A DNA stretch of 64,000 nucleotides from Cellulophaga sp. RHA19 (lineage in GTDB: Bacteria; Bacteroidota; Bacteroidia; Flavobacteriales; Flavobacteriaceae). The stretch is from assembly GCF_002813425.1 (NCBI RefSeq), contig NZ_PHUL01000001.1, forward strand, positions 124,001 to 188,000. Reading direction: 5' to 3'. Of this stretch, positions 1 through 64,000 are shown in pieces; positions within the stretch are counted from its first letter, which is position 1, and every line of letters starts with the position of its first letter. The translations under genes and the position numbers were made by a program. The notes below the pieces were generated by a model that saw nothing but the letters and a program-made list of their open reading frames with translations, was not told where the DNA came from and did not search any database.

Positions 1-5
1 TTTGA

Positions 6-69
6 AAACAAAGAATCCAAAATTAAAAAAGCAAGTAAACTTGATTTTTTAATTTTGGATTCTTTGTTT
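6..69. repeat. 25-bp perfect inverted repeat, probable bidirectional terminator
   Basis: Positions 6-30 and 45-69 are exact reverse complements (25 bp) around a 14-nt loop. The inner half of the stem is an A/T run, so in either direction the RNA would be a long A/U-rich hairpin. It lies 5 bp beyond the 3' end of the tRNA-Arg gene, so the likely role is terminating the tRNA/yqeY transcript and perhaps a convergent gene outside the window. A mobile-element end is possible but no target duplication is visible. Confidence 0.6.
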
Positions 70-74
70 ATTCG

Positions 75-148
75 TGACCCCGGAGGGATTCAAACCCCCA
101 ACCCTCAGAGCCGAAATCTGATGCGCTATTCAGTTGCGCCACGGGGCC
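75..148 (-). tRNA. tRNA-Arg (anticodon TCG)
   Basis: The minus strand folds into a full cloverleaf of 74 nt. The acceptor stem GGCCCCG pairs with CGGGGTC (one G-U), the D stem is GCGC/GCGC, the anticodon stem is TCAGA/TCTGA with loop TTTCGGC, and the T arm has a GGGGG/CCCTC stem. The loop places TCG at positions 34-36, which reads CGA and probably other CGN arginine codons. The discriminator base is A, and the CCA end is not encoded, so it must be added after transcription. It lies just downstream of yqeY on the same strand. Confidence 0.96.
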
Positions 149-166
149 TTATCAGCTTATAAAAAA

Positions 167-616
167 TTAAGCTAATTTATTTTTTACTATAGTAGAAATT
201 GTTTTACCATCTGCTTTACCTGCTAATTGAGAAGATACCATACCCATTACCTTACCCATATCTTTCATACCATCTGCACCTGTTTTAGCTATTACATCTT
301 CAACAACTTTAGCAATATCACCCTCAGACATTTGTTCAGGCAAAAACTGCCCTATAACCTCTGCCTGTGCTAATTCTGGAGCAGCTAAATCTTCTCTTCC
401 TTGCTCTGTATAAATAGCAGCACTATCTTTACGTTGTTTTACAAGTTTTTGTATAATTTTTATTTCCTCTTCTTCACTCAACTCAGTTTTTGCACCTGAC
501 TCTGTTTGTGCCATTAGCAAAACAGATTTTATAGCTCTTAATGACTCTAAAGCAACGCTATCTTTAGCTTTCATAGCTGTTTTCATTGCCGTCATTACAT
601 CTTGTTGTAAGCTCAT
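167..616 (-). CDS. GatB/YqeY domain protein
   Basis: The 149-residue product is the stand-alone YqeY-type protein, related to the C-terminal helical domain of the GatB subunit of the glutamyl-tRNA(Gln) amidotransferase. The family is often found beside tRNA or aminoacylation genes, but its exact job is not settled. Visible here are the usual mostly helical composition, the LRAIKSVL segment near residue 26, the acidic SEEEEIKIIQKLVKQRKDS segment near residues 47-65, and the C-terminal MGKVMG motif followed by ADGKTIS. The start is an ATG at 616. It is followed 18 bp later by tRNA-Arg and lies downstream of the dcw cluster, separated from ftsZ by a terminator. Confidence 0.9.
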   Translation of the reverse strand: MSLQQDVMTAMKTAMKAKDSVALESLRAIKSVLLMAQTESGAKTELSEEEEIKIIQKLVKQRKDSAAIYTEQGREDLAAPELAQAEVIGQFLPEQMSEGDIAKVVEDVIAKTGADGMKDMGKVMGMVSSQLAGKADGKTISTIVKNKLA

Positions 617-644
617 AATTTATAATTTTTAGGAACACGAAGAT

Positions 645-685
645 AAAAAAATAAACCCGAAAACAATTACTGCTTTCGGGTTTAT
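645..685 (-). terminator. Rho-independent terminator of the dcw cluster
   Basis: Positions 651-662 and 674-685 form a perfect 12-bp stem with an 11-nt loop. On the minus strand the stem is followed at once by a run of six T (645-650). It sits 30 bp after the ftsZ stop codon and before yqeY, so it should end transcription of the division/cell-wall cluster. Confidence 0.88.
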
Positions 686-714
686 ACACTAAATTATATA
701 GTTTAAAAACTACA

Positions 715-2691
715 CTAATCTACATTATCATGCAAAAAAGAATTGTTAGAACGTAATTGGATATCTTCTCCGTCTTCACTTAAAGTGGTTCTTGAAATTC
801 TATTTTCTGGGTTACTATCATTTAAATTAACACCTTGGCGTAAATAAGCTGGCTTATTTTCCATATCACTTGCTGTGTTAATGTTGTTTTTAAACTTATG
901 GTTAAAGTCTTTTAACTTTCTTCTACGCTCATCTGCTCTGTTTTTTAGCAAATCTTCAATTGGCGTATTCATAGGATCTACCTCTACTTGTCTTTCTTCT
1001 GGCTCAGCAGCTGGTGCAGGTTTAGGCGTTGGAGCTTGAGTTGCTTTTGGAGCTACTGTTTTCTTCTCAAAAGCTAATTCTTGATCAACAATTTTAGGCT
1101 CAAATTTTTCAGCTTTAGACTTAGCACCTGTAAGTTCTTTTTCTAGCTCCATATAGTCATCTAAACTATATCTTTTTTCACCTTCTTTATTGTATTCTAA
1201 TACAGGAACAACTTCTACATGGTCTTTAACGTCCATATCATTTACCTCTTCATCTAAACTAAAGGTAATTGTATGTTCTTGTTCATCTTCTTCTACTTTC
1301 TGCTCCTTTTTAGGAATATCAAAACTAAATGCAAACTGATCTTCTTCCTGTACAACCTTTACCTCTTCAGCATCTACAACATCAAAATCTCTAACATCTA
1401 CTATAACAAAGTCTTCTTCTTTTGGAGCATCAGCAACTACTTCATCATAAAACACATTAAAGTTTTTTATAAAATTTGTTGTTGGTATCAAATCCATTTC
1501 TGGCTTTTCTTCCTCAAATAAAGTATGCTTTATTACTTCTGGCTCTGCAGGTGTAACTTCTGTTTTAACAGGACTAGTTTCTGGCTCTACAACATCGTAT
1601 ACAACATTAGCTGCAGCAGGCGTTAAATTATGCGTTGCTTTTTGCTCGTCTTCTAGAGTGTGAATTATTTTTTTAGATTCTGTATTTACAATATCATCTT
1701 GCTGATCTACATTAAAACCCGTAGCAATAACAGTTACCGCAATAGCGTCTCCTAAGTTTTCATCTTCACCAACACCCATAATAATGTTAGCTCCATGACC
1801 AGCCTCTGTTTGTATGTGGTCGTTAATTTCCCCTATCTCATCAATAGTAATTTCCTGAGCACCGGAAACTATTAATAACAATACGTTTTTAGCACCAGCA
1901 ATTTTATTATCATTTAATAATGGTGAATCTAATGCTTTCATAATAGCTTCTTGTGCTCTAGACGAACCAGATGCATTTGCAGAACCCATTATTGCAGTAC
2001 CACTGTTAGATAGTACTGTTTTAGCGTCACGTAAATCTATGTTTTGTGTGTAGTGATGTGTTATAACTTCTGCAATACCACGTGCAGCTGTTGCTAATAC
2101 TTCATCTGCCTTAGAGAAACCAGCTTTAAAGCCTAAATTACCGTATACTTCTCTAAGTTTATTATTATTTATAACAATTAATGAGTCTACATTAGCACGA
2201 AGCTTTTCTATACCAGTCTGAGCTTGCTGGCATCTCATTTTTCCTTCGAACTGAAAAGGCATTGTTACAATACCCACTGTAAGGATATCCATACCTTTTG
2301 CTTGTTTTGCTATTATTGGAGCAGCACCTGTACCGGTACCACCGCCCATACCAGCAGTAATAAACACCATTTTTGTATTGGAATCTAACATATTTTTTAT
2401 GTCTTCCATACTTTCTATAGCAGCTTGTTCACCAACTTCTGGATTTGCACCTGCGCCCAAACCTTCTGTTAATGTAACCCCTAATCTTATTTTGTTAGGA
2501 ACCGTACTGTTTTCTAATGCTTGTGAGTCTGTATTACAAACAATAAAATCTACACCATTTATTCCGGCCTGGAACATGTGATTTATTGCGTTACTACCAC
2601 CGCCACCAACACCAATGACTTTTATTACGTTACTTTGATTTTTAGGCAAATCAAAAGAGATATTACTTTCTAATTCAGTGTTCTTGCTCAT
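715..2691 (-). CDS. ftsZ: cell division protein FtsZ
   Basis: This is the tubulin-like GTPase that forms the cytokinetic Z ring at midcell. The GTP-binding tubulin signature GGGTGTG is at residues 116-122, the Gly-rich GVGGGG loop is near residue 27, and the NSGTAIMG segment of the synergy region is present. At 658 residues it is far longer than the roughly 380 of E. coli FtsZ. The GTPase core ends near residue 325 and is followed by about 300 residues of acidic, low-complexity linker ending in the conserved tail NNSFLHDNVD, the expected docking peptide for FtsA and other partners. Long linkers are usual in Bacteroidota. It is the last gene of the dcw cluster, 45 bp after ftsA, and is followed by a terminator. 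Confidence 0.98.
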   Translation of the reverse strand: MSKNTELESNISFDLPKNQSNVIKVIGVGGGGSNAINHMFQAGINGVDFIVCNTDSQALENSTVPNKIRLGVTLTEGLGAGANPEVGEQAAIESMEDIKNMLDSNTKMVFITAGMGGGTGTGAAPIIAKQAKGMDILTVGIVTMPFQFEGKMRCQQAQTGIEKLRANVDSLIVINNNKLREVYGNLGFKAGFSKADEVLATAARGIAEVITHHYTQNIDLRDAKTVLSNSGTAIMGSANASGSSRAQEAIMKALDSPLLNDNKIAGAKNVLLLIVSGAQEITIDEIGEINDHIQTEAGHGANIIMGVGEDENLGDAIAVTVIATGFNVDQQDDIVNTESKKIIHTLEDEQKATHNLTPAAANVVYDVVEPETSPVKTEVTPAEPEVIKHTLFEEEKPEMDLIPTTNFIKNFNVFYDEVVADAPKEEDFVIVDVRDFDVVDAEEVKVVQEEDQFAFSFDIPKKEQKVEEDEQEHTITFSLDEEVNDMDVKDHVEVVPVLEYNKEGEKRYSLDDYMELEKELTGAKSKAEKFEPKIVDQELAFEKKTVAPKATQAPTPKPAPAAEPEERQVEVDPMNTPIEDLLKNRADERRRKLKDFNHKFKNNINTASDMENKPAYLRQGVNLNDSNPENRISRTTLSEDGEDIQLRSNNSFLHDNVD

Positions 2692-2736
2692 ACTGTTATT
2701 TTACTGAGTTATTTTTTTCAATTTTCAACTTATGCG

Positions 2737-4095
2737 TTACTCCGCATTATCTAAAAAGTCTTTCAACTTATCAGACCATTTTTCAAAAATGGATTTTCGT
2801 TCTGGTTTCACTTCTTTTTTGGTTGATGTGGCATTTGGTTCTTCAGTTTGGAAACCGTCTTCTTCCTGATTATTTTCTACTGCTATTTCTTTTTCTGCTT
2901 GAGCTTCCTCTAATGCTATTTCTTTGTTTTTAGCATTAGTTTCTATAGCATTCATTAATAAACCTACTCCTGTTGCGTATAGCGGACTTGCTATATCTTG
3001 AGTAGAATCTCCTGCTAAATGCTCATTAGGGTAACCTATTCTGGTATCCATACCCGTAATATACTCTACCAATTGCTTTAAGTGTTTTAACTGGCTACCA
3101 CCACCCGTTAAAACAATACCACCAATTAGCTTCTTCTTTTGGTCTTCATGACCGTAATTTTTAATCTCCATATATACCTGCTCTATGATCTCTACAACAC
3201 GAGCATGTATTATTTTAGAAAGGTTTTTAAGTGTAATTTCTTTAGGCTCTCTACCTCTTAATCCTGGTATAGAAACTATTTCATTATCCTTATTTTCTCC
3301 TGGCCAAGCAGATCCAAACTTAATTTTTAATAGTTCGGCTTGCTTTTCTATAATAGAGCAACCTTCTTTTATATCTTCTGTTATAACATTTCCTCCAAAA
3401 GGAATTACAGCAGTATGTCTAATAATACCATCTTTAAAAATGGCAACGTCTGTTGTACCGCCTCCTATATCTATTAATGCAATACCAGCTTCTTTTTCTT
3501 CTTGACTTAACACTGCGTTTGCAGATGCTAATGGCTCTAATGTAATACTGCCTAAATCTAAACCAGCACTTTTAATACACCTACCCACATTTTTTATAGA
3601 TGATACTTGACCAACAACTACATGAAAGTTAGCCTCTAGCCTACCACCATACATACCAATTGGCTCCTTAATTTCTGCTTGTCCGTCTACTTTATATTCT
3701 TGTGGTAACACATGAATAATTTCTTCTCCAGGAAGCATAATTAATTTGTAAACTTGGTTTACAAGTATATCTACATCATCTTCATTAATAACTTGCTCAG
3801 AGTCTGGCCTTGTTATATAATCACTATGCTGCAAACTACGTATGTGCTGACCAGCAATACCAACAACAACAGAGCTTATTTTTAAACCAGAAGTTGCCTC
3901 TGCCTCTTCTACAGCTTGCTGTATAGATTTTATAGTTTGCGTAATATTGTTTACTACACCTCTGTGCACACCAAGGCTTTTAGATTTACCAATACCTAAA
4001 ACTTCAATTTTACCGTATTCGTTCTCCTTACCAATTATGGCTACAATTTTTGTTGTCCCTATGTCTAACCCTACTGAATATTTACCTGGCTCCAT
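2737..4095 (-). CDS. ftsA: cell division protein FtsA
   Basis: FtsA is an actin-fold ATPase that tethers FtsZ filaments to the inner membrane. The N-terminal phosphate-1 motif GLDIGTTK is at residues 9-16, the ALIDIGGGTTDVAIF phosphate-2 segment is near residue 207, and the adenosine motif GGIVLTGGGSQL is near residue 325. The last 20 residues (after KSIFEKW) form an amphipathic helix suited to membrane binding, preceded by a charged low-complexity spacer of about 60 residues. Length is 452, slightly above the usual 420. It lies 3 bp after ftsQ and 45 bp before ftsZ, consistent with co-transcription. Confidence 0.97.
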   Translation of the reverse strand: MEPGKYSVGLDIGTTKIVAIIGKENEYGKIEVLGIGKSKSLGVHRGVVNNITQTIKSIQQAVEEAEATSGLKISSVVVGIAGQHIRSLQHSDYITRPDSEQVINEDDVDILVNQVYKLIMLPGEEIIHVLPQEYKVDGQAEIKEPIGMYGGRLEANFHVVVGQVSSIKNVGRCIKSAGLDLGSITLEPLASANAVLSQEEKEAGIALIDIGGGTTDVAIFKDGIIRHTAVIPFGGNVITEDIKEGCSIIEKQAELLKIKFGSAWPGENKDNEIVSIPGLRGREPKEITLKNLSKIIHARVVEIIEQVYMEIKNYGHEDQKKKLIGGIVLTGGGSQLKHLKQLVEYITGMDTRIGYPNEHLAGDSTQDIASPLYATGVGLLMNAIETNAKNKEIALEEAQAEKEIAVENNQEEDGFQTEEPNATSTKKEVKPERKSIFEKWSDKLKDFLDNAE

Positions 4096-4098
4096 AAC

Positions 4099-4818
4099 TT
4101 AAATTTTGGTACACACTACTTGATTATTGTACTCTAAACTAACAGCTTTATAATTATTTAAAGCTTTATCTTTTGTTGCTTTACTATAAAAAGCCTTGTA
4201 ATTATTAAACTTAGCTTTTAAATTTTCTACCTTCCCTAAACTAACCACATAATCCTCTAACCTAAGCTTAAGCTGAAAATCATTGTCCTTTGCAATATGA
4301 ATACCAATAATGTTTTTCTTTAAAAAATCATCGGCATTAACAAAATTCAAAAAAGCAAAGCAATTTTGAAGACTATCATCTGTAATTTTACCAGTAATAA
4401 TTGGCACCCTTGCAGAGTGGTTATTAGATAAAGGCATACGCTTACCCTCGTCATCCAAATAAAAATTTGAATTTCCTTGAATACGCCCTATTGGTTTACG
4501 TTGTACAATTTTAGATGTAAGTTCCCCATTTACAGTAAGATAAACTTGAGCACTCTTCACCATTTTATTGGCTTCTAAAACCTTTTCTACTTTATTCAAA
4601 ACTAGCGCATCTTTTGGCACGTTTGTAAGGCTTCCTAAATTTTGTATTAACAATTTATTAACCATCTGCTGAGTTATAAACAAATTGTCTTCGCCTAAAA
4701 ACTCAACTGTTGTTTTTTCTATTTTTTTAGATTGATGCCTAACACCCGTAAAAGCGTATACTCCTAGCAATAAGAGTAATAAGAACACCAATTTTATGTA
4801 GCTCCAATTTACTTTCAT
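4099..4818 (-). CDS. ftsQ: cell division protein FtsQ/DivIB
   Basis: This bitopic membrane protein is a component of the FtsQLB complex of the divisome. It has a short cytoplasmic N-terminus, one transmembrane helix at about residues 7-24 (KLVFLLLLLLGVYAF), and then a periplasmic part with a POTRA-like region (about 35-105) and a beta-domain carrying IVQRKPIGRI near residue 110. Sequence conservation in the family is low, so identity rests on topology, length (239) and the fixed position between murC and ftsA. Its ATG overlaps the murC stop by 4 bp (ATGA type), indicating translational coupling. Confidence 0.93.
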   Translation of the reverse strand: MKVNWSYIKLVFLLLLLLGVYAFTGVRHQSKKIEKTTVEFLGEDNLFITQQMVNKLLIQNLGSLTNVPKDALVLNKVEKVLEANKMVKSAQVYLTVNGELTSKIVQRKPIGRIQGNSNFYLDDEGKRMPLSNNHSARVPIITGKITDDSLQNCFAFLNFVNADDFLKKNIIGIHIAKDNDFQLKLRLEDYVVSLGKVENLKAKFNNYKAFYSKATKDKALNNYKAVSLEYNNQVVCTKI

Positions 4819-6161
4819 ATTACAAAAGCGTTTTTAATTTTATCAATCTCTTGTCCAATATCTCCAGCTCCCATAGCTACTAAAACTTCTGGATTCTGAT
4901 TTTTTAACTCATTTATCAATTCTTTTTTAGAACAGATTTTTTTATTCGGATTATTTATTTTACTCAACAACCATTCAGAAGTCACTCCTTCTATTGGCTC
5001 TTCTCTTGCAGGATAAATATCTAACAAAATAATACTTTGAAATTGCGATAAACTAGTTGCAAAATCATCTATAAAATCTTTTGTCCTAGAAAATAAGTGT
5101 GGCTGAAAAACAGCTACTGTTTTTTTATTAGGATGCATTTCTGACACCGCATTATACACTGCATTTATTTCTGTAGGATGATGCGCATAATCATCTATAA
5201 AAACAAAATCTTCATTTTTAATACGGTATGAAAACCTACGCTGCACACCTTTAAAAGTACCCAACGCAGCAGCAACCACATCTGGAGATTTACCAGCTTC
5301 TAAAGCCATAGCAAAAGCAACTAATCCGTTTAACAAATTATGTCTTCCTGGTTTGCTAAATTTTACTCCGTTTATAACAGAATCTGGTGTTCTTATATTA
5401 AATATATAAGAGCCATTTTTTATTTCTATATCTGTGATACAAAAATCAGAATCATCATCTATACCATACGTAATACCATCTAAAGGCAAACCGTTACGCA
5501 CAAACAATTTTCCGTCTGGTTCTAACCTGTTTACATAAGCAACAAAAGCATCTTTTAAATCGTCTCCTGTACCATAAATATCTAGGTGATCTGCATCCAT
5601 AGAGGTAATGCAAGCAACATTTGGAGATAGTTGCAAAAACGACCTATCAAACTCATCTGCTTCAACAACTGAATAATCTGTTCCCTCTAATAAAAAATTG
5701 CTATTAAAATCCTCCGATATGCCACCTAAAAAGGCAGTAATTGGAGTTCCTGAATCATATAACAAATGTGCTAAAATACTAGATGTTGTAGTTTTACCGT
5801 GTGTACCAGCAACCCCAAAACAGAAAGTATTTTTTGTAATAATACCTAAAACCTCAGACCTTTTTTTAACCGCATAACCATTAGTTACATAATAATTTAA
5901 CTCTAAGTGATTTTTAGGCAAAGCAGGTGTATACACTACCAGCGTATTATTTATATTTTTATAATATTCTGGTATAAGACTTACATTATCCTGATAATGA
6001 ATTTCTATACCAGATACAGCAAGTTCTTTGGTTAATGGAGTTTCTGTTTTATCATAACCAGCAACTTCTTTACCTATAAATTTAAAATAGCGAGCCAAGG
6101 CAGACATTCCTATGCCACCAATACCCAAAAAGTAAACGCTATGTATATCTTTTAAATTCAT
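4815..6161 (-). CDS. murC: UDP-N-acetylmuramate--L-alanine ligase
   Basis: MurC adds L-alanine to UDP-MurNAc, the first step of stem-peptide assembly in the cytoplasm. The N-terminal Rossmann-like UDP-binding motif is [13 protein letters not shown] (11-23), and the ATP-binding P-loop GTHGKTTT is at residues 119-126. The central DADHLDIYG and C-terminal [10 protein letters not shown] motifs are typical of MurC; the last distinguishes it from MurD, E and F. Length is 448, within the family range. It overlaps murG by 4 bp upstream and ftsQ by 4 bp downstream. Confidence 0.97.
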
Positions 6162-7249
6162 TTTTTTAATAACTTACTAACTTCTAAAGCAATATTTTTA
6201 GTTGCATTTGGCAACGCTTGCTTTTTTATATTTTCTCCTAATTCTATTTGCTTTTCTTTATTGTTAAACAAATCCGTAAAAACAGTTTTAAAACTAGCAT
6301 CTAACTCTTTTTCTCTTAACAAAATAGCTGCATTTTTATCTGCGTATGCCAATGCATTTTTTGTTTGATGATCCTCTGCAACATTTGGTGACGGAATAAA
6401 AATAACCGGCTTACCAACAATACTTAACTCGGACACAGAACCTGCACCAGCTCTAGATATAATAACATCTGCAGCAGCATAAGCAAAATCCATTTTATTT
6501 AAAAAATCAAACACTAAAACATGTTCATTCTGACACTCTTTATACTCCTCATAATACAACTTTCCACATTGCCAAATTACTTGAACATCTAAAGACGCAA
6601 ACAAAGGCAATTGTTCTTTAATAAGTTTATTTACCCTTCTTGCCCCTAAGCTTCCACCTAAAACCAACAATACTGGCTTATCTTTTTTCAATTTAAAAAA
6701 CTCTAAAGCTTTTTGCTTAGAGACCTTCATCTCTACCAAATCTTTACGAACAGGATTTCCTGTTTTTATAATTTTATCTGCAGAAAAAAAACGATCCATA
6801 CCATCATAAGCAACGCAAATTTTTTGCACTTTACCAGCTAATAATTTATTGGTAACACCTGCATAAGAATTTTGCTCTTGCAACACACACGGAATATTTT
6901 TACCCGCAGCAACGTGCAATAATGGTCCGCTTGCAAAACCTCCTGTACCAACTACTGCATTAGGTTTAAACTTTTTTATAATTTGCCTAGCCTTAAACAA
7001 ACTACTAATAACCTTAAACGGAAACAACATATTTTTAAATGTTAGCTTACGCTGAAAACCAGAAATCCAAAGGCCTTCTATTTTGTACCCAGCCTGTGGC
7101 ACCTTTTCCATCTCCATACGGTCTTTGGCACCAACAAACAAAAATTCAGCATCAGGATACATTTCCTTTAGCTCATTTGCTATTGCAATAGCCGGATAAA
7201 TATGTCCGCCTGTGCCACCTCCAGATAATATAAATTTATAATTGTCCAC
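6158..7249 (-). CDS. murG: UDP-GlcNAc:lipid I N-acetylglucosaminyltransferase MurG
   Basis: MurG converts lipid I to lipid II on the inner face of the membrane. The GT-B fold signatures are present: the Gly-rich loop [12 protein letters not shown] near residues 9-20, a second glycine loop [12 protein letters not shown] near 193, and the sugar-nucleotide site [12 protein letters not shown] near 265. The length of 363 is normal. The start is a GTG (7249), chosen because conserved residues begin almost at once; it lies 14 bp inside the end of ftsW, so translation is probably coupled. Confidence 0.97.
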
Positions 7250-8429
7250 TTAACACATCTAAAGGGTTAGACTCATCTATAACTTCTTTTTCTTTTACTG
7301 GGTTTTTATTACTTGCACTAAGCACAATGCCTATTGCTAAACACGTCATCCAGATAGACGTACCACCACTACTAATAAGCGGTAATGTTTGTCCTGTTAC
7401 AGGAAATAACTCTACCGCAACAGCCATATTTATAAATGCCTGAAAAACTATGGGTAAGCCTACACCTACCACTAATAACTTACCAAACACACTTGGGTTA
7501 GCATTTGCTACCACAACTATTCTAAATAACAGTAACAGATAAAAAAACATCACCACCAAGCCACCAACTAAACCATATTCTTCTACTATAATAGCATAAA
7601 TAAAATCTGAAGAACTTTGTGGTAAAAAGTTTTTCTGAACACTTTTACCAGAGCCTTTACCAAGAACACCGCCAGATGCAATTGCAATTTTAGCACGCTC
7701 TATTTGGTAATCCTCACTAGTATCTTCGCCATTAAAAAAGTTAGATATTCTATTCTCCCAAGTATCTATTCTATTTTCAAACAAATCCGGAACTGCCTTT
7801 GCAACCAAAATAAATAATGCCAAACAAGCAATACCCGTACCAACGATTCCTAATAAATATTTAATAGGATAACCACCTAAAAAAGTTAGAGTAAGTACCA
7901 TAAAAAAAATAATTGCTGCTGTAGAAAAGTTAGCTGGTAAAATTAAAACTATCACCAAAAAAACAGGAATCCACAACGGAAGTACACTCTCTTTAAAAGT
8001 AACTACTTTATCTTTAATTTTTGCTAAATAACGCGCCACATATATCATTAACACAACTGCTGCTAATGTAGATGTCTGAAACGAAAAGCCCACAAACGGA
8101 ATGTTTATCCACCTACTAGCATTTGCCCCACCAATTGTTTTTCCTTGAGCTAACGTATACCCCAAAAGCAACAATACTATTGGCATAGCAATTATAGATA
8201 AGCCTTTAAAAAAGTGCATTGGTATTTTATGCACGCCGTAAATTATACCAAAGCCAAGCATTAATAAAAAAGCGTGCTTAACAAGGTGACTTACAGCCGT
8301 ACCATTACCAACCACATACACCAAATTACTACTTGCGCTGTAAACTGGCAAAAACGAAAATAATGCCAATAGCGCAACTATGCCCCAAATAGCCTTATCT
8401 CCTTTTATATTTTTAAAATAACTTAACAC
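7236..8429 (-). CDS. ftsW: SEDS-family peptidoglycan polymerase FtsW
   Basis: This is an integral membrane protein of the SEDS family, which polymerises lipid II into septal glycan together with its partner FtsI. About ten hydrophobic segments span residues 14-380. Recognisable pieces are GGANASRWI near residue 110, an [20 protein letters not shown] loop near residue 243 and the closing [12 protein letters not shown] motif near residue 350. The length of 397 is typical. The start codon is GTG. It sits between murD and murG, the standard place in this cluster. Confidence 0.95.
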
Positions 8430-8448
8430 TATACTTATTACTTATTTT

Positions 8449-9783
8449 TTACAAACTTTTTACTGCTGCTTTAAATTGATTTCCTCTGTCTTCGTAATTC
8501 TCAAACAAATCAAAACTAGCACAAGCAGGAGATAACAATACCGTATCTCCACGTTGACCAATTTTGTAAGCCATTTTAACAGCTTCATCCATTCTTTGTG
8601 TCTCAACAACTAAATCTACAACATTCCCAAACTCTTCAATAATCTTAGAATTATCTACACCCAAACAGATAATAGCTTTTACTTTTTCTCTTACCAATGG
8701 CATTAACGACTTATAATCATTTCCTTTATCTACACCACCAACAATCCAAACTGTAGCAGATTTCATACTCTCTAATGCATAATATGTTGCATTAACATTA
8801 GTTGCTTTAGAATCATTTACATAATGTACGTGAGCAATTTTTAAAACACTCTCTAAACGATGCGATGCACCCTGAAAGTTCTCAATACTAGCCCTAATAG
8901 TAGCTTTTCTAATATTTACTAATTTAGAAGCTGCTGAAGCTGCCATTGTATTTTTTAAATTGTGTTTACCTTCTAAAGCTAAGTTGTTTGTTGCCATCTC
9001 TATTGTATTATTTTGGGTCGTTATATGTATTTTATCATTCTTTAAACAAACACCTTCTTCAATTTGTTTTTCTATTGAAAATGGTATTAATTTTGATTTA
9101 ACTGGGTGATTCTCTAGCCAACTTACAAGCACTTCATCGTCTGCATCATAAATTAAATAGTCTTCTTTTGTTTGGTTCTCTGCAATTCTAAATTTTGATG
9201 CGATATAGTTATCAAACTCATAATTATACCTATCTAAATGATCTGGCGTAATGTTAGTTATAATGGCTATATGTGGTTTAAAATCTACAATACCGTCTAA
9301 TTGAAAACTACTAATCTCTAACACATAGTAGTCAAAGTTATTTTCAGACACCATTTTAGCATAGCTATCACCAATATTACCAGCCATACCAACGTGCAAA
9401 CCTTCTTCTTTTAAAATATGGTTTACCATCATTGTAGTGGTAGTTTTACCATTACTACCCGTTATACCAATAATTACGGCATCTGTATATTTACTTGCAA
9501 ATTCTATCTCAGAAATTACAGGAATACGTAGCGACAATAATTTTTGTACAAGAGCTACCTTGTCTGGTATACCAGGACTTTTCATTACCAAATCTGCATT
9601 TAAAATTTTAGATTCTGTATGCTGTTCTTCTTCCCAGTCTATCTCAAAATGTTTAAGAACTTTTTTATATTCTTCTTTAATTTTTCCTTTATCAGACACA
9701 AATACATTGTACCCTTTTTTTATTCCTAAAAGCGCTGTACCAACACCACTTTCTCCACCACCAAGAATTACTAACCTCTTCAC
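8449..9783 (-). CDS. murD: UDP-N-acetylmuramoyl-L-alanine--D-glutamate ligase
   Basis: MurD adds D-glutamate to UDP-MurNAc-L-Ala. The N-terminal UDP-binding loop is LGGGESGVGTAL (7-18), the ATP P-loop GSNGKTTT is at 109-116, and the Mur-ligase motif NITPDHLDRY is near residue 177. A C-terminal SPACASFDLF motif near residue 420 is specific to MurD. Length is 444. The start is a GTG directly abutting the TAG stop of mraY with no spacer, which suggests that ribosomes terminating on mraY re-initiate here. Confidence 0.97.
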   Translation of the reverse strand: MKRLVILGGGESGVGTALLGIKKGYNVFVSDKGKIKEEYKKVLKHFEIDWEEEQHTESKILNADLVMKSPGIPDKVALVQKLLSLRIPVISEIEFASKYTDAVIIGITGSNGKTTTTMMVNHILKEEGLHVGMAGNIGDSYAKMVSENNFDYYVLEISSFQLDGIVDFKPHIAIITNITPDHLDRYNYEFDNYIASKFRIAENQTKEDYLIYDADDEVLVSWLENHPVKSKLIPFSIEKQIEEGVCLKNDKIHITTQNNTIEMATNNLALEGKHNLKNTMAASAASKLVNIRKATIRASIENFQGASHRLESVLKIAHVHYVNDSKATNVNATYYALESMKSATVWIVGGVDKGNDYKSLMPLVREKVKAIICLGVDNSKIIEEFGNVVDLVVETQRMDEAVKMAYKIGQRGDTVLLSPACASFDLFENYEDRGNQFKAAVKSL

Positions 9784-11007
9784 CTATCTTACTTTTAAGG
9801 TTACAAAAGTTATAATTGCAAGAATTATACTTACTACCCAAAAACGGGTAACTATTTTACTCTCATGATATCCTTTTTTCTGGTAATGATGATGTAAGGG
9901 AGCCATTAGAAATATACGCTTGCCCACACCAGAAACTTTTTTAGTGTATTTAAAATAACCTACTTGTAACATTACAGAAAGTGACTCCGCAAAGAAGATT
10001 CCGCATAATACAGGAATAATTAACTCCTTACGTATTATAATTGCTATTACAGCAATAACACCACCAATAGTTAAACTACCAGTATCTCCCATAAATACAC
10101 TTGCAGGATACGCGTTATACCATAAAAACCCAATAAGAGCCCCTACAAAAGCAGCAATAAAAACCACTACTTCTCCGGACTTTGGAATAAACATTATATC
10201 TAAATAATCTGAAAATATAATGTTACCAGAAACCCAGGCAAAAATACCTAGTGTAAATACTATTATTGCAGATGTACCAGCCGCTAAACCATCTATACCG
10301 TCTGTTAAGTTTGCACCGTTAGATACTGCAGTTACAATAAAAATTACAATTGGAATAAAAATTAACCAAGCATAATCTTCTGCTCCGTCTCCCATCCAAG
10401 AAATTAGACTTGTATAGTCTAACTCATTATTTTTTACCAAAGGAACTGTTGTTGCCATTGACTTAATTTCTGGCACAGAAATAGGAGCCACTACAGACCC
10501 TTTTGTTGCTATACCGGCTATTGCATTTTCTTTAATAGTTACGCCAGGATGAAAATAAAGCGTACAACCTACAATTAAACCAAGCACAACCTGACCAAGA
10601 ATTTTAAATTTCCCTTTTAATCCTTCTTTATCTTTTTTAAATATTTTAATATAATCATCTACAAAACCAATAACACCCATCCAAAGCATTGTTACTATTA
10701 ACAATAAAATGTAGACATTATCTAACTTAGCAAACAACAAAACAGGAATTAAGGTAGCTAGTATAATAATTAAACCACCCATTGTTGGCGTACCAGCTTT
10801 TTGCTTTTGTCCGTCTAAACCTAAATCTCTAACCGTTTCTCCTATTTGCTTTTTTTGAAGAAAAAGAATAATTTTTTTACCATAAACAGTAGCAATCAAC
10901 AACGACACAATTATTGCCATTGCAGCCCTAAATGTGATAAACTGAAACAGACTTGCTCCAGGCAATTGATACTCTTTCTCTAAAAACTCGAATAAATAGT
11001 ATAACAT
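9784..11007 (-). CDS. mraY: phospho-N-acetylmuramoyl-pentapeptide transferase
   Basis: MraY moves phospho-MurNAc-pentapeptide from UDP onto undecaprenyl phosphate, making lipid I. It is a polytopic membrane enzyme with about ten helices. Catalytic and substrate motifs are visible: [19 protein letters not shown] near residues 112-130 (Asp pair), [12 protein letters not shown] near 230, and the HHHYQKKG loop near 375. It has 407 residues against about 360 in E. coli; the extra length is a mostly non-hydrophobic insert at about residues 153-205, common in Bacteroidota as far as I recall. It directly precedes murD. Confidence 0.97.
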
Positions 11008-11033
11008 ATATTGTTTGTTGTGTAACTAGCTTT

Positions 11034-12497
11034 TTATTTTTCTAAACCGGTTAGTATTTCTTTTACAATTTTATAATCATCAAAATCTATGCGCACACCA
11101 TTTGTTTCTTGGTATGTTTCATGACCTTTACCTGCTATTAAAATAATGTCTTTTGGTTGCGCCAACTGACAAGCAGTTTTAATAGCCTGCTCTCTATTTT
11201 CAATAGTTAAAACTTTACGTGTATTTTGCGCCTCTACACCAGCTTCTATTTCTTTTAGTATTTCTGATGAAGATTCTGTTCTAGGGTTATCTGATGTAAA
11301 AACAACCTTAGTGCTCATCTCTGAAGCAATATGACCCATAACCGGACGTTTTGACTTGTCTCTGTCGCCACCACACCCCACAACGGTGATGACGTCTTCA
11401 TTTCCTGTCCTCAATGCATTGATAGTGTTCAGTACATTTTTTAAAGCATCCGGTGTATGAGCATAATCTACTATGGCAGTAATATTTTTACTAGATATGT
11501 AATATTGAAACCTTCCGTCTACATTCTCTAACTCACTCAAAAGACGTAGAATTTCCATTTTTTCTAACCCTAACAATTGTGCAGTTGCATATATCGCAAG
11601 CATATTGTAAGCATTAAAATCTCCTATTAACTTAGACCAAAGCTCATTATCATCAATCTTTAGTAATTGTCCGCTAAACTGATTTTCTAATATTTGAGCC
11701 CTAAAATCTGCGTATGTTTTTAATGCGTATGTCTGTTTTTTTGCCTTTGTATTTTGCAACATAACAGCACCATTTTTATCATCTATATTTGTTAGTGCCC
11801 AAGCGGTTTTTGGCAAACCATCAAACAATAATTTTTTAGTGTCTCTGTATTCTGCAAAAGTTTTATGATAATCTAAATGATCATGTGATAAGTTGGTAAA
11901 TATTGCACCCTCAAAGACCAAACCTTCTATTCTTTTTTGATGAATTCCGTGAGAGCTCACTTCCATAAAGCAAAACTCAACTCCGGCTTCACTCATTTCT
12001 GCCAAAGACTTATTTATTGTTAACGCATCTGGTGTAGTATGCGTAGTCTTAACCTCTTTATCATCTATCATTATTTTAATAGTTGACAACAAGCCTACCT
12101 TATAACCTGCTTTTTTAAATAACTGATACAACAAGCTACTAATAGTGGTTTTACCATTTGTACCAGTTACACCAACAAGTCTTAAATTTTTAGATGGAGT
12201 ACCATAAAAATTAGAAGCCATTACAGCCAAAGCAGAATTACCATTTTTAACCTGTACATACGCAATACCATTAACCAAATCTTTTGGCATAGTTTCACAT
12301 ACAATAGTATTTGCGCCAGCGTTTAGAGCTGTAGTAATATAGTCATGACCATCTACAAGTGTACCTTTTACAGCAACAAACACATCGTCTAACCCAACTT
12401 TTCTAGAGTCAAAGCATATGGCATTTACCATAGTATCTGTTGTACCGTTTACTGCAACAATACCTACACCGTATAATATGTCTTTTAATAATTTCAC
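11034..12497 (-). CDS. murE: UDP-MurNAc-L-Ala-D-Glu--meso-diaminopimelate ligase
   Basis: MurE adds the third stem-peptide residue. The P-loop TGTNGKTT is at residues 111-118 and SHGIHQKRIEG is near residue 180. The DNPR motif at 403-406 is the known marker of meso-diaminopimelate rather than lysine specificity, so the wall of this organism should be of the mDAP type. Length is 487. The start is GTG and forms a 4-bp GTGA overlap with the ftsI stop codon. The gap to mraY is 26 bp. Confidence 0.97.
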   Translation of the reverse strand: MKLLKDILYGVGIVAVNGTTDTMVNAICFDSRKVGLDDVFVAVKGTLVDGHDYITTALNAGANTIVCETMPKDLVNGIAYVQVKNGNSALAVMASNFYGTPSKNLRLVGVTGTNGKTTISSLLYQLFKKAGYKVGLLSTIKIMIDDKEVKTTHTTPDALTINKSLAEMSEAGVEFCFMEVSSHGIHQKRIEGLVFEGAIFTNLSHDHLDYHKTFAEYRDTKKLLFDGLPKTAWALTNIDDKNGAVMLQNTKAKKQTYALKTYADFRAQILENQFSGQLLKIDDNELWSKLIGDFNAYNMLAIYATAQLLGLEKMEILRLLSELENVDGRFQYYISSKNITAIVDYAHTPDALKNVLNTINALRTGNEDVITVVGCGGDRDKSKRPVMGHIASEMSTKVVFTSDNPRTESSSEILKEIEAGVEAQNTRKVLTIENREQAIKTACQLAQPKDIILIAGKGHETYQETNGVRIDFDDYKIVKEILTGLEK

Positions 12498-14500
12498 AAT
12501 AATTCTAACGTTATTTTAGACACTCCGCTTACAGCTGTTCCCTGAGACACAGATTGTGCTTTTACTTTTCCGTTTCCTTTTACATCTACTTTTATACCCA
12601 TATTCTCTAAAAGAGATACTGCATCCATACCGCTCATCCCCTTAACATTAGGCACGGTACTATATTTTTTTTGCACACTTTTATAATATGCTTCATAATT
12701 ACCATCTAAAGATTTACTAGTTACAGCTAAACCTTTTACTATATCTGTTTTTGGCGATGTTGCATATATTTTATGTGCAACCGATTTAAAAACTGGTCCG
12801 GCAACATCTGCACCATAAAAGCCTGCTTTTTTATCCGGGTCATGCACAACTACAATGCAAGAATACTTTGGCTCGTCTGCCGGAAAATAACCTGCAAAAG
12901 ATGATATGTACTGCAACTTATTTGGATCTTTAGCCACGTAGTTTTTTTGCGCAGTACCTGTTTTACCCGCCATAGAAAAATTAGGAGAATACAGTTTATG
13001 ACCTGTACCTTTTTTACTTTCTACCACATTTTTTAACAAGGCCTGTACTTTTTTAACTGTTTCCTTAGAACATATAGACGGATTTATAACCTCTTTATCA
13101 AATTTATAAATAGTCTTATTCCACTCTTTAACCTCTTTTATTAATCTTGGCCTAACCATTTCACCACCATTAGCAATGGCATTGTAAAAAGTTAGTGTTT
13201 GTAAGGGCGTTAAAGACACCTCATACCCGTGAGACATCCATGCTAAAGAAATACCAGACCAACCTTTATCACCAGGATATCTAATAACCGGTTTTCCCTC
13301 TCCCTTAATAGGCAAACCTAAATCTCTATTTAAGTTCATCTCCATTAAACGATCTACAAATTTTTCTGGATTATTTTTATATCCATTATGTATAACCTTT
13401 GCAAAAGCCGTGTTAGAAGAATACTCAAACGCTTTTCCAAAAGAAATTTTACCATAACCACCCCATTTAGAATCACGTACAGTTCTATCGTAAATTTTCC
13501 AACGACCATTTTCTGTATCAACAACAGTACTTGTATCTATAATTTTATCTTCTAACGCTGCCACCATAGACACTAACTTAAATGTAGATCCAGGCTCAGA
13601 AGATTCTCCTACCGCATAATTAAGGCGTTCATAATACGTATTGTTTTTAGTACGCCCCAAGTTAGATATTGCTTTTACCTCACCAGTAGCAACTTCCATT
13701 ACAATTACACAACCATGATCTGCATTGTATTTTTCCAATTGCCCTAATAAAGCGTGGTGGGCTATATCCTGTATATTAATATCTATTGTAGAAACAACAT
13801 CATACCCGTCTTTTGGTTCCACATCATTATCCGGACCAATAGGTTTCCATTGCCCTTTTGCAATTTTTTGCTTTAACCTTCTTCCTTCTTCTCCACGTAA
13901 ATACTCTCCAAAAGCACCTTCTAAACCAACTCTAGTATAGTGTCCCTCTTCATCTACACGCTCATAACCTACACTACGCTCTGCTATTTTACCTAAAGGA
14001 TGTTCACGTACTGTTTTTTGCTCCACTATAAGACCTCCTCTATTTGGACCTTTTTCAAAAAGAGGAAACTTTTTAATTTTTATATAATCCGAATAATCTA
14101 AGTTACGAGCAATAAGCTTATACCTATTTTTATTAGACCTTGCTTTTCTTAATAATTGCTGATAATAAGATGACGGTTTCTGAAACATTTTACCCAAAGC
14201 ATCAGACAACGGTTTTATATTATCATTAAAATCTGAATTACGAACCGTTACCGCATCAAACCTAATTGTATATTTAGAAACAGATGTAGCCAACAAACTA
14301 CCATCATCAGAAATTAAATTACCTCTATTTGGCTCTATAACAAAAACACGCTCTGTACGCTCCATAGCCAACTTACGGTACTTATCACCGTCTACTACCT
14401 GTATGCTAATTAGCTTTACAGCCACTGCAATAGCAAACAGAAACAGAAAGCCTGCAACTATATACAAACGAGTTAATATGTTTTTTTCTGATGTAGCCAC
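12494..14500 (-). CDS. ftsI: septal transpeptidase FtsI (PBP3) with C-terminal PASTA domain
   Basis: This class B penicillin-binding protein cross-links septal peptidoglycan. An N-terminal membrane anchor at about residues 9-33 is followed by the dimerisation domain and the transpeptidase domain. The catalytic set is complete: active serine in STFK (305-308), an SSN motif near 361 and KTGTAQ near 520. The last 60 residues (VPNVKGMSGMDAVSLLENMG) form one PASTA domain, an addition absent from E. coli FtsI but common in this phylum. The start is GTG, sharing one base with the TAG stop of ftsL. Confidence 0.96.
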   Translation of the reverse strand: MATSEKNILTRLYIVAGFLFLFAIAVAVKLISIQVVDGDKYRKLAMERTERVFVIEPNRGNLISDDGSLLATSVSKYTIRFDAVTVRNSDFNDNIKPLSDALGKMFQKPSSYYQQLLRKARSNKNRYKLIARNLDYSDYIKIKKFPLFEKGPNRGGLIVEQKTVREHPLGKIAERSVGYERVDEEGHYTRVGLEGAFGEYLRGEEGRRLKQKIAKGQWKPIGPDNDVEPKDGYDVVSTIDINIQDIAHHALLGQLEKYNADHGCVIVMEVATGEVKAISNLGRTKNNTYYERLNYAVGESSEPGSTFKLVSMVAALEDKIIDTSTVVDTENGRWKIYDRTVRDSKWGGYGKISFGKAFEYSSNTAFAKVIHNGYKNNPEKFVDRLMEMNLNRDLGLPIKGEGKPVIRYPGDKGWSGISLAWMSHGYEVSLTPLQTLTFYNAIANGGEMVRPRLIKEVKEWNKTIYKFDKEVINPSICSKETVKKVQALLKNVVESKKGTGHKLYSPNFSMAGKTGTAQKNYVAKDPNKLQYISSFAGYFPADEPKYSCIVVVHDPDKKAGFYGADVAGPVFKSVAHKIYATSPKTDIVKGLAVTSKSLDGNYEAYYKSVQKKYSTVPNVKGMSGMDAVSLLENMGIKVDVKGNGKVKAQSVSQGTAVSGVSKITLELL

Positions 14501-14817
14501 TACTTAACAGGTATTACTCTTATTTTTTTTGGAGGAGTCTCTGACGGATATAAATCTCTTTTTTTCACCTCTTCAACAATTGAAGACTCTAGCTTTAACT
14601 CTTGTAAATTAGAACGTCCATCTAAAAACTGACTACGTAACTCTTTTACCTCTTCACTTAAAGCCGCAATTCTATGCACTTTTGCATCTGCACTATGCGC
14701 ACTAGCAATCATTAAAGCAGCTAAAAAAGCCGCAAAAAGGATAAACATCCAATTTTTAGGAGCGTCACCGCTCACTAAAAACTTACCTTTTAATATGTCT
14801 AACAATCCTTTTCTCAT
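14500..14817 (-). CDS. ftsL: FtsL-like division protein
   Basis: This small bitopic protein has 105 residues. A short basic N-terminus leads into one transmembrane helix at about residues 22-42 (WMFILFAAFLAALMIASAHS), then a heptad-rich periplasmic segment (about 45-85) suited to coiled-coil pairing with an FtsB partner. There is almost no primary-sequence signature in the family, so the call rests on size, topology and its place between rsmH and ftsI. It shares a single base with each neighbour, the tightest packing in the cluster. Confidence 0.85.
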   Translation of the reverse strand: MRKGLLDILKGKFLVSGDAPKNWMFILFAAFLAALMIASAHSADAKVHRIAALSEEVKELRSQFLDGRSNLQELKLESSIVEEVKKRDLYPSETPPKKIRVIPVK

Positions 14818-15713
14818 TACTTACGCTCTGCAATTCTTAATTTTGCACTTCTTGCTCTGTTATTCAAAGCAATTTCTTCTTTAGACGGTACAATTAATCC
14901 ACCAACCTTTTTAAACGGAACATCTATATTACCGTAAAAATCTTTTTCTGGCTCACCTTCAAACTGACCAGCTCTTATATATCTTTTAACCAACCTATCC
15001 TCTAAAGAGTGATAACTAATTAAACTTAACCTACCGCCAACTTCTAACAAATCATTAGTTTGCTCTAAAAACTCCTTAATAACCTGAATTTCCTGATTAA
15101 CCTCTATACGTATAGCTTGGTAAATTTGAGCTAAAATTTTATGCTCTTTAAATGCTGGTAAGTACTTTTTTAAAACCTGCTTTAGTTCATCTGTAGTTTT
15201 TATTCCACCATCTTCTCTATGATCTATAATTGTATTTGCCATAGCATTTGCGTTTCTTAAATCGCCATACTGAAACAATACTTTTCTCAAATCATCATAA
15301 GCATAGGTATTTACCACATCATAAGCAGAAACAGTATTCTTCTGACTCATTCTCATATCCAAGTCAGCATCAAAACGAGTAGAAAACCCTCTTTCTGCCT
15401 TATCAAATTGATGAGAAGAAACTCCAAAATCACCCAATATTCCATCAACCTTACGTATGCCGTGGAATTTTAAAAACTGTCTTATATATCTAAAATTTTC
15501 GTTTATCAATAAAAATCTATCATCATCTAAAACATTAGCAAGCGCATCTTCATCTTGGTCAAAACCAACTAACCTACCTTTTTGCCCTAGCCTACTTAAT
15601 ATTTCTTTAGAATGCCCGCCACCACCAAAGGTTACATCTACGTACACTCCGTCTTCCTTAATATTAAGTCCGTCTACAGACTCCTTTAATAAAACTGGAT
15701 TATGATAACTCAT
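14817..15713 (-). CDS. rsmH: 16S rRNA (cytosine1402-N4)-methyltransferase RsmH
   Basis: RsmH methylates the N4 of C1402 in the decoding site of 16S rRNA using S-adenosylmethionine. The SAM-binding motif VDVTFGGGGHSKEIL lies near residues 25-39, and the family motifs GDFGVSSHQ (about 93) and SYHSLEDRLVK (about 243) are present. I choose the ATG at 15713, giving MSYHNPVLLKES, because homologues start there and GGAGG lies 10 nt upstream; a GTG three codons earlier (15722) is the alternative. It overlaps the end of mraZ by 14 bp. Confidence 0.95.
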   Translation of the reverse strand: MSYHNPVLLKESVDGLNIKEDGVYVDVTFGGGGHSKEILSRLGQKGRLVGFDQDEDALANVLDDDRFLLINENFRYIRQFLKFHGIRKVDGILGDFGVSSHQFDKAERGFSTRFDADLDMRMSQKNTVSAYDVVNTYAYDDLRKVLFQYGDLRNANAMANTIIDHREDGGIKTTDELKQVLKKYLPAFKEHKILAQIYQAIRIEVNQEIQVIKEFLEQTNDLLEVGGRLSLISYHSLEDRLVKRYIRAGQFEGEPEKDFYGNIDVPFKKVGGLIVPSKEEIALNNRARSAKLRIAERK

Positions 15714-16164
15714 CTTCTTCACCTCCCATTACTTCTTCTGCCAAATCCGCAAAATTCTCTGCGTCTTCCTCAATTACTTTTTCATAACTATCCTTATCCC
15801 AAATTTCAATAATATTAATAGCAGAACTCAACACCACTTCTTTGGTAATATTTGCTATTTCGACTAAATTTTTTGGAATTAATAGACGCCCTGTAGCATC
15901 TAACTCTACAATCTTAACCCCTGCAGAAAAACGACGTATAAAGTCGTTATTCTTCTTTTTAAAGCGGTTTTTCTTGTTCATCTTCTCCATAAGAAGATTC
16001 CATTCTTCCATAGGATACAACTCTAAACAAGGTTGAAAAACAGAACGTTTTATAACAAAACCTTTGTTTAGAACACTGGCCATCTGACCCTTAAGAGCAG
16101 AAGGTACCATGACCCTACCCTTAACGTCTGCTTTGCACTCGTATGTTCCTATGAAGTTTACCAT
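15700..16164 (-). CDS. mraZ: transcriptional regulator MraZ
   Basis: MraZ is a ring-forming DNA-binding protein with two SpoVT/AbrB-like half-domains that autoregulates the dcw cluster. The first domain carries the conserved YECKADVKGRVMVPSALK segment (about 8-25) and the second carries LDATGRLLIPKNL (about 88-100); both are the expected DxxGR-type DNA-contact loops. Length is 154. It is the first gene of the cluster; a TAnnTTTG promoter and three evenly spaced repeats that fit the MraZ operator pattern lie 31-72 bp upstream of its ATG. Confidence 0.96.
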   Translation of the reverse strand: MVNFIGTYECKADVKGRVMVPSALKGQMASVLNKGFVIKRSVFQPCLELYPMEEWNLLMEKMNKKNRFKKKNNDFIRRFSAGVKIVELDATGRLLIPKNLVEIANITKEVVLSSAINIIEIWDKDSYEKVIEEDAENFADLAEEVMGGEEDELS

Positions 16165-16194
16165 TTAAAATCAGCTGAATTTTAAAACTGATAT

Positions 16195-16202
16195 CAAAGA
16201 TA
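16195..16202 (-). promoter_or_regulatory. mraZ / dcw promoter -7 box
   Basis: The minus strand reads TATCTTTG, an exact match to the Bacteroidota -7 consensus TAnnTTTG. It starts 31 bp upstream of the mraZ ATG, giving an expected transcript start near 16190. No good -33 TTG is seen at the usual distance; that region is occupied by the MraZ-type repeats. Confidence 0.72.
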
Positions 16203-16210
16203 AAAAATAA

Positions 16211-16236
16211 TACCACAATTTACCACTAAATACCAC
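16211..16236 (-). promoter_or_regulatory. triple direct repeat, probable MraZ operator
   Basis: On the plus strand TACCAC occurs at 16211, 16221 and 16231, exactly 10 bp apart; on the minus strand this is GTGGTA repeated three times. Known MraZ operators are three or four short G-rich repeats spaced one helical turn apart just upstream of mraZ. The array lies where the -33 element of the mraZ promoter would be, so bound MraZ should block transcription of the whole cluster. Confidence 0.78.
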
Positions 16237-16365
16237 ATTGTTAATAAGTTTCCCCACCCAAAGTGCCACTTTTAGACTAACAACCTAAAAAACAGGATGT
16301 AATGTGGTGGTAGAAATCTAAATTTATCTACAAAAAAGAATGACGATTCTTTTTGCGGAAATGCC

Positions 16366-16373
16366 TATATTTG
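16366..16373 (+). promoter_or_regulatory. promoter -7 box for the alpha/beta hydrolase gene
   Basis: TATATTTG matches TAnnTTTG exactly. The expected transcript start is near 16378, 26 bp before the ATG at 16404. Its position also argues against the upstream in-frame TTG at 16353 as the start codon. Confidence 0.6.
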
Positions 16374-16403
16374 CTACTTAATAGCATAAGAGCTATCCTA
16401 TTA

Positions 16404-17168
16404 ATGGAAGAAAAGATTATTACAGAAGGCAAATACAGATATATAGAGATTGGGGAGGGAACACCACTAATTATTTTACACGGATTAATGGGTGGATTGA
16501 GTAATTTTCAAGGTGTTATGGAACATTTTCCTGCAAAAGGGTACAAAGTTTTAGTACCAGAATTACCCATTTATGACAAGCCTTTACTAAAAACTACTGT
16601 AAAAAGTTTTGCCAAATTTGTTCAAGAATTTATTACTCACAAAGGACTAACAGACGTTATTTTGTTAGGAAATTCTTTAGGCGGACACATTGGTTTATTA
16701 CATACAAAATTATACCCAGACACTGTTAAAGCACTAGTTATAACAGGAAGCTCTGGACTTTACGAAAGTGCTATGGGTGATGGCTACCCAAGAAGAGGTG
16801 ATTACGACTTTATAAAGAAAAAAGCACAGGATGTTTTTTATGATCCAGAGGTAGCAACTAAAGAAATAGTAGATGAAGTTTTTGCAACAGTTAACGACCG
16901 TATTAAACTTGTAAAAACATTAGCCATTGCTAAAAGTGCCATTAGACACAATATGGCTAAGGACTTACCAAATATGCACACTCCTACTTGTATTATTTGG
17001 GGTAAAGATGACACTGTAACACCACCAGATGTTGCAGATGACTTTAAAAAATTATTACCAGACTCTGATTTGTATTGGATTGAAAAATGTGGTCATGCAC
17101 CAATGATGGAGCATCCTGATGAATTTAATACCATATTAGACAACTGGCTACAAAAGCGAAATTTGTAA
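16404..17168 (+). CDS. alpha/beta hydrolase
   Basis: A 254-residue alpha/beta-fold hydrolase of the small cytoplasmic esterase type; no signal peptide is seen. The oxyanion segment LHGLMGGL is at about 25-32, the nucleophile elbow GNSLGG is at 89-94 with Ser91, the acid residue is Asp202 or Asp203 in WGKDD, and the general base is His231 in CGHAPMMEHP. The substrate cannot be told from sequence. The ATG at 16404 is preferred because the earlier in-frame TTG lies upstream of the promoter box. It is divergent from mraZ and 24 bp upstream of engB; the pair probably forms one transcript. Confidence 0.88.
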   Translation: MEEKIITEGKYRYIEIGEGTPLIILHGLMGGLSNFQGVMEHFPAKGYKVLVPELPIYDKPLLKTTVKSFAKFVQEFITHKGLTDVILLGNSLGGHIGLLHTKLYPDTVKALVITGSSGLYESAMGDGYPRRGDYDFIKKKAQDVFYDPEVATKEIVDEVFATVNDRIKLVKTLAIAKSAIRHNMAKDLPNMHTPTCIIWGKDDTVTPPDVADDFKKLLPDSDLYWIEKCGHAPMMEHPDEFNTILDNWLQKRNL

Positions 17169-17192
17169 GCTTAACTCTTTAAAAATACTATC

Positions 17193-17813
17193 TTGAAAAT
17201 AAAATCTGCCAGCTTTGTAATGAGTAACTCCAACGTAAGGTCTTGCCCAACAGACCCTATACCTGAGTACGCCTTTATTGGTAGATCTAATGTTGGAAAA
17301 TCTTCTTTAATAAATATGCTAATGCAAAAGAAAAGCTTAGCAAAAACATCTGGAAGACCCGGAAAAACACAACTTATAAATCACTTTAAAATTAATGAAA
17401 ATTGGTTTTTAGTAGATTTACCAGGCTATGGATATGCACGTGTTTCTAAAAAGGAAAAGAAAACTTTTCAAAAATACATTACAGATTACTTTAAAGAAAG
17501 AGTACAACTTGTTTGTGCCTTTGTTTTAGTTGATATACGACACGAACCACAAAAAGTAGACTTAGAATTTTTAGAGTGGATGGGCGTAAATCAAATACCG
17601 TTTGCATTAATTTTTACAAAGGCCGATAAACTAAAACCCCAAGTAATACAAAAGCAAGCAGACAACTATATTAATGCCTTACTAGAAGGTATTTGGGAAG
17701 ATGCCCCACAATATTTTATTACATCATCATCTAACAACCTTGGAAGAGAAGACGTACTAGAATATATAGGTGGTATAAACGAAAACTTTTACGCAGCTAC
17801 TGCAAAAAAATAA
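17193..17813 (+). CDS. engB: ribosome biogenesis GTPase EngB (YihA/YsxC)
   Basis: EngB is an essential small GTPase needed for assembly of the 50S subunit. All G motifs are visible: G1 GRSNVGKSS at 30-38, G2 threonine in GRPGKTQ near 55-61, G3 DLPGYG near 75, G4 TKADK near 147 and G5 SSSN near 180. Length is 206. The start is a TTG at 17193: the conserved strand KIKSASFV begins with the next codon, and the only nearby ATG (codon 10) would remove it. The gene ends 2 bp before the stop of the convergent gene at 17816. Confidence 0.95.
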   Translation: MKIKSASFVMSNSNVRSCPTDPIPEYAFIGRSNVGKSSLINMLMQKKSLAKTSGRPGKTQLINHFKINENWFLVDLPGYGYARVSKKEKKTFQKYITDYFKERVQLVCAFVLVDIRHEPQKVDLEFLEWMGVNQIPFALIFTKADKLKPQVIQKQADNYINALLEGIWEDAPQYFITSSSNNLGREDVLEYIGGINENFYAATAKK

Positions 17814-17815
17814 AA

Positions 17816-18178
17816 TTACACTTTAGACTTTATTGCCTTTATTAAATCTTCTGCCTCACCAAAAGCGTTTAACTCTTTTGTTGAAATAAAACTATTTAAC
17901 TTACCACCTTCCTCTTTTAAAATAATAGGTAAACTTGTATTTACGATATTAGTACCTTTATACATAGCTTCAAATTCATCTTTGTGCAAAAACACAAATT
18001 CTAAATCAGTTTCTTTTCTAAACTTTTTCCAAACAGTATTTTCTGTAAACACACCAAAAGTAATATCACACAAATTACAATTATAAGTAGATGGACTAAA
18101 TATTTTATGTGCACTGTCTAACATAGAGTTACCCAGACCCGAATTTGCATTATAGATAAATATAACTTTAGTATTCAT
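17816..18178 (-). CDS. conserved hypothetical protein (120 aa)
   Basis: I do not recognise a functional family. The product starts with KVIFIYNANSGLGNSMLD, followed by a YNCNLCDITFG segment with a CxxC pair (residues about 34-37) and a short C-terminal helix. I recall similar short proteins in other Flavobacteriaceae, sometimes loosely labelled GTPase, but there is no P-loop here. There is no signal peptide or membrane helix, so it is probably cytoplasmic. The CxxC could bind metal or be redox active; that is speculation. It converges on engB with only 2 bp between the stop codons. Confidence 0.65.
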   Translation of the reverse strand: MNTKVIFIYNANSGLGNSMLDSAHKIFSPSTYNCNLCDITFGVFTENTVWKKFRKETDLEFVFLHKDEFEAMYKGTNIVNTSLPIILKEEGGKLNSFISTKELNAFGEAEDLIKAIKSKV

Positions 18179-18302
18179 AATTTACTTTTTTAATTAGTCT
18201 TAACTTAAAACTATGCTTACAGTGCTAAACAACTAATGTTTTGTTAATTTTAATGACAACAATTTTCTTCACAAAATAAAAAAAGGTACATTCGCACAAG
18301 CT

Positions 18303-18614
18303 ATGATTTTCAATAAAATTACATTATCGGTTTTTAGCCTTGTAATGATTGGGTTCCTATTACTAGGATCTCAAAACATACATACACTAGCTTACCACTC
18401 TGATGATCATAGTGATTCTATAATACATTGTGAGCAATGTGATTTTATTTACACAAACAACCAGACCTCTTTTCTTGATTATGGTTACACCACAATACAG
18501 ACGCCTTATATTTTTACAAAAGTAAATGCTAGTTTTTATACAGATTACAAGCAGCCACAGGTTAAAAATATAGCTACGTCTTCCTATTTAAACAAACCAC
18601 CTCCCACAGTTTAA
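18303..18614 (+). CDS. small exported Cys/His-containing protein (hypothetical)
   Basis: A 103-residue protein with an N-terminal hydrophobic segment (about 5-24) that fits a signal peptide or anchor. Just after it come HSDDHSDSIIHCEQCDF, that is three His and a CxxC within 17 residues, a composition suited to binding a transition metal. The rest is Tyr- and Thr-rich with no known domain. It lies 68 bp upstream of a TonB-dependent receptor on the same strand, followed by an acidic lipoprotein, so it is probably the first gene of that transport locus. The function is not known; metal sensing or chaperoning is an inference from composition and position. Confidence 0.65.
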   Translation: MIFNKITLSVFSLVMIGFLLLGSQNIHTLAYHSDDHSDSIIHCEQCDFIYTNNQTSFLDYGYTTIQTPYIFTKVNASFYTDYKQPQVKNIATSSYLNKPPPTV

Positions 18615-18682
18615 TTACCCTCGTTTTTATCTTCTTAAATATTTTTAGAAGATTATTATCATTTACACAACAATACATTATT

Positions 18683-21079
18683 ATGCGCTACACGCTAACA
18701 ATACTATGTATTTTAGTGTCTCAGTCCTTTTTATTTGCTCAAGACTGCTCTAACATTCTTTTAGGAGAAGTGATAGATTTTCATGACAAAACACCTTTGA
18801 CAGACGCTATTATACAAGTAAGAGGAAACAAAAAACAAGTTTACACAGATGAATTTGGAAAATTCACCTTAACAAACCTCTGTAACGGTACTTTAGAGTT
18901 AGAAATTTCTCATCCAGAATGCACTACTCGTTTTATTACAGTAGAAATTAATGGAAACACCCACAAAAAAATAACTTTAGAACATCATTTAGAACAGTTA
19001 AATGAAGTTAAGGTTACAGGATCTACTATTACCGAAACAAATTCTGCTCAAGAGAAAATTTTAAAAACAGAACAATTAGAACGTTTTGGAAGTAGTAACT
19101 TAGGTGATGCACTTAAACAAATAAACGGAGTATCTAGCTTAAATACAGGTTCTAACATTGTAAAGCCAATAATACAAGGTCTAAGTGGTAGCCGCATACT
19201 TATAATTAATAATGGCACACGTATGCAAGATATGGAATGGGGTGCAGAACACGCCCCAAACATAGATATTAATGCTACCAACAAAGTAACCATTGTTAAA
19301 GGAGCTGCTGCACTACAATATGGTGGTGATGCCATAGGAGGAGTTATTTTACTTGGGCAGAATAGAATTCCTAAAAAAGACACTATTTACGGTAAAACAT
19401 TATTAAATGGAGTATCTAACGGCAGAGGCGGAAACATTTCTACCGAACTTACAAAAGCATATGAAAATGGTTTTTACATTAAAGGACAAGCATCTTATAA
19501 AAAATTAGGTGATGCAGAAGCTCCAGATTACATTTTATCTAACACAGGAGTTTCTCAATTTGGCGCTAGCATAGATTTTGGAAAACTTGGTTTTGAGAGT
19601 GGCTGGAATGCCTTTTACTCGTACTTTGATACAAACATTGGTATTTTAAGTGCATCTCACATAGGCAATGTAGACGATCTAATAACCGCTATTAATAGTG
19701 ATGAGCCAAGCAAAATAAGCAGCTTTACCTATAATATTAAAGAACCTAGACAAAGTGTGAAACACCATTTAGGAAAACTTAAGTACTATAAGCGTTTTGA
19801 AGGCATAGGAAAACTAAATGTACAATATGACATACAACAAAATCATAGATTTGAGTATGATATACGTGTTGGTGACGACAAGGGAAAAGCCTCTTTAGAT
19901 CTTAAGCTCACAACACAAACACTAGCTGCAGATATAAATATTGACGCTTTTGAAAAGCAAAAGTTTTCATTTGGAATTGTAGGTAGATATCAAGAAAATT
20001 TTCCTGATCCAAAAACTGGTGTACGTCGTTTAATTCCTGACTACGAAAAAGTAGATTTTGGAGTTTTTGCAACTACTGAATATAAACTTTCTGATGCCAC
20101 TACTCTAGATGCCGGTATTAGGTACGATTACAGTAAAATTGATGCTCAAAAATTTTACATAACATCTAGATGGGAAGAACGAGGTTATGATGAAGATTAT
20201 AGCGATATAGTTGTTAGCGATCGTGGCACTCAGCTTTTAGTAAACCCTAAATTTAACTACCATAATTTTTCTGCATCTGCTGGCCTAAAACATAAGTTCA
20301 GCAATGAAAATCAATTTAGATTTAATTATACATTAGCGCAACGCGCTCCAAATCCAGCTGAATTATTTAGCGATGGTCTTCATCATTCGGCTGCCCGAAT
20401 TGAATTAGGAGATTTACGTATAAAAAGTGAAACATCACACAGAGTATCCGCAAGCCTAGGAAAAAACACATACACGTGGGGCTACGGGATTGAACCTTAC
20501 TTAAATTTAATTAATGACTTTATTTTTATAGAGCCAACAGGAGTAGAATTCTCTTTACGAGGAGCATTTCCTGTATGGGAATACAGACAAACAGATGCAC
20601 GTATGCTTGGTGTAGATGCATCTATCTATAATAATTGGACAGATAACTGGAGAACAGATCATAAATTTTCTATAGTTAAAGGTGTAGACAGGTCTAGCAA
20701 CACTGCTTTAATTAACATCCCTTCTGCACGTTTACAAAATGGAATTGCATTTACAAAACAAGAGTGGCATAACTTTACTATTGGACTACAGAGCGAGTAT
20801 GTTTTTCGTCAAAACGAATATCCTGACAATATTATGGTTTACTCACCACAGCAAGACCAAGAAGTGGAACTAAATATAAACACTGCACCAGATGCTTACC
20901 ACCTATTAAAATTAGACACAGAAATGAAGTTTAACTTAAAAAACAGCAAAGCACTAACTGTTGGTCTAGGCATAAACAATTTATTAGATACAGAATATAG
21001 AGACTACCTTAATAGACAACGTTATTTTACAGACGATTTAGGAAGGTCTTTTATACTTAGATTAAAATTTAATTACTAA
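18683..21079 (+). CDS. TonB-dependent outer-membrane receptor, probable metal or metallophore uptake
   Basis: A 798-residue outer-membrane transporter. A signal peptide (1-19, ending LFAQ) is followed by a carboxypeptidase-regulatory-like beta-sandwich at about 25-100, the plug domain at about 115-225 with QGLSGSRILIINNG and the conserved DAIGGVI box, and then a 22-strand barrel ending in aromatic FNY as Omp85 substrates do. The plug resembles receptors of the zinc/copper (ZnuD-like) branch rather than SusC, and no SusD gene is adjacent. Neighbouring small Cys/His and acidic proteins also suggest a metal substrate. The substrate assignment is inference. Confidence 0.88.
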   Translation: MRYTLTILCILVSQSFLFAQDCSNILLGEVIDFHDKTPLTDAIIQVRGNKKQVYTDEFGKFTLTNLCNGTLELEISHPECTTRFITVEINGNTHKKITLEHHLEQLNEVKVTGSTITETNSAQEKILKTEQLERFGSSNLGDALKQINGVSSLNTGSNIVKPIIQGLSGSRILIINNGTRMQDMEWGAEHAPNIDINATNKVTIVKGAAALQYGGDAIGGVILLGQNRIPKKDTIYGKTLLNGVSNGRGGNISTELTKAYENGFYIKGQASYKKLGDAEAPDYILSNTGVSQFGASIDFGKLGFESGWNAFYSYFDTNIGILSASHIGNVDDLITAINSDEPSKISSFTYNIKEPRQSVKHHLGKLKYYKRFEGIGKLNVQYDIQQNHRFEYDIRVGDDKGKASLDLKLTTQTLAADINIDAFEKQKFSFGIVGRYQENFPDPKTGVRRLIPDYEKVDFGVFATTEYKLSDATTLDAGIRYDYSKIDAQKFYITSRWEERGYDEDYSDIVVSDRGTQLLVNPKFNYHNFSASAGLKHKFSNENQFRFNYTLAQRAPNPAELFSDGLHHSAARIELGDLRIKSETSHRVSASLGKNTYTWGYGIEPYLNLINDFIFIEPTGVEFSLRGAFPVWEYRQTDARMLGVDASIYNNWTDNWRTDHKFSIVKGVDRSSNTALINIPSARLQNGIAFTKQEWHNFTIGLQSEYVFRQNEYPDNIMVYSPQQDQEVELNINTAPDAYHLLKLDTEMKFNLKNSKALTVGLGINNLLDTEYRDYLNRQRYFTDDLGRSFILRLKFNY

Positions 21080-21099
21080 CACTTAAACAATTGATAAAA

Positions 21100-21675
21100 A
21101 TGATTAAAAGAAACACAATTTTTAAAAACATTAGAAAAGCAAGTTTAATTGCATTCTCTAGTATTGCTTTAATTTCATGTTCTGATGACGACGACGCTCC
21201 AGAAGAACAAAATGAAGAAGAAGTAATAACAACAATAATAGTAAAACTTACACCGGAAGCAGAAGGAACAACACTTACCCTAATATCTAAAGATGATGAT
21301 GGTAGTGACGGACCTAACGCTCCTGTAGTTGATGTTGAGCAATTAGCCGCTAACACAACCTACAACGCTACTATTACCTTATTAAATGAAACTGAAAGCC
21401 CTGCTGAAGACATTACTTTAGAAGTTGAAGAAGAAGATGACGAACACCAATTCTTTTACACTGTATCTGGTGCTATTAGCAGTACAGAATACACAGACAT
21501 GGATGAAGATGGCAACCCTGTAGGCATAACGTTTACACTTACTACAGGAGATGCTGGCAATGGTACATTAGGCGTAACTTTAAGACACGAGCCTAAAAAA
21601 CCAAATGATGGTACTTTAGCAGATGCAGCTGGAGCAACAGATGTAGAGCAAACCTTTTCTCTAACTGTAGAGTAA
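21100..21675 (+). CDS. acidic lipoprotein of a TonB-receptor locus
   Basis: The product (191 residues from the ATG at 21100) has a signal peptide with lipobox ISC at about residues 26-28, then SDDDDAPEEQNEEE, an unusually acidic stretch. The rest is a beta-rich domain with repeated motifs (TYNATITLLNE, EHQFFYTVSG, TLRHEPKKP). I recall homologues named type 1 periplasmic binding fold superfamily protein placed next to TonB receptors in Flavobacteriaceae. The Asp/Glu clusters could bind divalent cations. A TTG at 21091 is a less likely start. It lies 20 bp after the receptor gene and is followed by a terminator. Confidence 0.78.
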   Translation: MIKRNTIFKNIRKASLIAFSSIALISCSDDDDAPEEQNEEEVITTIIVKLTPEAEGTTLTLISKDDDGSDGPNAPVVDVEQLAANTTYNATITLLNETESPAEDITLEVEEEDDEHQFFYTVSGAISSTEYTDMDEDGNPVGITFTLTTGDAGNGTLGVTLRHEPKKPNDGTLADAAGATDVEQTFSLTVE

Positions 21676-21700
21676 TTTACTCTTAAAATTTAAAACTAAA

Positions 21701-21728
21701 AACTCCCAGATTTCTCTGGGAGTTTTTT
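21701..21728 (+). terminator. Rho-independent terminator after the TonB-receptor locus
   Basis: A 10-bp stem AACTCCCAGA/TCTGGGAGTT (21701-21710 and 21715-21724) has a TTTC loop and a run of six T on the plus strand. It is followed on the other side by the convergent gldC gene and may act in both directions. Confidence 0.88.
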
Positions 21729-21750
21729 AATTATAATAACTTAAATAATG

Positions 21751-22089
21751 CTAGTCTTTTTTAAGCTCTAGCTTATCTGCAAAATATTCGCAAAAGTCTT
21801 TCATTGTAGCAGTCATTTTTTCGTCTTGTGTAGCCTTTAAAAAAGTATCAGACATAGATACTAAGGTTTGATGAAAAAATACTTTCATTTCATCTACAGG
21901 CATATCTTTAGTCCATAAGTCTATTTTTAAAGATTCTTGGTTTTTACTATCCCATACAGATAAAAGCATTGCTTTTGCTTCTTCATTCTCTATTCCTCCG
22001 TCCTGTGCAGACCAGTTTAAGGTCTCTGGCACTCTGTTTTCATCTAGACCAACAGTTAACTTAATTTCTGATGTATGTATTTTTGACAT
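21751..22089 (-). CDS. gldC: gliding motility protein GldC
   Basis: GldC is a small (112 residues) soluble protein of the Flavobacterium gliding machinery. The N-terminus SKIHTSEIKLTVGLDENRVP followed by NWSAQDGG is characteristic; the C-terminal half is helical (MKDFCEYFADKLELKKD). In Flavobacterium johnsoniae gldC lies directly downstream of gldB and enhances but is not essential for gliding; the same order is seen here with the two genes abutting (stop of gldB at 22090). Presence of the pair predicts gliding together with the type IX secretion system, whose other genes are outside this window. Confidence 0.94.
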   Translation of the reverse strand: MSKIHTSEIKLTVGLDENRVPETLNWSAQDGGIENEEAKAMLLSVWDSKNQESLKIDLWTKDMPVDEMKVFFHQTLVSMSDTFLKATQDEKMTATMKDFCEYFADKLELKKD

Positions 22090-23055
22090 TTATCTTTGTG
22101 GTTTATAATTAGATTTTTTAAAAATTTCTTCAGCAGGCAAGCTCAACATTTGCTGTAAAGTCACCTCATTATTATTCATAAAAGAACGTACAATTTGCCA
22201 ACCCAAAAAGCGCCCTAATCTTCCTGGCGACTCAATATCTAACTCCAACTGAAACTTAGAGAAAGGAGCCGGATCCAAAAAACGCTTATTTAAATCCTTA
22301 TCTGTACTATACAAGTATTGATTTTCTATAAAATTACGCCAAATTGGTTCTTCATTTGCAAAGGCCCAATCTAAATCTTCCTCACTATACTTTATTTTTT
22401 CTGCATCTGTCACAAAAGGTATTAACTTATCTTTTACATATAACTCTTTACCATAATAGACCAATTGCGCCAAAAAAGTTCTATCTCTTGCAGGATAAGG
22501 CACAACTTTTTTAGCAAAAGCATTAGCCACATCTGTAATTAAATATTTTTTACTTAAACCTTCAGCAATATAATTTTGTAGTCCTTGGTAAAATTTATGA
22601 TCAGCACCTAAGTAATTATCCAAACCCAACAGCAAAAGCTTATTTGTTAGTATAACAGGACTAGCATAATTAACATCAGAAATAACCGTAATTACCTTAG
22701 GTTCTACTTCTTCAGGAAAGTAATATTTTACGTGTTGGTAAAATAACCTTAAGTCTTGTTCCTCTTTTTTAAAATCGCCAAAAGCAATATTAACTTCTTT
22801 TAACAAAGAAATTTGTAATGTATCTCTTAATTTCTCGACCCATAAACTATCTGGATATTGTGCAGGAAATAAGTAGGGGTACTTTTCCTTTAATACAGGA
22901 ATATCAGCTGGTTTTGCATCAGCTATTTCCCTATCAAACCTAGCAACATCTAGTGTTACATTAACTTTAGCTATCTGTTTTTCTTCTTTAGATTCTTGTT
23001 TACAGCCTACAAAAAAGGCAAAAACAAAAAAAAGTATATAAAATGGTTGTTTCAT
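22090..23055 (-). CDS. gldB: gliding motility lipoprotein GldB
   Basis: GldB is a lipoprotein required for gliding and chitin use in Flavobacterium. The N-terminal signal peptide ends in a lipobox FVGC with Cys at about residue 18. The mature part shows conserved pieces FPAQYPDSLWVEKL, AFGDFKKEE and DYLGADHKFYQGL in the middle, and ESPGRLGRFLGWQIV near residue 280. The length of 321 matches homologues. The protein family has a distant relation to zincin-type peptidases (DUF2268-like), but I see no clear HExxH. It is directly followed by gldC; an exact TAnnTTTG box lies upstream at 23116-23123. Confidence 0.94.
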   Translation of the reverse strand: MKQPFYILFFVFAFFVGCKQESKEEKQIAKVNVTLDVARFDREIADAKPADIPVLKEKYPYLFPAQYPDSLWVEKLRDTLQISLLKEVNIAFGDFKKEEQDLRLFYQHVKYYFPEEVEPKVITVISDVNYASPVILTNKLLLLGLDNYLGADHKFYQGLQNYIAEGLSKKYLITDVANAFAKKVVPYPARDRTFLAQLVYYGKELYVKDKLIPFVTDAEKIKYSEEDLDWAFANEEPIWRNFIENQYLYSTDKDLNKRFLDPAPFSKFQLELDIESPGRLGRFLGWQIVRSFMNNNEVTLQQMLSLPAEEIFKKSNYKPQR

Positions 23056-23115
23056 TTAAAAGTAATTACAGTAACATTTTAATATTTAACTGTTACAGTT
23101 TATTTTTACAGGATA

Positions 23116-23123
23116 CAAAGTTA
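23116..23123 (-). promoter_or_regulatory. gldB promoter -7 box
   Basis: The minus strand reads TAACTTTG, matching TAnnTTTG, 61 bp upstream of the gldB ATG. No TTG is found at the -33 distance. Confidence 0.45.
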
Positions 23124-23151
23124 ACAGTTTTCAACGTAATAAAGGAATTCT

Positions 23152-23940
23152 ATGCAAACAGAAAAAGTAACAGACCATATTGTTAATTGGCTTAAGGATT
23201 ATGCAACAAAAGCAAACATTAAAGGATTTGTAATAGGTATATCTGGCGGAATAGATTCTGCCGTTACATCTACGTTGTGTGCCAAAACAGGATTAGAGTT
23301 ACTTTGCTTAGAAATGCCTATACACCAAGCAGAAAGTCAAGTTACCAGAGCTAGCAAACACATAGACTGGTTACAAAACAATTTTGCCAATGTAAAAAGA
23401 GAACAAGTTAATTTAACACCTGTATTTGACAGCTTTATAGACACGTTACCAAATGTAGCTAATGAGGAAGATAGATTTTTATCTTTAGCAAACGCAAGAG
23501 CAAGGTTAAGAATGACAACTTTGTATTACTTTGCAGGATTAAACGGCTACTTAGTTGCAGGCACAGGTAATAAAGTTGAAGACTTTGGCGTAGGGTTTTA
23601 CACTAAATACGGAGATGGCGGAGTTGACTTAAGTCCTATTGCAGATTTAATGAAAAGTGAAGTATATGATATAGCAAAAGTAGCTGGCATTAACTCTGAC
23701 ATTATTAATGCTGCACCTACAGACGGTCTATGGGGAGATGACAGAACTGATGAAGATCAGATTGGAGCATCATACCCGGAGCTAGAGTGGGCAATGATAG
23801 AAGACGCTAAAGGAAACACAAAAGATAATTTTACAGGAAGACAACAAGAAGTCTTTATTTTATACAAAAAACTAAACAGTGCTAACCAGCACAAGATGAA
23901 TCCAATACCAGTTTGTGAGATTCCAAATGACTTAAAATAG
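23152..23940 (+). CDS. nadE: NH3-dependent NAD+ synthetase
   Basis: NadE amidates nicotinate adenine dinucleotide to NAD+ with ATP, the last step of NAD synthesis. The N-type ATP pyrophosphatase loop SGGIDS is at residues 31-36; GTGNKVEDFGVGFYTKYGDGG (about 144-164) and PTDGLWGDDRTDEDQIGA near 189 bind substrate and the adenylate intermediate. At 262 residues it has only the synthetase domain and no glutaminase domain, so it should use free ammonia. It is divergent from gldB. Confidence 0.96.
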   Translation: MQTEKVTDHIVNWLKDYATKANIKGFVIGISGGIDSAVTSTLCAKTGLELLCLEMPIHQAESQVTRASKHIDWLQNNFANVKREQVNLTPVFDSFIDTLPNVANEEDRFLSLANARARLRMTTLYYFAGLNGYLVAGTGNKVEDFGVGFYTKYGDGGVDLSPIADLMKSEVYDIAKVAGINSDIINAAPTDGLWGDDRTDEDQIGASYPELEWAMIEDAKGNTKDNFTGRQQEVFILYKKLNSANQHKMNPIPVCEIPNDLK

Positions 23941-24110
23941 TCAGTCATCGCAGATTATGTATTGTAAAACGAAAAAAAGTTAAATAATAGTAAATTCTAA
24001 CAAAAAAGTTCCATTTTTGTTGAACAAACATACAATTTAACCTTACATCACTTGTCAGAATAAATTTAACATTGACAGGTTATGCTTAAATTTAATTAAA
24101 ACCAAAAAAA

Positions 24111-24740
24111 ATGAAAACAGTATTTATTGCAGATAGTCACCCTGTTGTGCAAGTGGGCATTACGCAGATGTTGAGTATAGAGACGGGCTTTAAAGTTATT
24201 GGCACTGCTAGAACTTCATCAGAACTTTTTGAGAAGCTGGAAAATGAAACTCCAGATATCTTAATGTTAGAGATGGATTTCCCTGAAATTAACGGGATTG
24301 CTTGTTTAAGAAAAATGAAGAAGAATCATCCAGACGTAAAAGTACTTATGTACAGTGGACAGTCTGAGGATGTTTATGCTATTAGCTCTATTAGAGCTGG
24401 TGCGCAAGGATACTTATCTAAAAACGCAGATTTAGATTATATAGTAGCTGCATTAGAAAAAATTAGTGATGGAAAAATGTTTATCACTAACGAACTAGCG
24501 CAAAGACTAGCTTTTGATGAAGGCACACAAAAACCTAGAAGATTATTTAGAAAACTATCTACAAGAGAGATAGAAGTTTTAAAAATGCTTGCTAGCGGAA
24601 AAAGAAATAAAGATGTTGCATTAGGTCTTGGCTTAAATGAAAAAACCATTAGCACTTACAAAGCTCGTTTAATGAAAAAATTAAACGTAGATAATATGGT
24701 AGACTTATTACAACAAGCAAAAGCATTAGATATTTTTTAG
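24111..24740 (+). CDS. LuxR/NarL-family response regulator with atypical receiver (Glu54)
   Basis: A 209-residue two-domain regulator: receiver (about 1-120) and LuxR-type helix-turn-helix (about 145-205, LSTREIEVLKMLASG then NEKTISTYKARLMKKL). Receiver landmarks are Asp8 (followed by Ser9 rather than a second acid), Ser82 and Lys104, but the phospho-acceptor position holds Glu54 (DILMLEMDFP, where the family has D at the E). Glu often mimics phospho-Asp, so the protein may be constitutively active or controlled without phosphorylation. No histidine kinase is adjacent. A strong terminator follows. Confidence 0.92.
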   Translation: MKTVFIADSHPVVQVGITQMLSIETGFKVIGTARTSSELFEKLENETPDILMLEMDFPEINGIACLRKMKKNHPDVKVLMYSGQSEDVYAISSIRAGAQGYLSKNADLDYIVAALEKISDGKMFITNELAQRLAFDEGTQKPRRLFRKLSTREIEVLKMLASGKRNKDVALGLGLNEKTISTYKARLMKKLNVDNMVDLLQQAKALDIF

Positions 24741-24763
24741 TAAACTAAATTACTAGATCTAAT

Positions 24764-24794
24764 AAAAAAAGCCAGCTATAAGCTGGCTTTTTTT
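24764..24794 (+). terminator. Rho-independent terminator after the response regulator
   Basis: A perfect 14-bp stem of seven A plus GCCAGCT pairing with AGCTGGC plus seven T has a 3-nt loop and extends into a T tract. It is symmetric and may work both ways. Confidence 0.9.
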
Positions 24795-24845
24795 ATTTAC
24801 TTATTTGTCATAACACAATTAGTATTTAACTTAAGGTAATTTGCA

Positions 24846-24853
24846 TAAATTTG
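24846..24853 (+). promoter_or_regulatory. promoter -7 box for the MBL-fold gene
   Basis: TAAATTTG is an exact TAnnTTTG match. It lies 27 bp before the ATG at 24881 and overlaps the in-frame TTG at 24851, which is therefore unlikely to be the start codon. Confidence 0.55.
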
Positions 24854-24880
24854 TACCTAGAAAACAATTTAGGTTCTAAA

Positions 24881-26014
24881 ATGCTAAAAAAAATATTTAG
24901 AAAAATAATGATTACAATTCTAATAATACTAAGCCTTTTAGTGGCTACCTACTTTATATTTACAAATTTTTATCCAAGTTTTGGCGGTGATGTTAGTAAA
25001 GAACGAAAAACTACATACCAAAAATCTAAGCAATATAAAAACAATAAATTTAACAACACCTTACCCGTACCTAAAGAGCTGAGCTTCTCTGAAACTCTAT
25101 CATTAGCCTATAAATTTTTTACGACTAAAGTTAAAAACGGAAGACCCCAAAAAGACTTAACTGTACACAAAATAGACTCAACCAATGTTGCTAATTATAA
25201 AAAAGGTACTCGTTTAATATGGTATGGTCATTCATCATTTTTATTACAAATTGATGGCAAAAACATACTATTAGATCCAATGTTAGGTAAAGTTGCAGCA
25301 CCACACTCACTCTTGGGGGCTAATAGATTTAACAGTGAATTTCCTTTAGCTCTAGAAAAATTAAATAAAATTGATGCTGTTCTTTTTTCTCACGATCATT
25401 ATGATCATCTAGATTATGAGACAGTAATAAAAATTAAAGATAAGGCACAACACTTTTATGTACCATTAGGAGTTGGTGTACACCTAGAAGCCTGGGGCGT
25501 GCCAACAACAAAAATAACAGAGCTAGATTGGTGGCAAGATACTAAGTTAAACAACTTAACTTTTGTTTGCACACCTGCGCAACATTTCTCTGGCCGTAAG
25601 TTTAACAACGGGCAAAGCACACTTTGGAGTTCTTGGGTTATACAATCTAAAGAAGATAACATTTACTTTAGTGGAGATAGTGGTTACGCACCACACTTTA
25701 AAGAAATAGGCAACATATATGGCCCGTTTGATATTGCTTTAATGGAATGCGGACAATACAACCAAATGTGGGCAGACATACATATGATGCCCGAAGAAAC
25801 AGCTCAAGCAGGCGTAGATGTGCAAGCTAAAAAAATTGTTCCTATACACTGGGCTGGCTTTAAATTAGCTTTACATAGCTGGACAGATCCTATTGTACGC
25901 GTTAAAGCAAAAGCTCTAGAATTAAACTTAGAGGTGCTAACTCCAGAAATTGGTGATGAAATTATAGTAAAAGACTCTATAAACAAAAGCACTAATTGGT
26001 GGGAGAAATATTAA
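24881..26014 (+). CDS. membrane-anchored MBL-fold metallohydrolase
   Basis: A 377-residue protein with an N-terminal transmembrane helix (about 9-28) and a metallo-beta-lactamase fold. The metal motif HxHxDH appears as SHDHYDH near residue 168, followed by the further ligands TPAQHFSGR, FSGDSGYAPHF (Asp) and VPIHWAGF (His). The arrangement fits the NAPE-PLD/RomA/UlaG-like branch, whose bacterial members hydrolyse phosphodiesters or are uncharacterised; the substrate is not predictable. The fold probably faces the periplasm given the anchor. The start at 24881 is set by the promoter box upstream. Confidence 0.88.
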   Translation: MLKKIFRKIMITILIILSLLVATYFIFTNFYPSFGGDVSKERKTTYQKSKQYKNNKFNNTLPVPKELSFSETLSLAYKFFTTKVKNGRPQKDLTVHKIDSTNVANYKKGTRLIWYGHSSFLLQIDGKNILLDPMLGKVAAPHSLLGANRFNSEFPLALEKLNKIDAVLFSHDHYDHLDYETVIKIKDKAQHFYVPLGVGVHLEAWGVPTTKITELDWWQDTKLNNLTFVCTPAQHFSGRKFNNGQSTLWSSWVIQSKEDNIYFSGDSGYAPHFKEIGNIYGPFDIALMECGQYNQMWADIHMMPEETAQAGVDVQAKKIVPIHWAGFKLALHSWTDPIVRVKAKALELNLEVLTPEIGDEIIVKDSINKSTNWWEKY

Positions 26015-26036
26015 AAATAATTATAAACTCATTTAA

Positions 26037-28010
26037 TTAAGAAAGTACTCTGGCTAATTTTTTACCTAGTAAAGAATTTAAGTTTAGGTAATTCATTATT
26101 TCTTGTAAAACTTCAGAATTATCTGTGCTTGGATTCTGGGTTTGTTGTTGTAGCTCCCCTATTCTCTTTTTTATCAAATAGCAACGTAGTGTTAAAATAG
26201 TTTCACTTACTAATTGACCAATACCTACATCTTTTGCCTTAGGGTAAATTTCTTTACGTCCCCAATCATGCAAAATGTATTTTTCTTCATCCATTAGTAT
26301 GGATGAAATCTCTGAAACCAAATCTTGATTTAAGCCTCCAATAAACTTGTTAGCCTCAAAATGTTCTTTTTCATTTAAGTTTTCAATCAATTTATAATAA
26401 ATATCTTTAAACCTTGCATTAGTAAGTTCTATTTCATCTTCTTGTAAGTCTAAATAAATCTTCTCAAAAACACGAGCCTCAACAGTTTCTTTCTCTAAAA
26501 TAAGATCTCCTTTTTCATCTTCTTTTAGTAGCAAATCATCAAACTGCTGTGTAGTATCACCATACAATAAAAGCAATTCAATTATTTTCTTTTCTAAAAC
26601 ATACTGTACATCTAATTTTTCTTGTACAGGTTCATTTTTAACTACCTGAAAAGGTTTCTGCTCTTGCTTTTTTTGCTTAGCAACATCTGCATCTTCTTTT
26701 TTACCAATCTGTGCTAACGTATTAAAAAGTACAGACTCTGAAATGTTCATTAACTGAGCACACTCTTGTATATAAATTTCTTTTTTAATTCGGTCAGGAA
26801 TTTTAGAAATACTATTTACAATATCGCGTACAGTTTCTGCTTTTTTAATAGGGTCGTTAGCAGTTTCTTTAATTAATAAAGAAGCTTTAAACTGTATAAA
26901 ATCTTTAGAGTTACTCTCTAAATACTTAAGTACTTCTTCTAAAGAGTTGTTTTTAGAGAAACTATCTGGATCTTCTCCTTCAGGAAAAGTACAAACTCTA
27001 ACATTCATACCCTGCTCAAGAATCAAATCTATACCACGCAATGATGCACGTAAACCAGCAGCATCACCATCAAACAAAACAGTTATGTTTTTTGTAAGCC
27101 TATTTACTAATCTAATTTGGTCTGGTGTAAGCGCAGTACCACTAGACGCTACAACGTTTTGTATACCTCTTTGATGAAACTGTATAACATCTGTATAGCC
27201 TTCTACTAAATAACAATTATCTTCTTTTGCAATTTCTTGCTTGGCGTGGTAGATACCGTAAAGTACTTTACTCTTATGGTAAATATCACTCTCTGGAGAG
27301 TTTAAATACTTAGCTGCTTTTTTATCATTAGTTAAAATACGCCCCCCAAAACCAAGAACTCTACCGCTCATAGACTGTATAGGGAACATAACACGCCCTT
27401 TAAATCTATCAAACTTACGAGCCTCTTTACCCTCTTGCTGCTTAACAATTGTTAAACCTGTCTTCTCTAAATACTCTAACTTATATTTTTTTTCTAAAGC
27501 TGTATTGGTAAAAGAATCCCACTGATCTAAACAATAACCAAGACCAAACTTTTTTATTGTTTCATCTGTAAAGCCACGTTCTTTAAAGTAACTTAAACCA
27601 ATAGCCTTACCCAACTCACGTTCCCATAATACTTCTTCAAAGTATTTTTGAGCATACTCAGACACCAAGTACATACTCTCCTTTTCATTGGCCTGTTCTT
27701 TTTGCTCATCTGTACGCTCAGTCTCTTCAATCTCTATATTATACTTTTTAGCCAAGTACTTTATAGCTTCAGGGTAGGTAAAATGCTCGTGCTCCATTAA
27801 AAATGCAACTACATTACCTCCTTTACCACTACTAAAATCTTTCCAAATTTGTTTTACAGGAGAAACCATAAAACTTGGTGAGCGCTCATCTGTAAACGGA
27901 CTTAACCCTTTAAAGTTAGTTCCTGATTTTTTTAACTGTACAAAATCGCCAATAACCTCCTCTAAACGAGAAGTTTCATAAACTTGGTCTATAGTAGATT
28001 TAGAAATCAA
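26037..28010 (-). CDS. dnaG: DNA primase DnaG (zinc ligands replaced)
   Basis: DnaG makes RNA primers at the replication fork. The N-terminal CHC2-type domain, the TOPRIM core (LVEGYTDVIQFH near residue 266, FDGDAAGLRA near 311) and a C-terminal helicase-binding region give 657 residues, a normal length. The four zinc ligands of the N-terminal ribbon are all changed: family CPFH...CFGC is SPFT...DFSS here (Ser37, Thr40, Asp58, Ser61), while the surrounding PSFMVSP and KGGN residues are kept. The start is a TTG at 28010; conserved ISKSTIDQV follows directly and the next Met is codon 48. Confidence 0.95.
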   Translation of the reverse strand: MISKSTIDQVYETSRLEEVIGDFVQLKKSGTNFKGLSPFTDERSPSFMVSPVKQIWKDFSSGKGGNVVAFLMEHEHFTYPEAIKYLAKKYNIEIEETERTDEQKEQANEKESMYLVSEYAQKYFEEVLWERELGKAIGLSYFKERGFTDETIKKFGLGYCLDQWDSFTNTALEKKYKLEYLEKTGLTIVKQQEGKEARKFDRFKGRVMFPIQSMSGRVLGFGGRILTNDKKAAKYLNSPESDIYHKSKVLYGIYHAKQEIAKEDNCYLVEGYTDVIQFHQRGIQNVVASSGTALTPDQIRLVNRLTKNITVLFDGDAAGLRASLRGIDLILEQGMNVRVCTFPEGEDPDSFSKNNSLEEVLKYLESNSKDFIQFKASLLIKETANDPIKKAETVRDIVNSISKIPDRIKKEIYIQECAQLMNISESVLFNTLAQIGKKEDADVAKQKKQEQKPFQVVKNEPVQEKLDVQYVLEKKIIELLLLYGDTTQQFDDLLLKEDEKGDLILEKETVEARVFEKIYLDLQEDEIELTNARFKDIYYKLIENLNEKEHFEANKFIGGLNQDLVSEISSILMDEEKYILHDWGRKEIYPKAKDVGIGQLVSETILTLRCYLIKKRIGELQQQTQNPSTDNSEVLQEIMNYLNLNSLLGKKLARVLS

Positions 28011-28097
28011 TTTTTAGTAAATTTTAAATAAGAGGGTAAATATAATGAACAAAACTGGCAAAAAATAAACTAATCTAAAATAAGTGTTTTTTGCATA

Positions 28098-28119
28098 CAC
28101 CCCTGTTTTCAGGGTGTGT
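28098..28119 (+). promoter_or_regulatory. CCCTG-TTTT-CAGGG palindrome upstream of the four-helix membrane protein
   Basis: The stem CCCTG/CAGGG (28101-28105 and 28110-28114) with flanking ACAC/GTGT surrounds a TTTT centre at 28107.5. The centre lies 54.5 bp before the first base of the -7-like box at 28162. The same arrangement occurs at 32486-32505 in front of the LipL32-like gene. A further 12-bp palindrome TTGGCTAGCCAA lies at 28123-28134. It is probably an activator site. Confidence 0.6.
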
Positions 28120-28161
28120 ATTTTGGCTAGCCAAGGGGTAATTTAAACTCTATAATGGCCG

Positions 28162-28169
28162 CACCTTTG
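28162..28169 (+). promoter_or_regulatory. -7-like box CACCTTTG
   Basis: CACCTTTG differs from TAnnTTTG only at the first base. It is 50 bp before the ATG at 28219. No TTG is seen at the -33 distance, which fits a promoter that depends on an activator bound at the palindrome upstream. Confidence 0.45.
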
Positions 28170-28218
28170 TAACATCAAAATTAAGTAATCAAAAATTAAT
28201 CTAAAAAAAATTAAAATT

Positions 28219-28644
28219 ATGAGTTGGGGAATTTCTTTAATATTATTAAGCATTTTAGCTGTACCGTCTTTACTACTTTCTAAAAAACCAAATGCGAAAG
28301 AATTACTTGCAAAAATAGAGCCTTACCAAGGATGGATTGGAATGGTGTTTTGTTTCTGGGGAATTTGGGGAATTGTTAGTGCTATTTTAACTATTGGCTG
28401 GTTAAGTACTTGGCCAATACTATGGATAACTTATTTAGTAGGAAACATTGTTACTGCTGCCTTAGGATTTATGTTAGGTTTTGGATTGATAAACAAGTAT
28501 GTACTATCTAAAAACGAAGCTGCAAAAGAAAAAGCAGAAGAATTAAGAGCTAAAATTGCACCTAAGCAAGGGAAATTAGGTTTAGTAGGTCTTATACTTG
28601 GAGCTTGGATGATTGTTTCATCATTCTTATTTGTAGTAGCCTAA
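28219..28644 (+). CDS. four-helix membrane protein with internal duplication (hypothetical)
   Basis: A 141-residue protein with four hydrophobic segments (about 4-20, 38-60, 62-90, 119-140). Two halves are related: residues 26-57 ([17 protein letters not shown]...) and 106-137 ([17 protein letters not shown]...) align without gaps at an offset of exactly 80, with identical A, E, L, AKI, P, QG, G, G, W and IVS positions. Each unit is a short amphipathic stretch ending in P-x-QG, followed by a membrane helix. I know no function; it is probably in the inner membrane. It stands alone on the plus strand between minus-strand genes, with its own promoter and a terminator after it. Confidence 0.75.
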
Positions 28645-28757
28645 TAACAAACGATACTTATTTGGTTGATAAGGAAAAGAATCTTGACTAGTTTAAATTG
28701 TCTCCGTAGTTTTTACTTGCTCAAGGTTCTTTATTTTTACAAATCGAAACAATAAAA

Positions 28758-28785
28758 AAAAATCCTAAGTTACTTACTTAGGATT
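28758..28785. terminator. bidirectional terminator between convergent genes
   Basis: AATCCTAAGT (28761-28770) pairs with ACTTAGGATT (28776-28785) around a 5-nt loop, flanked by A-runs on the left and T-runs on the right, so it can end transcripts from both sides. Confidence 0.85.
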
Positions 28786-28805
28786 TTTCTGTTTTCTACA
28801 AATAA

Positions 28806-29870
28806 TTAAAGATCAAAACGCAATCCTAAAGAAATATTATGTTGGTCTACTAAAGCATCTTTAAAAATAGGATTAAGATCATACTTAACATATAATGTTG
28901 TATCACCAAAGCCTGCATATGCACTTAAACCATAAATAAGGTCTGATGTGTTGTAATCTCTTTTAAACTTATCTTTTACTTTTTTGCCGTTCTCTTTGTA
29001 TTTTAATTTTTGACGTGTTCCTATATTAAATCCGCCATAGGCACCAATACCAATTCTAAATTTATTGTCTAAATAATAACGCATTTTTTCTTCTGTTTCT
29101 TCTTTTCTAGATGGTCCAAACTCAAAATGCACAGGAAATACCAAGTTATCCATTCTAAGTTTTGATTTGTCTAAATCATACTCAAACTCCTGCAGTTCTG
29201 TTTGGTTACCATTCTCTACAAAGTATAAGTTATCATCTAACTTAAGTCCGTTAAACTGAAAAGAGAAACCATAATTTAAACGGACTGCATTAGAGTTTTT
29301 AAACAGTCTAGTTCTCCAATTAATTCCCATTTCAAAAAAACGACTACCACCTATTTTATAAGGAGAATCATCTAAAGATTGTCCGTCTATAATTGCATTG
29401 TTTAATCCAACAGCCAATACAAGTTCAGACACGGTTCTAACATCATACTTAACTTCTTGTTTTTTAGTTTCACTGTAAAAAATAGATTTGTCGTTAAATT
29501 TGATATCAAAAACATCTACCTCTACCTTGGTTGATAATGAATCTAATGAAGCAAGCTTATCTGTACCATTACGCTCTAATAATGATATTTTATTATCTAT
29601 AATAGCAACCCTATTCTCTATATTTAAAGCTCTATTTTTTGCTGCCTCAGTTTTTAAATTTTGCGCCTGTTGTGCTGTTATTTCATTTTTCTCTAAACGC
29701 TTAGTTATAGCTTCTATTTCTGTTTTTAGTGCCTCTTTTTCATACAATCTAATTTGTTCTTTTTCTTTTAACAATAGATCTATTTTAGATTTAATTTGTT
29801 CTTGAGCAAATGATAGTTGCACACAAAAAACTGCTATAATTAATAAAATGTAATGTGTTGTTTTTTTCAT
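28806..29870 (-). CDS. outer-membrane beta-barrel protein with N-terminal coiled coil
   Basis: A 354-residue exported protein. A signal peptide (1-22, ending SFAQ) leads into a strongly charged coiled coil at about 25-100 (EKEALKTEIEAITKRLEKNE, then a NKISLLERNG turn), then beta strands with alternating hydrophobicity (about 130-354) ending in SLGLRFDL with a C-terminal hydrophobic residue, as outer-membrane barrels do. The coiled coil could reach into the periplasm toward peptidoglycan. It follows the ECF sigma and anti-sigma genes by 100 bp and may be their target or sensor. The exact function is unknown. Confidence 0.8.
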   Translation of the reverse strand: MKKTTHYILLIIAVFCVQLSFAQEQIKSKIDLLLKEKEQIRLYEKEALKTEIEAITKRLEKNEITAQQAQNLKTEAAKNRALNIENRVAIIDNKISLLERNGTDKLASLDSLSTKVEVDVFDIKFNDKSIFYSETKKQEVKYDVRTVSELVLAVGLNNAIIDGQSLDDSPYKIGGSRFFEMGINWRTRLFKNSNAVRLNYGFSFQFNGLKLDDNLYFVENGNQTELQEFEYDLDKSKLRMDNLVFPVHFEFGPSRKEETEEKMRYYLDNKFRIGIGAYGGFNIGTRQKLKYKENGKKVKDKFKRDYNTSDLIYGLSAYAGFGDTTLYVKYDLNPIFKDALVDQHNISLGLRFDL

Positions 29871-29970
29871 AATAATTAAATTTTAGATGTGTTTTACTAT
29901 TCCCCTAGCATATTGCAAACACAATAAGCTAGAAGAAAATATAAAACTCTGATTGATGAATGTTTATTTG

Positions 29971-30726
29971 TTAGTTAGTACGTGCGGCTACCGCAGTTTT
30001 TAATTTAAGGTAACGCCTTTTAAGGTTGTCAAAAATTTTATCTCTAAAGCTTACATCTAATTCACTTTCTGCTTCTATTAGTAAGGCCATAGCGTCTACA
30101 GACATACCTGCTTTAATTGCTTTTTCTGCTAAAATTTCTTGTTGCGCATTACGTAGTAAAGAGTCTACTTCTGCATCTGTAACTGCAATATTATTTTCCT
30201 CTAGCAAGGCTAGTTTCTCCATTACAACATTTAGCCTTGCATCTATAATTGTTTTCTGTGGCTGGTTAACTTTTAATTGTTTATTCGTTTTTTCATTTGC
30301 AACTATCTCTACCTGTTCAGTTCTTTTAAATTGATTCTCTGGAGTTTCAATTTTTGTATTCTGCTTAATTATAGTGTTTTTCTCTTCTTTTATAGTTATC
30401 TCTTTAGATGCTACAACAGTTGTATTCTCTTCTTTAAAAGGTGCATTAGTTTTTAAAATTGATTTTTTACTATCATCTACTTTATCTGTACCTACCACTT
30501 GCGGCTTACTGTTACTAGATGTAGGCGTATTAAAAAACCAAACAGATGCTATTAATAAGCCTATTAAACACGCTGCTATTGCAAAATATGCAGATTTGTT
30601 ATTTTTACGTTTTTCAGGCTTATTTTCTAGACCTACAGCTATTTTAGACCACGCATTTTTAGATGGTTGAATCTCCCGATCTTGTAGCTTATCTTTTAAA
30701 TGTTCTTCAAATTTTAAAGGTGCCAT
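29971..30726 (-). CDS. putative anti-sigma factor (single-pass membrane protein)
   Basis: A 251-residue protein with a cytoplasmic N-terminal region (about 1-43, including NAWSKIAVGLENKPEKRK), one transmembrane helix at about 46-65 (YFAIAACLIGLLIASVWFF) and a long charged periplasmic part rich in Lys, Glu and Thr with a helical C-terminus. There is no clear zinc-binding anti-sigma motif (HxxxCxxC). The call rests on topology and on its place 12 bp after an ECF sigma gene, where anti-sigma factors normally lie. It could instead be a structural partner of the outer-membrane protein downstream. Confidence 0.7.
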   Translation of the reverse strand: MAPLKFEEHLKDKLQDREIQPSKNAWSKIAVGLENKPEKRKNNKSAYFAIAACLIGLLIASVWFFNTPTSSNSKPQVVGTDKVDDSKKSILKTNAPFKEENTTVVASKEITIKEEKNTIIKQNTKIETPENQFKRTEQVEIVANEKTNKQLKVNQPQKTIIDARLNVVMEKLALLEENNIAVTDAEVDSLLRNAQQEILAEKAIKAGMSVDAMALLIEAESELDVSFRDKIFDNLKRRYLKLKTAVAARTN

Positions 30727-30738
30727 TGTTTTATTTTT

Positions 30739-31308
30739 TTAAGACTCTATTGTTAATGAATCTGATTCTTTAATTTTTTCTAATTTCTCTTGCAGCATTT
30801 TCCTAGCTTTAAACAATTGAGATCTAGATGTGTTTTCTGAAATATGCAACTGCTCTGCAATTTCTGAATGTTTATACCCTTCTATTGCATACATTACAAA
30901 AACTATTTTATAGCCTTCTGGCAAAGCATCTATTAGCAACTGTACTTGTTCTACATCTAAATCTGGTGTGCTAGTAATGTGCTTTGGTGCAGAGCGCTCA
31001 TAAACTTCATCATCAAAAACTATATGCTGTTTTTTACGTAAAAAAGTAATACTCTCCCTAACCATAATTTTACGAACCCATCCTTCAAAACTACCTTCAA
31101 ACTTAAAAGTATCTAAGTACTTAAATACTTTTAAAAATGCACTTACCATAACATCTTCTGCAAATTGCAGATCTTTTATGTATTGCCTACATACCCCTAG
31201 CATTTTAGGAGCGTATTTATTATACAAACGCTCTTGCGCCTCCCTGTCTGCAGCAGCTGCTTTTTTAATAAGCGTATTCTCGTTATTGTAAAGTTTAATA
31301 ATTTTCAC
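30739..31308 (-). CDS. ECF-type RNA polymerase sigma factor
   Basis: A 189-residue sigma-70 family regulator. Region 2 covers about 18-85 (AQERLYNKYAPKMLGVCRQY, then AEDVMVSAFLKVFKYLDTF and EGWVRKIMVRESI), and region 4 covers about 125-175 (LLIDALPEGYKIVFVMYAIEG, helix-turn-helix HSEIAEQLHISENTSRSQL). The start is GTG at 31308, immediately followed by conserved KIIKLYN. It heads an operon with a putative anti-sigma gene and an outer-membrane protein, the usual cell-envelope stress layout. Confidence 0.92.
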   Translation of the reverse strand: MKIIKLYNNENTLIKKAAAADREAQERLYNKYAPKMLGVCRQYIKDLQFAEDVMVSAFLKVFKYLDTFKFEGSFEGWVRKIMVRESITFLRKKQHIVFDDEVYERSAPKHITSTPDLDVEQVQLLIDALPEGYKIVFVMYAIEGYKHSEIAEQLHISENTSRSQLFKARKMLQEKLEKIKESDSLTIES

Positions 31309-31419
31309 AGTGATGGTGTTCTATAAGTATAGACAACAAACATTACTGTAACGTTGCCCAGAAAATAAATTTATTTTAAAATAAACTACAACGAATTGAA
31401 TATCAAGCAAATAAAATTG

Positions 31420-32397
31420 TTATTTTTTTCTATCTACTACGTAATTTACCATTAGTTCTAGCGAACTTTTATAATCGGACTCTGGATATTTACTTAATAA
31501 AGCAAGAGCTTCGGTTTTAAAAGACATCATTTTCTCTTCAGCATAAGCTAAACCACCACTATCTTTCACAAAATTAATTACCTCTTTAACTCGTTTTTTG
31601 TCTTTATTATGTTTTTTAACTGAGTTTATTAACCAGTTTTTCTCTTTTTTTGTGCAGTTATTTAGTGTATAAATTAAAGGAAGCGTCATTTTCTGCTCCT
31701 TAATATCTATCCCCGTAGGCTTACCAATTGCCTCTTCTCCATAATCAAACAAATCATCTTTTATTTGAAAAGCCATACCTATTAGTTCTCCAAATTTCCT
31801 AAATGTTTCTACATCATCAGAATCTGGATTTACAGAACAAGCTCCTAAACTACAGCAAGCCGCAATAAGTGTAGCTGTTTTTTGTCTAATTATTTCGTAG
31901 TAAATATCTTCGGTAATATCTAGTTTACGTGCTTTTTCAATTTGCAACAACTCACCTTCACTCATTTCGCGTACAGCTACTGAAATAATTTTAAGAAGGT
32001 CAAAATCACCATTATCAATAGAAAGCAACAATCCTTTAGACAGTAAAAAATCGCCAACAAGTACTGCAATTTTATTTTTCCAAAGTGCATTTACAGAGAA
32101 AAAACCACGACGCTTGTTACTATCATCTACAACATCATCATGTACCAAAGTAGCTGTATGTATTAACTCTATAACAGATGCTCCACGGTAAGTACGTTCG
32201 TTTACTTTGCCACCAGAAACCAATTTTGCTGTTAAAAACACAAACATTGGCCGCATTTGCTTTCCTTTTCTGTTTACAATATAGTATGTAATTCTGTTAA
32301 GTAAGGCCACTTTAGAAGACATAGATTCGTGAAACTTTTTTTCAAAAAGCTCCATTTCTTTGTTTACTGGGTCCTTTATTTGTGCTACTATTTTCAA
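31420..32397 (-). CDS. all-trans polyprenyl diphosphate synthase
   Basis: This isoprenoid chain-elongating enzyme condenses isopentenyl diphosphate units to make the side chain of a quinone (menaquinone in this group). The first Asp-rich motif HDDVVDDSNKRRG is near residue 84, and the second KDDLFDY is near 209; FQIKDD and GKPTGIDIKEQKMTLPL are also family signatures. Length is 325. The start is a TTG (32397) followed by conserved KIVAQIKDP; an ATG 15 codons later is the alternative. The neighbouring sigma gene is 111 bp downstream. Confidence 0.93.
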   Translation of the reverse strand: MKIVAQIKDPVNKEMELFEKKFHESMSSKVALLNRITYYIVNRKGKQMRPMFVFLTAKLVSGGKVNERTYRGASVIELIHTATLVHDDVVDDSNKRRGFFSVNALWKNKIAVLVGDFLLSKGLLLSIDNGDFDLLKIISVAVREMSEGELLQIEKARKLDITEDIYYEIIRQKTATLIAACCSLGACSVNPDSDDVETFRKFGELIGMAFQIKDDLFDYGEEAIGKPTGIDIKEQKMTLPLIYTLNNCTKKEKNWLINSVKKHNKDKKRVKEVINFVKDSGGLAYAEEKMMSFKTEALALLSKYPESDYKSSLELMVNYVVDRKK

Positions 32398-32485
32398 AAA
32401 GGCAATTAGTTAAATTTGGAAAGGTAAAAGTAATTAAAATATTATATTCATAAGCTATGTTTTACATTTTAGTAATATAATGGGC

Positions 32486-32505
32486 TACCCCTGAAAACAG
32501 GGGTA
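32486..32505 (+). promoter_or_regulatory. perfect palindrome TACCCCTG-AAAA-CAGGGGTA upstream of the LipL32-like gene
   Basis: Arms TACCCCTG (32486-32493) and CAGGGGTA (32498-32505) are exact reverse complements around AAAA. The centre is 54.5 bp before the -7-like box at 32550, identical to the spacing at 28107. The half-site TACCCCT fits the NarL-type heptamer pattern TACYYMT, which suggests a LuxR/NarL-family activator; this is inference. Confidence 0.65.
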
Positions 32506-32549
32506 AAACTTTCCCTACAAAAAGGTCTATTTAATCATAAAAATAGCTT

Positions 32550-32557
32550 CATCTTTG
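32550..32557 (+). promoter_or_regulatory. -7-like box CATCTTTG
   Basis: CATCTTTG is one base off TAnnTTTG and nearly identical to the box at 28162. It lies 44 bp upstream of the ATG at 32601, with no -33 TTG, again consistent with activator dependence. Confidence 0.45.
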
Positions 32558-32600
32558 CCATATAATTATTAACAATAACAATTTTAAAAATCACACTAAG

Positions 32601-33284
32601 ATGAAAAAAAATCTATTTGTAGCAGCAATGTTACTTTTTAGCTGTAGCGCAATTGTAAATGCTCAAAAACTTAAAAAATTTGGAAGTTCTGTTGAGAAGA
32701 AAATAGGACCAAAAACAATTAAAGTTCCTTACACAGATAATATTAGCTACTTAGGTTATGCATCTCCAGGTAATGAAGATGAAGTTAAAGACAATAAAAA
32801 GTTTTACTACATATACGTTTGGGTACCTTTAGCTGCTCCAGAATTAGGAGTAAGAATGGTTTCGCCTGCAAATGGTGATAAAATTAAAAATGCTGTTAAA
32901 TCTGCAGATTTTGATGAGCACGCTTCTACAAAAGACTTTTTTGACACATACATTACTTTAGAAAGATCTGATATTGTTTCTGCTGATAAAGTTACTACAG
33001 AAGGAGCTAAAAGCGCTAACTGGGTTACTTTAGCATCTAATGATGATACATCTGAATTACCTAAGCAACCAAGTGGTAGCAGCTACAACTCTTTGTTACG
33101 TTACAAAAGTGAAATGAGCAACCCTACAAAAGCATTAACTGCTGGTTTATACAGAGTTGGTTTTACAACTTACAAAAGAGGTGAAGTTAAAGGAACATTT
33201 TTAGCCGAAGTTGCTGCTCCAATAAAAATACCAGGAGTTGTTATGGCAAAAACTATAGATGAGTTAAAAGCTCAAATGAAATAA
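32601..33284 (+). CDS. LipL32-like exported protein
   Basis: The 227-residue product resembles LipL32, the major surface lipoprotein of pathogenic Leptospira, through its whole length as I recall it: YYIYVWVPLAAPELGVRMVSP, a FFDTYITLER segment, SYNSLLRYK, LYRVGFTTYKRGEVKGTFLAEV and a closing KIPGV segment followed by a short helix. The signal peptide (1-21) ends VNA before Gln, so cleavage by signal peptidase I rather than lipidation is likely; Cys15 lies inside the hydrophobic core and lacks a good lipobox. The asp-rich calcium-binding loop of LipL32 is reduced to SNDDTSE. Its cellular role is unknown. It has its own promoter, palindrome and terminator. Confidence 0.82.
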   Translation: MKKNLFVAAMLLFSCSAIVNAQKLKKFGSSVEKKIGPKTIKVPYTDNISYLGYASPGNEDEVKDNKKFYYIYVWVPLAAPELGVRMVSPANGDKIKNAVKSADFDEHASTKDFFDTYITLERSDIVSADKVTTEGAKSANWVTLASNDDTSELPKQPSGSSYNSLLRYKSEMSNPTKALTAGLYRVGFTTYKRGEVKGTFLAEVAAPIKIPGVVMAKTIDELKAQMK

Positions 33285-33315
33285 AAAGAACATTGTGGTT
33301 AATGTGTTTTTTTAG

Positions 33316-33349
33316 AAAAAGGCAGGTGATTTATTTCATCTGCCTTTTT
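33316..33349. terminator. bidirectional terminator, overlaps the rlmN stop
   Basis: AAAAAGGCAG (33316-33325) pairs with CTGCCTTTTT (33340-33349), extended by four further pairs including one G-T. It has A/T runs on both sides, between the convergent LipL32-like gene and rlmN; the last bases overlap the rlmN stop codon. Confidence 0.85.
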
Positions 33350-34391
33350 AGCTTTTATTAGCTAACTGTCCGCAAGCAGCATCTATATCTTTACCTCTAG
33401 AACGCCTAACAGTAACTGTTATACCATTGCGTTCTAATGTTGCAACATACATATCTATGGCCTTACTAGCAGCTTGCTGAAACTCACCATCGTCTATAGG
33501 ATTGTATTCTATTAAATTGACTTTTGATGGTGCAAATTTGCAAAAATCTACCAATGCATTAGCGTCATTCTGTGTATCATTAATACCATCCCAAACTACA
33601 TACTCATACGTAATTCTACTTTTTGTTTTAGAATACCAATATTGTAACGCTTCTCTTAAATCTTTTAATGGAAACGATGCATTAAAAGGCATTATAGATG
33701 TTCTAATTTCATCTATAGCAGAATGTAATGATACTGCAAGCTTAAACTTAACCTCATCATCTGCCATTTTCTTAATCATTTTAGGAACACCTGAGGTAGA
33801 CACTATAATTCTTTTAGGTGACATTCCTAAACCTTCTGGAGACGTAATCTTATCTATAGCTTTTAGAACGTTATTATAGTTCATTAAAGGTTCTCCCATA
33901 CCCATAAACACAATGTTACTTAGTTTACGGTCAAAATACAATCTACTTTCATTATCTATAGCAACTACTTGGTCATAAATCTCATCTGGATTTAAGTTTC
34001 GCATACGCTTTAACCTAGATGTTGCACAAAACCTACAGTCTAAACTACAACCAACCTGACTAGATACACAGGCTGTGGTTCTTGTTTTTGTTGGTATTAA
34101 TACAGATTCTACTATTAAATTGTCATGTAATTTTACTGCGTTTTTTATAGTACCGTCACTACTACGCTGCATCTGATCTACCTTAATATGGTTTATAACA
34201 AAGTTAGCATCTAACTGTTGCCTAGTTTCTTTAGACAAGTTTGTCATAGCCTCAAAAGAGTGTGCTCCTTTTTGCCACAACCACTCGTACACCTGGTTTC
34301 CTCTAAAGGCTTTGTCTCCTTGAGCTACAAAAAATGCCCTAATTTGTTCCTTAGTTAAGGCTCGTATGTCTTTCTTCTTAATTGTTTCCAC
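33348..34391 (-). CDS. rlmN: dual-specificity rRNA/tRNA adenine-C2 methyltransferase RlmN
   Basis: This radical-SAM enzyme makes 2-methyladenosine at A2503 of 23S rRNA and in some tRNAs. The iron-sulfur motif CxxxCxxC is seen as CSLDCRFC near residues 115-122, preceded by CVSSQVG. The methyl-accepting Cys is in the C-terminal DAACGQL near residue 340. The GMGEPLMNY motif near 165 binds SAM. Length is 347. The start is GTG. It follows queA on the same strand but a hairpin terminator lies between them. Confidence 0.96.
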   Translation of the reverse strand: METIKKKDIRALTKEQIRAFFVAQGDKAFRGNQVYEWLWQKGAHSFEAMTNLSKETRQQLDANFVINHIKVDQMQRSSDGTIKNAVKLHDNLIVESVLIPTKTRTTACVSSQVGCSLDCRFCATSRLKRMRNLNPDEIYDQVVAIDNESRLYFDRKLSNIVFMGMGEPLMNYNNVLKAIDKITSPEGLGMSPKRIIVSTSGVPKMIKKMADDEVKFKLAVSLHSAIDEIRTSIMPFNASFPLKDLREALQYWYSKTKSRITYEYVVWDGINDTQNDANALVDFCKFAPSKVNLIEYNPIDDGEFQQAASKAIDMYVATLERNGITVTVRRSRGKDIDAACGQLANKS

Positions 34392-34417
34392 AGTACTAAA
34401 GGTAGTAGATAAAAGTT

Positions 34418-34458
34418 AATCCCGCCAATTTCTATACAAATAGAAAGCTGACGGGATT
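34418..34458 (-). terminator. terminator-like hairpin between queA and rlmN
   Basis: AATCCCG (34418-34424) pairs with CGGGATT (34452-34458), and within it TTTCTAT pairs with ATAGAAA, making a long stem with a small internal bulge. The T tract on the minus strand is short and interrupted, so termination may be partial. Confidence 0.6.
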
Positions 34459-34483
34459 TTAATTGTATGTATTAAAATGTTAA

Positions 34484-35533
34484 TTATATAATTAACATTG
34501 CATCTCCGTAAGAGTAAAATTTGTAGCTTTCTAAAATAGCCTCTTTGTATGCTTTTTTCATAAGGTCATGACCTACAAAAGCAGAAACCATCATTAACAA
34601 AGTAGACTTTGGTAAGTGAAAGTTTGTTACCATAGAATTAGCAATACTAAAATCATAAGGAGGAAAAATAAATTTATTTGTCCATCCTTCATACGTATTT
34701 AAGTGTCCGTTAGAAGAAACAGCACTTTCTAAACCACGCATTGCTGTTGTACCAATAGCACAAATTCTACGCTTACCATCTATAGCAGAGTTTACTACTT
34801 CTGTTGCTTTTTCATCTATAACCAACTCTTCACTATCCATTTTATGTTTAGATAAATCTTCTACCTCTACCGGGTTAAAAGTACCTAAACCAACATGTAA
34901 AGTTAACTCTGCAAAATCTACACCTTTAATTTCTAATCTCTTTAATAAGTGTTTAGAAAAGTGTAAACCTGCTGTTGGCGCAGCTACAGCACCTTCGTGC
35001 TTAGCATATATTGTTTGGTAACGATCCTCATCTGTCTCCTCTACATCTCTTTTAATGTATTTAGGAAGTGGAGTTTCGCCTAAATCTTTTAATTTTTGTC
35101 TAAAGTCTGTATAAGAACCATCATATAAAAAGCGTAATGTTCTACCTCTAGATGTTGTGTTATCTATAACCTCAGCTACTAGAGTTTCATCATCACCAAA
35201 ATATAATTTATTACCAATTCTTATTTTACGAGCAGGATCTACTAAAACATCCCATAAACGTTGTTCTGCATTTAACTCACGTAATAAAAACACTTCAATT
35301 CTTGCTCCAGTTTTTTCTTTATTACCGTATAAACGAGCAGGAAAAACTTTAGTATTGTTTAAAACCATTACATCACCTTCATCAAAATAGTTGATTAGGT
35401 CCTTAAACATTTTGTGTTCAATTTTACCGGTTTCTCTATGTATTACCATCAATTTAGCTTCATCCCTGTGTTCTGATGGATACTCGGCTAACAAATTGTC
35501 TGGAAGTTCAAAATTAAAGCTAGATAATTTCAT
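34484..35533 (-). CDS. queA: S-adenosylmethionine:tRNA ribosyltransferase-isomerase QueA
   Basis: QueA transfers the ribosyl part of SAM to preQ1 in tRNA, forming epoxyqueuosine. Family segments are [22 protein letters not shown] at the N-terminus (with L/A at 10-20), [14 protein letters not shown] near 54, [10 protein letters not shown] near 185, [10 protein letters not shown] near 214 and a C-terminal YSFGDAML-like YSYGDAMLI. Length is 349. It lies 200 bp downstream of aroA, separated by a terminator. Confidence 0.95.
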
Positions 35534-35606
35534 TTAGTATTTTTTATGATGTTAACGGTTATACATAACCAATGAAAACTAAAAAGATATTTATTTTTAT
35601 GTTAAT

Positions 35607-35638
35607 AAAAAAGCACCCAATGTTTTACCATTTAGTGC
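35607..35638 (-). terminator. terminator after aroA
   Basis: On the minus strand GCAC...AAATG pairs with CATT...GTGC with a 2-nt bulge, followed by a run of six T. It lies about 100 bp after the aroA stop and before queA. A second small hairpin GGCGTT/AACGCC is at 35691-35711. Confidence 0.55.
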
Positions 35639-35735
35639 ATATTTTCTTAATTTTTGTTTTATGCGATTGCAAATATACTATCCTAGCATAGGCGTTGTCA
35701 AGTAAAACGCCAATTAAATAACAATATACCAGTAT

Positions 35736-36965
35736 TTAGGCCTCTTTTATGCCAAATTTAAGCTGTTTTAAATCTGTCCAGAAATCTGGGTACGATTTTG
35801 ACACTACTCCTGCATCATTAATAAAAATTGTTGTTTTTAAAGCCAAAGGAGCAAACGCCATTCCCATTCTGTGGTCATTGTACGTATCTATAGCAATGTC
35901 TTTATTAATTTTAGATGTTGATTTTATAGTTAAAGTTTTGTCTGTAACCTCTATAGACGCTCCTAATTTTGTCAGTTCTATTTTTAGAGCTTCCAACCTA
36001 TCTGTTTCTTTAATTTTTAAAGTATGCAAACCTGTTAAATGGCATCCTAAACCTAACCCAAATGTAGTTACCGCTATTGTTTGCGCAATATCTGGGGCAT
36101 TGCTAAGGTCTTTTGTAATTTCTTGTGTTTCTTTATCTGTTATCTTTTTTAAAATCACTTTATTATCTAAAAAAGTAGTTTCTACTCCAAAGTCTGTGTA
36201 AATATCAGCCAAAACACTATCTCCTTGCAAACTATCTTTTTTATATGCCGATAAGCTAATCTCGGTACCAACAGCAGACATTGCAACAATACTGTAATAG
36301 TAAGATGCCGAGCTCCAATCTGACTCTACAACCAATGTAGTATCACTAACAGATTTTTTTGACTCAACCTTAATAGTATTACCCTTAAAAGAGTTTTTTA
36401 CTCCTATTTGAGTAAGTAGAGCAAGTGTCATTTTTATATAAGGCACAGAGGTAATTTTACCTACCAACTCTAACTCTAATCCATTATCTAAACTTGGAGC
36501 TGTTAATAATAATGAAGAAATATACTGGCTACTAATATTAGCTGGCAAACTAACTTTTTGCTGCGTTATTTTTTTACCTTTTATGTGTAAGGGAGGATAA
36601 CCACTGTTTTCTAAATAAGTAATATCTGCCCCTAAAGATGTTAATGCATCTACTAAAACACCAATTGGCCTCTCTGTCATACGTTTAGACCCTGTAAGCA
36701 CGACCTCTTTACCATCTTGACAAGAAAAATACGTAGTTAAAAAACGCATTGCTGTACCTGCGTGATGAATATCTACTTCTCCTTTAGATACCTTAATCCC
36801 TTTACGCATAACAACTGCATCATCAGAATTAGAAAGGTTTTCTATTTTTATATTTGGATATAGGGCCTGTAACAATAACAAACGATTAGACTCACTTTTA
36901 CTTCCTGTTATTTTAATAGCAGAATTTAATGTTTTGTTTTCTGGGGCTGACAAATGTAATTTCAA
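35736..36965 (-). CDS. aroA: 3-phosphoshikimate 1-carboxyvinyltransferase (EPSP synthase)
   Basis: AroA joins shikimate-3-phosphate with phosphoenolpyruvate in the shikimate pathway. Visible motifs are ITGSKSESNRLLLLQAL near residue 19 (Lys/Arg for S3P), HAGTAMRFLTTYF near 65, SSQYISSLLL near 144 and DNHRM-type YNDHRMGMAFAPLAL near 363. The length of 409 is slightly shorter than the usual 430. The start appears to be TTG at 36965, since no in-frame ATG lies near the conserved N-terminus. It follows the MazG-like gene by 33 bp, probably in one operon running from rsgA. Confidence 0.95.
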   Translation of the reverse strand: MKLHLSAPENKTLNSAIKITGSKSESNRLLLLQALYPNIKIENLSNSDDAVVMRKGIKVSKGEVDIHHAGTAMRFLTTYFSCQDGKEVVLTGSKRMTERPIGVLVDALTSLGADITYLENSGYPPLHIKGKKITQQKVSLPANISSQYISSLLLTAPSLDNGLELELVGKITSVPYIKMTLALLTQIGVKNSFKGNTIKVESKKSVSDTTLVVESDWSSASYYYSIVAMSAVGTEISLSAYKKDSLQGDSVLADIYTDFGVETTFLDNKVILKKITDKETQEITKDLSNAPDIAQTIAVTTFGLGLGCHLTGLHTLKIKETDRLEALKIELTKLGASIEVTDKTLTIKSTSKINKDIAIDTYNDHRMGMAFAPLALKTTIFINDAGVVSKSYPDFWTDLKQLKFGIKEA

Positions 36966-36998
36966 TGTAAAAGACTTTAAGTGATTAAAAATAAGAAC

Positions 36999-37325
36999 TT
37001 ATTTTAATTTTTTATTATTGTGATGACGATCGTGATCTCTTTTTGTTTTAAGATCTAACTTTTTATCAAAAGCATCTTGCAAGTTTATACCTGTTTGGTT
37101 TGCAAGACAAAGCACAACAAACATAACGTCTGCTAGTTCTTCACCTAAATCTTTATTTTTATCAGACTCTTTTTCGCTTTGTTCTCCGTATCTACGCGCA
37201 ATAATACGTGCCACTTCACCTACTTCCTCTGTAAGCTGAGCCATATTTGTAAGCTCGTTAAAATAGCGAACTCCGTGTTCCTTAATCCAATTATCTACAG
37301 CTTCTTGTGCGTTTTCTATGTTCAT
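36999..37325 (-). CDS. MazG-like nucleotide pyrophosphohydrolase
   Basis: A 108-residue all-alpha NTP pyrophosphatase of the MazG superfamily. The metal-binding pattern is complete: EEVGEVARI (about residues 32-40) and GEELADVMFVVLCLAN (about 62-77), i.e. ExxE and ExxD. Such enzymes remove non-canonical or excess nucleoside triphosphates; the substrate is not predictable. The C-terminus is rich in His, Asn and Lys. The gene shares one base with the upstream transglutaminase-like gene and lies 33 bp before aroA. Confidence 0.87.
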   Translation of the reverse strand: MNIENAQEAVDNWIKEHGVRYFNELTNMAQLTEEVGEVARIIARRYGEQSEKESDKNKDLGEELADVMFVVLCLANQTGINLQDAFDKKLDLKTKRDHDRHHNNKKLK

Positions 37326-39337
37326 TATATTTTTGTTAAAACTACCTTTTCATTTTCTTTTTCAATAAGTAATTTAAAGTAATTTTTTACCGCAGCATAA
37401 TAATCTGGCGTTACAATTGCCTTATTTATAGATTCTTTTACTAATAAGTGGACCTGATTATTTTTTTGGTTCACATTAAAAGTAAAAGATCCTAATTGCT
37501 CTGGTAAAGCTATACTTTTTACTTCTGGCAAAGTTTCTACTTTATATCCTGCAGGAATTTCTACAATAATTCTATAGGTTGTTTCTGTTGGATAACTAAA
37601 ATCTATTGGATAACTCCTTTTTTCTAACTTAAAAGGGTTGCTTTTAGATCTGTAAAAAAACATTGGAGAAAAATAAATTTTATCACCAATAACATCTGCC
37701 TGACTTTCTTTTACAAATTTATAACTTTCAAGGATTGGTTTACTTAAATCTGTACTGTTTTTTACTTCAAAATCAGATATTTCTAAATCTAGAGCCTTTT
37801 CAATCTTTTCTATATAACTATCTTCATCTGCCTCATTGTAATTATTGCGATAAATCCTTGCATTATGAAGCTTAGCAACTTTTCTAACTGCACCAGATAG
37901 CACTCCGTTCTCATCTAACTTAGATGTCATCATTATAACTTTAGTAGATTGTTCATTAGGGTATAAACTTATTGTAGAAGAACCTCCATCTTTACTAATG
38001 ATCCTTCCCTCCCAATTTAACACTCTTGTAGGCATTACATTAGGCATATTATAGATACTTGTTGCATCTAACAATACTATTCCTCTATCTGTTTTTATAG
38101 CAGAAACAACATAATTATAGCCTTCTCTAGTAGGAAATATTGGTATACCATTACCTCTAGTACTTACTAAAACAGGATATGCATCTAAACCGGCATACCT
38201 AAGCATAGAGGTTAGCATTAAGTTTATATCTGCAACATTACCAACACTTTCTTTATAAGCTTTACGTACTCCATTATATGTGTACTTACCATAAATACCA
38301 TTCCACTTTACTTTACTTTTTACAAAATTATAAATTAATGCCGCTTTTTGCATTGGATCTGTAATTGAAGCAATCAACATATCTATATCTTGATTATAAT
38401 AACCTGTTTTATTTAACTCTACGCCAAAACTAGGGCTATCATAAATTGTCTTTACTACATTCTTCCAAGTTGATGAATAATATTTAGGAATACTGTTAGG
38501 GTACTGCACAGAAGAAAGTTCATACTTTACGGCTGCTCTATAATTATCTATGTTATTTATATATGGTTCTTCTTTTAGAGCAGGAATATCTACTAGATTG
38601 TAAATATGCTTGTTTTCAAAAAAATCTACTTTATCCGAATTAAAATTTGTACTTACTGTTGCCCCTCTTGCTTCTCTACTTTTACTTTTTATAGTAATAC
38701 CAGAATTAACTCTAGTTACCTTTGGATATATACCAAGATAACCTTTAGAATTTAACTTAAAGTTGTAATATTCTGGTGAAGAAAAAGAAGCTTCTATTTT
38801 ATTTGCAGGTATACTGTGTTGAAAAATATAATCATCTACATTATATATGAACGGAGAGTTGATTCTATACTTATATTCTATTACACTACCATCTTTTATA
38901 TTTGGCATTGTAAATTTTGTTTGGTCATAAAATTCTGATAACTCGGATTCAAAAATACCGTCCTTCTTCAACTTTGTTTCTTCTATATCACCATCAACTA
39001 TATTATAGGTGATAGCTTTTAATCCCATAACTCTTTCCCTATTTCCCTGAGATGCTTTATAAAGCCTAATAGGCTTTGTAGCAAAATCATAACCATCTTT
39101 ATTATAAATTTTAACTCTTTCAAATACCTCTGTAACTAATTCAAAACCGTTAGCATTATCATATTTAAAATAACTGCTTCTTTTTTTATATAAATAAGCT
39201 GCACTTGCAGATGAGTCTAAAGGATGTACCTTTTCATTTAGTTCTTGAATAGATACTTTTCCAAAATCATAATCTTGAGCAGAAATTAAGCTAATGGTTA
39301 AACTGAATAGTACTACTAAACTGTATTTTTTAATCAT
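37325..39337 (-). CDS. exported DUF3857/transglutaminase-like protein, catalytic residues lost
   Basis: A 670-residue protein with a signal peptide (1-20), a DUF3857 beta domain (about 60-230), a transglutaminase-like domain (about 280-430) and a C-terminal beta domain (DUF3858-like, about 540-650). In the transglutaminase fold the active Cys position reads GNVADINLML, with Val368 in place of Cys; the His position is Tyr409 (GYNYVVSA); only Asp424 (LLDATS) is kept. It therefore looks non-catalytic. It lies directly after a paralogue with an intact triad (39383-41296), 45 bp upstream. Role unknown, probably periplasmic or surface. Confidence 0.85.
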   Translation of the reverse strand: MIKKYSLVVLFSLTISLISAQDYDFGKVSIQELNEKVHPLDSSASAAYLYKKRSSYFKYDNANGFELVTEVFERVKIYNKDGYDFATKPIRLYKASQGNRERVMGLKAITYNIVDGDIEETKLKKDGIFESELSEFYDQTKFTMPNIKDGSVIEYKYRINSPFIYNVDDYIFQHSIPANKIEASFSSPEYYNFKLNSKGYLGIYPKVTRVNSGITIKSKSREARGATVSTNFNSDKVDFFENKHIYNLVDIPALKEEPYINNIDNYRAAVKYELSSVQYPNSIPKYYSSTWKNVVKTIYDSPSFGVELNKTGYYNQDIDMLIASITDPMQKAALIYNFVKSKVKWNGIYGKYTYNGVRKAYKESVGNVADINLMLTSMLRYAGLDAYPVLVSTRGNGIPIFPTREGYNYVVSAIKTDRGIVLLDATSIYNMPNVMPTRVLNWEGRIISKDGGSSTISLYPNEQSTKVIMMTSKLDENGVLSGAVRKVAKLHNARIYRNNYNEADEDSYIEKIEKALDLEISDFEVKNSTDLSKPILESYKFVKESQADVIGDKIYFSPMFFYRSKSNPFKLEKRSYPIDFSYPTETTYRIIVEIPAGYKVETLPEVKSIALPEQLGSFTFNVNQKNNQVHLLVKESINKAIVTPDYYAAVKNYFKLLIEKENEKVVLTKI

Positions 39338-39382
39338 AATAAATTGGGTTATTTGGTTGTGGGGTTTTAGCTAACTTTTGGT

Positions 39383-41296
39383 TTATTTTTTCACTAAAAC
39401 AATTTTAGTATTATCTAGTAATGATACTTTTTTTCTAAAGTCACGATAGTCTTTGTATTTCTCTTTTGGATAATATCCTTCTTTAATAAGTAATTTTCTT
39501 TTGTACTCTACATTTTTTAAGTCTTCTGATAACTTATAAGATACACTGTACATTCCAAATTCGTTTTCTATTAAAGTGTCATTAGGCATTGCCTCAACTT
39601 TAAAACTATTAGGAAGCAAAATATTAAACTCATCTTCATCTAAATAGCCTCTTTGTATTTCTAAAGGCAACTTTCTATTTCTATACCTATCTGGTACTCC
39701 ATTATTTCTGTTTAACGCATTTACCCTAAACAACAATCTCTCTCCGCTTACAGAAGCGTAGTTTACTGCCTCTAAACTAACTTTTTCAGTAAATACAATA
39801 CTGTCTCTATTATTTAAAAAATTATAATTATTAATAGTTAAGTTGTTTATATAACTCCAGTAAGATGCATAATGCTTTTTAACATCAGTAGATGCCTTTC
39901 TTTCTATACTAAACCTATCATCATACTGTATTCCCTTTGTAGTAATAACTGCATCTGCAGAAATTGTTCCTGTATTAGACAATGTAATACGAGCTTCTGT
40001 TTTCTGATAATTATCTTCATTAACATAACTATCCGTTTGTACCAACTCACCTCCATCTGGCTTTATTACGTGTACCATTCTACCATCTGTAAAATCTCCT
40101 AAAAATCCAAATGGATGTATCTGAGACGTACAATCAATCCAATAATACTTATCACTGCTTTCTATTGCTAAAATTACATGGTTACCTTCTGCCAGTGATG
40201 CAAAATCTTTTTTAAAACTTTCTTTATAATTACCAGCCTCTACGTGAGTATAAAATGCTTTTACGCCAACTGCCTGTAATAAGGCCATTGTGTAATTAGA
40301 TAATCCTTTACAATCTCCATACTTTACCCTATCTACATCTAATGCAGATATAGGCTGCATACCTCCAATACCTACCTGTACACTTATATACCTTGTATTA
40401 TCCTGCACATACTTATATACAATTTTTGCTTTTTCAATATCGGATTTAGCTTCTTTTGTTAATGATTTTATTGTATTTATGGTAGATTCTGGTAACTTAT
40501 CTCTATTAACTAATAAATTAGAGTACATCCATTTACCTAAATCTTGCCAAGATTTTATTGAAGCATCGTAACCACCATATGTAAAGTTTATAGGTCTTAT
40601 TTGCAGTTGTGGTGAAATCTTATGAAAAGCCGGACTTAAACTTTCTTTTTTTAATGCAGGTATATTTTTTACTGCATAAGAAGTACTTCCATTTTTTATT
40701 ATTTTTTCAACATCTAAACCTGTCAAATTCTGCTCCTTAACTTCTGGCTTAAAGCTTTCATCATCATAAGTTAATGTGATACTACTTTTTTCTGTACTTA
40801 AATAAAATGAATCTAAAAAGTACCAAGTAGGTATTAATTCACCAGTATTAGAGTTGGTGTACTCATAAGTAAACTCCATTGTGTAAGGGTAAGCTATTGG
40901 AGTATAGTCTAAATATTTTACTCTGGAGTCTGAGTATAATGTACTACCGCTTACTGCACTAACATCTTTAAAGTCTTTTTCTTTAAACTTACCTATTTGT
41001 TTACCAAACTGATTGTATACTAAGGCCTGTACAGAAACTACTTTCCTGTCTAAATCATACCCCACAGACGCATGTGTTGCACCATTTCCATACTTATTTA
41101 AAACAGTAACAATTCGTCTTAATTTAATACTCATTTTAGTTTTAGAACTAATATGAATATCCATTTGATCTAACCTAACAACAGCATTTGCATTTTTGGT
41201 TAAATTGGAATTAATTAATAAAGACTGATGATTAATTTCTTGTGCTTCAGATAGTTGTATGCAAAGAAATAATATAAAGAAAAAAAATACTCTCAT
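39383..41296 (-). CDS. exported DUF3857/transglutaminase-like protein, intact triad
   Basis: A 637-residue protein of the same architecture as the next gene: signal peptide (1-18), DUF3857 domain (about 50-220), transglutaminase core (about 270-400) and C-terminal beta domain. The catalytic triad is complete: Cys329 in YGDCKGLS, His373 in GNHVILA and Asp388 in WIDCTS. Such proteins may act as peptidases or cross-linkers of envelope proteins; the substrate is unknown. An exact TAnnTTTG box lies 50 bp upstream (41346-41353), so it may start its own transcript within the larger operon. Confidence 0.87.
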   Translation of the reverse strand: MRVFFFFILFLCIQLSEAQEINHQSLLINSNLTKNANAVVRLDQMDIHISSKTKMSIKLRRIVTVLNKYGNGATHASVGYDLDRKVVSVQALVYNQFGKQIGKFKEKDFKDVSAVSGSTLYSDSRVKYLDYTPIAYPYTMEFTYEYTNSNTGELIPTWYFLDSFYLSTEKSSITLTYDDESFKPEVKEQNLTGLDVEKIIKNGSTSYAVKNIPALKKESLSPAFHKISPQLQIRPINFTYGGYDASIKSWQDLGKWMYSNLLVNRDKLPESTINTIKSLTKEAKSDIEKAKIVYKYVQDNTRYISVQVGIGGMQPISALDVDRVKYGDCKGLSNYTMALLQAVGVKAFYTHVEAGNYKESFKKDFASLAEGNHVILAIESSDKYYWIDCTSQIHPFGFLGDFTDGRMVHVIKPDGGELVQTDSYVNEDNYQKTEARITLSNTGTISADAVITTKGIQYDDRFSIERKASTDVKKHYASYWSYINNLTINNYNFLNNRDSIVFTEKVSLEAVNYASVSGERLLFRVNALNRNNGVPDRYRNRKLPLEIQRGYLDEDEFNILLPNSFKVEAMPNDTLIENEFGMYSVSYKLSEDLKNVEYKRKLLIKEGYYPKEKYKDYRDFRKKVSLLDNTKIVLVKK

Positions 41297-41345
41297 TGGT
41301 TGGTTTTGGTTGAGCCTAAATTAATAAAAACCCTTAAAAAACCTA

Positions 41346-41353
41346 CAAAAATA
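41346..41353 (-). promoter_or_regulatory. -7 box upstream of the transglutaminase pair
   Basis: The minus strand reads TATTTTTG, matching TAnnTTTG, in the short gap after dtd. Expected transcript start is near 41342. No -33 TTG was found. Confidence 0.45.
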
Positions 41354-41360
41354 TATACGA

Positions 41361-41813
41361 TTATTCTTTATTTTTTGTATCCATTATTATTGTTACAGGA
41401 CCATCATTAAGTAAATCTACTTTCATGTCTGCACCAAAGACACCTGTGCCCACAGACTTACCCATAGTAGTTTCTAATTGCTTAACAAAAGTAGCATATA
41501 AAGGTTTTGCAAGTTCTGGCCTTGCTGCTTTTATATAAGAAGGTCTATTACCTTTTTTTGTTGCAGCGTGTAGTGTAAACTGGCTTACAACTATTACATC
41601 TCCTTTACAATCTAAAAGAGAGTTATTCATTACTCCGTTTTCGTCATTAAAAATTCTGAGATTTGCAATTTTACGAGTCAACCAATCTATGTCTTCTTTA
41701 GTGTCTTCTGCTTCTATTCCTAATAAAATTAAAAGACCTGAATCTATTTTAGAAATTAGTTTTTCGTTAACAGTAACACTTGCTCTTGTTACTCTTTGTA
41801 TTACTGCTCTCAT
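41361..41813 (-). CDS. dtd: D-aminoacyl-tRNA deacylase
   Basis: Dtd hydrolyses D-amino acids (and mischarged glycine) from tRNA. The N-terminal [15 protein letters not shown], the active-site SQFTLHA (usual SQFTLYA) near residue 78 and the cis-proline loop NDGPVTI near 138 are present. Length is 150. Its ATG overlaps the rsgA stop by 4 bp, so the two are translationally coupled. Confidence 0.96.
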
Positions 41814-42763
41814 TTTTTTTCTCCGTAAATATCCTGTCTGTAGTTTTCCTCTTCACCTGTAATCATTTGCACATAACTTTTATATCTGCTCCAAGCAACT
41901 TCATCATTCTCTAAGGCATCTTTTACAGCACACTTGGGCTCATCTATATGCAAGCAGTTATTAAACTTACATTCACTTTTTAAAGCAAAAAACTCAGGAA
42001 AATAGTCACCTATCTCCTCTTTTTCCATGTCTACTATTCCAAAACCACGTATACCAGGTGTGTCTATAATTTGAGCTCCAAAATCCAAATCGTACATTTC
42101 TGCAAATGTTGTGGTGTGCTGTCCTTGCATATGTTGTTCAGATATTTCTTTGGTTTTTATATTTAAATCTTTATCTATAGTATTTACCAAGGTAGATTTA
42201 CCTACACCAGAATGACCAGAAAACATACTTATTTTTCCTGTCATCATTTCTTTTACCTTATCTACGTTTTTACCTGTTTTTGCAGAAATACCTACGCAAG
42301 TATAACCAATACTACGGTACAATGCAGCTAAATATTTAACATCTAAAAGCTCATCTTCGTTATAGGAATCTATCTTATTAAATAATAGAACTGCAGGTAT
42401 GCCATAAGCTTCCGCCGTCACTAAAAAACGATCTATAAAACTTGTAAATGTTTGCGGATTATTTAACGTTATCATTAAAAAAACCTGATCTAAGTTAGAC
42501 GCAATTATATGTGTTTGCTTAGATAAGTTTACAGACTTACGTACAATGTAATTTTTGCGGTCTTTAATTTCTGTAATGGTTGCATTGGTTTCATCTCCAC
42601 TTTTTTCAAGCTCAAAAACAACTTTATCTCCTACTGCAATAGGATTGGTACTTTTTATACCTTTTAAACGGAACTTACCTTTTATCCTACAGTCATAAAA
42701 CACACCGTCATCTGTTTTTACAGTGTACCAACTTCCAGTAGATTTATAAACAGTTCCTATCAT
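41810..42763 (-). CDS. rsgA: ribosome small-subunit GTPase RsgA
   Basis: RsgA is a circularly permuted GTPase that acts late in 30S assembly. An OB-fold N-terminus (about 1-70) is followed by permuted G motifs: G4 NKID near 126, G1 GHSGVGKST near 183 and G3 DTPG near 228. The C-terminal zinc finger is visible as [14 protein letters not shown] (Cys-x4-Cys-x-His-x5-Cys) near residues 270-283. Length is 317. It is the first gene of the run rsgA-dtd-transglutaminase pair-mazG-aroA. Confidence 0.96.
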
Positions 42764-42873
42764 TTTGTATTCTTTATTTTACTTTCTTTTTACAAAGAAA
42801 CAATATATGTGTTATACTACCGTCTTTTTTTTATCGTTAAAAAAATATATAAACAACAAACAAATTAACAATT

Positions 42874-43317
42874 ATGAAAAAATTATTATTTTTTGCATTT
42901 ATCCTTTGCTTATCAACAGTAGATTTATCTGCCCAACAATTTAAAGTTATTACTAGTGTTGAGTCTATTGTTCCTAACGGATTAGGAAGATCTAGAATAA
43001 TTTCTGCCAACGAAGAGAAAGATTACAAAGAGTATACTTCTACACAGACTGAAGAAGATAATACAAGAAACAAATCTAAAAGAGGTGATATTAGAGTTAA
43101 AGGTTTTGATGAAACTAAATTACTTAACTTTTATAACATCGGTGGAATTAGATTTCAGAATATAGCTGCTAATGACGCCATTATAACTTCAAAAATTAAT
43201 GCAATGGTTGCAGAAGGTTGGGAGCTAGCCTTTGTAACTAGTGCTGTAGAAAGTGAAGCTGGTAAAGGTGATGGTAAAGGTATTTTTATTACCAGATATA
43301 TTTTTAAGAAAAAATAA
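42874..43317 (+). CDS. small exported protein (hypothetical)
   Basis: A 147-residue product with a signal peptide (1-20, ending LSAQ). The middle is charged (NEEKDYKEYTSTQTEEDN). The C-terminal half, about residues 85-147, has the pattern of a DUF4177-like fold: NIGGIRFQNIAAND, INAMVAEGWELAFVTSA, and a closing GIFITRYIFKK strand. Function unknown. It stands alone between divergent rsgA and convergent DAHP synthase and is followed by a terminator. A glycine/lysine-rich loop (GKGDGKG) precedes the last strand. Confidence 0.75.
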   Translation: MKKLLFFAFILCLSTVDLSAQQFKVITSVESIVPNGLGRSRIISANEEKDYKEYTSTQTEEDNTRNKSKRGDIRVKGFDETKLLNFYNIGGIRFQNIAANDAIITSKINAMVAEGWELAFVTSAVESEAGKGDGKGIFITRYIFKKK

Positions 43318-43335
43318 TTTATTAAACCTTTTTAT

Positions 43336-43369
43336 AAAAATCCCGATGCATTTTACATCGGGATTTTTT
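43336..43369. terminator. bidirectional terminator between convergent genes
   Basis: A stem of five A plus TCCCGATG pairs with CATCGGGA plus T run (43336-43348 and 43356-43369) with a small loop. Runs of A and T on the two sides allow termination from both directions. Confidence 0.9.
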
Positions 43370-43380
43370 TATCTCTAAAA

Positions 43381-44463
43381 TTATCCTTTAATAATTTTTT
43401 CTTGGTGGTTTATAGACTCTTGGTGTATTGCTTTAAACATTTTTAAAACAAACTCTTCACTTAAGCCTTTAGACTCACCTTCTAAAATCATAGCTCCTAA
43501 AATTTCGTTCCATCTTGTAGATTGCAAAACAGCAACGTTTTTTTCTTTTTTAAGCGCTCCAATTCCGTCAGAAATTTTCATTCTTTTTCCTAAAGTTTCA
43601 ATTAACTGTGCATCAATAACATCTATTTGTGCACGTAAATTACTTAAATCTTTATTGTATTCCGCTTCAGGGTCTGATTCTTTTCTTATTTTTAAATCGC
43701 GCATAATTTGCACTAATTTTTCTGGTGTTACTTGTTGTGCAGCATCACTCCATGCATTATCTGGATCAAAGTGAGTTTCTACCATTAATCCATCAAAATT
43801 AAGATCTAATGCTGTTTGTGACACATCAAAAATCATATCTCTGTTTCCTGTAATATGAGACGGATCGTTAATTAATGGTAAATCTGGAAATCTATTTTTA
43901 AACTCAATAGCCAGTTGCCATTCTGGTATGTTTCTATATTTTGTTTTCTCGTAAGTAGAAAAACCTCTGTGTATTGCACCTAAATTTTTAATTCCCGCAG
44001 TATGTAAACGCTCTATACCACCTAACCACAAAGATAAGTCTGGGTTAATTGGGTTTTTTACCAATACAATTTTATCTGTACCAGCTAAAGCATCTGCAAT
44101 TTCTTGCATGATAAACGGACTTACAGATGTACGTGCACCAATCCATAATAAATCTATATCATGTTCTAATGCCAATTCTACGTGGGCTCTATTTGCAACC
44201 TCCGTACAGGTTTTCATTCCTGTTTCTTCTTTTACTTTTTGCAACCACTTAAGACCTAACAAGCCTACACCTTCAAAATTCCCTGGACGAGTTCTTGGCT
44301 TCCAAATACCTGCTCTATAATAACTTACATCGGTATCTTTTAATTGATGAGCAATTTTTAAAACTTGCTCTTCTGTTTCAGCACTACACGGCCCTGCTAT
44401 TACTAGTGGATGATCTAGTTTCATGTCATCCAACCATGTTCTCATTTCTTTTGAATTTTCCAT
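43381..44463 (-). CDS. bifunctional 3-deoxy-7-phosphoheptulonate synthase / chorismate mutase
   Basis: Two enzymes of aromatic amino acid synthesis are fused. The N-terminal DAHP synthase (about 1-260, type I-beta/KDO8P-synthase-like) shows LVIAGPCSAETEEQ near 20, AGIWKPRTRPGNFEGVG near 51, VKNPINPDLSLW near 140 and NDPSHITGNRD near 200. The C-terminal AroQ-type chorismate mutase (about 270-360) shows LRAQIDVIDAQLIETLGKRM and a closing HQESINHQEKI helix. Length is 360. It is the last gene of the pheA-aminotransferase-tyrA operon. As pheA here lacks a mutase domain, this fusion supplies it. Confidence 0.95.
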   Translation of the reverse strand: MENSKEMRTWLDDMKLDHPLVIAGPCSAETEEQVLKIAHQLKDTDVSYYRAGIWKPRTRPGNFEGVGLLGLKWLQKVKEETGMKTCTEVANRAHVELALEHDIDLLWIGARTSVSPFIMQEIADALAGTDKIVLVKNPINPDLSLWLGGIERLHTAGIKNLGAIHRGFSTYEKTKYRNIPEWQLAIEFKNRFPDLPLINDPSHITGNRDMIFDVSQTALDLNFDGLMVETHFDPDNAWSDAAQQVTPEKLVQIMRDLKIRKESDPEAEYNKDLSNLRAQIDVIDAQLIETLGKRMKISDGIGALKKEKNVAVLQSTRWNEILGAMILEGESKGLSEEFVLKMFKAIHQESINHQEKIIKG

Positions 44464-44469
44464 CTTTAC

Positions 44470-45330
44470 TTAATTTTTATTCTGGGGTATTCCGTTTAAT
44501 ATTTCTTTTATTTTGTTTGCGTTTTCCATTTCATCATAAATACCTTTAAAATTGTCTTCTTCAATCATTTTTTTAAAGGCATTTAAATTCTGAATATATT
44601 CTTCTAATGTTTCTAAAACATTGGTTTTATTCTGCTTAAAAATTGGCGTCCACATTGCTGGCGAACTTTTTGCCAAACGTACTGTACTCTCAAATCCACT
44701 GCCCGCCATATCAAATATATCACGTTCATTTTTTTCTTTCTCAATAACCGTCTTTCCTAACATAAAAGAGCTAATATGAGATAAATGAGACACGTATGCT
44801 ATGTGTTTATCATGCGCTTCTACATTCATATATCTTATACGCATTCCCATTTCTCTAAAAAGATCTAAAGCCTTTTCCTGCAACTTAAATGCTGTTTTTT
44901 CTACTTCACAAATAATATTTGTTTTGCCTTTAAACAGGTTTTCTATAGCTGCAGATGGTCCAGAAAATTCTGTTCCTGCAATTGGGTGGCACGCAATAAA
45001 ATTTCTTCTTTTAGGATGATTTTCTACTTGTTTACAAATTAAACCTTTAGTAGAACCCGCATCTAAAACAATAGCATCATCAGTAATTGCATCTAATATT
45101 TTTGGCAATTCTACCACCATAACATCTACAGGTATACTCACAATTACAACATCTGCCAATTCCAAGTCTTGATAACTTGCCTTTTGGTCTATTACACCTA
45201 AAGACAATGCTTCTTCTACGTGTGCATCATTAATATCTACACCATAAATTTTAGCATCAGCATTTATCCTTTTAATATCCTTGGCCATTGAGCCACCTAT
45301 TAATCCTATGCCAATTATAAATACGTTCAT
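44470..45330 (-). CDS. tyrA: prephenate dehydrogenase
   Basis: TyrA oxidises prephenate to 4-hydroxyphenylpyruvate for tyrosine synthesis. The N-terminal NAD-binding loop IIGIGLIGGSMA is at residues 5-16; CHPIAGTEFSGP near 118 and SHLSHISSFMLG near 184 carry substrate-binding His residues. Length is 286, the plain monofunctional form with no mutase or ACT domain. It lies 6 bp before the DAHP synthase/mutase gene and 70 bp after the aminotransferase. Confidence 0.95.
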   Translation of the reverse strand: MNVFIIGIGLIGGSMAKDIKRINADAKIYGVDINDAHVEEALSLGVIDQKASYQDLELADVVIVSIPVDVMVVELPKILDAITDDAIVLDAGSTKGLICKQVENHPKRRNFIACHPIAGTEFSGPSAAIENLFKGKTNIICEVEKTAFKLQEKALDLFREMGMRIRYMNVEAHDKHIAYVSHLSHISSFMLGKTVIEKEKNERDIFDMAGSGFESTVRLAKSSPAMWTPIFKQNKTNVLETLEEYIQNLNAFKKMIEEDNFKGIYDEMENANKIKEILNGIPQNKN

Positions 45331-45400
45331 TACTTATTTTATATGATACAAAAGCTATTGGTCGTAATACAAACTTTAACCAAACTCACTTTTAACTTCT

Positions 45401-46546
45401 TTATTTAAATCTACTTATTGCTTCTCTTATTTTTTCTTGTGTAACACATAAAGAAAAGCGTATATAACCTTCTCCATTACTACCAAAAATTGTTCCTGGC
45501 GTTATAAATACATCTTTACTATATAACACGTCATCTATAAACTCTTCTGATGAAACACTACCGGCTGGCAACTTTGCCCATACAAACATTCCTACTGCAT
45601 TTTTATCATAAGTACAATTTAATTTATCTGCTAACTGAAAAATTAAATCTCTACGGGTAGCGTATATTTTATTTAATTCTGCAAACCAATCTTTACTACT
45701 TTTTAATGCTGCAATAGCTCCTTTTTGTATGCCGTAAAACATACCAGAATCCATATTACTTTTTACTTTTAATACCGCGTTTAAATGTTCTGCGCTACCC
45801 AAAACCATACCCACACGCCAGCCTGCCATATTAAAAGTTTTACTAAGCGAGTTTAATTCTAAAGCACAATCTTTAGCATTTTCTATACTTAATATACTTG
45901 TTGGCGCATTGTTTAAAACAAAACTATATGGATTGTCATTTACCAATAAAATATTGTTTTTTAAAGCAAATGCAACTAGCTTCTGCAACTGTTCTTTTGT
46001 TGCAACAGCACCTGTAGGCATATGCGGGTAACATACCCACATTATTTTAACTTTAGATAAGTCTTGTTTCCCTAAGGCTTCTAAATCTGGAAACCAATTG
46101 TTATCTGCAACCAAATCATAACACTTAGGCTCTGCTCCTACTAAATTTGTTACAGATGTATATGTTGGGTAACCCGGATTAGGAATTAAAGCCGCATCAC
46201 CAACATTTAAAAAAGCCATACTAATGTGCAAAATACCTTCTTTAGAACCCATTAAAGGTAAAATTTCGGTTAACGGGTCTGCGGTAACATTAAAATTAGC
46301 CTTATAAAAAGATGCCATACTTTCTCTTAACTCTGGTAAGCCTTGGTAACTTTGGTATTGGTGTGCGCCTGCATCTTCTACTGCATTTTTTATAGCATCT
46401 ACCACTATTGTAGAAGGTGCTAAATCTGGACTACCAATTCCCATATTTATTATAGGTTTACCGTCTGCCATTAAACCACGTACTTCTCTAAGTTTTTTAG
46501 AAAAATAGTATTCTTGTATTTGTTCTAGTCTATCTGCAGTTTTCAT
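45401..46546 (-). CDS. pyridoxal-phosphate aminotransferase, probably aromatic
   Basis: A fold-type I class I/II aminotransferase of 381 residues. The PLP lysine is in NSLSKTFNMAGWRVGM near residue 235; NPGYPTYTS near 122, the NDNPYS segment near 203 and a C-terminal IRFSLCV (substrate-carboxylate Arg) are present. By sequence alone it could be aspartate, aromatic or LL-diaminopimelate aminotransferase; its place between pheA and tyrA, and under the aromatic attenuator, makes phenylpyruvate/hydroxyphenylpyruvate the likely substrates. The ATG overlaps the pheA stop by 4 bp. Confidence 0.9.
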   Translation of the reverse strand: MKTADRLEQIQEYYFSKKLREVRGLMADGKPIINMGIGSPDLAPSTIVVDAIKNAVEDAGAHQYQSYQGLPELRESMASFYKANFNVTADPLTEILPLMGSKEGILHISMAFLNVGDAALIPNPGYPTYTSVTNLVGAEPKCYDLVADNNWFPDLEALGKQDLSKVKIMWVCYPHMPTGAVATKEQLQKLVAFALKNNILLVNDNPYSFVLNNAPTSILSIENAKDCALELNSLSKTFNMAGWRVGMVLGSAEHLNAVLKVKSNMDSGMFYGIQKGAIAALKSSKDWFAELNKIYATRRDLIFQLADKLNCTYDKNAVGMFVWAKLPAGSVSSEEFIDDVLYSKDVFITPGTIFGSNGEGYIRFSLCVTQEKIREAISRFK

Positions 46547-47370
46547 TCTCTTCCGTTTTTGTATTCACCTAAAATTTTAAATTCTTCTGCCATTATCTCT
46601 AATAATGCTTTGGCTTTTTTATAGTCTTTATACTTTAAAAAAGTAACATCTACAAAGAACGAATACTTCCAAGGTTGTTCTATTACTGGTAGTGATTGTA
46701 TTTTTGTTAAGTTTAGGTTACAATCACTCATCACATTTAAAACGGCTGCCAAACTCCCACGCTTATGATCTAAAACAAAACGTAATGATGCCTTATTTAT
46801 CTCTTCCTCTGGCAACTCTTTATTTTCTTTTTTAAGAATGATAAAACGGGTTGCATTATTAGAAATAGTTTGTATTTCTGATGCTACAACTTCTAAATTG
46901 TATAATTCTGATGCAACTTTTGGCGCAATAGCCGCAATACCTTTTAAATTATCTTTTTCTATACGCTGTGCAGTTTCTGCAGTATCTACAGATTCTACCA
47001 ACTTAATGTGCGAGTACGCTTTTAAAAAATCTTTACACTGCAATAAAGCCATTGGGTGCGAGTGCACTTCTTTTATATCTTCAATTTTTTGACCTTTTAA
47101 AGCCATTAAATGATGATGAATATTAAGATAGTGCTCACCAATAATATGTAAATCGTTATTGTAAACAAGCGCATAATTAGGAATTATAGAACCCGCAATA
47201 GAGTTTTCTATAGCCATAACCGCCTTGTCTGCGTAACCAGTCATTAGTTGGTGAATTAACTCATCAAAAGAAAGACATTCTACCAACTGCACATCCTCAC
47301 CAAAAAACTCATTAGCTACTTGGTGGTGATTAGACCCCTTTATACCTTGTATTGCAATTTTTAATGCCAT
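46543..47370 (-). CDS. pheA: prephenate dehydratase
   Basis: PheA converts prephenate to phenylpyruvate for phenylalanine synthesis. The catalytic domain (about 1-180) shows IAIQGIKGSNHHQVANEFF at the start, AVMAIENSIAGSI near 50, HSHPMALLQC near 103 and the NNATRFIIL motif near 170 containing the active Thr. An ACT regulatory domain (about 195-270) follows. The motif ESRP is here replaced by the KIQSLPVIEQPW segment (GALxxxLxxF, ESRP positions weakened), so feedback inhibition may be altered. Length is 275, with no chorismate mutase domain. It is the first structural gene behind the leader-peptide attenuator. Confidence 0.95.
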   Translation of the reverse strand: MALKIAIQGIKGSNHHQVANEFFGEDVQLVECLSFDELIHQLMTGYADKAVMAIENSIAGSIIPNYALVYNNDLHIIGEHYLNIHHHLMALKGQKIEDIKEVHSHPMALLQCKDFLKAYSHIKLVESVDTAETAQRIEKDNLKGIAAIAPKVASELYNLEVVASEIQTISNNATRFIILKKENKELPEEEINKASLRFVLDHKRGSLAAVLNVMSDCNLNLTKIQSLPVIEQPWKYSFFVDVTFLKYKDYKKAKALLEIMAEEFKILGEYKNGRE

Positions 47371-47405
47371 TTCTTTTTATCTACTTAAACGTCAATTTTT
47401 CACAT

Positions 47406-47434
47406 AAAAAAAGTCCCGTTATATACGGGACTTT
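47406..47434 (-). terminator. attenuator terminator of the aromatic operon
   Basis: On the minus strand AAAGTCCCGT pairs with ACGGGACTTT (10 bp; plus positions 47425-47434 and 47410-47419) around a 5-nt loop, followed by a run of seven T. It lies 26 bp after the leader-peptide stop and 36 bp before pheA. The left arm AGTCCCG can instead pair with CGGGACT inside the leader (47467-47473), which would prevent the terminator from forming. Confidence 0.92.
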
Positions 47435-47459
47435 AATTTATATCTATATTTAAAATATA

Positions 47460-47531
47460 CTACAACAGTCCCGCACCTCTCTTAAAAAAGAAGTAAAAAT
47501 AAAAACCGTTCCAGAAATATCTTGTATTCAT
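47460..47531 (-). CDS. Phe/Tyr/Trp-rich leader peptide of the aromatic operon
   Basis: A 23-codon ORF from ATG (47531) to TAG (47460), too short for normal gene calls. Residues 4-7 are R-Y-F-W and residues 10-16 are F-Y-F-Y-F-F-F, so 10 of 23 codons are aromatic (6 Phe, 3 Tyr, 1 Trp). Codons 20-22 (GCG GGA CTG) contain CGGGACT, the antiterminator strand. A ribosome stalled on uncharged tRNA-Phe or tRNA-Tyr would leave that strand free; one that reaches the stop would cover it and let the terminator at 47406-47434 form. No strong Shine-Dalgarno is seen, as is usual in this phylum. Confidence 0.93.
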   Translation of the reverse strand: MNTRYFWNGFYFYFFFKRGAGLL

Positions 47532-47534
47532 TAT

Positions 47535-47759
47535 TCTTGTATTATACGGCTAAGGTAATTATTAAATTTAAAAAACAAATTTTATTATTATTTTTTTTCA
47601 CTCTTCTCACATTATTTAATATAACCATAATTTTTTTAACAAATAATTAAGATATCAATTTTTTAAAACGTTAAAATTCCGTTAATCGTAATTGGCTTAA
47701 CACCAAAAAAAGGCTTATAATTCCTATTCCTTTTAAAAACAAAATCCACTTATTTACGT
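47535..47759. other. intergenic region between the aromatic operon and gldA
   Basis: About 225 bp of very AT-rich sequence between divergent transcripts. I see no ORF with support. The promoter for the aromatic leader should lie here on the minus strand (TATAATAC at 47544-47551 is one candidate for an AT-rich -7 region), but there is no exact TAnnTTTG match for it. Confidence 0.4.
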
Positions 47760-47767
47760 TATTTTTG
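47760..47767 (+). promoter_or_regulatory. gldA promoter -7 box
   Basis: TATTTTTG matches TAnnTTTG, 15 bp before the ATG at 47783. It overlaps the in-frame TTG at 47765, which is therefore rejected as the start. Confidence 0.55.
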
Positions 47768-47782
47768 ATAAAAAATATAAGT

Positions 47783-48673
47783 ATGTCTATTTCCGTACAA
47801 AACATCAGTAAAACTTTTGGAAGCCAAAAAGCATTAGATAACGTTTCTTTCGCCATAAATAAGGGAGAAATTGTTGGCTTTTTAGGCCCTAATGGAGCTG
47901 GTAAGTCTACACTTATGAAAGTACTTACTACTTATATTTTAGCAGATAGCGGAGAAGCTGCTGTAAACGAATTTAGTGTTGCAGACAGAATTAACGTTCA
48001 AAAAAGTATTGGATACTTACCAGAGCACAATCCTTTGTACTTAGATATGTATGTAAAAGAATATTTGGCTTTTAACGCAAACGTATATAAGGTATCTAAA
48101 GCAAGAATTGAAGAAGTTATAGAACAAACTGGCTTAACACCTGAAGCACACAAAAAAATAGACCAACTATCTAAAGGATACAGACAACGTGTTGGTTTAG
48201 CTGCTGCTTTACTGCACAATCCTGAAGTTTTAATTTTAGATGAACCTACAACTGGTTTAGACCCTAATCAATTATTAGAAATACGTAAACTGATTAAAGA
48301 GATTGGCAAAGAAAAAACCATTTTACTATCTACCCATATTATGAAAGAGGTAGAAGCCGTTTGCGACCGTGTTGTAATTATTAACAAAGGTGTAGTTGTA
48401 GCCGATAAAAAATTAACTGACTTAAGAGACGCTAAAGAACAAATTATAGAAGTAGAATTTGATTATAGGGTTGAAGAGCAATTACTAAACAGGTTGCCAA
48501 ATGTGGTTGCTGTTAAAAACACTGCTGGTTTTGTGTATGAAATTACTTTTAATACAGATGTAGATATGCGCCCTGCTGTATTTGACTTTGCTCACGACAA
48601 CGAATTAAAAACACTACAACTTAGCCGTAAAAACAAAAACTTAGAAAGTTTATTTACTGAGATTACAAGGTAG
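47783..48673 (+). CDS. gldA: gliding motility ABC transporter ATP-binding protein GldA
   Basis: A 296-residue ABC ATPase. The Walker A GPNGAGKST is at residues 35-43, the Q-loop is in YLPEHNPLYLDMYVKEYL near 80, the signature LSKGYRQRVGLAAALLHNP is near 131, Walker B LILDEPTTGLDPN follows and the switch His is in LLSTHIMKEVEA. In Flavobacterium, GldA pairs with membrane components GldF and GldG and is needed for gliding; those genes are not in this window, which is normal. The distinction from other ABC ATPases rests on overall resemblance and on gldB/gldC nearby. The end overlaps the convergent serine hydrolase gene by 11 bp. Confidence 0.88.
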   Translation: MSISVQNISKTFGSQKALDNVSFAINKGEIVGFLGPNGAGKSTLMKVLTTYILADSGEAAVNEFSVADRINVQKSIGYLPEHNPLYLDMYVKEYLAFNANVYKVSKARIEEVIEQTGLTPEAHKKIDQLSKGYRQRVGLAAALLHNPEVLILDEPTTGLDPNQLLEIRKLIKEIGKEKTILLSTHIMKEVEAVCDRVVIINKGVVVADKKLTDLRDAKEQIIEVEFDYRVEEQLLNRLPNVVAVKNTAGFVYEITFNTDVDMRPAVFDFAHDNELKTLQLSRKNKNLESLFTEITR

Positions 48674-49751
48674 ACTCATTTGCTTTTTCTACAAACTCCA
48701 ATACAATTTCATCTAAAACATCTTGTATATTAGGATTTGTACAATTGGTTAGTATGCTTATTACTAAACCTTGTTTAGGGTACACAAAAAAGTTAGAGTA
48801 GCCGCCTACGCCATTACCAATATGACCATAGTACGCATTACCTTTTTTATCTGTGCTTACTTGCCAACCTAAACCGTAGTAGGTAGACTCACCATTTACT
48901 TCTTGCGCCGTTAAAAATTGTTGCTGTGTTGTTTCTTGTAAAAAATTACCTTTTAAATATGCGTTTCCTAGTTTTACAATATCTGTAGTTGTAGATAAAA
49001 ATCCGCCGCCAGCAAGCTTGTAATAATTATTTACTTCTAATGCTTTTCTAAAACCAAGTCTTTTTTGAGAGTAAAACTGAGTAATACCTTTTACAAAGCT
49101 CCCTTTTACCTCTGCATATGTATTTTGCATTTGCAAAGGCTCTAAAACTTTTTTTTGCACATATTCTTCAAAAGGTACACCACTTGCCTCTTGCATAACT
49201 AATGACAATAAAACCCAATCATAACTATTGTAATGGTAATTTATTCCTGGTTTAAAAAGTAAATCATCACCCTTAAAAATAGCAATACTCTCTTTAATAG
49301 TATATGGCATATTTAAACCATACTCTTTACCTTTGTAACCACGTATACCTGCGGTATGACTAGCCAATTGCCTAATTGTAAAGTCGTACTTTTTTTTAGG
49401 ATAATAAGGAACATAGGTATAAAAAGACTCTTCCAAATCTATTAAACCATCTTGCACCATAATAGCTAATGCAGTTGCTGCAATGGGTTTAGACACACTA
49501 GCAATTCTAAATACAGAATCGTCTGGGTTTATAGGTGTTTTATTATCTAAGTTAGAAAACCCATATCCCTTATTAAAAATAGTTTTATTGTGTTGTGTAG
49601 CCTTAATTGCAATACCTGGAATTTTGGAATTATTTACCAACGATTGCAGTAACTCATCAACCTTACTGTAATTAATATTATTAGCAACACCATTATCTTT
49701 AGAACTGCTAATTCTTTTTGTAAAATAAGATAAGAATCTTTTAAAACTCAA
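48663..49751 (-). CDS. class C beta-lactamase-fold serine hydrolase
   Basis: A 362-residue protein of the penicillin-binding-protein/class C beta-lactamase superfamily (Beta-lactamase domain, about 35-350). The nucleophile motif SxxK is SVSK near residue 83-86. The second motif, normally YxN in FxYSNxGYxLL, reads YNSYDWVLL, with Ser in the Asn place. The third is HIGNGVGG near 318. There is no signal peptide by eye; the basic N-terminus KRFLSYFTKR is short. Likely a peptidase or esterase rather than a true beta-lactamase. The start is a TTG (49751); no ATG is near. The gene overlaps gldA tail to tail by 11 bp. Confidence 0.85.
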   Translation of the reverse strand: MSFKRFLSYFTKRISSSKDNGVANNINYSKVDELLQSLVNNSKIPGIAIKATQHNKTIFNKGYGFSNLDNKTPINPDDSVFRIASVSKPIAATALAIMVQDGLIDLEESFYTYVPYYPKKKYDFTIRQLASHTAGIRGYKGKEYGLNMPYTIKESIAIFKGDDLLFKPGINYHYNSYDWVLLSLVMQEASGVPFEEYVQKKVLEPLQMQNTYAEVKGSFVKGITQFYSQKRLGFRKALEVNNYYKLAGGGFLSTTTDIVKLGNAYLKGNFLQETTQQQFLTAQEVNGESTYYGLGWQVSTDKKGNAYYGHIGNGVGGYSNFFVYPKQGLVISILTNCTNPNIQDVLDEIVLEFVEKANESTL

Positions 49752-49770
49752 TGTAAAGCAACTTTAGTTA

Positions 49771-50577
49771 TTACTCTTTAAAGATAAGCTTTCCTTTGTA
49801 AAGCTCTTCTACATTTATATTAGCTGGCTTATAATAACTAATAACATCACCAACACCTCTAATTGTACCAGAAATACTCTCTTGCGGATTTACCAATATA
49901 TCATTAGAGCTTCTGTGGTTTACATTTATACTTTTAGTTATTAAATTTTCTGCATTAAGCCTAGAGTCACCTGCTGCAAAAACAACATTTAAACTTTCTG
50001 CCGTTCCTTTCAAATCAAAATAAGCAGCACCGTTAGAAACTATAGACACTTTAGTATCTAACAACTCTAAAGTAAAAGATCCGGTAGTAAAGTCTGCTTC
50101 AGAATCTCCAAAATCTTCAGATAAAAGAGCTAAACTTGGATAACTTAAAACCCCATCACTACTAATATCAAAACCAGTACTACTACGTATAGATGTTAAG
50201 TTTGGTGCGGTAACATAAAAAGTAGTTAAACCATAGTCTCTAGTATAATTACATCCGTTTGTATTGGTAAGTATCAATTTACCATCTACAACTTTAGCAT
50301 CAATATCACTACGCAAATATTCTCCTGTTTCTACCTCAACTTTTTGTACTGGACCTTCCTTTATAACTAAAGCTGAATTTTCAAAAACAGTAATAGTTGT
50401 AAAAGGTTCTACCACAATTTCTTCTCTTATGGTATCTCCTGCATTCTGAAAACAATCAGATGCATTTTCGCTATTGCAACCATACACTAAAACAAGTGTT
50501 AAAGTGTATAGCAAAATTGATTTACTTGTAATTTGCAATCCTATATTTTTAATCTGTCTTCTTGTAATCATCTTCAT
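49771..50577 (-). CDS. DUF2807 (GIN-type) lipoprotein
   Basis: A 268-residue protein with a signal peptide and lipobox (VYGC) near residue 35, followed by a right-handed beta-helix-like domain of the DUF2807 family: repeated short strands such as TITVFENSALVIKEGP, VEVETGEYLRSD and GSFTLELLDTKVSIVSNG. Function is unknown; the family is common and expanded in Bacteroidota envelopes. I set the start at the ATG at 50577 (MKMITRRQ); the longer reading frame to 50631 would run into the preceding gene. It lies 4 bp after the PagL-like gene. Confidence 0.82.
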   Translation of the reverse strand: MKMITRRQIKNIGLQITSKSILLYTLTLVLVYGCNSENASDCFQNAGDTIREEIVVEPFTTITVFENSALVIKEGPVQKVEVETGEYLRSDIDAKVVDGKLILTNTNGCNYTRDYGLTTFYVTAPNLTSIRSSTGFDISSDGVLSYPSLALLSEDFGDSEADFTTGSFTLELLDTKVSIVSNGAAYFDLKGTAESLNVVFAAGDSRLNAENLITKSINVNHRSSNDILVNPQESISGTIRGVGDVISYYKPANINVEELYKGKLIFKE

Positions 50578-50581
50578 ATTT

Positions 50582-51670
50582 TTAAAAACGGATTCCAACT
50601 CCAAATTCCACTGCCTCTGCTTTAGCTGCATGAGATTTTAAAGTTACAGCTGCAAACATTTTATCGCCAAAGTAACGTTTCAATCCCATTCTATTGTACA
50701 TTCTTCCTTCAAAATCAAACGGATAATACACATAATAACCTAACTGTGTTACTACAGACATTTGGTTAATATATAACTCGTGACCAACAAAAACACCTAC
50801 ACGTTTATAATCGTCATTAGCATCTACATTTTTCTCTGGAAAAGCAATAGAATTGTATGTTATTAACTCCTTTAAAAACTTAGAAAAGAAAACATCTGCA
50901 CCTAACTGAAACCCACTTTTTCTTCCAATTCTTTTATCTGCATAAGCCGATAAAATATAAAAAGGAGACTGTCCTAAACCAATAACATCACTCTCATTAA
51001 CACCTCCTCTAAAGGCAACATTTAAATGTATAGGTTGGTTGTAATTTGTAGTATCTGTAATGGTCTTATATGGTAATTTCTCACCTCCATCTAAGTCATA
51101 CGTTAAACCTGCATTTAATGCAATGGTGTTTGTAGATGTATTTGGCGCCTTAAAATTTGCATTAGAATAGTGTACCAATGTTAGCCCGGCTTTAAAACCC
51201 AAACCTTTATAAATATTTTCTTTATGGTAATTAACCATTGCGTAAGTACTACTTAAAATATCAGACCCATATGCATTGTTTCTAAAGTTAGTTACTTTAT
51301 CATAAGGGTTTGTAGTATAGGCAATACCTTGCCCCACTCTAAGCTGTACATTTCTTTTAAAAAAATAGAAGTTATAATGTGCATACGCACCATAGTTTTT
51401 ACCCAAGGTGCTATTATTCATATCTTGGTAAATAAACGAGTACCCTAAATCTGGATAATTATACAATTGTTCCCAAGCCTCATCTCCAAAAGTTTTTTTA
51501 TTGTAACTTAAAATTAAACCAGCCGGATGCGCAGATATTAAGTGTGCAATACTATTATTATGTAATGCAATAGAGCCGTAAAACTGACTAGCATCTATTA
51601 CTATTTTACTTTTCTGCTGGGCAAAACATCCCACAGAAAACAAAGCAACAAAAAGGATTCTTATATTCAT
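50582..51670 (-). CDS. acyloxyacyl hydrolase / PagL-like outer-membrane protein
   Basis: A 362-residue exported protein with signal peptide ending GCFAQ. The middle and end show beta-barrel strands with aromatic girdles (AYAHYNFYFFKRNVQLRVG, GYYVYYPFDFEGRMYNRMGL) and a C-terminal VEFGVGIRF ending in Phe. The architecture fits the acyloxyacyl hydrolase (lipid A deacylase PagL-like) family often found in Flavobacteriaceae; the catalytic His-Ser pair would be in the segment around ALHNNSIAHL or LTLVHYSN (HYSN). The ATG at 51670 is chosen because the promoter box covers the sequence before it. The DUF2807 gene follows by 4 bp. Confidence 0.8.
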   Translation of the reverse strand: MNIRILFVALFSVGCFAQQKSKIVIDASQFYGSIALHNNSIAHLISAHPAGLILSYNKKTFGDEAWEQLYNYPDLGYSFIYQDMNNSTLGKNYGAYAHYNFYFFKRNVQLRVGQGIAYTTNPYDKVTNFRNNAYGSDILSSTYAMVNYHKENIYKGLGFKAGLTLVHYSNANFKAPNTSTNTIALNAGLTYDLDGGEKLPYKTITDTTNYNQPIHLNVAFRGGVNESDVIGLGQSPFYILSAYADKRIGRKSGFQLGADVFFSKFLKELITYNSIAFPEKNVDANDDYKRVGVFVGHELYINQMSVVTQLGYYVYYPFDFEGRMYNRMGLKRYFGDKMFAAVTLKSHAAKAEAVEFGVGIRF

Positions 51671-51676
51671 TGCGTG

Positions 51677-51706
51677 CAAAAATAGCAATTTTACATCCAC
51701 AGCAAA
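51677..51706 (-). promoter_or_regulatory. promoter TTTG-N18-TATTTTTG
   Basis: The minus strand carries a -33 TTTG (51703-51706), an 18-nt spacer and an exact -7 box TATTTTTG (51677-51684): the complete Bacteroidota housekeeping promoter. The predicted start is only 2-4 bp before the ATG at 51670, so the mRNA would be leaderless or nearly so. Confidence 0.78.
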
Positions 51707-51732
51707 TCTTTATAAGCTAATACTTACAAAAT

Positions 51733-52686
51733 TTAAAAAAGTTCCTTTGATATTGCCTTAATATTATCAGACTTACCCATAGAGTAGTAGTGCAATACAG
51801 GTACACCTGCTGCTTTTAACTCCTTAGATTGTTGCACTGCCCAATCTATACCAACTTGGCGTACTGCTTTATTATCCTTACAGTCTTCAACAGCATCTAC
51901 TAAATCTTGTGGCACATCAATTTTAAAAACTTGTGGTAGTAATTGTAAATGTTTTTTAACAGCAATTGGTTTTATACCTGGTATAATTGGCACATTAATT
52001 CCAAAATCTTTAGCTGCTTTTACAAACTCAAAATACTTATTATTATCAAAAAACATTTGTGTAACTACGTAATCTGCACCTGCATCTACTTTTTGTTTTA
52101 AGCGTTTTAAGTCTGTTAATAAAGATGGTGCTTCCATATGCTTTTCTGGGTAACCTGCAACCCCAATACAAAAATCAGCACAATTATCGGTCTCTATAAC
52201 CTCATGTAAGTAAGATCCGCAATTAAGTTTCTGTATTTGATCTACCAAACTAACCGCATATTTATGCCCTCCTTTTGTAGGTTCAAAATACTGCTCTTCT
52301 CGCATAGCATCTCCTCGTAATGCCATAACATTATCAATACCCAAATAATGGCAATCTACTAACAAATACTCGGTTTCTTCTCTAGTAAAACCACCACATA
52401 AAACATGTGGCACGGTATCTACATCATATTTATGTTTTATAGACGCGCAAATACCTACCGTCCCCGGACGCATACGTGTAAGTTTTTTATCTAACAAACC
52501 ATCACGGTCTATATAAATATACTCTTCTCTAGACGTAGTAACATCTATAAAGGGTGGTTTAAACTCCATTAAAGGATCTATATTTCCGTACAATTCCTGA
52601 ATATTTCTACCCTTTACAGGCGGTATAATCTCAAAAGAAAACAATGTTTTTCCGTTTGCGTTTTTAATATGGTCGGTTACTTTCAT
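51733..52686 (-). CDS. metF: 5,10-methylenetetrahydrofolate reductase
   Basis: MetF reduces methylene-THF to 5-methyl-THF, the methyl donor for methionine synthase; it is an FAD-binding TIM barrel. Visible are FSFEIIPPVKG with the catalytic Glu near residue 19, a DVTTSREE segment near 50, the VMALRGD motif near 121 and QMFFDNNKYFEF near 206. Length is 317. It is the third gene of the riboswitch-controlled methionine operon, 113 bp after metH2; the gap holds a repeat with a hairpin. Confidence 0.95.
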   Translation of the reverse strand: MKVTDHIKNANGKTLFSFEIIPPVKGRNIQELYGNIDPLMEFKPPFIDVTTSREEYIYIDRDGLLDKKLTRMRPGTVGICASIKHKYDVDTVPHVLCGGFTREETEYLLVDCHYLGIDNVMALRGDAMREEQYFEPTKGGHKYAVSLVDQIQKLNCGSYLHEVIETDNCADFCIGVAGYPEKHMEAPSLLTDLKRLKQKVDAGADYVVTQMFFDNNKYFEFVKAAKDFGINVPIIPGIKPIAVKKHLQLLPQVFKIDVPQDLVDAVEDCKDNKAVRQVGIDWAVQQSKELKAAGVPVLHYYSMGKSDNIKAISKELF

Positions 52687-52699
52687 TTTTATATTTTTT

Positions 52700-52795
52700 T
52701 GGCGTTCCTACGGTCGGGCTTTCGGTAGTCGCTTTTTATGGCAAAAAAACCATAAAAGAGCTTCAACAATACCTTAATCCCTAACGCATCAACAA
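52700..52795. repeat. degenerate intergenic repeat, copy A
   Basis: This stretch between metH2 and metF shares its order of motifs with 56520-56612 in the opposite reading: a GGCTTT... segment, a hairpin core and a common end TCCCTAACGCA. The hairpin GCTTTTTATGG/CCATAAAAGAGC is at 52731-52761. I recall similar elements ending CAATCCCTAACGC as dispersed intergenic repeats in many Flavobacteriaceae genomes. It has no ORF. Confidence 0.6.
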
Positions 52796-52799
52796 AACT

Positions 52800-55490
52800 T
52801 TAATCATCTGCAATATTTGGAGCAAGCCATTTTAAAGCCGTCTCTAACTCTATATTTTTTCTAGTTGCAAAATCTTCAACTTGATCTTCTTTTATTTTTC
52901 CTACTCCAAAATAACGTGCATCTGGATTAGCAAAATAATACCCAGAAACCGATGCTGCTGGCCACATTGCCAAACTATCTGTAAGTTCTACACCAATAGT
53001 TTCTTTTACTTTTAAAATATCCCAAATAGTAGGTTTTTCTAAATGATCTGGACAAGCAGGGTACCCTGGTGCAGGTCTAATACCTTTATACTCTTCTTTT
53101 ATTAGAGCTTCGTTATCTAAAGTTTCATTACTAGCATATCCCCAATGAGTAGTTCTAATGTCTTTATGCAGGCATTCTGCAAAAGCCTCTGCTAGCCTAT
53201 CTGCTAAAGCTTTTACCATGATAGAATTGTAATCGTCTAAATCTTTACGGTACTGCTCTGCAATTTCCTCTGCTCCAAAACCTGTACTAACACAAAAACA
53301 CCCCATATAATCATCTACACCAGCATCTTTTGGCGCAATAAAATCAGACAATGCAAAGTTTGGCTTACCAGCATACTTTTTTAATTGCTGACGTAAGGTC
53401 CTAAACGTATGTTTACCGTTTGGTGTGTCTAATTCAATATCATCATCATTAATTGTATTGGCCTTAAACAAACCAAAAATAGCTTTTGCAGTAAGCAATT
53501 TTTCATCAATAAGTTTTGTGAGCATTTCTTGCGCTTCAGCAAATAAATCTGTGGCTTGGGTACCTACAATTTCATCGGTTAAAATATCTGGAAATTTACC
53601 GTGCAACTCCCAGCTTCTAAAAAACGGAGTCCAATCTATAAACTCTACCAACTTACTTAAATCATATTCCTCTATAACTTGTATTCCAAGTGTATTTGGC
53701 TTTATAATTTCTGATGTTTTCCAATCTATTTTGTACTTGTTTTTACGTGCTGCATCTATAGGCAAATACTCTTTATGTTTGGTACGCTTTAAAAACTGTT
53801 TTCTAAACTCTTCGTAATCTAGTTTTATAGTCTCTTTGTATTTTTCTCCTGTTTCTTTTTGCAACAAATCACCAACAACTGTTACTGCTCTAGAGGCATC
53901 ATTAACATATACCACAGCATTTTTATATTGCGGATCTATTTTTACGGCAGTATGTGCTTTGCTTGTAGTTGCACCTCCAATAAGCAATGGTACACTAAAA
54001 TTTTGGCGCTCCATTTCTTTTGCTAAAAAGACCATTTCATCTAAAGACGGTGTTATTAACCCGCTTAAACCAATAACATCTACATTATGTTCTTTTGCTG
54101 CTTGTATAATTTTTTCTGGCGGCACCATTACCCCTAAATCTACAATCTCATAATTGTTACAAGCCAAAACAACACCCACAATATTTTTACCTATATCATG
54201 TACATCTCCTTTTACAGTAGCCATTAAAATTTTTCCAGCTGAAGAAGACCCTCCTTCTTGCGGATTTTTAAGCTTTTCCTCTTCTATGTAAGGCAATAAG
54301 TAAGCAACCGCTTTTTTCATTACTCGTGCCGACTTTACAACCTGTGGTAAAAACATTTTTCCGCTACCAAACAAGTCACCAACAACGTTCATCCCTGTCA
54401 TTAAATGACCCTCTATAACCTCAATAGGTTTGTCTACACTTTGCCTAGCTGCTTCTACATCTTCTACAATATACTGGTCTATACCCTTTACCAAAGCTCT
54501 GGTTATACGGTTTTGTATAGGTTCTTCTCTCCAAGATAAATCTACCGTGCTTTCCTTTGCCTTGCCAACTACTGTATCTGCAAAATCTAGCAAACGCTCT
54601 GTAGCATCATCTCTACGGTCTAACATTACATCCTCTACACGCTCTAATAAATCCTTAGGAATATCATCATAAACCTCTAACATAGTAGGGTTAACAATTC
54701 CCATATTCATACCTGCCTGTATAGCGTGGTATAAAAACACCGAGTGCATAGCCTCACGTACAGGATTGTTACCTCTAAAAGAAAATGACACATTACTAAC
54801 GCCACCACTTACACTACAGTGCGGCAAATTCTCTTTTACCCAAGCCGTAGCTTCTATAAAGTCTATGGCGTTGCGTCTGTGCTCATCCATACCGGTGGCA
54901 ACAGGAAAAATATTAAGGTCAAAAATAATATCCTCTGGAGCAAAGTTTACTTTATTAACTAGAACGTCATAAGATCGTTTAGCTATTTCTATTCTACGCT
55001 CGTAATTATCTGCCTGACCAACCTCATCAAAGGCCATTACAATTACGGCTGCACCATAACGTTTAATAAGTTTTGCGTGGTGTATAAATTCTGCTTCGCC
55101 TTCTTTTAGACTAATAGAATTTACCACACACTTACCTTGTACAACTTGCAAACCAGCTTCTATAATTTCCCATTTAGAACTGTCTATCATTATAGGAACT
55201 CTAGAGATATCTGGTTCTGCAATAATTAGATTTAGGAACTTAACCATAGCCTCTTTGCCATCTATAAGTCCGTCATCCATATTAATGTCTATTATTTGAG
55301 CACCACCATCTACTTGGTGACGAGCAATAGCCAAAGCTTCATCAAACTTTTCTTCTTTTATTAACCTTAAGAACTTTTTAGAACCAGCAACATTGGTACG
55401 CTCACCAACATTTATAAAATTGGTGTTTTCCGTAACAATTAAAGGTTCTAGTCCGGATAGTTTTAAGTATTTAGGTTTTTCATTTTTCAT
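52800..55490 (-). CDS. metH: cobalamin-dependent methionine synthase, folate/B12/reactivation part
   Basis: This is the second half of MetH, which methylates homocysteine with methyl-THF. From the ATG at 55490 (896 residues) the order is: pterin-binding barrel (about 10-280, [14 protein letters not shown]), cobalamin-binding cap and domain (about 310-560, with [15 protein letters not shown] carrying the B12-ligating His, and [13 protein letters not shown]), and the SAM-binding reactivation domain (about 570-896, ending in [15 protein letters not shown] and YFGVGKI). The homocysteine domain is missing and is supplied by the gene just upstream, whose TAA overlaps this ATG (TAATG). Confidence 0.95.
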
Positions 55491-56497
55491 TACGATGCCG
55501 TTTCTGCAGAAATACTTCTGGGTTTGTAATCTTTTGCTAAATTGGCAATTGCTGTAATATGTTCTGGTGTTGTACCGCAGCAACCACCAACAATGTTTAC
55601 CAAACTCTTGTCTAAATATTCTTTTATTTGTGCAGCCATTTCCTCTGCAGTCTCATCATACTCTCCAAAGGCATTTGGCAAACCTGCGTTTGGATGTGCT
55701 GATACTCCAAAACTTGTTTTAGCTGCCAAAACCTCTAAATGAGGCACCAATTGGTTTGCCCCTAAAGCACAATTAAAACCAACAGTTAAAATAGAAATAT
55801 GACTTATTGATATTAAAAAGGCTTCTGCTGTTTGTCCAGATAATGTTCTGCCAGAAGCATCTGTAATTGTACCACTTACCATTATAGGAACATCTATATT
55901 GCGTTCTTCTTTTACTTCTTCTATAGCAAATAATGCAGCCTTTGCATTAAGAGTATCAAAAATGGTTTCTACCAACAAAATATCTGAGCCACCATCTAGT
56001 AAAGCTTCTACTTGTAGTTTGTAGGCTATTCTAAGCTCATCAAAAGTAACGCCTCTAAAACCTGGGTCGTTAACATCTGGAGACATACTTGCTGTTTTAT
56101 TTGTAGGCCCTATACTACCCGCTACAAACCTTGGTTTGTGTGGTTCTTTTGCAGTAAACTCATCTGCTACTTGCTTTGCAATACGTGCCGACTCATAATT
56201 TAGCTCGTACACTAAATCTTCCATAAAATAGTCTGCCATTGCTATGGTTGTACCAGAAAAAGTGTTGGTTTCTACAATATCTGCACCAGCGGCAAAATAT
56301 TTGCGGTGTACTTCTGCTATAGCTTCTGGTTGAGTTAAGGAGAGTAAATCGTTATTACCTTGTAATGGGTGTTCCCAGTCTGCAAAGCGCTCGCCTCTAA
56401 AATCTTCTTCTGTGAATTTGTAGCGCTGTAACATTGTACCCATTGCACCGTCTAGCACTAAAACTCTTTCTTTTAATATGTCTTGTATACTTTTCAT
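55490..56497 (-). CDS. methionine synthase, homocysteine-binding part
   Basis: A 335-residue homocysteine S-methyltransferase domain equal to the N-terminal quarter of MetH. Key features are [11 protein letters not shown] near residue 14, [12 protein letters not shown] near 79 (first zinc Cys region is VGFNCALGA near 241) and the zinc cysteines in [11 protein letters not shown] near 308-310. With metH2 it forms a split methionine synthase; a broken single gene is less likely because the split falls at a clean domain border with a TAATG coupling and both parts are full length. A SAM-I riboswitch lies upstream. Confidence 0.93.
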
Positions 56498-56519
56498 TGT
56501 ACCGTTTAATCTCTTTTTT

Positions 56520-56612
56520 GTGCGTTAGGGATTGATGCGGCATCTTTTTGGTGGCAACGGTTTGTAAAACCTGCTTGCTAAAACCAAAAAATACAGCAAA
56601 AAGCCTGGCCAT
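56520..56612. repeat. degenerate intergenic repeat, copy B
   Basis: Read on the minus strand, this region ends GCATCAATCCCTAACGCA and is related to copy A at 52700-52795. It lies in the 5' untranslated region of metH1, between the SAM riboswitch and the start codon. It includes CTTTTTG T-tracts and GTTGCCACC/GGTGGCAAC. No supported ORF is present, although a chance frame runs through it. Confidence 0.6.
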
Positions 56613-56632
56613 TTGTGCTTGCAAACAAATGG
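56598..56632 (-). terminator. candidate expression-platform terminator of the SAM riboswitch
   Basis: On the minus strand CCATTTGT pairs with ACAAATGG (plus 56609-56616 and 56625-56632) around an 8-nt loop, followed 6 nt later by a CTTTTTG tract. A CACAAAT just 3' of the aptamer (56690s) could pair with ATTTGT of this hairpin as an antiterminator. The T tract is weak, so the assignment is tentative. Confidence 0.42.
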
Positions 56633-56696
56633 AACGCTATAAATAAAATATCAAGTAAGGTAAATGAGATAAGACTGTGAATGTCTTTCTAATTTG

Positions 56697-56816
56697 TGAG
56701 TTATCTGCCGTGTTGTTTTATAACAACGTAGTAGAATGTAGCACCTTCTTTAAATAAGAATAAAGGGTTGCTAAGGTTTCATAGGGTCTAATCCCTCCAC
56801 CTTTCTTGATAACGTT
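56697..56816 (-). ncRNA. SAM-I (S-box) riboswitch
   Basis: The minus strand contains the S-box core: P1 GTTATC (56808-56813) pairing with GATAAC (56700-56705), AAAGGTGGAGGGA, the ACCCTATGAAACCTTAGCAACC segment and GGTGCTACATTC, in the standard order and spacing, plus the P4 hairpin GTTGTT/AACAAC. S-adenosylmethionine binding should stabilise P1 and lower expression of metH1-metH2-metF. It is the regulatory head of the methionine operon, about 200 bp before the metH1 ATG. Confidence 0.95.
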
Positions 56817-56845
56817 TTCAGTCTATTAATGAACTAATTGAGCTA

Positions 56846-56876
56846 CAAATTAACAGCACAACTTTTTTATAACCAA
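56846..56876 (-). promoter_or_regulatory. candidate promoter of the methionine operon
   Basis: On the minus strand TTG (56874-56876), 20 nt, then TTAATTTG (56846-56853), one base off TAnnTTTG. The start would be near 56841, 25 nt before the riboswitch aptamer. Confidence 0.45.
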
Positions 56877-56891
56877 ATATTGCTGGTAATT

Positions 56892-56930
56892 TTTAAGCCT
56901 ACACGTGTTTTTTACACATATAGGCTTAAA
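56892..56930. terminator. hairpin after the ferredoxin reductase gene
   Basis: TTTAAGCCTA (56892-56901) pairs with TAGGCTTAAA (56921-56930), with an inner GTGT/ACAC stem. It is 12 bp beyond the stop of the minus-strand reductase gene and probably ends the sulfate operon; a clear T tract is lacking. Confidence 0.55.
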
Positions 56931-56942
56931 ATTGTAATATTT

Positions 56943-58004
56943 TTACGAAATGCTTTGTACAACTTCTTTTTTGGCTTCTTTTTTAGAACCATCAAAACCT
57001 TCTACACCACCTACAGTTGTGTATTTCATTACATAACGTTTACCTGGATTTATGCGTTGGTATGCACTTTGACACATTACGGCTGCTTCATGAAAACCAG
57101 ATAAAATTAGTTTTAATTTTCCTTTATAGGTGTTAACATCGCCAATTGCGTATACACCAGGAATGTTGGTTTGGTAGTCGTAAGAGTTGTCTACTTTTAT
57201 GGCATTTTTCTCTATTTCTAATCCCCAATTTCCTATTGGACCTAATTTAGGTGATAGTCCAAATAAAGGAATAAAATTGTCTACTTCTACGTAGCTTTCT
57301 CCTTTTTCCTCGTCGTTATATTTTACAACTACGGCCTCTAAATTATCGTCTCCGTATAGCTTGGTTACTTGTGCCTCTGTAAATAATTTTATTTTACCTG
57401 CTTTTGCAAGTTCTGATGCTTTTTCTACAGAATCTAAAGCGCCTCTAAACTCATTTCTACGGTGTACTAAAGATACTTCTGCTGCTATGTCTGCTAAGAA
57501 AATTGCCCAGTCTAATGCAGAATCTCCACCACCAGCAATAACAACTTTTTTGTCTCTGTATACTTCTGGATCTTTAATCATATAAGCAACACCTTTATCT
57601 TCAAAATTAAGAATGTTCTCTATTTGCGGTTTTCTAGGCTCAAAAGATCCTAAACCACCTGCAATTACAACTACCGGTGCATTATGCTTTGTTCCTTTAT
57701 TTGTGGTTACTACAAAAGTACCATCGTCTAACTTATCTAAAGTATCTGCTCTTTCTGCTAATGTAAAACCAGGCTCAAAAGATTTTATTTGCTCCATTAG
57801 ATTGGTAACCAAATCACCTGCTAAAATTTCTGGAAAAGCAGGAATATCATAGATTGGTTTTTTAGGATATATCTCTGCACACTGTCCGCCTGGTTGCGGC
57901 AATGCATCTATTAAATGGCATTTAAGTTTTAACAAACCTGCCTCAAAAACGGTAAACAATCCTGTTGGTCCTGCGCCAATAATTAATATATCTGTCTTAA
58001 TCAT
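56943..58004 (-). CDS. ferredoxin/flavodoxin--NADP+ reductase (thioredoxin-reductase-like)
   Basis: A 353-residue flavoprotein of the YumC/type 2 FNR family. FAD motif GAGPTGLFTVFEAGLLK near residue 8, PGGQCAEIYP near 38, NADPH motif GGGDSALDWAIFLAD near 159, and the second FAD segment YAIGDVNTYKGKLKLI near 293. The CxxC of true thioredoxin reductases is absent, so it should pass electrons to ferredoxin or flavodoxin. As the last gene of the sulfate-reduction operon, it is a good candidate to feed electrons to the sulfite reductase upstream, which lacks a flavoprotein subunit. Confidence 0.92.
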   Translation of the reverse strand: MIKTDILIIGAGPTGLFTVFEAGLLKLKCHLIDALPQPGGQCAEIYPKKPIYDIPAFPEILAGDLVTNLMEQIKSFEPGFTLAERADTLDKLDDGTFVVTTNKGTKHNAPVVVIAGGLGSFEPRKPQIENILNFEDKGVAYMIKDPEVYRDKKVVIAGGGDSALDWAIFLADIAAEVSLVHRRNEFRGALDSVEKASELAKAGKIKLFTEAQVTKLYGDDNLEAVVVKYNDEEKGESYVEVDNFIPLFGLSPKLGPIGNWGLEIEKNAIKVDNSYDYQTNIPGVYAIGDVNTYKGKLKLILSGFHEAAVMCQSAYQRINPGKRYVMKYTTVGGVEGFDGSKKEAKKEVVQSIS

Positions 58005-58053
58005 AATTTTAATTTAGTACTTACTAATGAGTATTTATCCTCATTCTAATGTT

Positions 58054-58641
58054 TTAATTATTTTCTTTTTTATCTACTAAGGAACTTGTAATCTGATTCA
58101 TTTTATCTACTTTTTCTTCAAAATCTCCTTTTATGGTTTTCCTGTAATCGTTTAAATTCTGAACCATTTTACTAATATCTTCTGGTATTACGTCTTCAAA
58201 AAACTGACGCAAACGTTTTGCTGTTGTTGGCGACTTACCATTGGTAGAAATACCAATTTTTACATTGCCTTTGGTTACAATTCCGCCCATATAAAAATCG
58301 CAATACGGAGGATTATCTGCTACGTTTACCAATTTAAATTGTGCTCTACAATCTTTATACACTTGCACATTAACATCTACATTATCTGTAGTTGCTACTA
58401 CCATATGTTTGCCGTCTAAATAACTAACATTGTACACGTCTGTAATAGTTGTAACATTAAATTTATTTGCCAGTTGTAACGTTTTTTCTGCATACCAAGG
58501 AGACACCATTGTTACCACAGCATCTGGACTAGACTTGGTTAAAAAGCGTAGTTTTTCTTCTGCCACATTACCGCCACCTACTATTAGCACGTGTAGTTGA
58601 GACGTTTTTAAAAAAACTGGATATAAATTGTTACGTTCCAT
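58054..58641 (-). CDS. precorrin-2 dehydrogenase/sirohydrochlorin ferrochelatase (CysG N-terminal type)
   Basis: A 195-residue enzyme of siroheme synthesis. The NAD-binding loop VGGGNVAEEKLRFL is at about residues 21-34; NVADNPPYCDFYMGG near 105 and KIGISTNGKSPTTAKRLRQ near 128 are the catalytic-site motifs of the CysG/Met8 family. It oxidises precorrin-2 and probably inserts iron. The next gene upstream supplies precorrin-2. The gap to it is 63 bp. Confidence 0.93.
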   Translation of the reverse strand: MERNNLYPVFLKTSQLHVLIVGGGNVAEEKLRFLTKSSPDAVVTMVSPWYAEKTLQLANKFNVTTITDVYNVSYLDGKHMVVATTDNVDVNVQVYKDCRAQFKLVNVADNPPYCDFYMGGIVTKGNVKIGISTNGKSPTTAKRLRQFFEDVIPEDISKMVQNLNDYRKTIKGDFEEKVDKMNQITSSLVDKKENN

Positions 58642-58704
58642 TACTTTATTTTTAGTGTTACGGTTTTGTTTACCTCATCAAAAATAACCAAATAACTGTA
58701 TCAC

Positions 58705-59487
58705 TTAATTTACTGCTGCTTCTTTTGCTTTTACTTCTTGTTGTACTTTATGCAATTGCGCTCTATGCCTAACAACATCACCAATTACAATAATTGCAGG
58801 ATTAGACAACTCATTTTCTTGCACTACTTTTTCTATGGTTGATATGGTACCAACGCCAACTTTTTCGTTAACAGTTGTTCCGTTTTGTATAATAGCTACG
58901 GGTGTTTCTGCTTTACCTTGTTGTTGAAACAGTTGTACAATTTCTGATAATTTACCCATACCCATTAGAATTACTACTGTTGCGCTAGACTTTGCTGCCA
59001 AATGTACATCTGTAGATAATTTATGGTTTTTTGTTGTACCAGTTATAACCCAAAAACTCTCTGAAGCTCCCCTTTTTGTTACTGGTATATTTTGAAAAGC
59101 TGGTACGGCTATTGAAGATGATATTCCTGGAACCATAGCAACAGCTACACCGAGACTAGCGGCATATTCCATTTCTTCTGAGCCACGACCAAAAATAAAT
59201 GGGTCGCCACCTTTTAAACGTACTACATTACCGTGACTTTTTGCTCTACTTACAATAAGCTCGTTAATTTGATCTTGTTGGTACGCATAACACCCTTTTC
59301 TTTTACCTACAAAAATTTGCTCTGCATTTACTGCATACTCTAGCAACTCTTTATTCACCAAAGCATCAAACAAAACAACATCTGCATTTTGCAATGCTTT
59401 TATGGCTTTTAGCGTAATAAGCTCTGCATCTCCAGGACCTGCACCAACTACTGTAAGTAGTCCGTTTGTATTTTGTTTGTTTGCCAT
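58705..59487 (-). CDS. cobA: uroporphyrinogen-III C-methyltransferase
   Basis: The enzyme methylates uroporphyrinogen III twice with SAM to give precorrin-2, the first step toward siroheme. Motifs: VGAGPGDAELITLKA near residue 14, VRLKGGDPFIFGRGSEEME near 87, and VPGISSSIAVPAFQNIPVTKRG near 118. Length is 260, the stand-alone form without fused dehydrogenase. It lies 4 bp after the sulfite reductase gene, whose siroheme cofactor it helps make. Confidence 0.95.
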   Translation of the reverse strand: MANKQNTNGLLTVVGAGPGDAELITLKAIKALQNADVVLFDALVNKELLEYAVNAEQIFVGKRKGCYAYQQDQINELIVSRAKSHGNVVRLKGGDPFIFGRGSEEMEYAASLGVAVAMVPGISSSIAVPAFQNIPVTKRGASESFWVITGTTKNHKLSTDVHLAAKSSATVVILMGMGKLSEIVQLFQQQGKAETPVAIIQNGTTVNEKVGVGTISTIEKVVQENELSNPAIIVIGDVVRHRAQLHKVQQEVKAKEAAVN

Positions 59488-59491
59488 AATT

Positions 59492-61582
59492 TTAAGCTTC
59501 TGCTAATTCTTTTTCTCTAAACTTTTGCACTACCTCTAAAAATACTTTAGAATCTTTAAGGTATGCTTCTGCAAACTCTTGTGTTGGCTTGTTGCTTTTT
59601 ATTTGCAAAGCCAAATCCTCAAAAGAAGTTTGTAACTCTATTAATCCGTTTGACACAAAATGGGTATCAAAATCTTTAATAATACTAATATGTGTGTTTG
59701 TTTTTGTGTTTTGTGCTGTAAGCAATGCTTTAGCGGAGTTTACCATTGCAGAATATGAATGAAAAATACTAGCAGACCATTTTTTATCTTCTAATGCCGT
59801 TGCAGCGTTTTCAATTTTTTCTTCACTTTCAAACAACAAGGTTGCTATTAAGTCTATAACCACACCTGCACACTCACCTACACCAATAGCTTTTTCATAA
59901 CGTTCTGTATTTCCCCAGTCTATAAAATCTTCTTGAGTTAAATTATCTATAGCTGTAAGGTGTTTTAGAAAATCATAAAAATAATGCTCTCCTTTTTCTT
60001 TGTAATACTCAGTAAATGATTGTCCGTTTGCATTGGCATCAAAATCGTTTAAAATTAAACGCAATGCTTCTGGACCTCTTTTACTTGGTACTTTTACAAC
60101 TTTATCTGCAAAAACACCATTACCATCTCCTAAATTACCACCACCTAACAATACTTGCAAAGCAGGCGCTACTAGTTTATCTTTTGTACGCACAGACATT
60201 CCTTGAAAACCTATGTTTGCCATATTGTGCTGACCACAGGCATTCATACATCCACTAATTTTTATAACAACATCTTTATTGTTTATGTACTGTGGGTATT
60301 CTGCTGTAATAACACGCTCTAATTCTGCTGCAATACCAGTACTACTTGCAATACCTAAATTACACGTATCTGTACCAGGACAAGCAGTAATATCTGATGC
60401 TTTGTTATAACCTGCCTCTACAAAGCCAAGTTTTTCTAACTCTGTATAAAAGAAAGGAACTAACTCCTCTTTTACATACGGTATTAGTATGTTTTGACGC
60501 AATGACAAACGAAATTCTCCGGCTGCATACGCATCTACTAAATCTGCTAATTGTCGTGCCTCTTCAATATAAAAATCTCCTAATTTTACTTTTATACCAA
60601 TAGCTACATAGCCTTGTTGTTTTTGAGGCACAAGGTTTGTGCTTTTCCATTGCTCAAAAGCAGTTCTATTATTAATAGCTACCTCTGGAGCTTTAGCATC
60701 TGCAACTTTTACCTTAGGATATGCATCTACATCTACAGGAAAAGAATTTTGCGGAATTGCATTTTGCTCTTCTTCTAACAATGCTCTAAATCCGTCTAGA
60801 CCAATATCTTTAAGCAAAAACTTCATTCTGGCTTTTGCTCTACTTTTACGTTCTCCGTATCTATCAAAAACACGAATAACACCATCCATTAACGGAATAA
60901 TTTTATCGGCCTCTAAAAAAGTATATAACTCTTCTGCGTGGCGTGGCTGCGAACCTAAACCACCTGCTAAAAGCACTTTAAAACCTCTAACTCCGTTTTC
61001 AATTTTAGCAATAAAACCAAGATCATGCATATAAGAAAGTCCTGTATCTGCATCACTAGAAGAGAAAGAAACTTTAAATTTTCTTCCCATTTCTTGACTA
61101 ATAGGGTTTCTTAAAAAGTATTGAAACATTGCGTGTGCATAGGGAGATACATCAAAAGGTTCATCTACATCTATACCTGCAGTTTCACTAGCAGTTATAT
61201 TACGTACTGCATTACCACAAGCTTCTCTAATTGTAATATCATCCTTTGCTAATTGCGCCCACAGTTCTGGTGTACGCTCTATATCTACATAATGTATTTG
61301 AATATCTTGACGTGTAGTAATGTGCAAACGCCCTGTAGAATATTCTTCAGATACATCACAAATACGTTTTAGTTGCGTAGACGTTACTTTACCGTAAGGT
61401 AACTTTATACGAATCATTTGTACGCCTGGTTGACGCTGACCATAAATACCACGAGCCAAACGCAAACTTCTAAACTTTTCTTCGTCTAACTTACCGTCAT
61501 TAAACTGTCTAATTTTAGCTTCTAAATCTATAATATCTTTAGCTACTACTGGGTTTTCTATTTCTGTTCTAAAACTTTGCAT
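59492..61582 (-). CDS. siroheme-dependent sulfite reductase (nitrite/sulfite reductase family)
   Basis: The 696-residue enzyme reduces sulfite to sulfide with six electrons. Two ferredoxin-like/NirA half-domains each carry the siroheme-contacting residues (first: GRLHITTRQDIQIH near 84; second: RLSLRQNILIPYV near 358). The four cysteines that bind the 4Fe-4S cluster and siroheme are Cys401, Cys407 (CPGTDTCNLG) and Cys445, Cys449 (SGCMNACGQH). A helical C-terminal extension of about 130 residues (about 565-696) is extra compared with plain sulfite reductases and looks HEPN-like. Sulfate-operon context favours sulfite over nitrite. Confidence 0.93.
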   Translation of the reverse strand: MQSFRTEIENPVVAKDIIDLEAKIRQFNDGKLDEEKFRSLRLARGIYGQRQPGVQMIRIKLPYGKVTSTQLKRICDVSEEYSTGRLHITTRQDIQIHYVDIERTPELWAQLAKDDITIREACGNAVRNITASETAGIDVDEPFDVSPYAHAMFQYFLRNPISQEMGRKFKVSFSSSDADTGLSYMHDLGFIAKIENGVRGFKVLLAGGLGSQPRHAEELYTFLEADKIIPLMDGVIRVFDRYGERKSRAKARMKFLLKDIGLDGFRALLEEEQNAIPQNSFPVDVDAYPKVKVADAKAPEVAINNRTAFEQWKSTNLVPQKQQGYVAIGIKVKLGDFYIEEARQLADLVDAYAAGEFRLSLRQNILIPYVKEELVPFFYTELEKLGFVEAGYNKASDITACPGTDTCNLGIASSTGIAAELERVITAEYPQYINNKDVVIKISGCMNACGQHNMANIGFQGMSVRTKDKLVAPALQVLLGGGNLGDGNGVFADKVVKVPSKRGPEALRLILNDFDANANGQSFTEYYKEKGEHYFYDFLKHLTAIDNLTQEDFIDWGNTERYEKAIGVGECAGVVIDLIATLLFESEEKIENAATALEDKKWSASIFHSYSAMVNSAKALLTAQNTKTNTHISIIKDFDTHFVSNGLIELQTSFEDLALQIKSNKPTQEFAEAYLKDSKVFLEVVQKFREKELAEA

Positions 61583-61689
61583 TTGCTTGTGATTATGGCT
61601 TTTTTTATAATTACTATTATCCTATAGATATAATAGGATTTTAGACAAAAAAGTGCTTAAAATAAACACTCTTTACTATATCTTTTGGC

Positions 61690-62937
61690 TTAATTTATAA
61701 ATCCTGCACCAGCCGTTGTATTGGTTTGCGCATCAATTAAAATAAAAGCTCCGTTAGATTTATTATCGTTATAACTATCAAAATAAATAGGCTTACTAAG
61801 TTTTATACTCACTTCTCCTATTTCATTTAAAGATAGCTTGTTATTGTTTTCCTGTTCACCAGTATAATCTGTTGCTATAACACTGTTTATGCTATCTATC
61901 TTAGACAATACACGGTTAGTGTTGTGTTGCACAATATACTTTGTTCCTGGCACAAGGTTTTTACTATCCATCCAACAAACTGTAGCGGTAACCTGCTTTT
62001 CAATTTTAGGAAGCTCATTTGTTTTAACAAGCATATCTCCTCTTGTAATGTTAATATCATCTTCTAAAGTGATATTAACAGAACTACCTGCTGGCGCCTC
62101 ATTATAAGTCTTATCAAAAAAGAATATCTCTTTTATTTTAGACTGAGTTAAAGAAGGTAAAACAGTTACAGCATCTCCTACTTTTAAGCTTCCACCTGTA
62201 ATTTTACCTGCATAGCCTCTAAAATCGTGAAACTCATCTGTTTTTGGCCTGATTACGGTTTGCACAGGAAAACGTACTTTACCAGCATCATATACATCTT
62301 GCGCCTCTAATTCTTCTAAATGCCCTAAAATTGTATCACCATTGTACCAAGACATTGCATCTGTTTTGTCTACAATATTATCCCCTTTAAGTGCGCTTAC
62401 AGGTATGTAACTTACAATTTGTTCTTCATAAGTACTTTTTGCATTTAAGGCTTCAAAATCTTTTTTGATATTATTAAATACCTCTTCAGAATAGTCTACC
62501 AAATCCATTTTATTAACAGCAACTATTACGTTTTTAACACGTAATAAATTATTGATAAAAAAGTGTCGGTATGTTTGTTCTATAACTCCTTTTCTGGCAT
62601 CTATTAAAATAATAGCCACCTGAGATGTTGATGCACCTGTAACCATATTTCTGGTATACTCTACGTGACCAGGAGTATCTGCAATAATGTAACTCTTTGT
62701 TGGTGTTGAAAAATAGATATGAGCAACATCTATAGTAATACCTTGCTCACGTTCTGCAACTAAACCATCTGTAGCTAATGAAAAATCTAGGTAATCATAC
62801 CCACGTTGTTCACTGCTCTTTTTTATGGCCTCTAATTTATCTTCAGTAAGCGATTTTGTATCGTAAAGTAGCCTACCAATTAAGGTACTTTTACCATCAT
62901 CTACACTACCTGCTGTTGCTATTTTTAGTACGTTCAT
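61690..62937 (-). CDS. cysN: sulfate adenylyltransferase subunit 1 (GTPase)
   Basis: CysN is an EF-Tu-like GTPase that drives ATP sulfurylase, forming APS from sulfate with CysD. G1 GSVDDGKST is at residues 10-18, G2 ITIDVAHIYF near 68-77, G3 DTPGHVEY near 87, G4 NKMD near 142, then two beta-barrel domains to residue 415. There is no fused APS kinase (CysC) domain. It lies 113 bp downstream of cysD. Confidence 0.95.
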   Translation of the reverse strand: MNVLKIATAGSVDDGKSTLIGRLLYDTKSLTEDKLEAIKKSSEQRGYDYLDFSLATDGLVAEREQGITIDVAHIYFSTPTKSYIIADTPGHVEYTRNMVTGASTSQVAIILIDARKGVIEQTYRHFFINNLLRVKNVIVAVNKMDLVDYSEEVFNNIKKDFEALNAKSTYEEQIVSYIPVSALKGDNIVDKTDAMSWYNGDTILGHLEELEAQDVYDAGKVRFPVQTVIRPKTDEFHDFRGYAGKITGGSLKVGDAVTVLPSLTQSKIKEIFFFDKTYNEAPAGSSVNITLEDDINITRGDMLVKTNELPKIEKQVTATVCWMDSKNLVPGTKYIVQHNTNRVLSKIDSINSVIATDYTGEQENNNKLSLNEIGEVSIKLSKPIYFDSYNDNKSNGAFILIDAQTNTTAGAGFIN

Positions 62938-63049
62938 TTTATGTGTATTAAGTATAAAGTAGCAAGTACAAAGACTTTGTTACTCTTACTTTTTATATTT
63001 TAAACTTCTTTTTTAACTTATATACTTTAGACTAAGTACGCTGTACTTT

Positions 63050-64000
63050 TTAAAAGTATCCTTGTTGTTTTCTTTTTTCCATAGCAGCCTCGGAGCGCTT
63101 GTCATCTATACGTGCACCACGTTCAGATATTTTAGAATCTCTAATTTCTTCTACTACTTTATCTATAGAATCTGCTTTAGATAAAACTGCTGCCGTACAA
63201 GACATATCACCAACGGTTCTAAATCTTACCCAACGTTCCTCTACTACCTCATCTTCAGCTCTAAAAACAACATCATCTTCTGCAGACCAGATTAAACCAT
63301 CTCTTAAAAAGATGTTTCTTTTGTGTGCAAAATAAATAGATGGAATTTCAATTTGTTCTTTTTGAATATAGCTCCACACATCTAACTCTGTCCAGTTACT
63401 AATAGGAAAAACACGTACATTTTGTCCTATTTCTATAGTACCGTTTAACATATCAAACAATTCTGGTCTCTGGTTCTTTTCATCCCATTGTCCAAAATCA
63501 TCACGAACAGAAAAAATACGTTCTTTTGCTCTGGCTTTTTCCTCATCTCTACGAGCACCACCAATACAAGCATCAAACTTAAATTCTTCAATAGCATCTA
63601 AAAGCGTGGTTGTTTGCAACATATTTCTACTTGCATACTTACCTGTTTCTTCTACTACTTTTCCTTGATCTATAGAATCTTGTACATTTCTAACAATAAG
63701 CTCTACGCCTAATTCCTTAGCCAATTTATCTCTAAATTCTATAGTCTCTGGGAAGTTGTGTCCTGTATCTATATGCATTAATGGAAAAGGAATTTTTGCT
63801 GGCCAAAATGCTTTTTGCGCCAAACGTACAAGTGTAATACTGTCTTTTCCTCCAGAAAATAACAAAACTGGCTTTTCAAACTGAGCTACTACTTCTCTAA
63901 AAATGTATATAGCTTCGTTTTCTAAAGCATTACCTAACCCTTGTAATGAAGTGCTAGTTGTTGTTTGTGATTTTATATCGTTTATCAATGTTTCCAAAAT
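63050..64000 (-). CDS. cysD: sulfate adenylyltransferase subunit 2, possibly cut by the window edge
   Basis: CysD is the catalytic PP-loop subunit of ATP sulfurylase. The PP-loop FSGGKDSITL lies about 50 residues in, PFPLMHIDTGHNFPET about 75, ARRDEEKARAKER about 150 and the C-terminal SERGARIDDKRSEAAMEKRKQQGYF segment is typical (I split it here into SERGARIDDKR and EAAMEKRKQQGYF). The only in-frame start codon inside the window is a TTG at 63997 and the frame is open to the edge, so the true start may lie beyond 64000; homologues usually begin 12-15 residues before ENEAIYI, against at least 28 here. Confidence 0.93.
   Translation of the reverse strand: MLETLINDIKSQTTTSTSLQGLGNALENEAIYIFREVVAQFEKPVLLFSGGKDSITLVRLAQKAFWPAKIPFPLMHIDTGHNFPETIEFRDKLAKELGVELIVRNVQDSIDQGKVVEETGKYASRNMLQTTTLLDAIEEFKFDACIGGARRDEEKARAKERIFSVRDDFGQWDEKNQRPELFDMLNGTIEIGQNVRVFPISNWTELDVWSYIQKEQIEIPSIYFAHKRNIFLRDGLIWSAEDDVVFRAEDEVVEERWVRFRTVGDMSCTAAVLSKADSIDKVVEEIRDSKISERGARIDDKRSEAAMEKRKQQGYF

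Follow-up and report, generated by a model that had tools for sequence, protein, structure and literature searches.

A predicted phenylalanine and tyrosine attenuator ahead of the pheA operon in Cellulophaga sp. RHA19 and other Bacteroidota

Attenuation by leader peptides is taught from enteric bacteria, and the closest described system is the Escherichia coli type of pheA leader (Rfam RF01859, Phe_leader), whose peptide contains phenylalanine and no tyrosine. Two or more regulatory amino acids are known for the ilv and thr leaders, and some Phe/Tyr leaders before pheA of Bacteroidota may reportedly be listed by Vitreschak et al. (2004). The element upstream of pheA in Cellulophaga sp. RHA19 shares with the E. 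coli type the aromatic peptide, the alternative hairpins, the terminator, and the logic, and it resembles the ilv and thr leaders in that several amino acids would be sensed by one leader. In contrast to E. coli, the RHA19-type leader mixes phenylalanine and tyrosine in front of an operon that makes both, and the antiterminator arm is located within the leader ORF or directly behind it. The mechanism itself is classical. At this locus RF01859 scored 29.5 bits against a gathering cut-off of 55, and none of 99 genomes of the order reached this cut-off, which E. coli does. Bacteroid-trp RNA (RF01692) is also a Bacteroidota element with a short leader peptide and a terminator but differs in the amino acid, tryptophan, and in the gene; it gave no match at the pheA site at E-values up to 10. 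In the Rfam scan of the window (the whole stretch of 64 kb that was analysed) only SAM riboswitch and tRNA models reached their cut-offs, and T-box riboswitches were not matched at either a strict or a relaxed threshold. The SAM riboswitch lies at 56698-56815 on the minus strand (71 bits) with putative methionine-synthase-like and methylenetetrahydrofolate-reductase-like ORFs downstream of it on the same strand. As far as the available text of PMC2494555 goes, T-boxes are absent from seven Bacteroidetes/Chlorobi genomes.

According to the accessible part of PMC2965389, its authors knew in 2010 of no leader-peptide system shown outside Proteobacteria and Actinobacteria, ermC aside, and themselves added a case from Firmicutes. 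For Flavobacterium psychrophilum, the excerpts of PMC9723704 report a structured 5' element ahead of pheA that is conserved in other genera, together with hints of attenuation by leader peptides for amino-acid operons in general. Gene and family are the same as here. In those excerpts, however, the element is not described as a Phe/Tyr leader, and neither an anatomy nor a spread beyond the family is given. The preliminary description of the RHA19 locus had called the element unannotated, which is too strong for the structured pheA element as such but fits its anatomy. Compared to PMC9723704, the anatomy, the reading as a Phe and Tyr leader, the joint variation of three arms, the rule on spacing, and the occurrence outside the family appear to be new, to the extent that its available text can tell. 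The literature covered, which includes the accessible parts of PMC9723704, PMC2864571, PMC6429828, PMC7366714, PMC2965389, and PMC2494555, yielded no Phe/Tyr leader before pheA in Bacteroidota, and a pairing of Phe and Tyr in one leader was not met in this search.

Parts of the leader and the operon behind it

The source genome comprises 3.93 Mb, and its pheA shares 97% identity with the Cellulophaga omnivescoria gene. Four genes follow the leader on the minus strand with intergenic gaps of at most 70 nt. These are pheA, a prephenate dehydratase with an ACT domain (46543..47370; Pfam PDT, 2.8e-58; the ACT domain has 23 bits and is thus below the Pfam cut-off of 27), a class I/II aminotransferase (45401..46546; Aminotran_1_2, 4.7e-61), tyrA, a prephenate dehydrogenase (44470..45330; PDH_N and PDH_C), and a DAHP synthase fused to a chorismate mutase (43381..44463; DAHP_synth_1 and CM_2). 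The operon content that had been proposed from the letters therefore agrees with the Pfam matches, and by this gene content the end products are both Phe and Tyr.

All parts of the predicted switch are on the minus strand as well. The leader peptide ORF (47460..47531) has 23 codons plus a TAG, starts with ATG, and reads MNTRYFWNGFYFYFFFKRGAGLL; it is conserved in 91 aligned loci. Ten of its 23 codons are aromatic (Tyr5, Phe6, Trp7, Phe10, Tyr11, Phe12, Tyr13, and Phe14-16), in agreement with the earlier claim of two runs at residues 5-7 and 10-16, so that a short ORF rich in codons for the end products of the operon precedes the genes. Based on the leader translation and on the folding with ribosome positions, aromatic codons 10-16 (FYFYFFF; 47484..47504) are the probable sensing run. 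Arm 2 (CGGGACT; 47467..47473) lies within codons 20-22 and would be the 5' arm of an antiterminator. Its partner, arm 3 (AGTCCCG; 47426..47432), is common to antiterminator and terminator, as judged by the pairing in the aligned rows, and arm 4 (CGGGACT; 47412..47418), the 3' arm of the terminator, is the other partner of arm 3. The second partner of AGTCCCG within leader codons 20-22, as previously described, is indeed found at 47473-47467. Arms 3 and 4 belong to a terminator-like hairpin predicted from the sequence (47410..47434; ten pairs, loop of five), which is followed by a run of seven T (47406..47412) sharing the last base of arm 4. A predicted intrinsic terminator is thus placed between the leader and the first gene, ending 35 nt before the pheA start. 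Stem and T-run had been recognised before, although the term GC-rich was slightly strong given that only five of the ten pairs are G-C. We add arm 1 (AACGGTTTT; codons 8-10; 47502..47510), which pairs with GGGACTGTT in the minimum-energy fold and accompanies the terminator state. The fold of the 141-nt RNA has -38.5 kcal/mol compared to -21.4 +/- 3.0 for shuffles (z -5.7), and none of 200 shuffles was as good. A CTG/TAG extension of the stem of arms 1 and 2, seen in the fold of the own genome, was dropped after a comparison of the rows in which its register was off and its pairing poor.

Upstream of the leader, a candidate -7 element TACCTTAG (TAnnTTnG; 47550..47557, minus strand), a motif found in the clade, is preceded 18 nt upstream by a candidate -33 element TTTG (47576..47579, minus strand). 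We take TAnnTTnG and TTTG to be the Bacteroidota promoter consensus. In 89 of the 91 clade loci, TAnnTTnG is present at a distance of at most 30 nt from the leader ATG, and in 61 it stands exactly 18 nt before this codon, with a background of 4.8% in mononucleotide shuffles. Part of the clade rows have a TTG 17-18 nt upstream of the -7 element, and TTG is absent from the 28 nt upstream that were searched in 30 of 89 rows. The candidate promoter would leave a short 5' untranslated stretch, if the presumed start site is correct.

Conservation in close and distant relatives

The close relatives were taken from the pheA loci of 18 genomes of the genus and the best 80 of 359 relatives (the 80 named loci), and 450 nt upstream of pheA were read per locus. 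The alignment comprises 91 loci; eight of 99 (L003-L006, L013, L015, L017, and L019) were left out as duplicates of named loci or as the second half of a split gene. L053 and L084 were off by one in arm 3 and were re-registered for the pair counts of arms 2:3 and 3:4 and for the ribosome folding, while they were used as aligned in the pair counts of arms 1:2, the covariation of 2:3 and 1:2, and the covariance model. By reading, an ORF with seven to eight F/Y/W per ten codons was found upstream of pheA in all 80 named loci. The strict detector recovered the whole layout in 79 of these (L050 being the miss) and in all 18 genus loci.

Arms 3 and 4 form seven of seven pairs in all 91 rows with L053 and L084 re-registered, and six columns of the T-run are invariant across these rows. 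Arms 2 and 3 form seven of seven pairs in 67 rows, six in 23, and five in one. Several changes affect three arms in concert, with arms 2/3/4 reading CGAGACT/AGTCTCG/CGAGGCT, CAGGACT/AGTCCTG/CAGGACT, or CAGGGCT/AGTCCTG/CAGGACT. Such compensating changes point to a predicted antiterminator that uses the first arm of the terminator and is mutually exclusive with it. Among the 88 distinct rows, 95.3% of the 2:3 cells are paired, and moving the partner by one column reduces the pairing to 50-58%. Changes on both sides of 2:3 were found in five cells of three pairs (shuffle mean 0.7), a cell count reached by none of 500 shuffles. The variation in 2:3 is mostly one-sided and of the G-U type, which is expected because arm 2 also codes. 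For arms 1:2 all nine pairs are possible in 60 of the 91 rows, eight in 18, and seven in 13, and the covariation is weak: 65 of 500 shuffles match the number of pairs with double changes and five of 500 the number of cells. Two distinct relatives, L007 and L023 (identical in locus to L006), have a leader that stops early, the G of the TAG being the first G of arm 2, and GGACTGTTG persists behind the early stop codon in L007 and L006/L023. Arm 2 has thus been kept there although it is no longer coding, which argues for selection on the RNA arm and not on the tail of the peptide.

A covariance model of the clade (R1) has one strong site in the own genome, with 137.2 bits compared to 33.8 for the next. 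The seven next-best (L101-L107) of the 28 own-genome matches at E <= 10 are not leaders by reading. In the order, R1 matched in 38 of 296 genomes at E <= 1e-3. Of 20 weaker R1 loci (L117-L136), 14 from several families are, by reading, leaders before a pheA-like ORF, L129-L132 are not leaders, and for L122 and L136 the match sequence was absent from the output. The distant leaders have new letters in the arms, for example GAGACTTTGT/ATAAAGTCTC and AGCGGGATTTAG/TTAAATCCCGCT. R1 is therefore poor as a census tool, and a layout detector that is blind to the sequence was used instead. It asks for a short ORF with at least five F/Y/W in eight codons, a terminator at most 75 nt away, and at least six contiguous pairs, with at least three G-C and at most two G-U, between the region of the ORF end and the first arm of the terminator. 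In the 64-kb window it found the pheA site and one unconvincing second match at 8377 (minus strand).

For the wider set, the 450 nt preceding pheA (203 nt only in L181) were taken from 82 genomes that belong to the order, the class, and the phylum, 42 being loci returned by the search and 40 stretches picked by hand from match tables. These genomes are not a random sample, and the counts are therefore not phylum frequencies. The second, looser detector found the layout in 57 of the 82 genomes, or in 53 of 78 once the close-clade loci L137, L138, L139, and L146 are removed, two of which have leaders identical to aligned rows. The first detector found it in 45 of the 82 and in none of 1640 shuffles, L176 and L199 being found by the first only, which gives 59 of 82 with either detector. 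The comparison of pheA upstream regions that the preliminary description had proposed thus speaks for its reading, as leader codons and alternative pairing are kept in the close relatives by compensating arm changes in the 91-locus alignment, and leader and pairing are also kept in distant relatives with quite different letters.

The second detector gave no match in 25 of the 82 genomes. Neither detector found a leader in family f16 (L185, L187, and L198), whose 0.6-Mb genomes are likely those of endosymbionts. This family keeps pheA, and the attenuator might have been lost in reduced genomes. Four other misses belong to family f5 with a different type of pheA, in three pheA is apparently close behind another gene, and L179, L186, and L192 have no detector match for no apparent reason. 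L201, L205, L207, L212, L213, and L214 show an aromatic leader and a terminator-like hairpin by eye with pairing below the threshold, and these six were excluded from the match counts. In L201 and L211 the aromatic run contains Cys (TCFCFFFYFY), and the terminator region is odd and does not have the usual AGTCCCG-like stem. Eight genomes belong to other classes. The four with a close pheA (42-45% identity) carry the leader, L176 and L177 by a detector and L207 and L213 by eye as mentioned, whereas the four with a distant pheA (34-36% identity) gave no detector match. Among the matches listed, the pheA of these four carriers is closer to that of RHA19 than the pheA of other members of their own families is. 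Therefore, it could be possible that pheA has been transferred together with its attenuator.

As judged by the presence of tblastn matches only, all 80 named loci contain relatives of the aminotransferase and of tyrA, and 79 contain a DAHP synthase relative. In the 42 search-returned wider loci, the aminotransferase was found in 37, tyrA in 30, and the DAHP synthase in five, these counts being limited by a flank of only 1.5 kb.

Spacing and ribosome position

The end of the aromatic run is 10 nt from arm 2 in 89 of the 91 clade rows. In the 57 wider leaders this gap is 5-16 nt with a median of 9, and 51 of them are within 7-12 nt, while arm 2 ends anywhere between 24 nt upstream and 13 nt downstream of the last base of the stop codon. 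Because the search for arm 2 started at most 33 nt before the ORF end, it was repeated with no lower limit; this gave 58 matches, of which 57 are within 5-16 nt (median 9) and one at -34. With a near-constant gap and a varying stop position, the distance that is kept is that between the run and arm 2. A ribosome covers about 10-12 nt beyond its A-site codon. When stalled at the final aromatic codon of the run, it would therefore just spare arm 2.

The RNA was folded with the front edge of the ribosome assumed 10 nt past the A-site codon. In the own genome, the antiterminator is the best fold even in the complete RNA if the A site is at codons 9-15. At Phe16, a marginal position, it is found only before arm 4 is present, at codon 17 partly so, and from codon 18 onward only the terminator folds. 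Positions at codons 5-8, which include Trp7, allow 2:3 before arm 4 and result in the terminator in the complete RNA. Edges of 11-13 nt were applied to the own genome only, with codons sampled. Edges 11 and 12 leave codons 9-15 the same, and at edge 13 codon 15 is lost in the complete RNA with codons 9-14 unchanged. In the absence of a ribosome, 2:3 is formed just before arm 4, and 1:2 together with 3:4 only in the complete RNA. Altogether 148 leaders were folded (91 clade rows and 57 wider leaders, at least two of which were counted twice). With the ribosome in the run (half or more of the run codons) 2:3 is predicted before arm 4 in 147 of 148 leaders, and with the ribosome at the stop codon in none. 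For the wider set this outcome is to some extent circular, as the detector demands 2:3 pairing. Together with the kept spacing, these fold states bear out the earlier proposal that arm 2 is covered by a ribosome finishing the leader and free when the ribosome stalls. Once the RNA is complete and at equilibrium, no more than 38 of 148 leaders favour 2:3 over the terminator, again for half or more of the run positions. The decision thus needs kinetics and has to be taken while arm 4 is transcribed, and the antiterminator would prevail mainly by forming first, as in the classical model.

The 91 clade leaders contain five to eight Phe and two to four Tyr, and one Trp in 72 and none in 19. The 57 wider leaders contain two to eight Phe, Tyr in all but one, and one Trp in 24 and none in 33. 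Of the 81 leaders with 23 residues, 15 have Phe or Tyr at position 7. Sensing of Trp as a conserved feature is not supported, given the many leaders without Trp and the terminator formed in the complete RNA after a stall at Trp7. The Trp counts and the folding at Trp7 indicate a Phe/Tyr device in which the Trp codon is optional. Of the Phe/Tyr/Trp leader named in the preliminary description, the Phe and Tyr part agrees with the leader composition and the operon products, but the Trp part is not conserved.

Proposed mechanism, alternatives, and meaning

We interpret the element as a ribosome-mediated transcription attenuator of the pheA operon that would sense charged tRNA-Phe and tRNA-Tyr together, and assign this reading, which is built on comparative sequence data, a probability of about 0.94. 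A short leader RNA would be transcribed and its 23-codon ORF translated at once. If tRNA-Phe and tRNA-Tyr are charged, the ribosome would reach the stop codon and cover arm 2, the 3:4 terminator would form, and transcription would end some 35 nt upstream of pheA. With either tRNA in short supply, the ribosome would stall in FYFYFFF with its front edge just short of arm 2, arms 2 and 3 would pair before arm 4 is made, and the polymerase would continue into the operon. When no ribosome is present, arm 1 could sequester arm 2. The model builds on the parts, their conservation, the concerted arm changes, and the near-fixed spacing seen in the alignments, and it predicts translation of the leader, termination at the hairpin, and relief by starvation for Phe or Tyr.

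An aromatic ORF might in principle arise by chance, as TTT, TTC, and TAT are frequent in AT-rich sequence, and the hairpin might just be a plain terminator or shared with the divergent gene, its stem being nearly symmetric and terminator-like on the plus strand too. However, the tail on the plus strand is only weakly T-rich (AATTTATATC), and the detector found nothing in 1640 dinucleotide shuffles and 82 reverse complements of pheA upstream regions or in 6570 windows of 450 nt from elsewhere in the 80 named loci, most of which must be coding. As the ORF is kept in 80 of 80 named loci, this explanation is refuted by conservation, and its remaining probability is close to negligible. Alternatively, instead of tRNA charge being sensed, free Phe or Tyr might bind to the nascent leader peptide and cause it to arrest its ribosome, in the manner of Trp and TnaC. 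In favour of this, the peptide is well conserved in the clade of the named loci. Distant leaders, however, are aromatic-rich and have no fixed arrest residue (by eye, without an alignment), deletions of codons within the run are tolerated (L007, L053, L071, and L084) as is the loss of the C-terminus, and the near-fixed gap between run and arm 2 suits stalling at the codons themselves. In addition, arrest by the free amino acid would raise and not lower the expression of its own biosynthesis. Altogether, such a sensor is very improbable. The switch could also, or mainly, govern the translation of pheA, because arm 4 and the T-run are beside the start codon in some relatives, the hairpin ending 8-9 nt before the pheA ATG in many rows of Flagellimonas, Allomuricauda, and Muricauda. 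In other relatives, however, as many as 111 nt separate the end of the hairpin from pheA (L055), and the six invariant T columns in 91 rows are a requirement of a terminator. We see only a small chance for control of translation.

The attenuator of the pheA operon seems not to be the only such leader in RHA19. Bacteroid-trp RNA (RF01692) is present at C1:1812725-1812837 on the minus strand (L220) with 65.8 bits at a cut-off of 49, and its leader MKITTNIWWWNNLRQTS contains three consecutive Trp ahead of a 465-residue ORF, which we take for a putative trpE. Another ORF about 170 nt upstream of hisG (L219) encodes MRNKNTHHHHFTPCFQAS with four consecutive His, and a terminator-like hairpin with a CCCG/CGGG stem is located between this ORF and hisG; it is likely a His leader. 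Given the Trp leader and the His-rich ORF, control by leader peptides looks habitual in this genome and not like a single case.

On a broader scale, a single ancestral Phe and Tyr attenuator might have preceded pheA from an early stage of Bacteroidota on. Almost all bases of the switch would have been exchanged repeatedly under an unchanged logic and with a ruler of about 10 nt preserved, two tRNA charges would be pooled such that a shortage of either one opens the operon as a whole, and the element would move together with pheA between classes. We regard this scenario as tentative, at slightly less than even odds. A family that spans the order and class, with its three-arm changes and near-constant spacing, is in any case a natural data set on the evolution of a switch, and it offers a simple handle on the control of aromatic amino acids in a phylum that is important in sea, soil, and gut. 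By extension, the attenuator would explain the conserved pheA element whose working is left unknown in the accessible part of PMC9723704.
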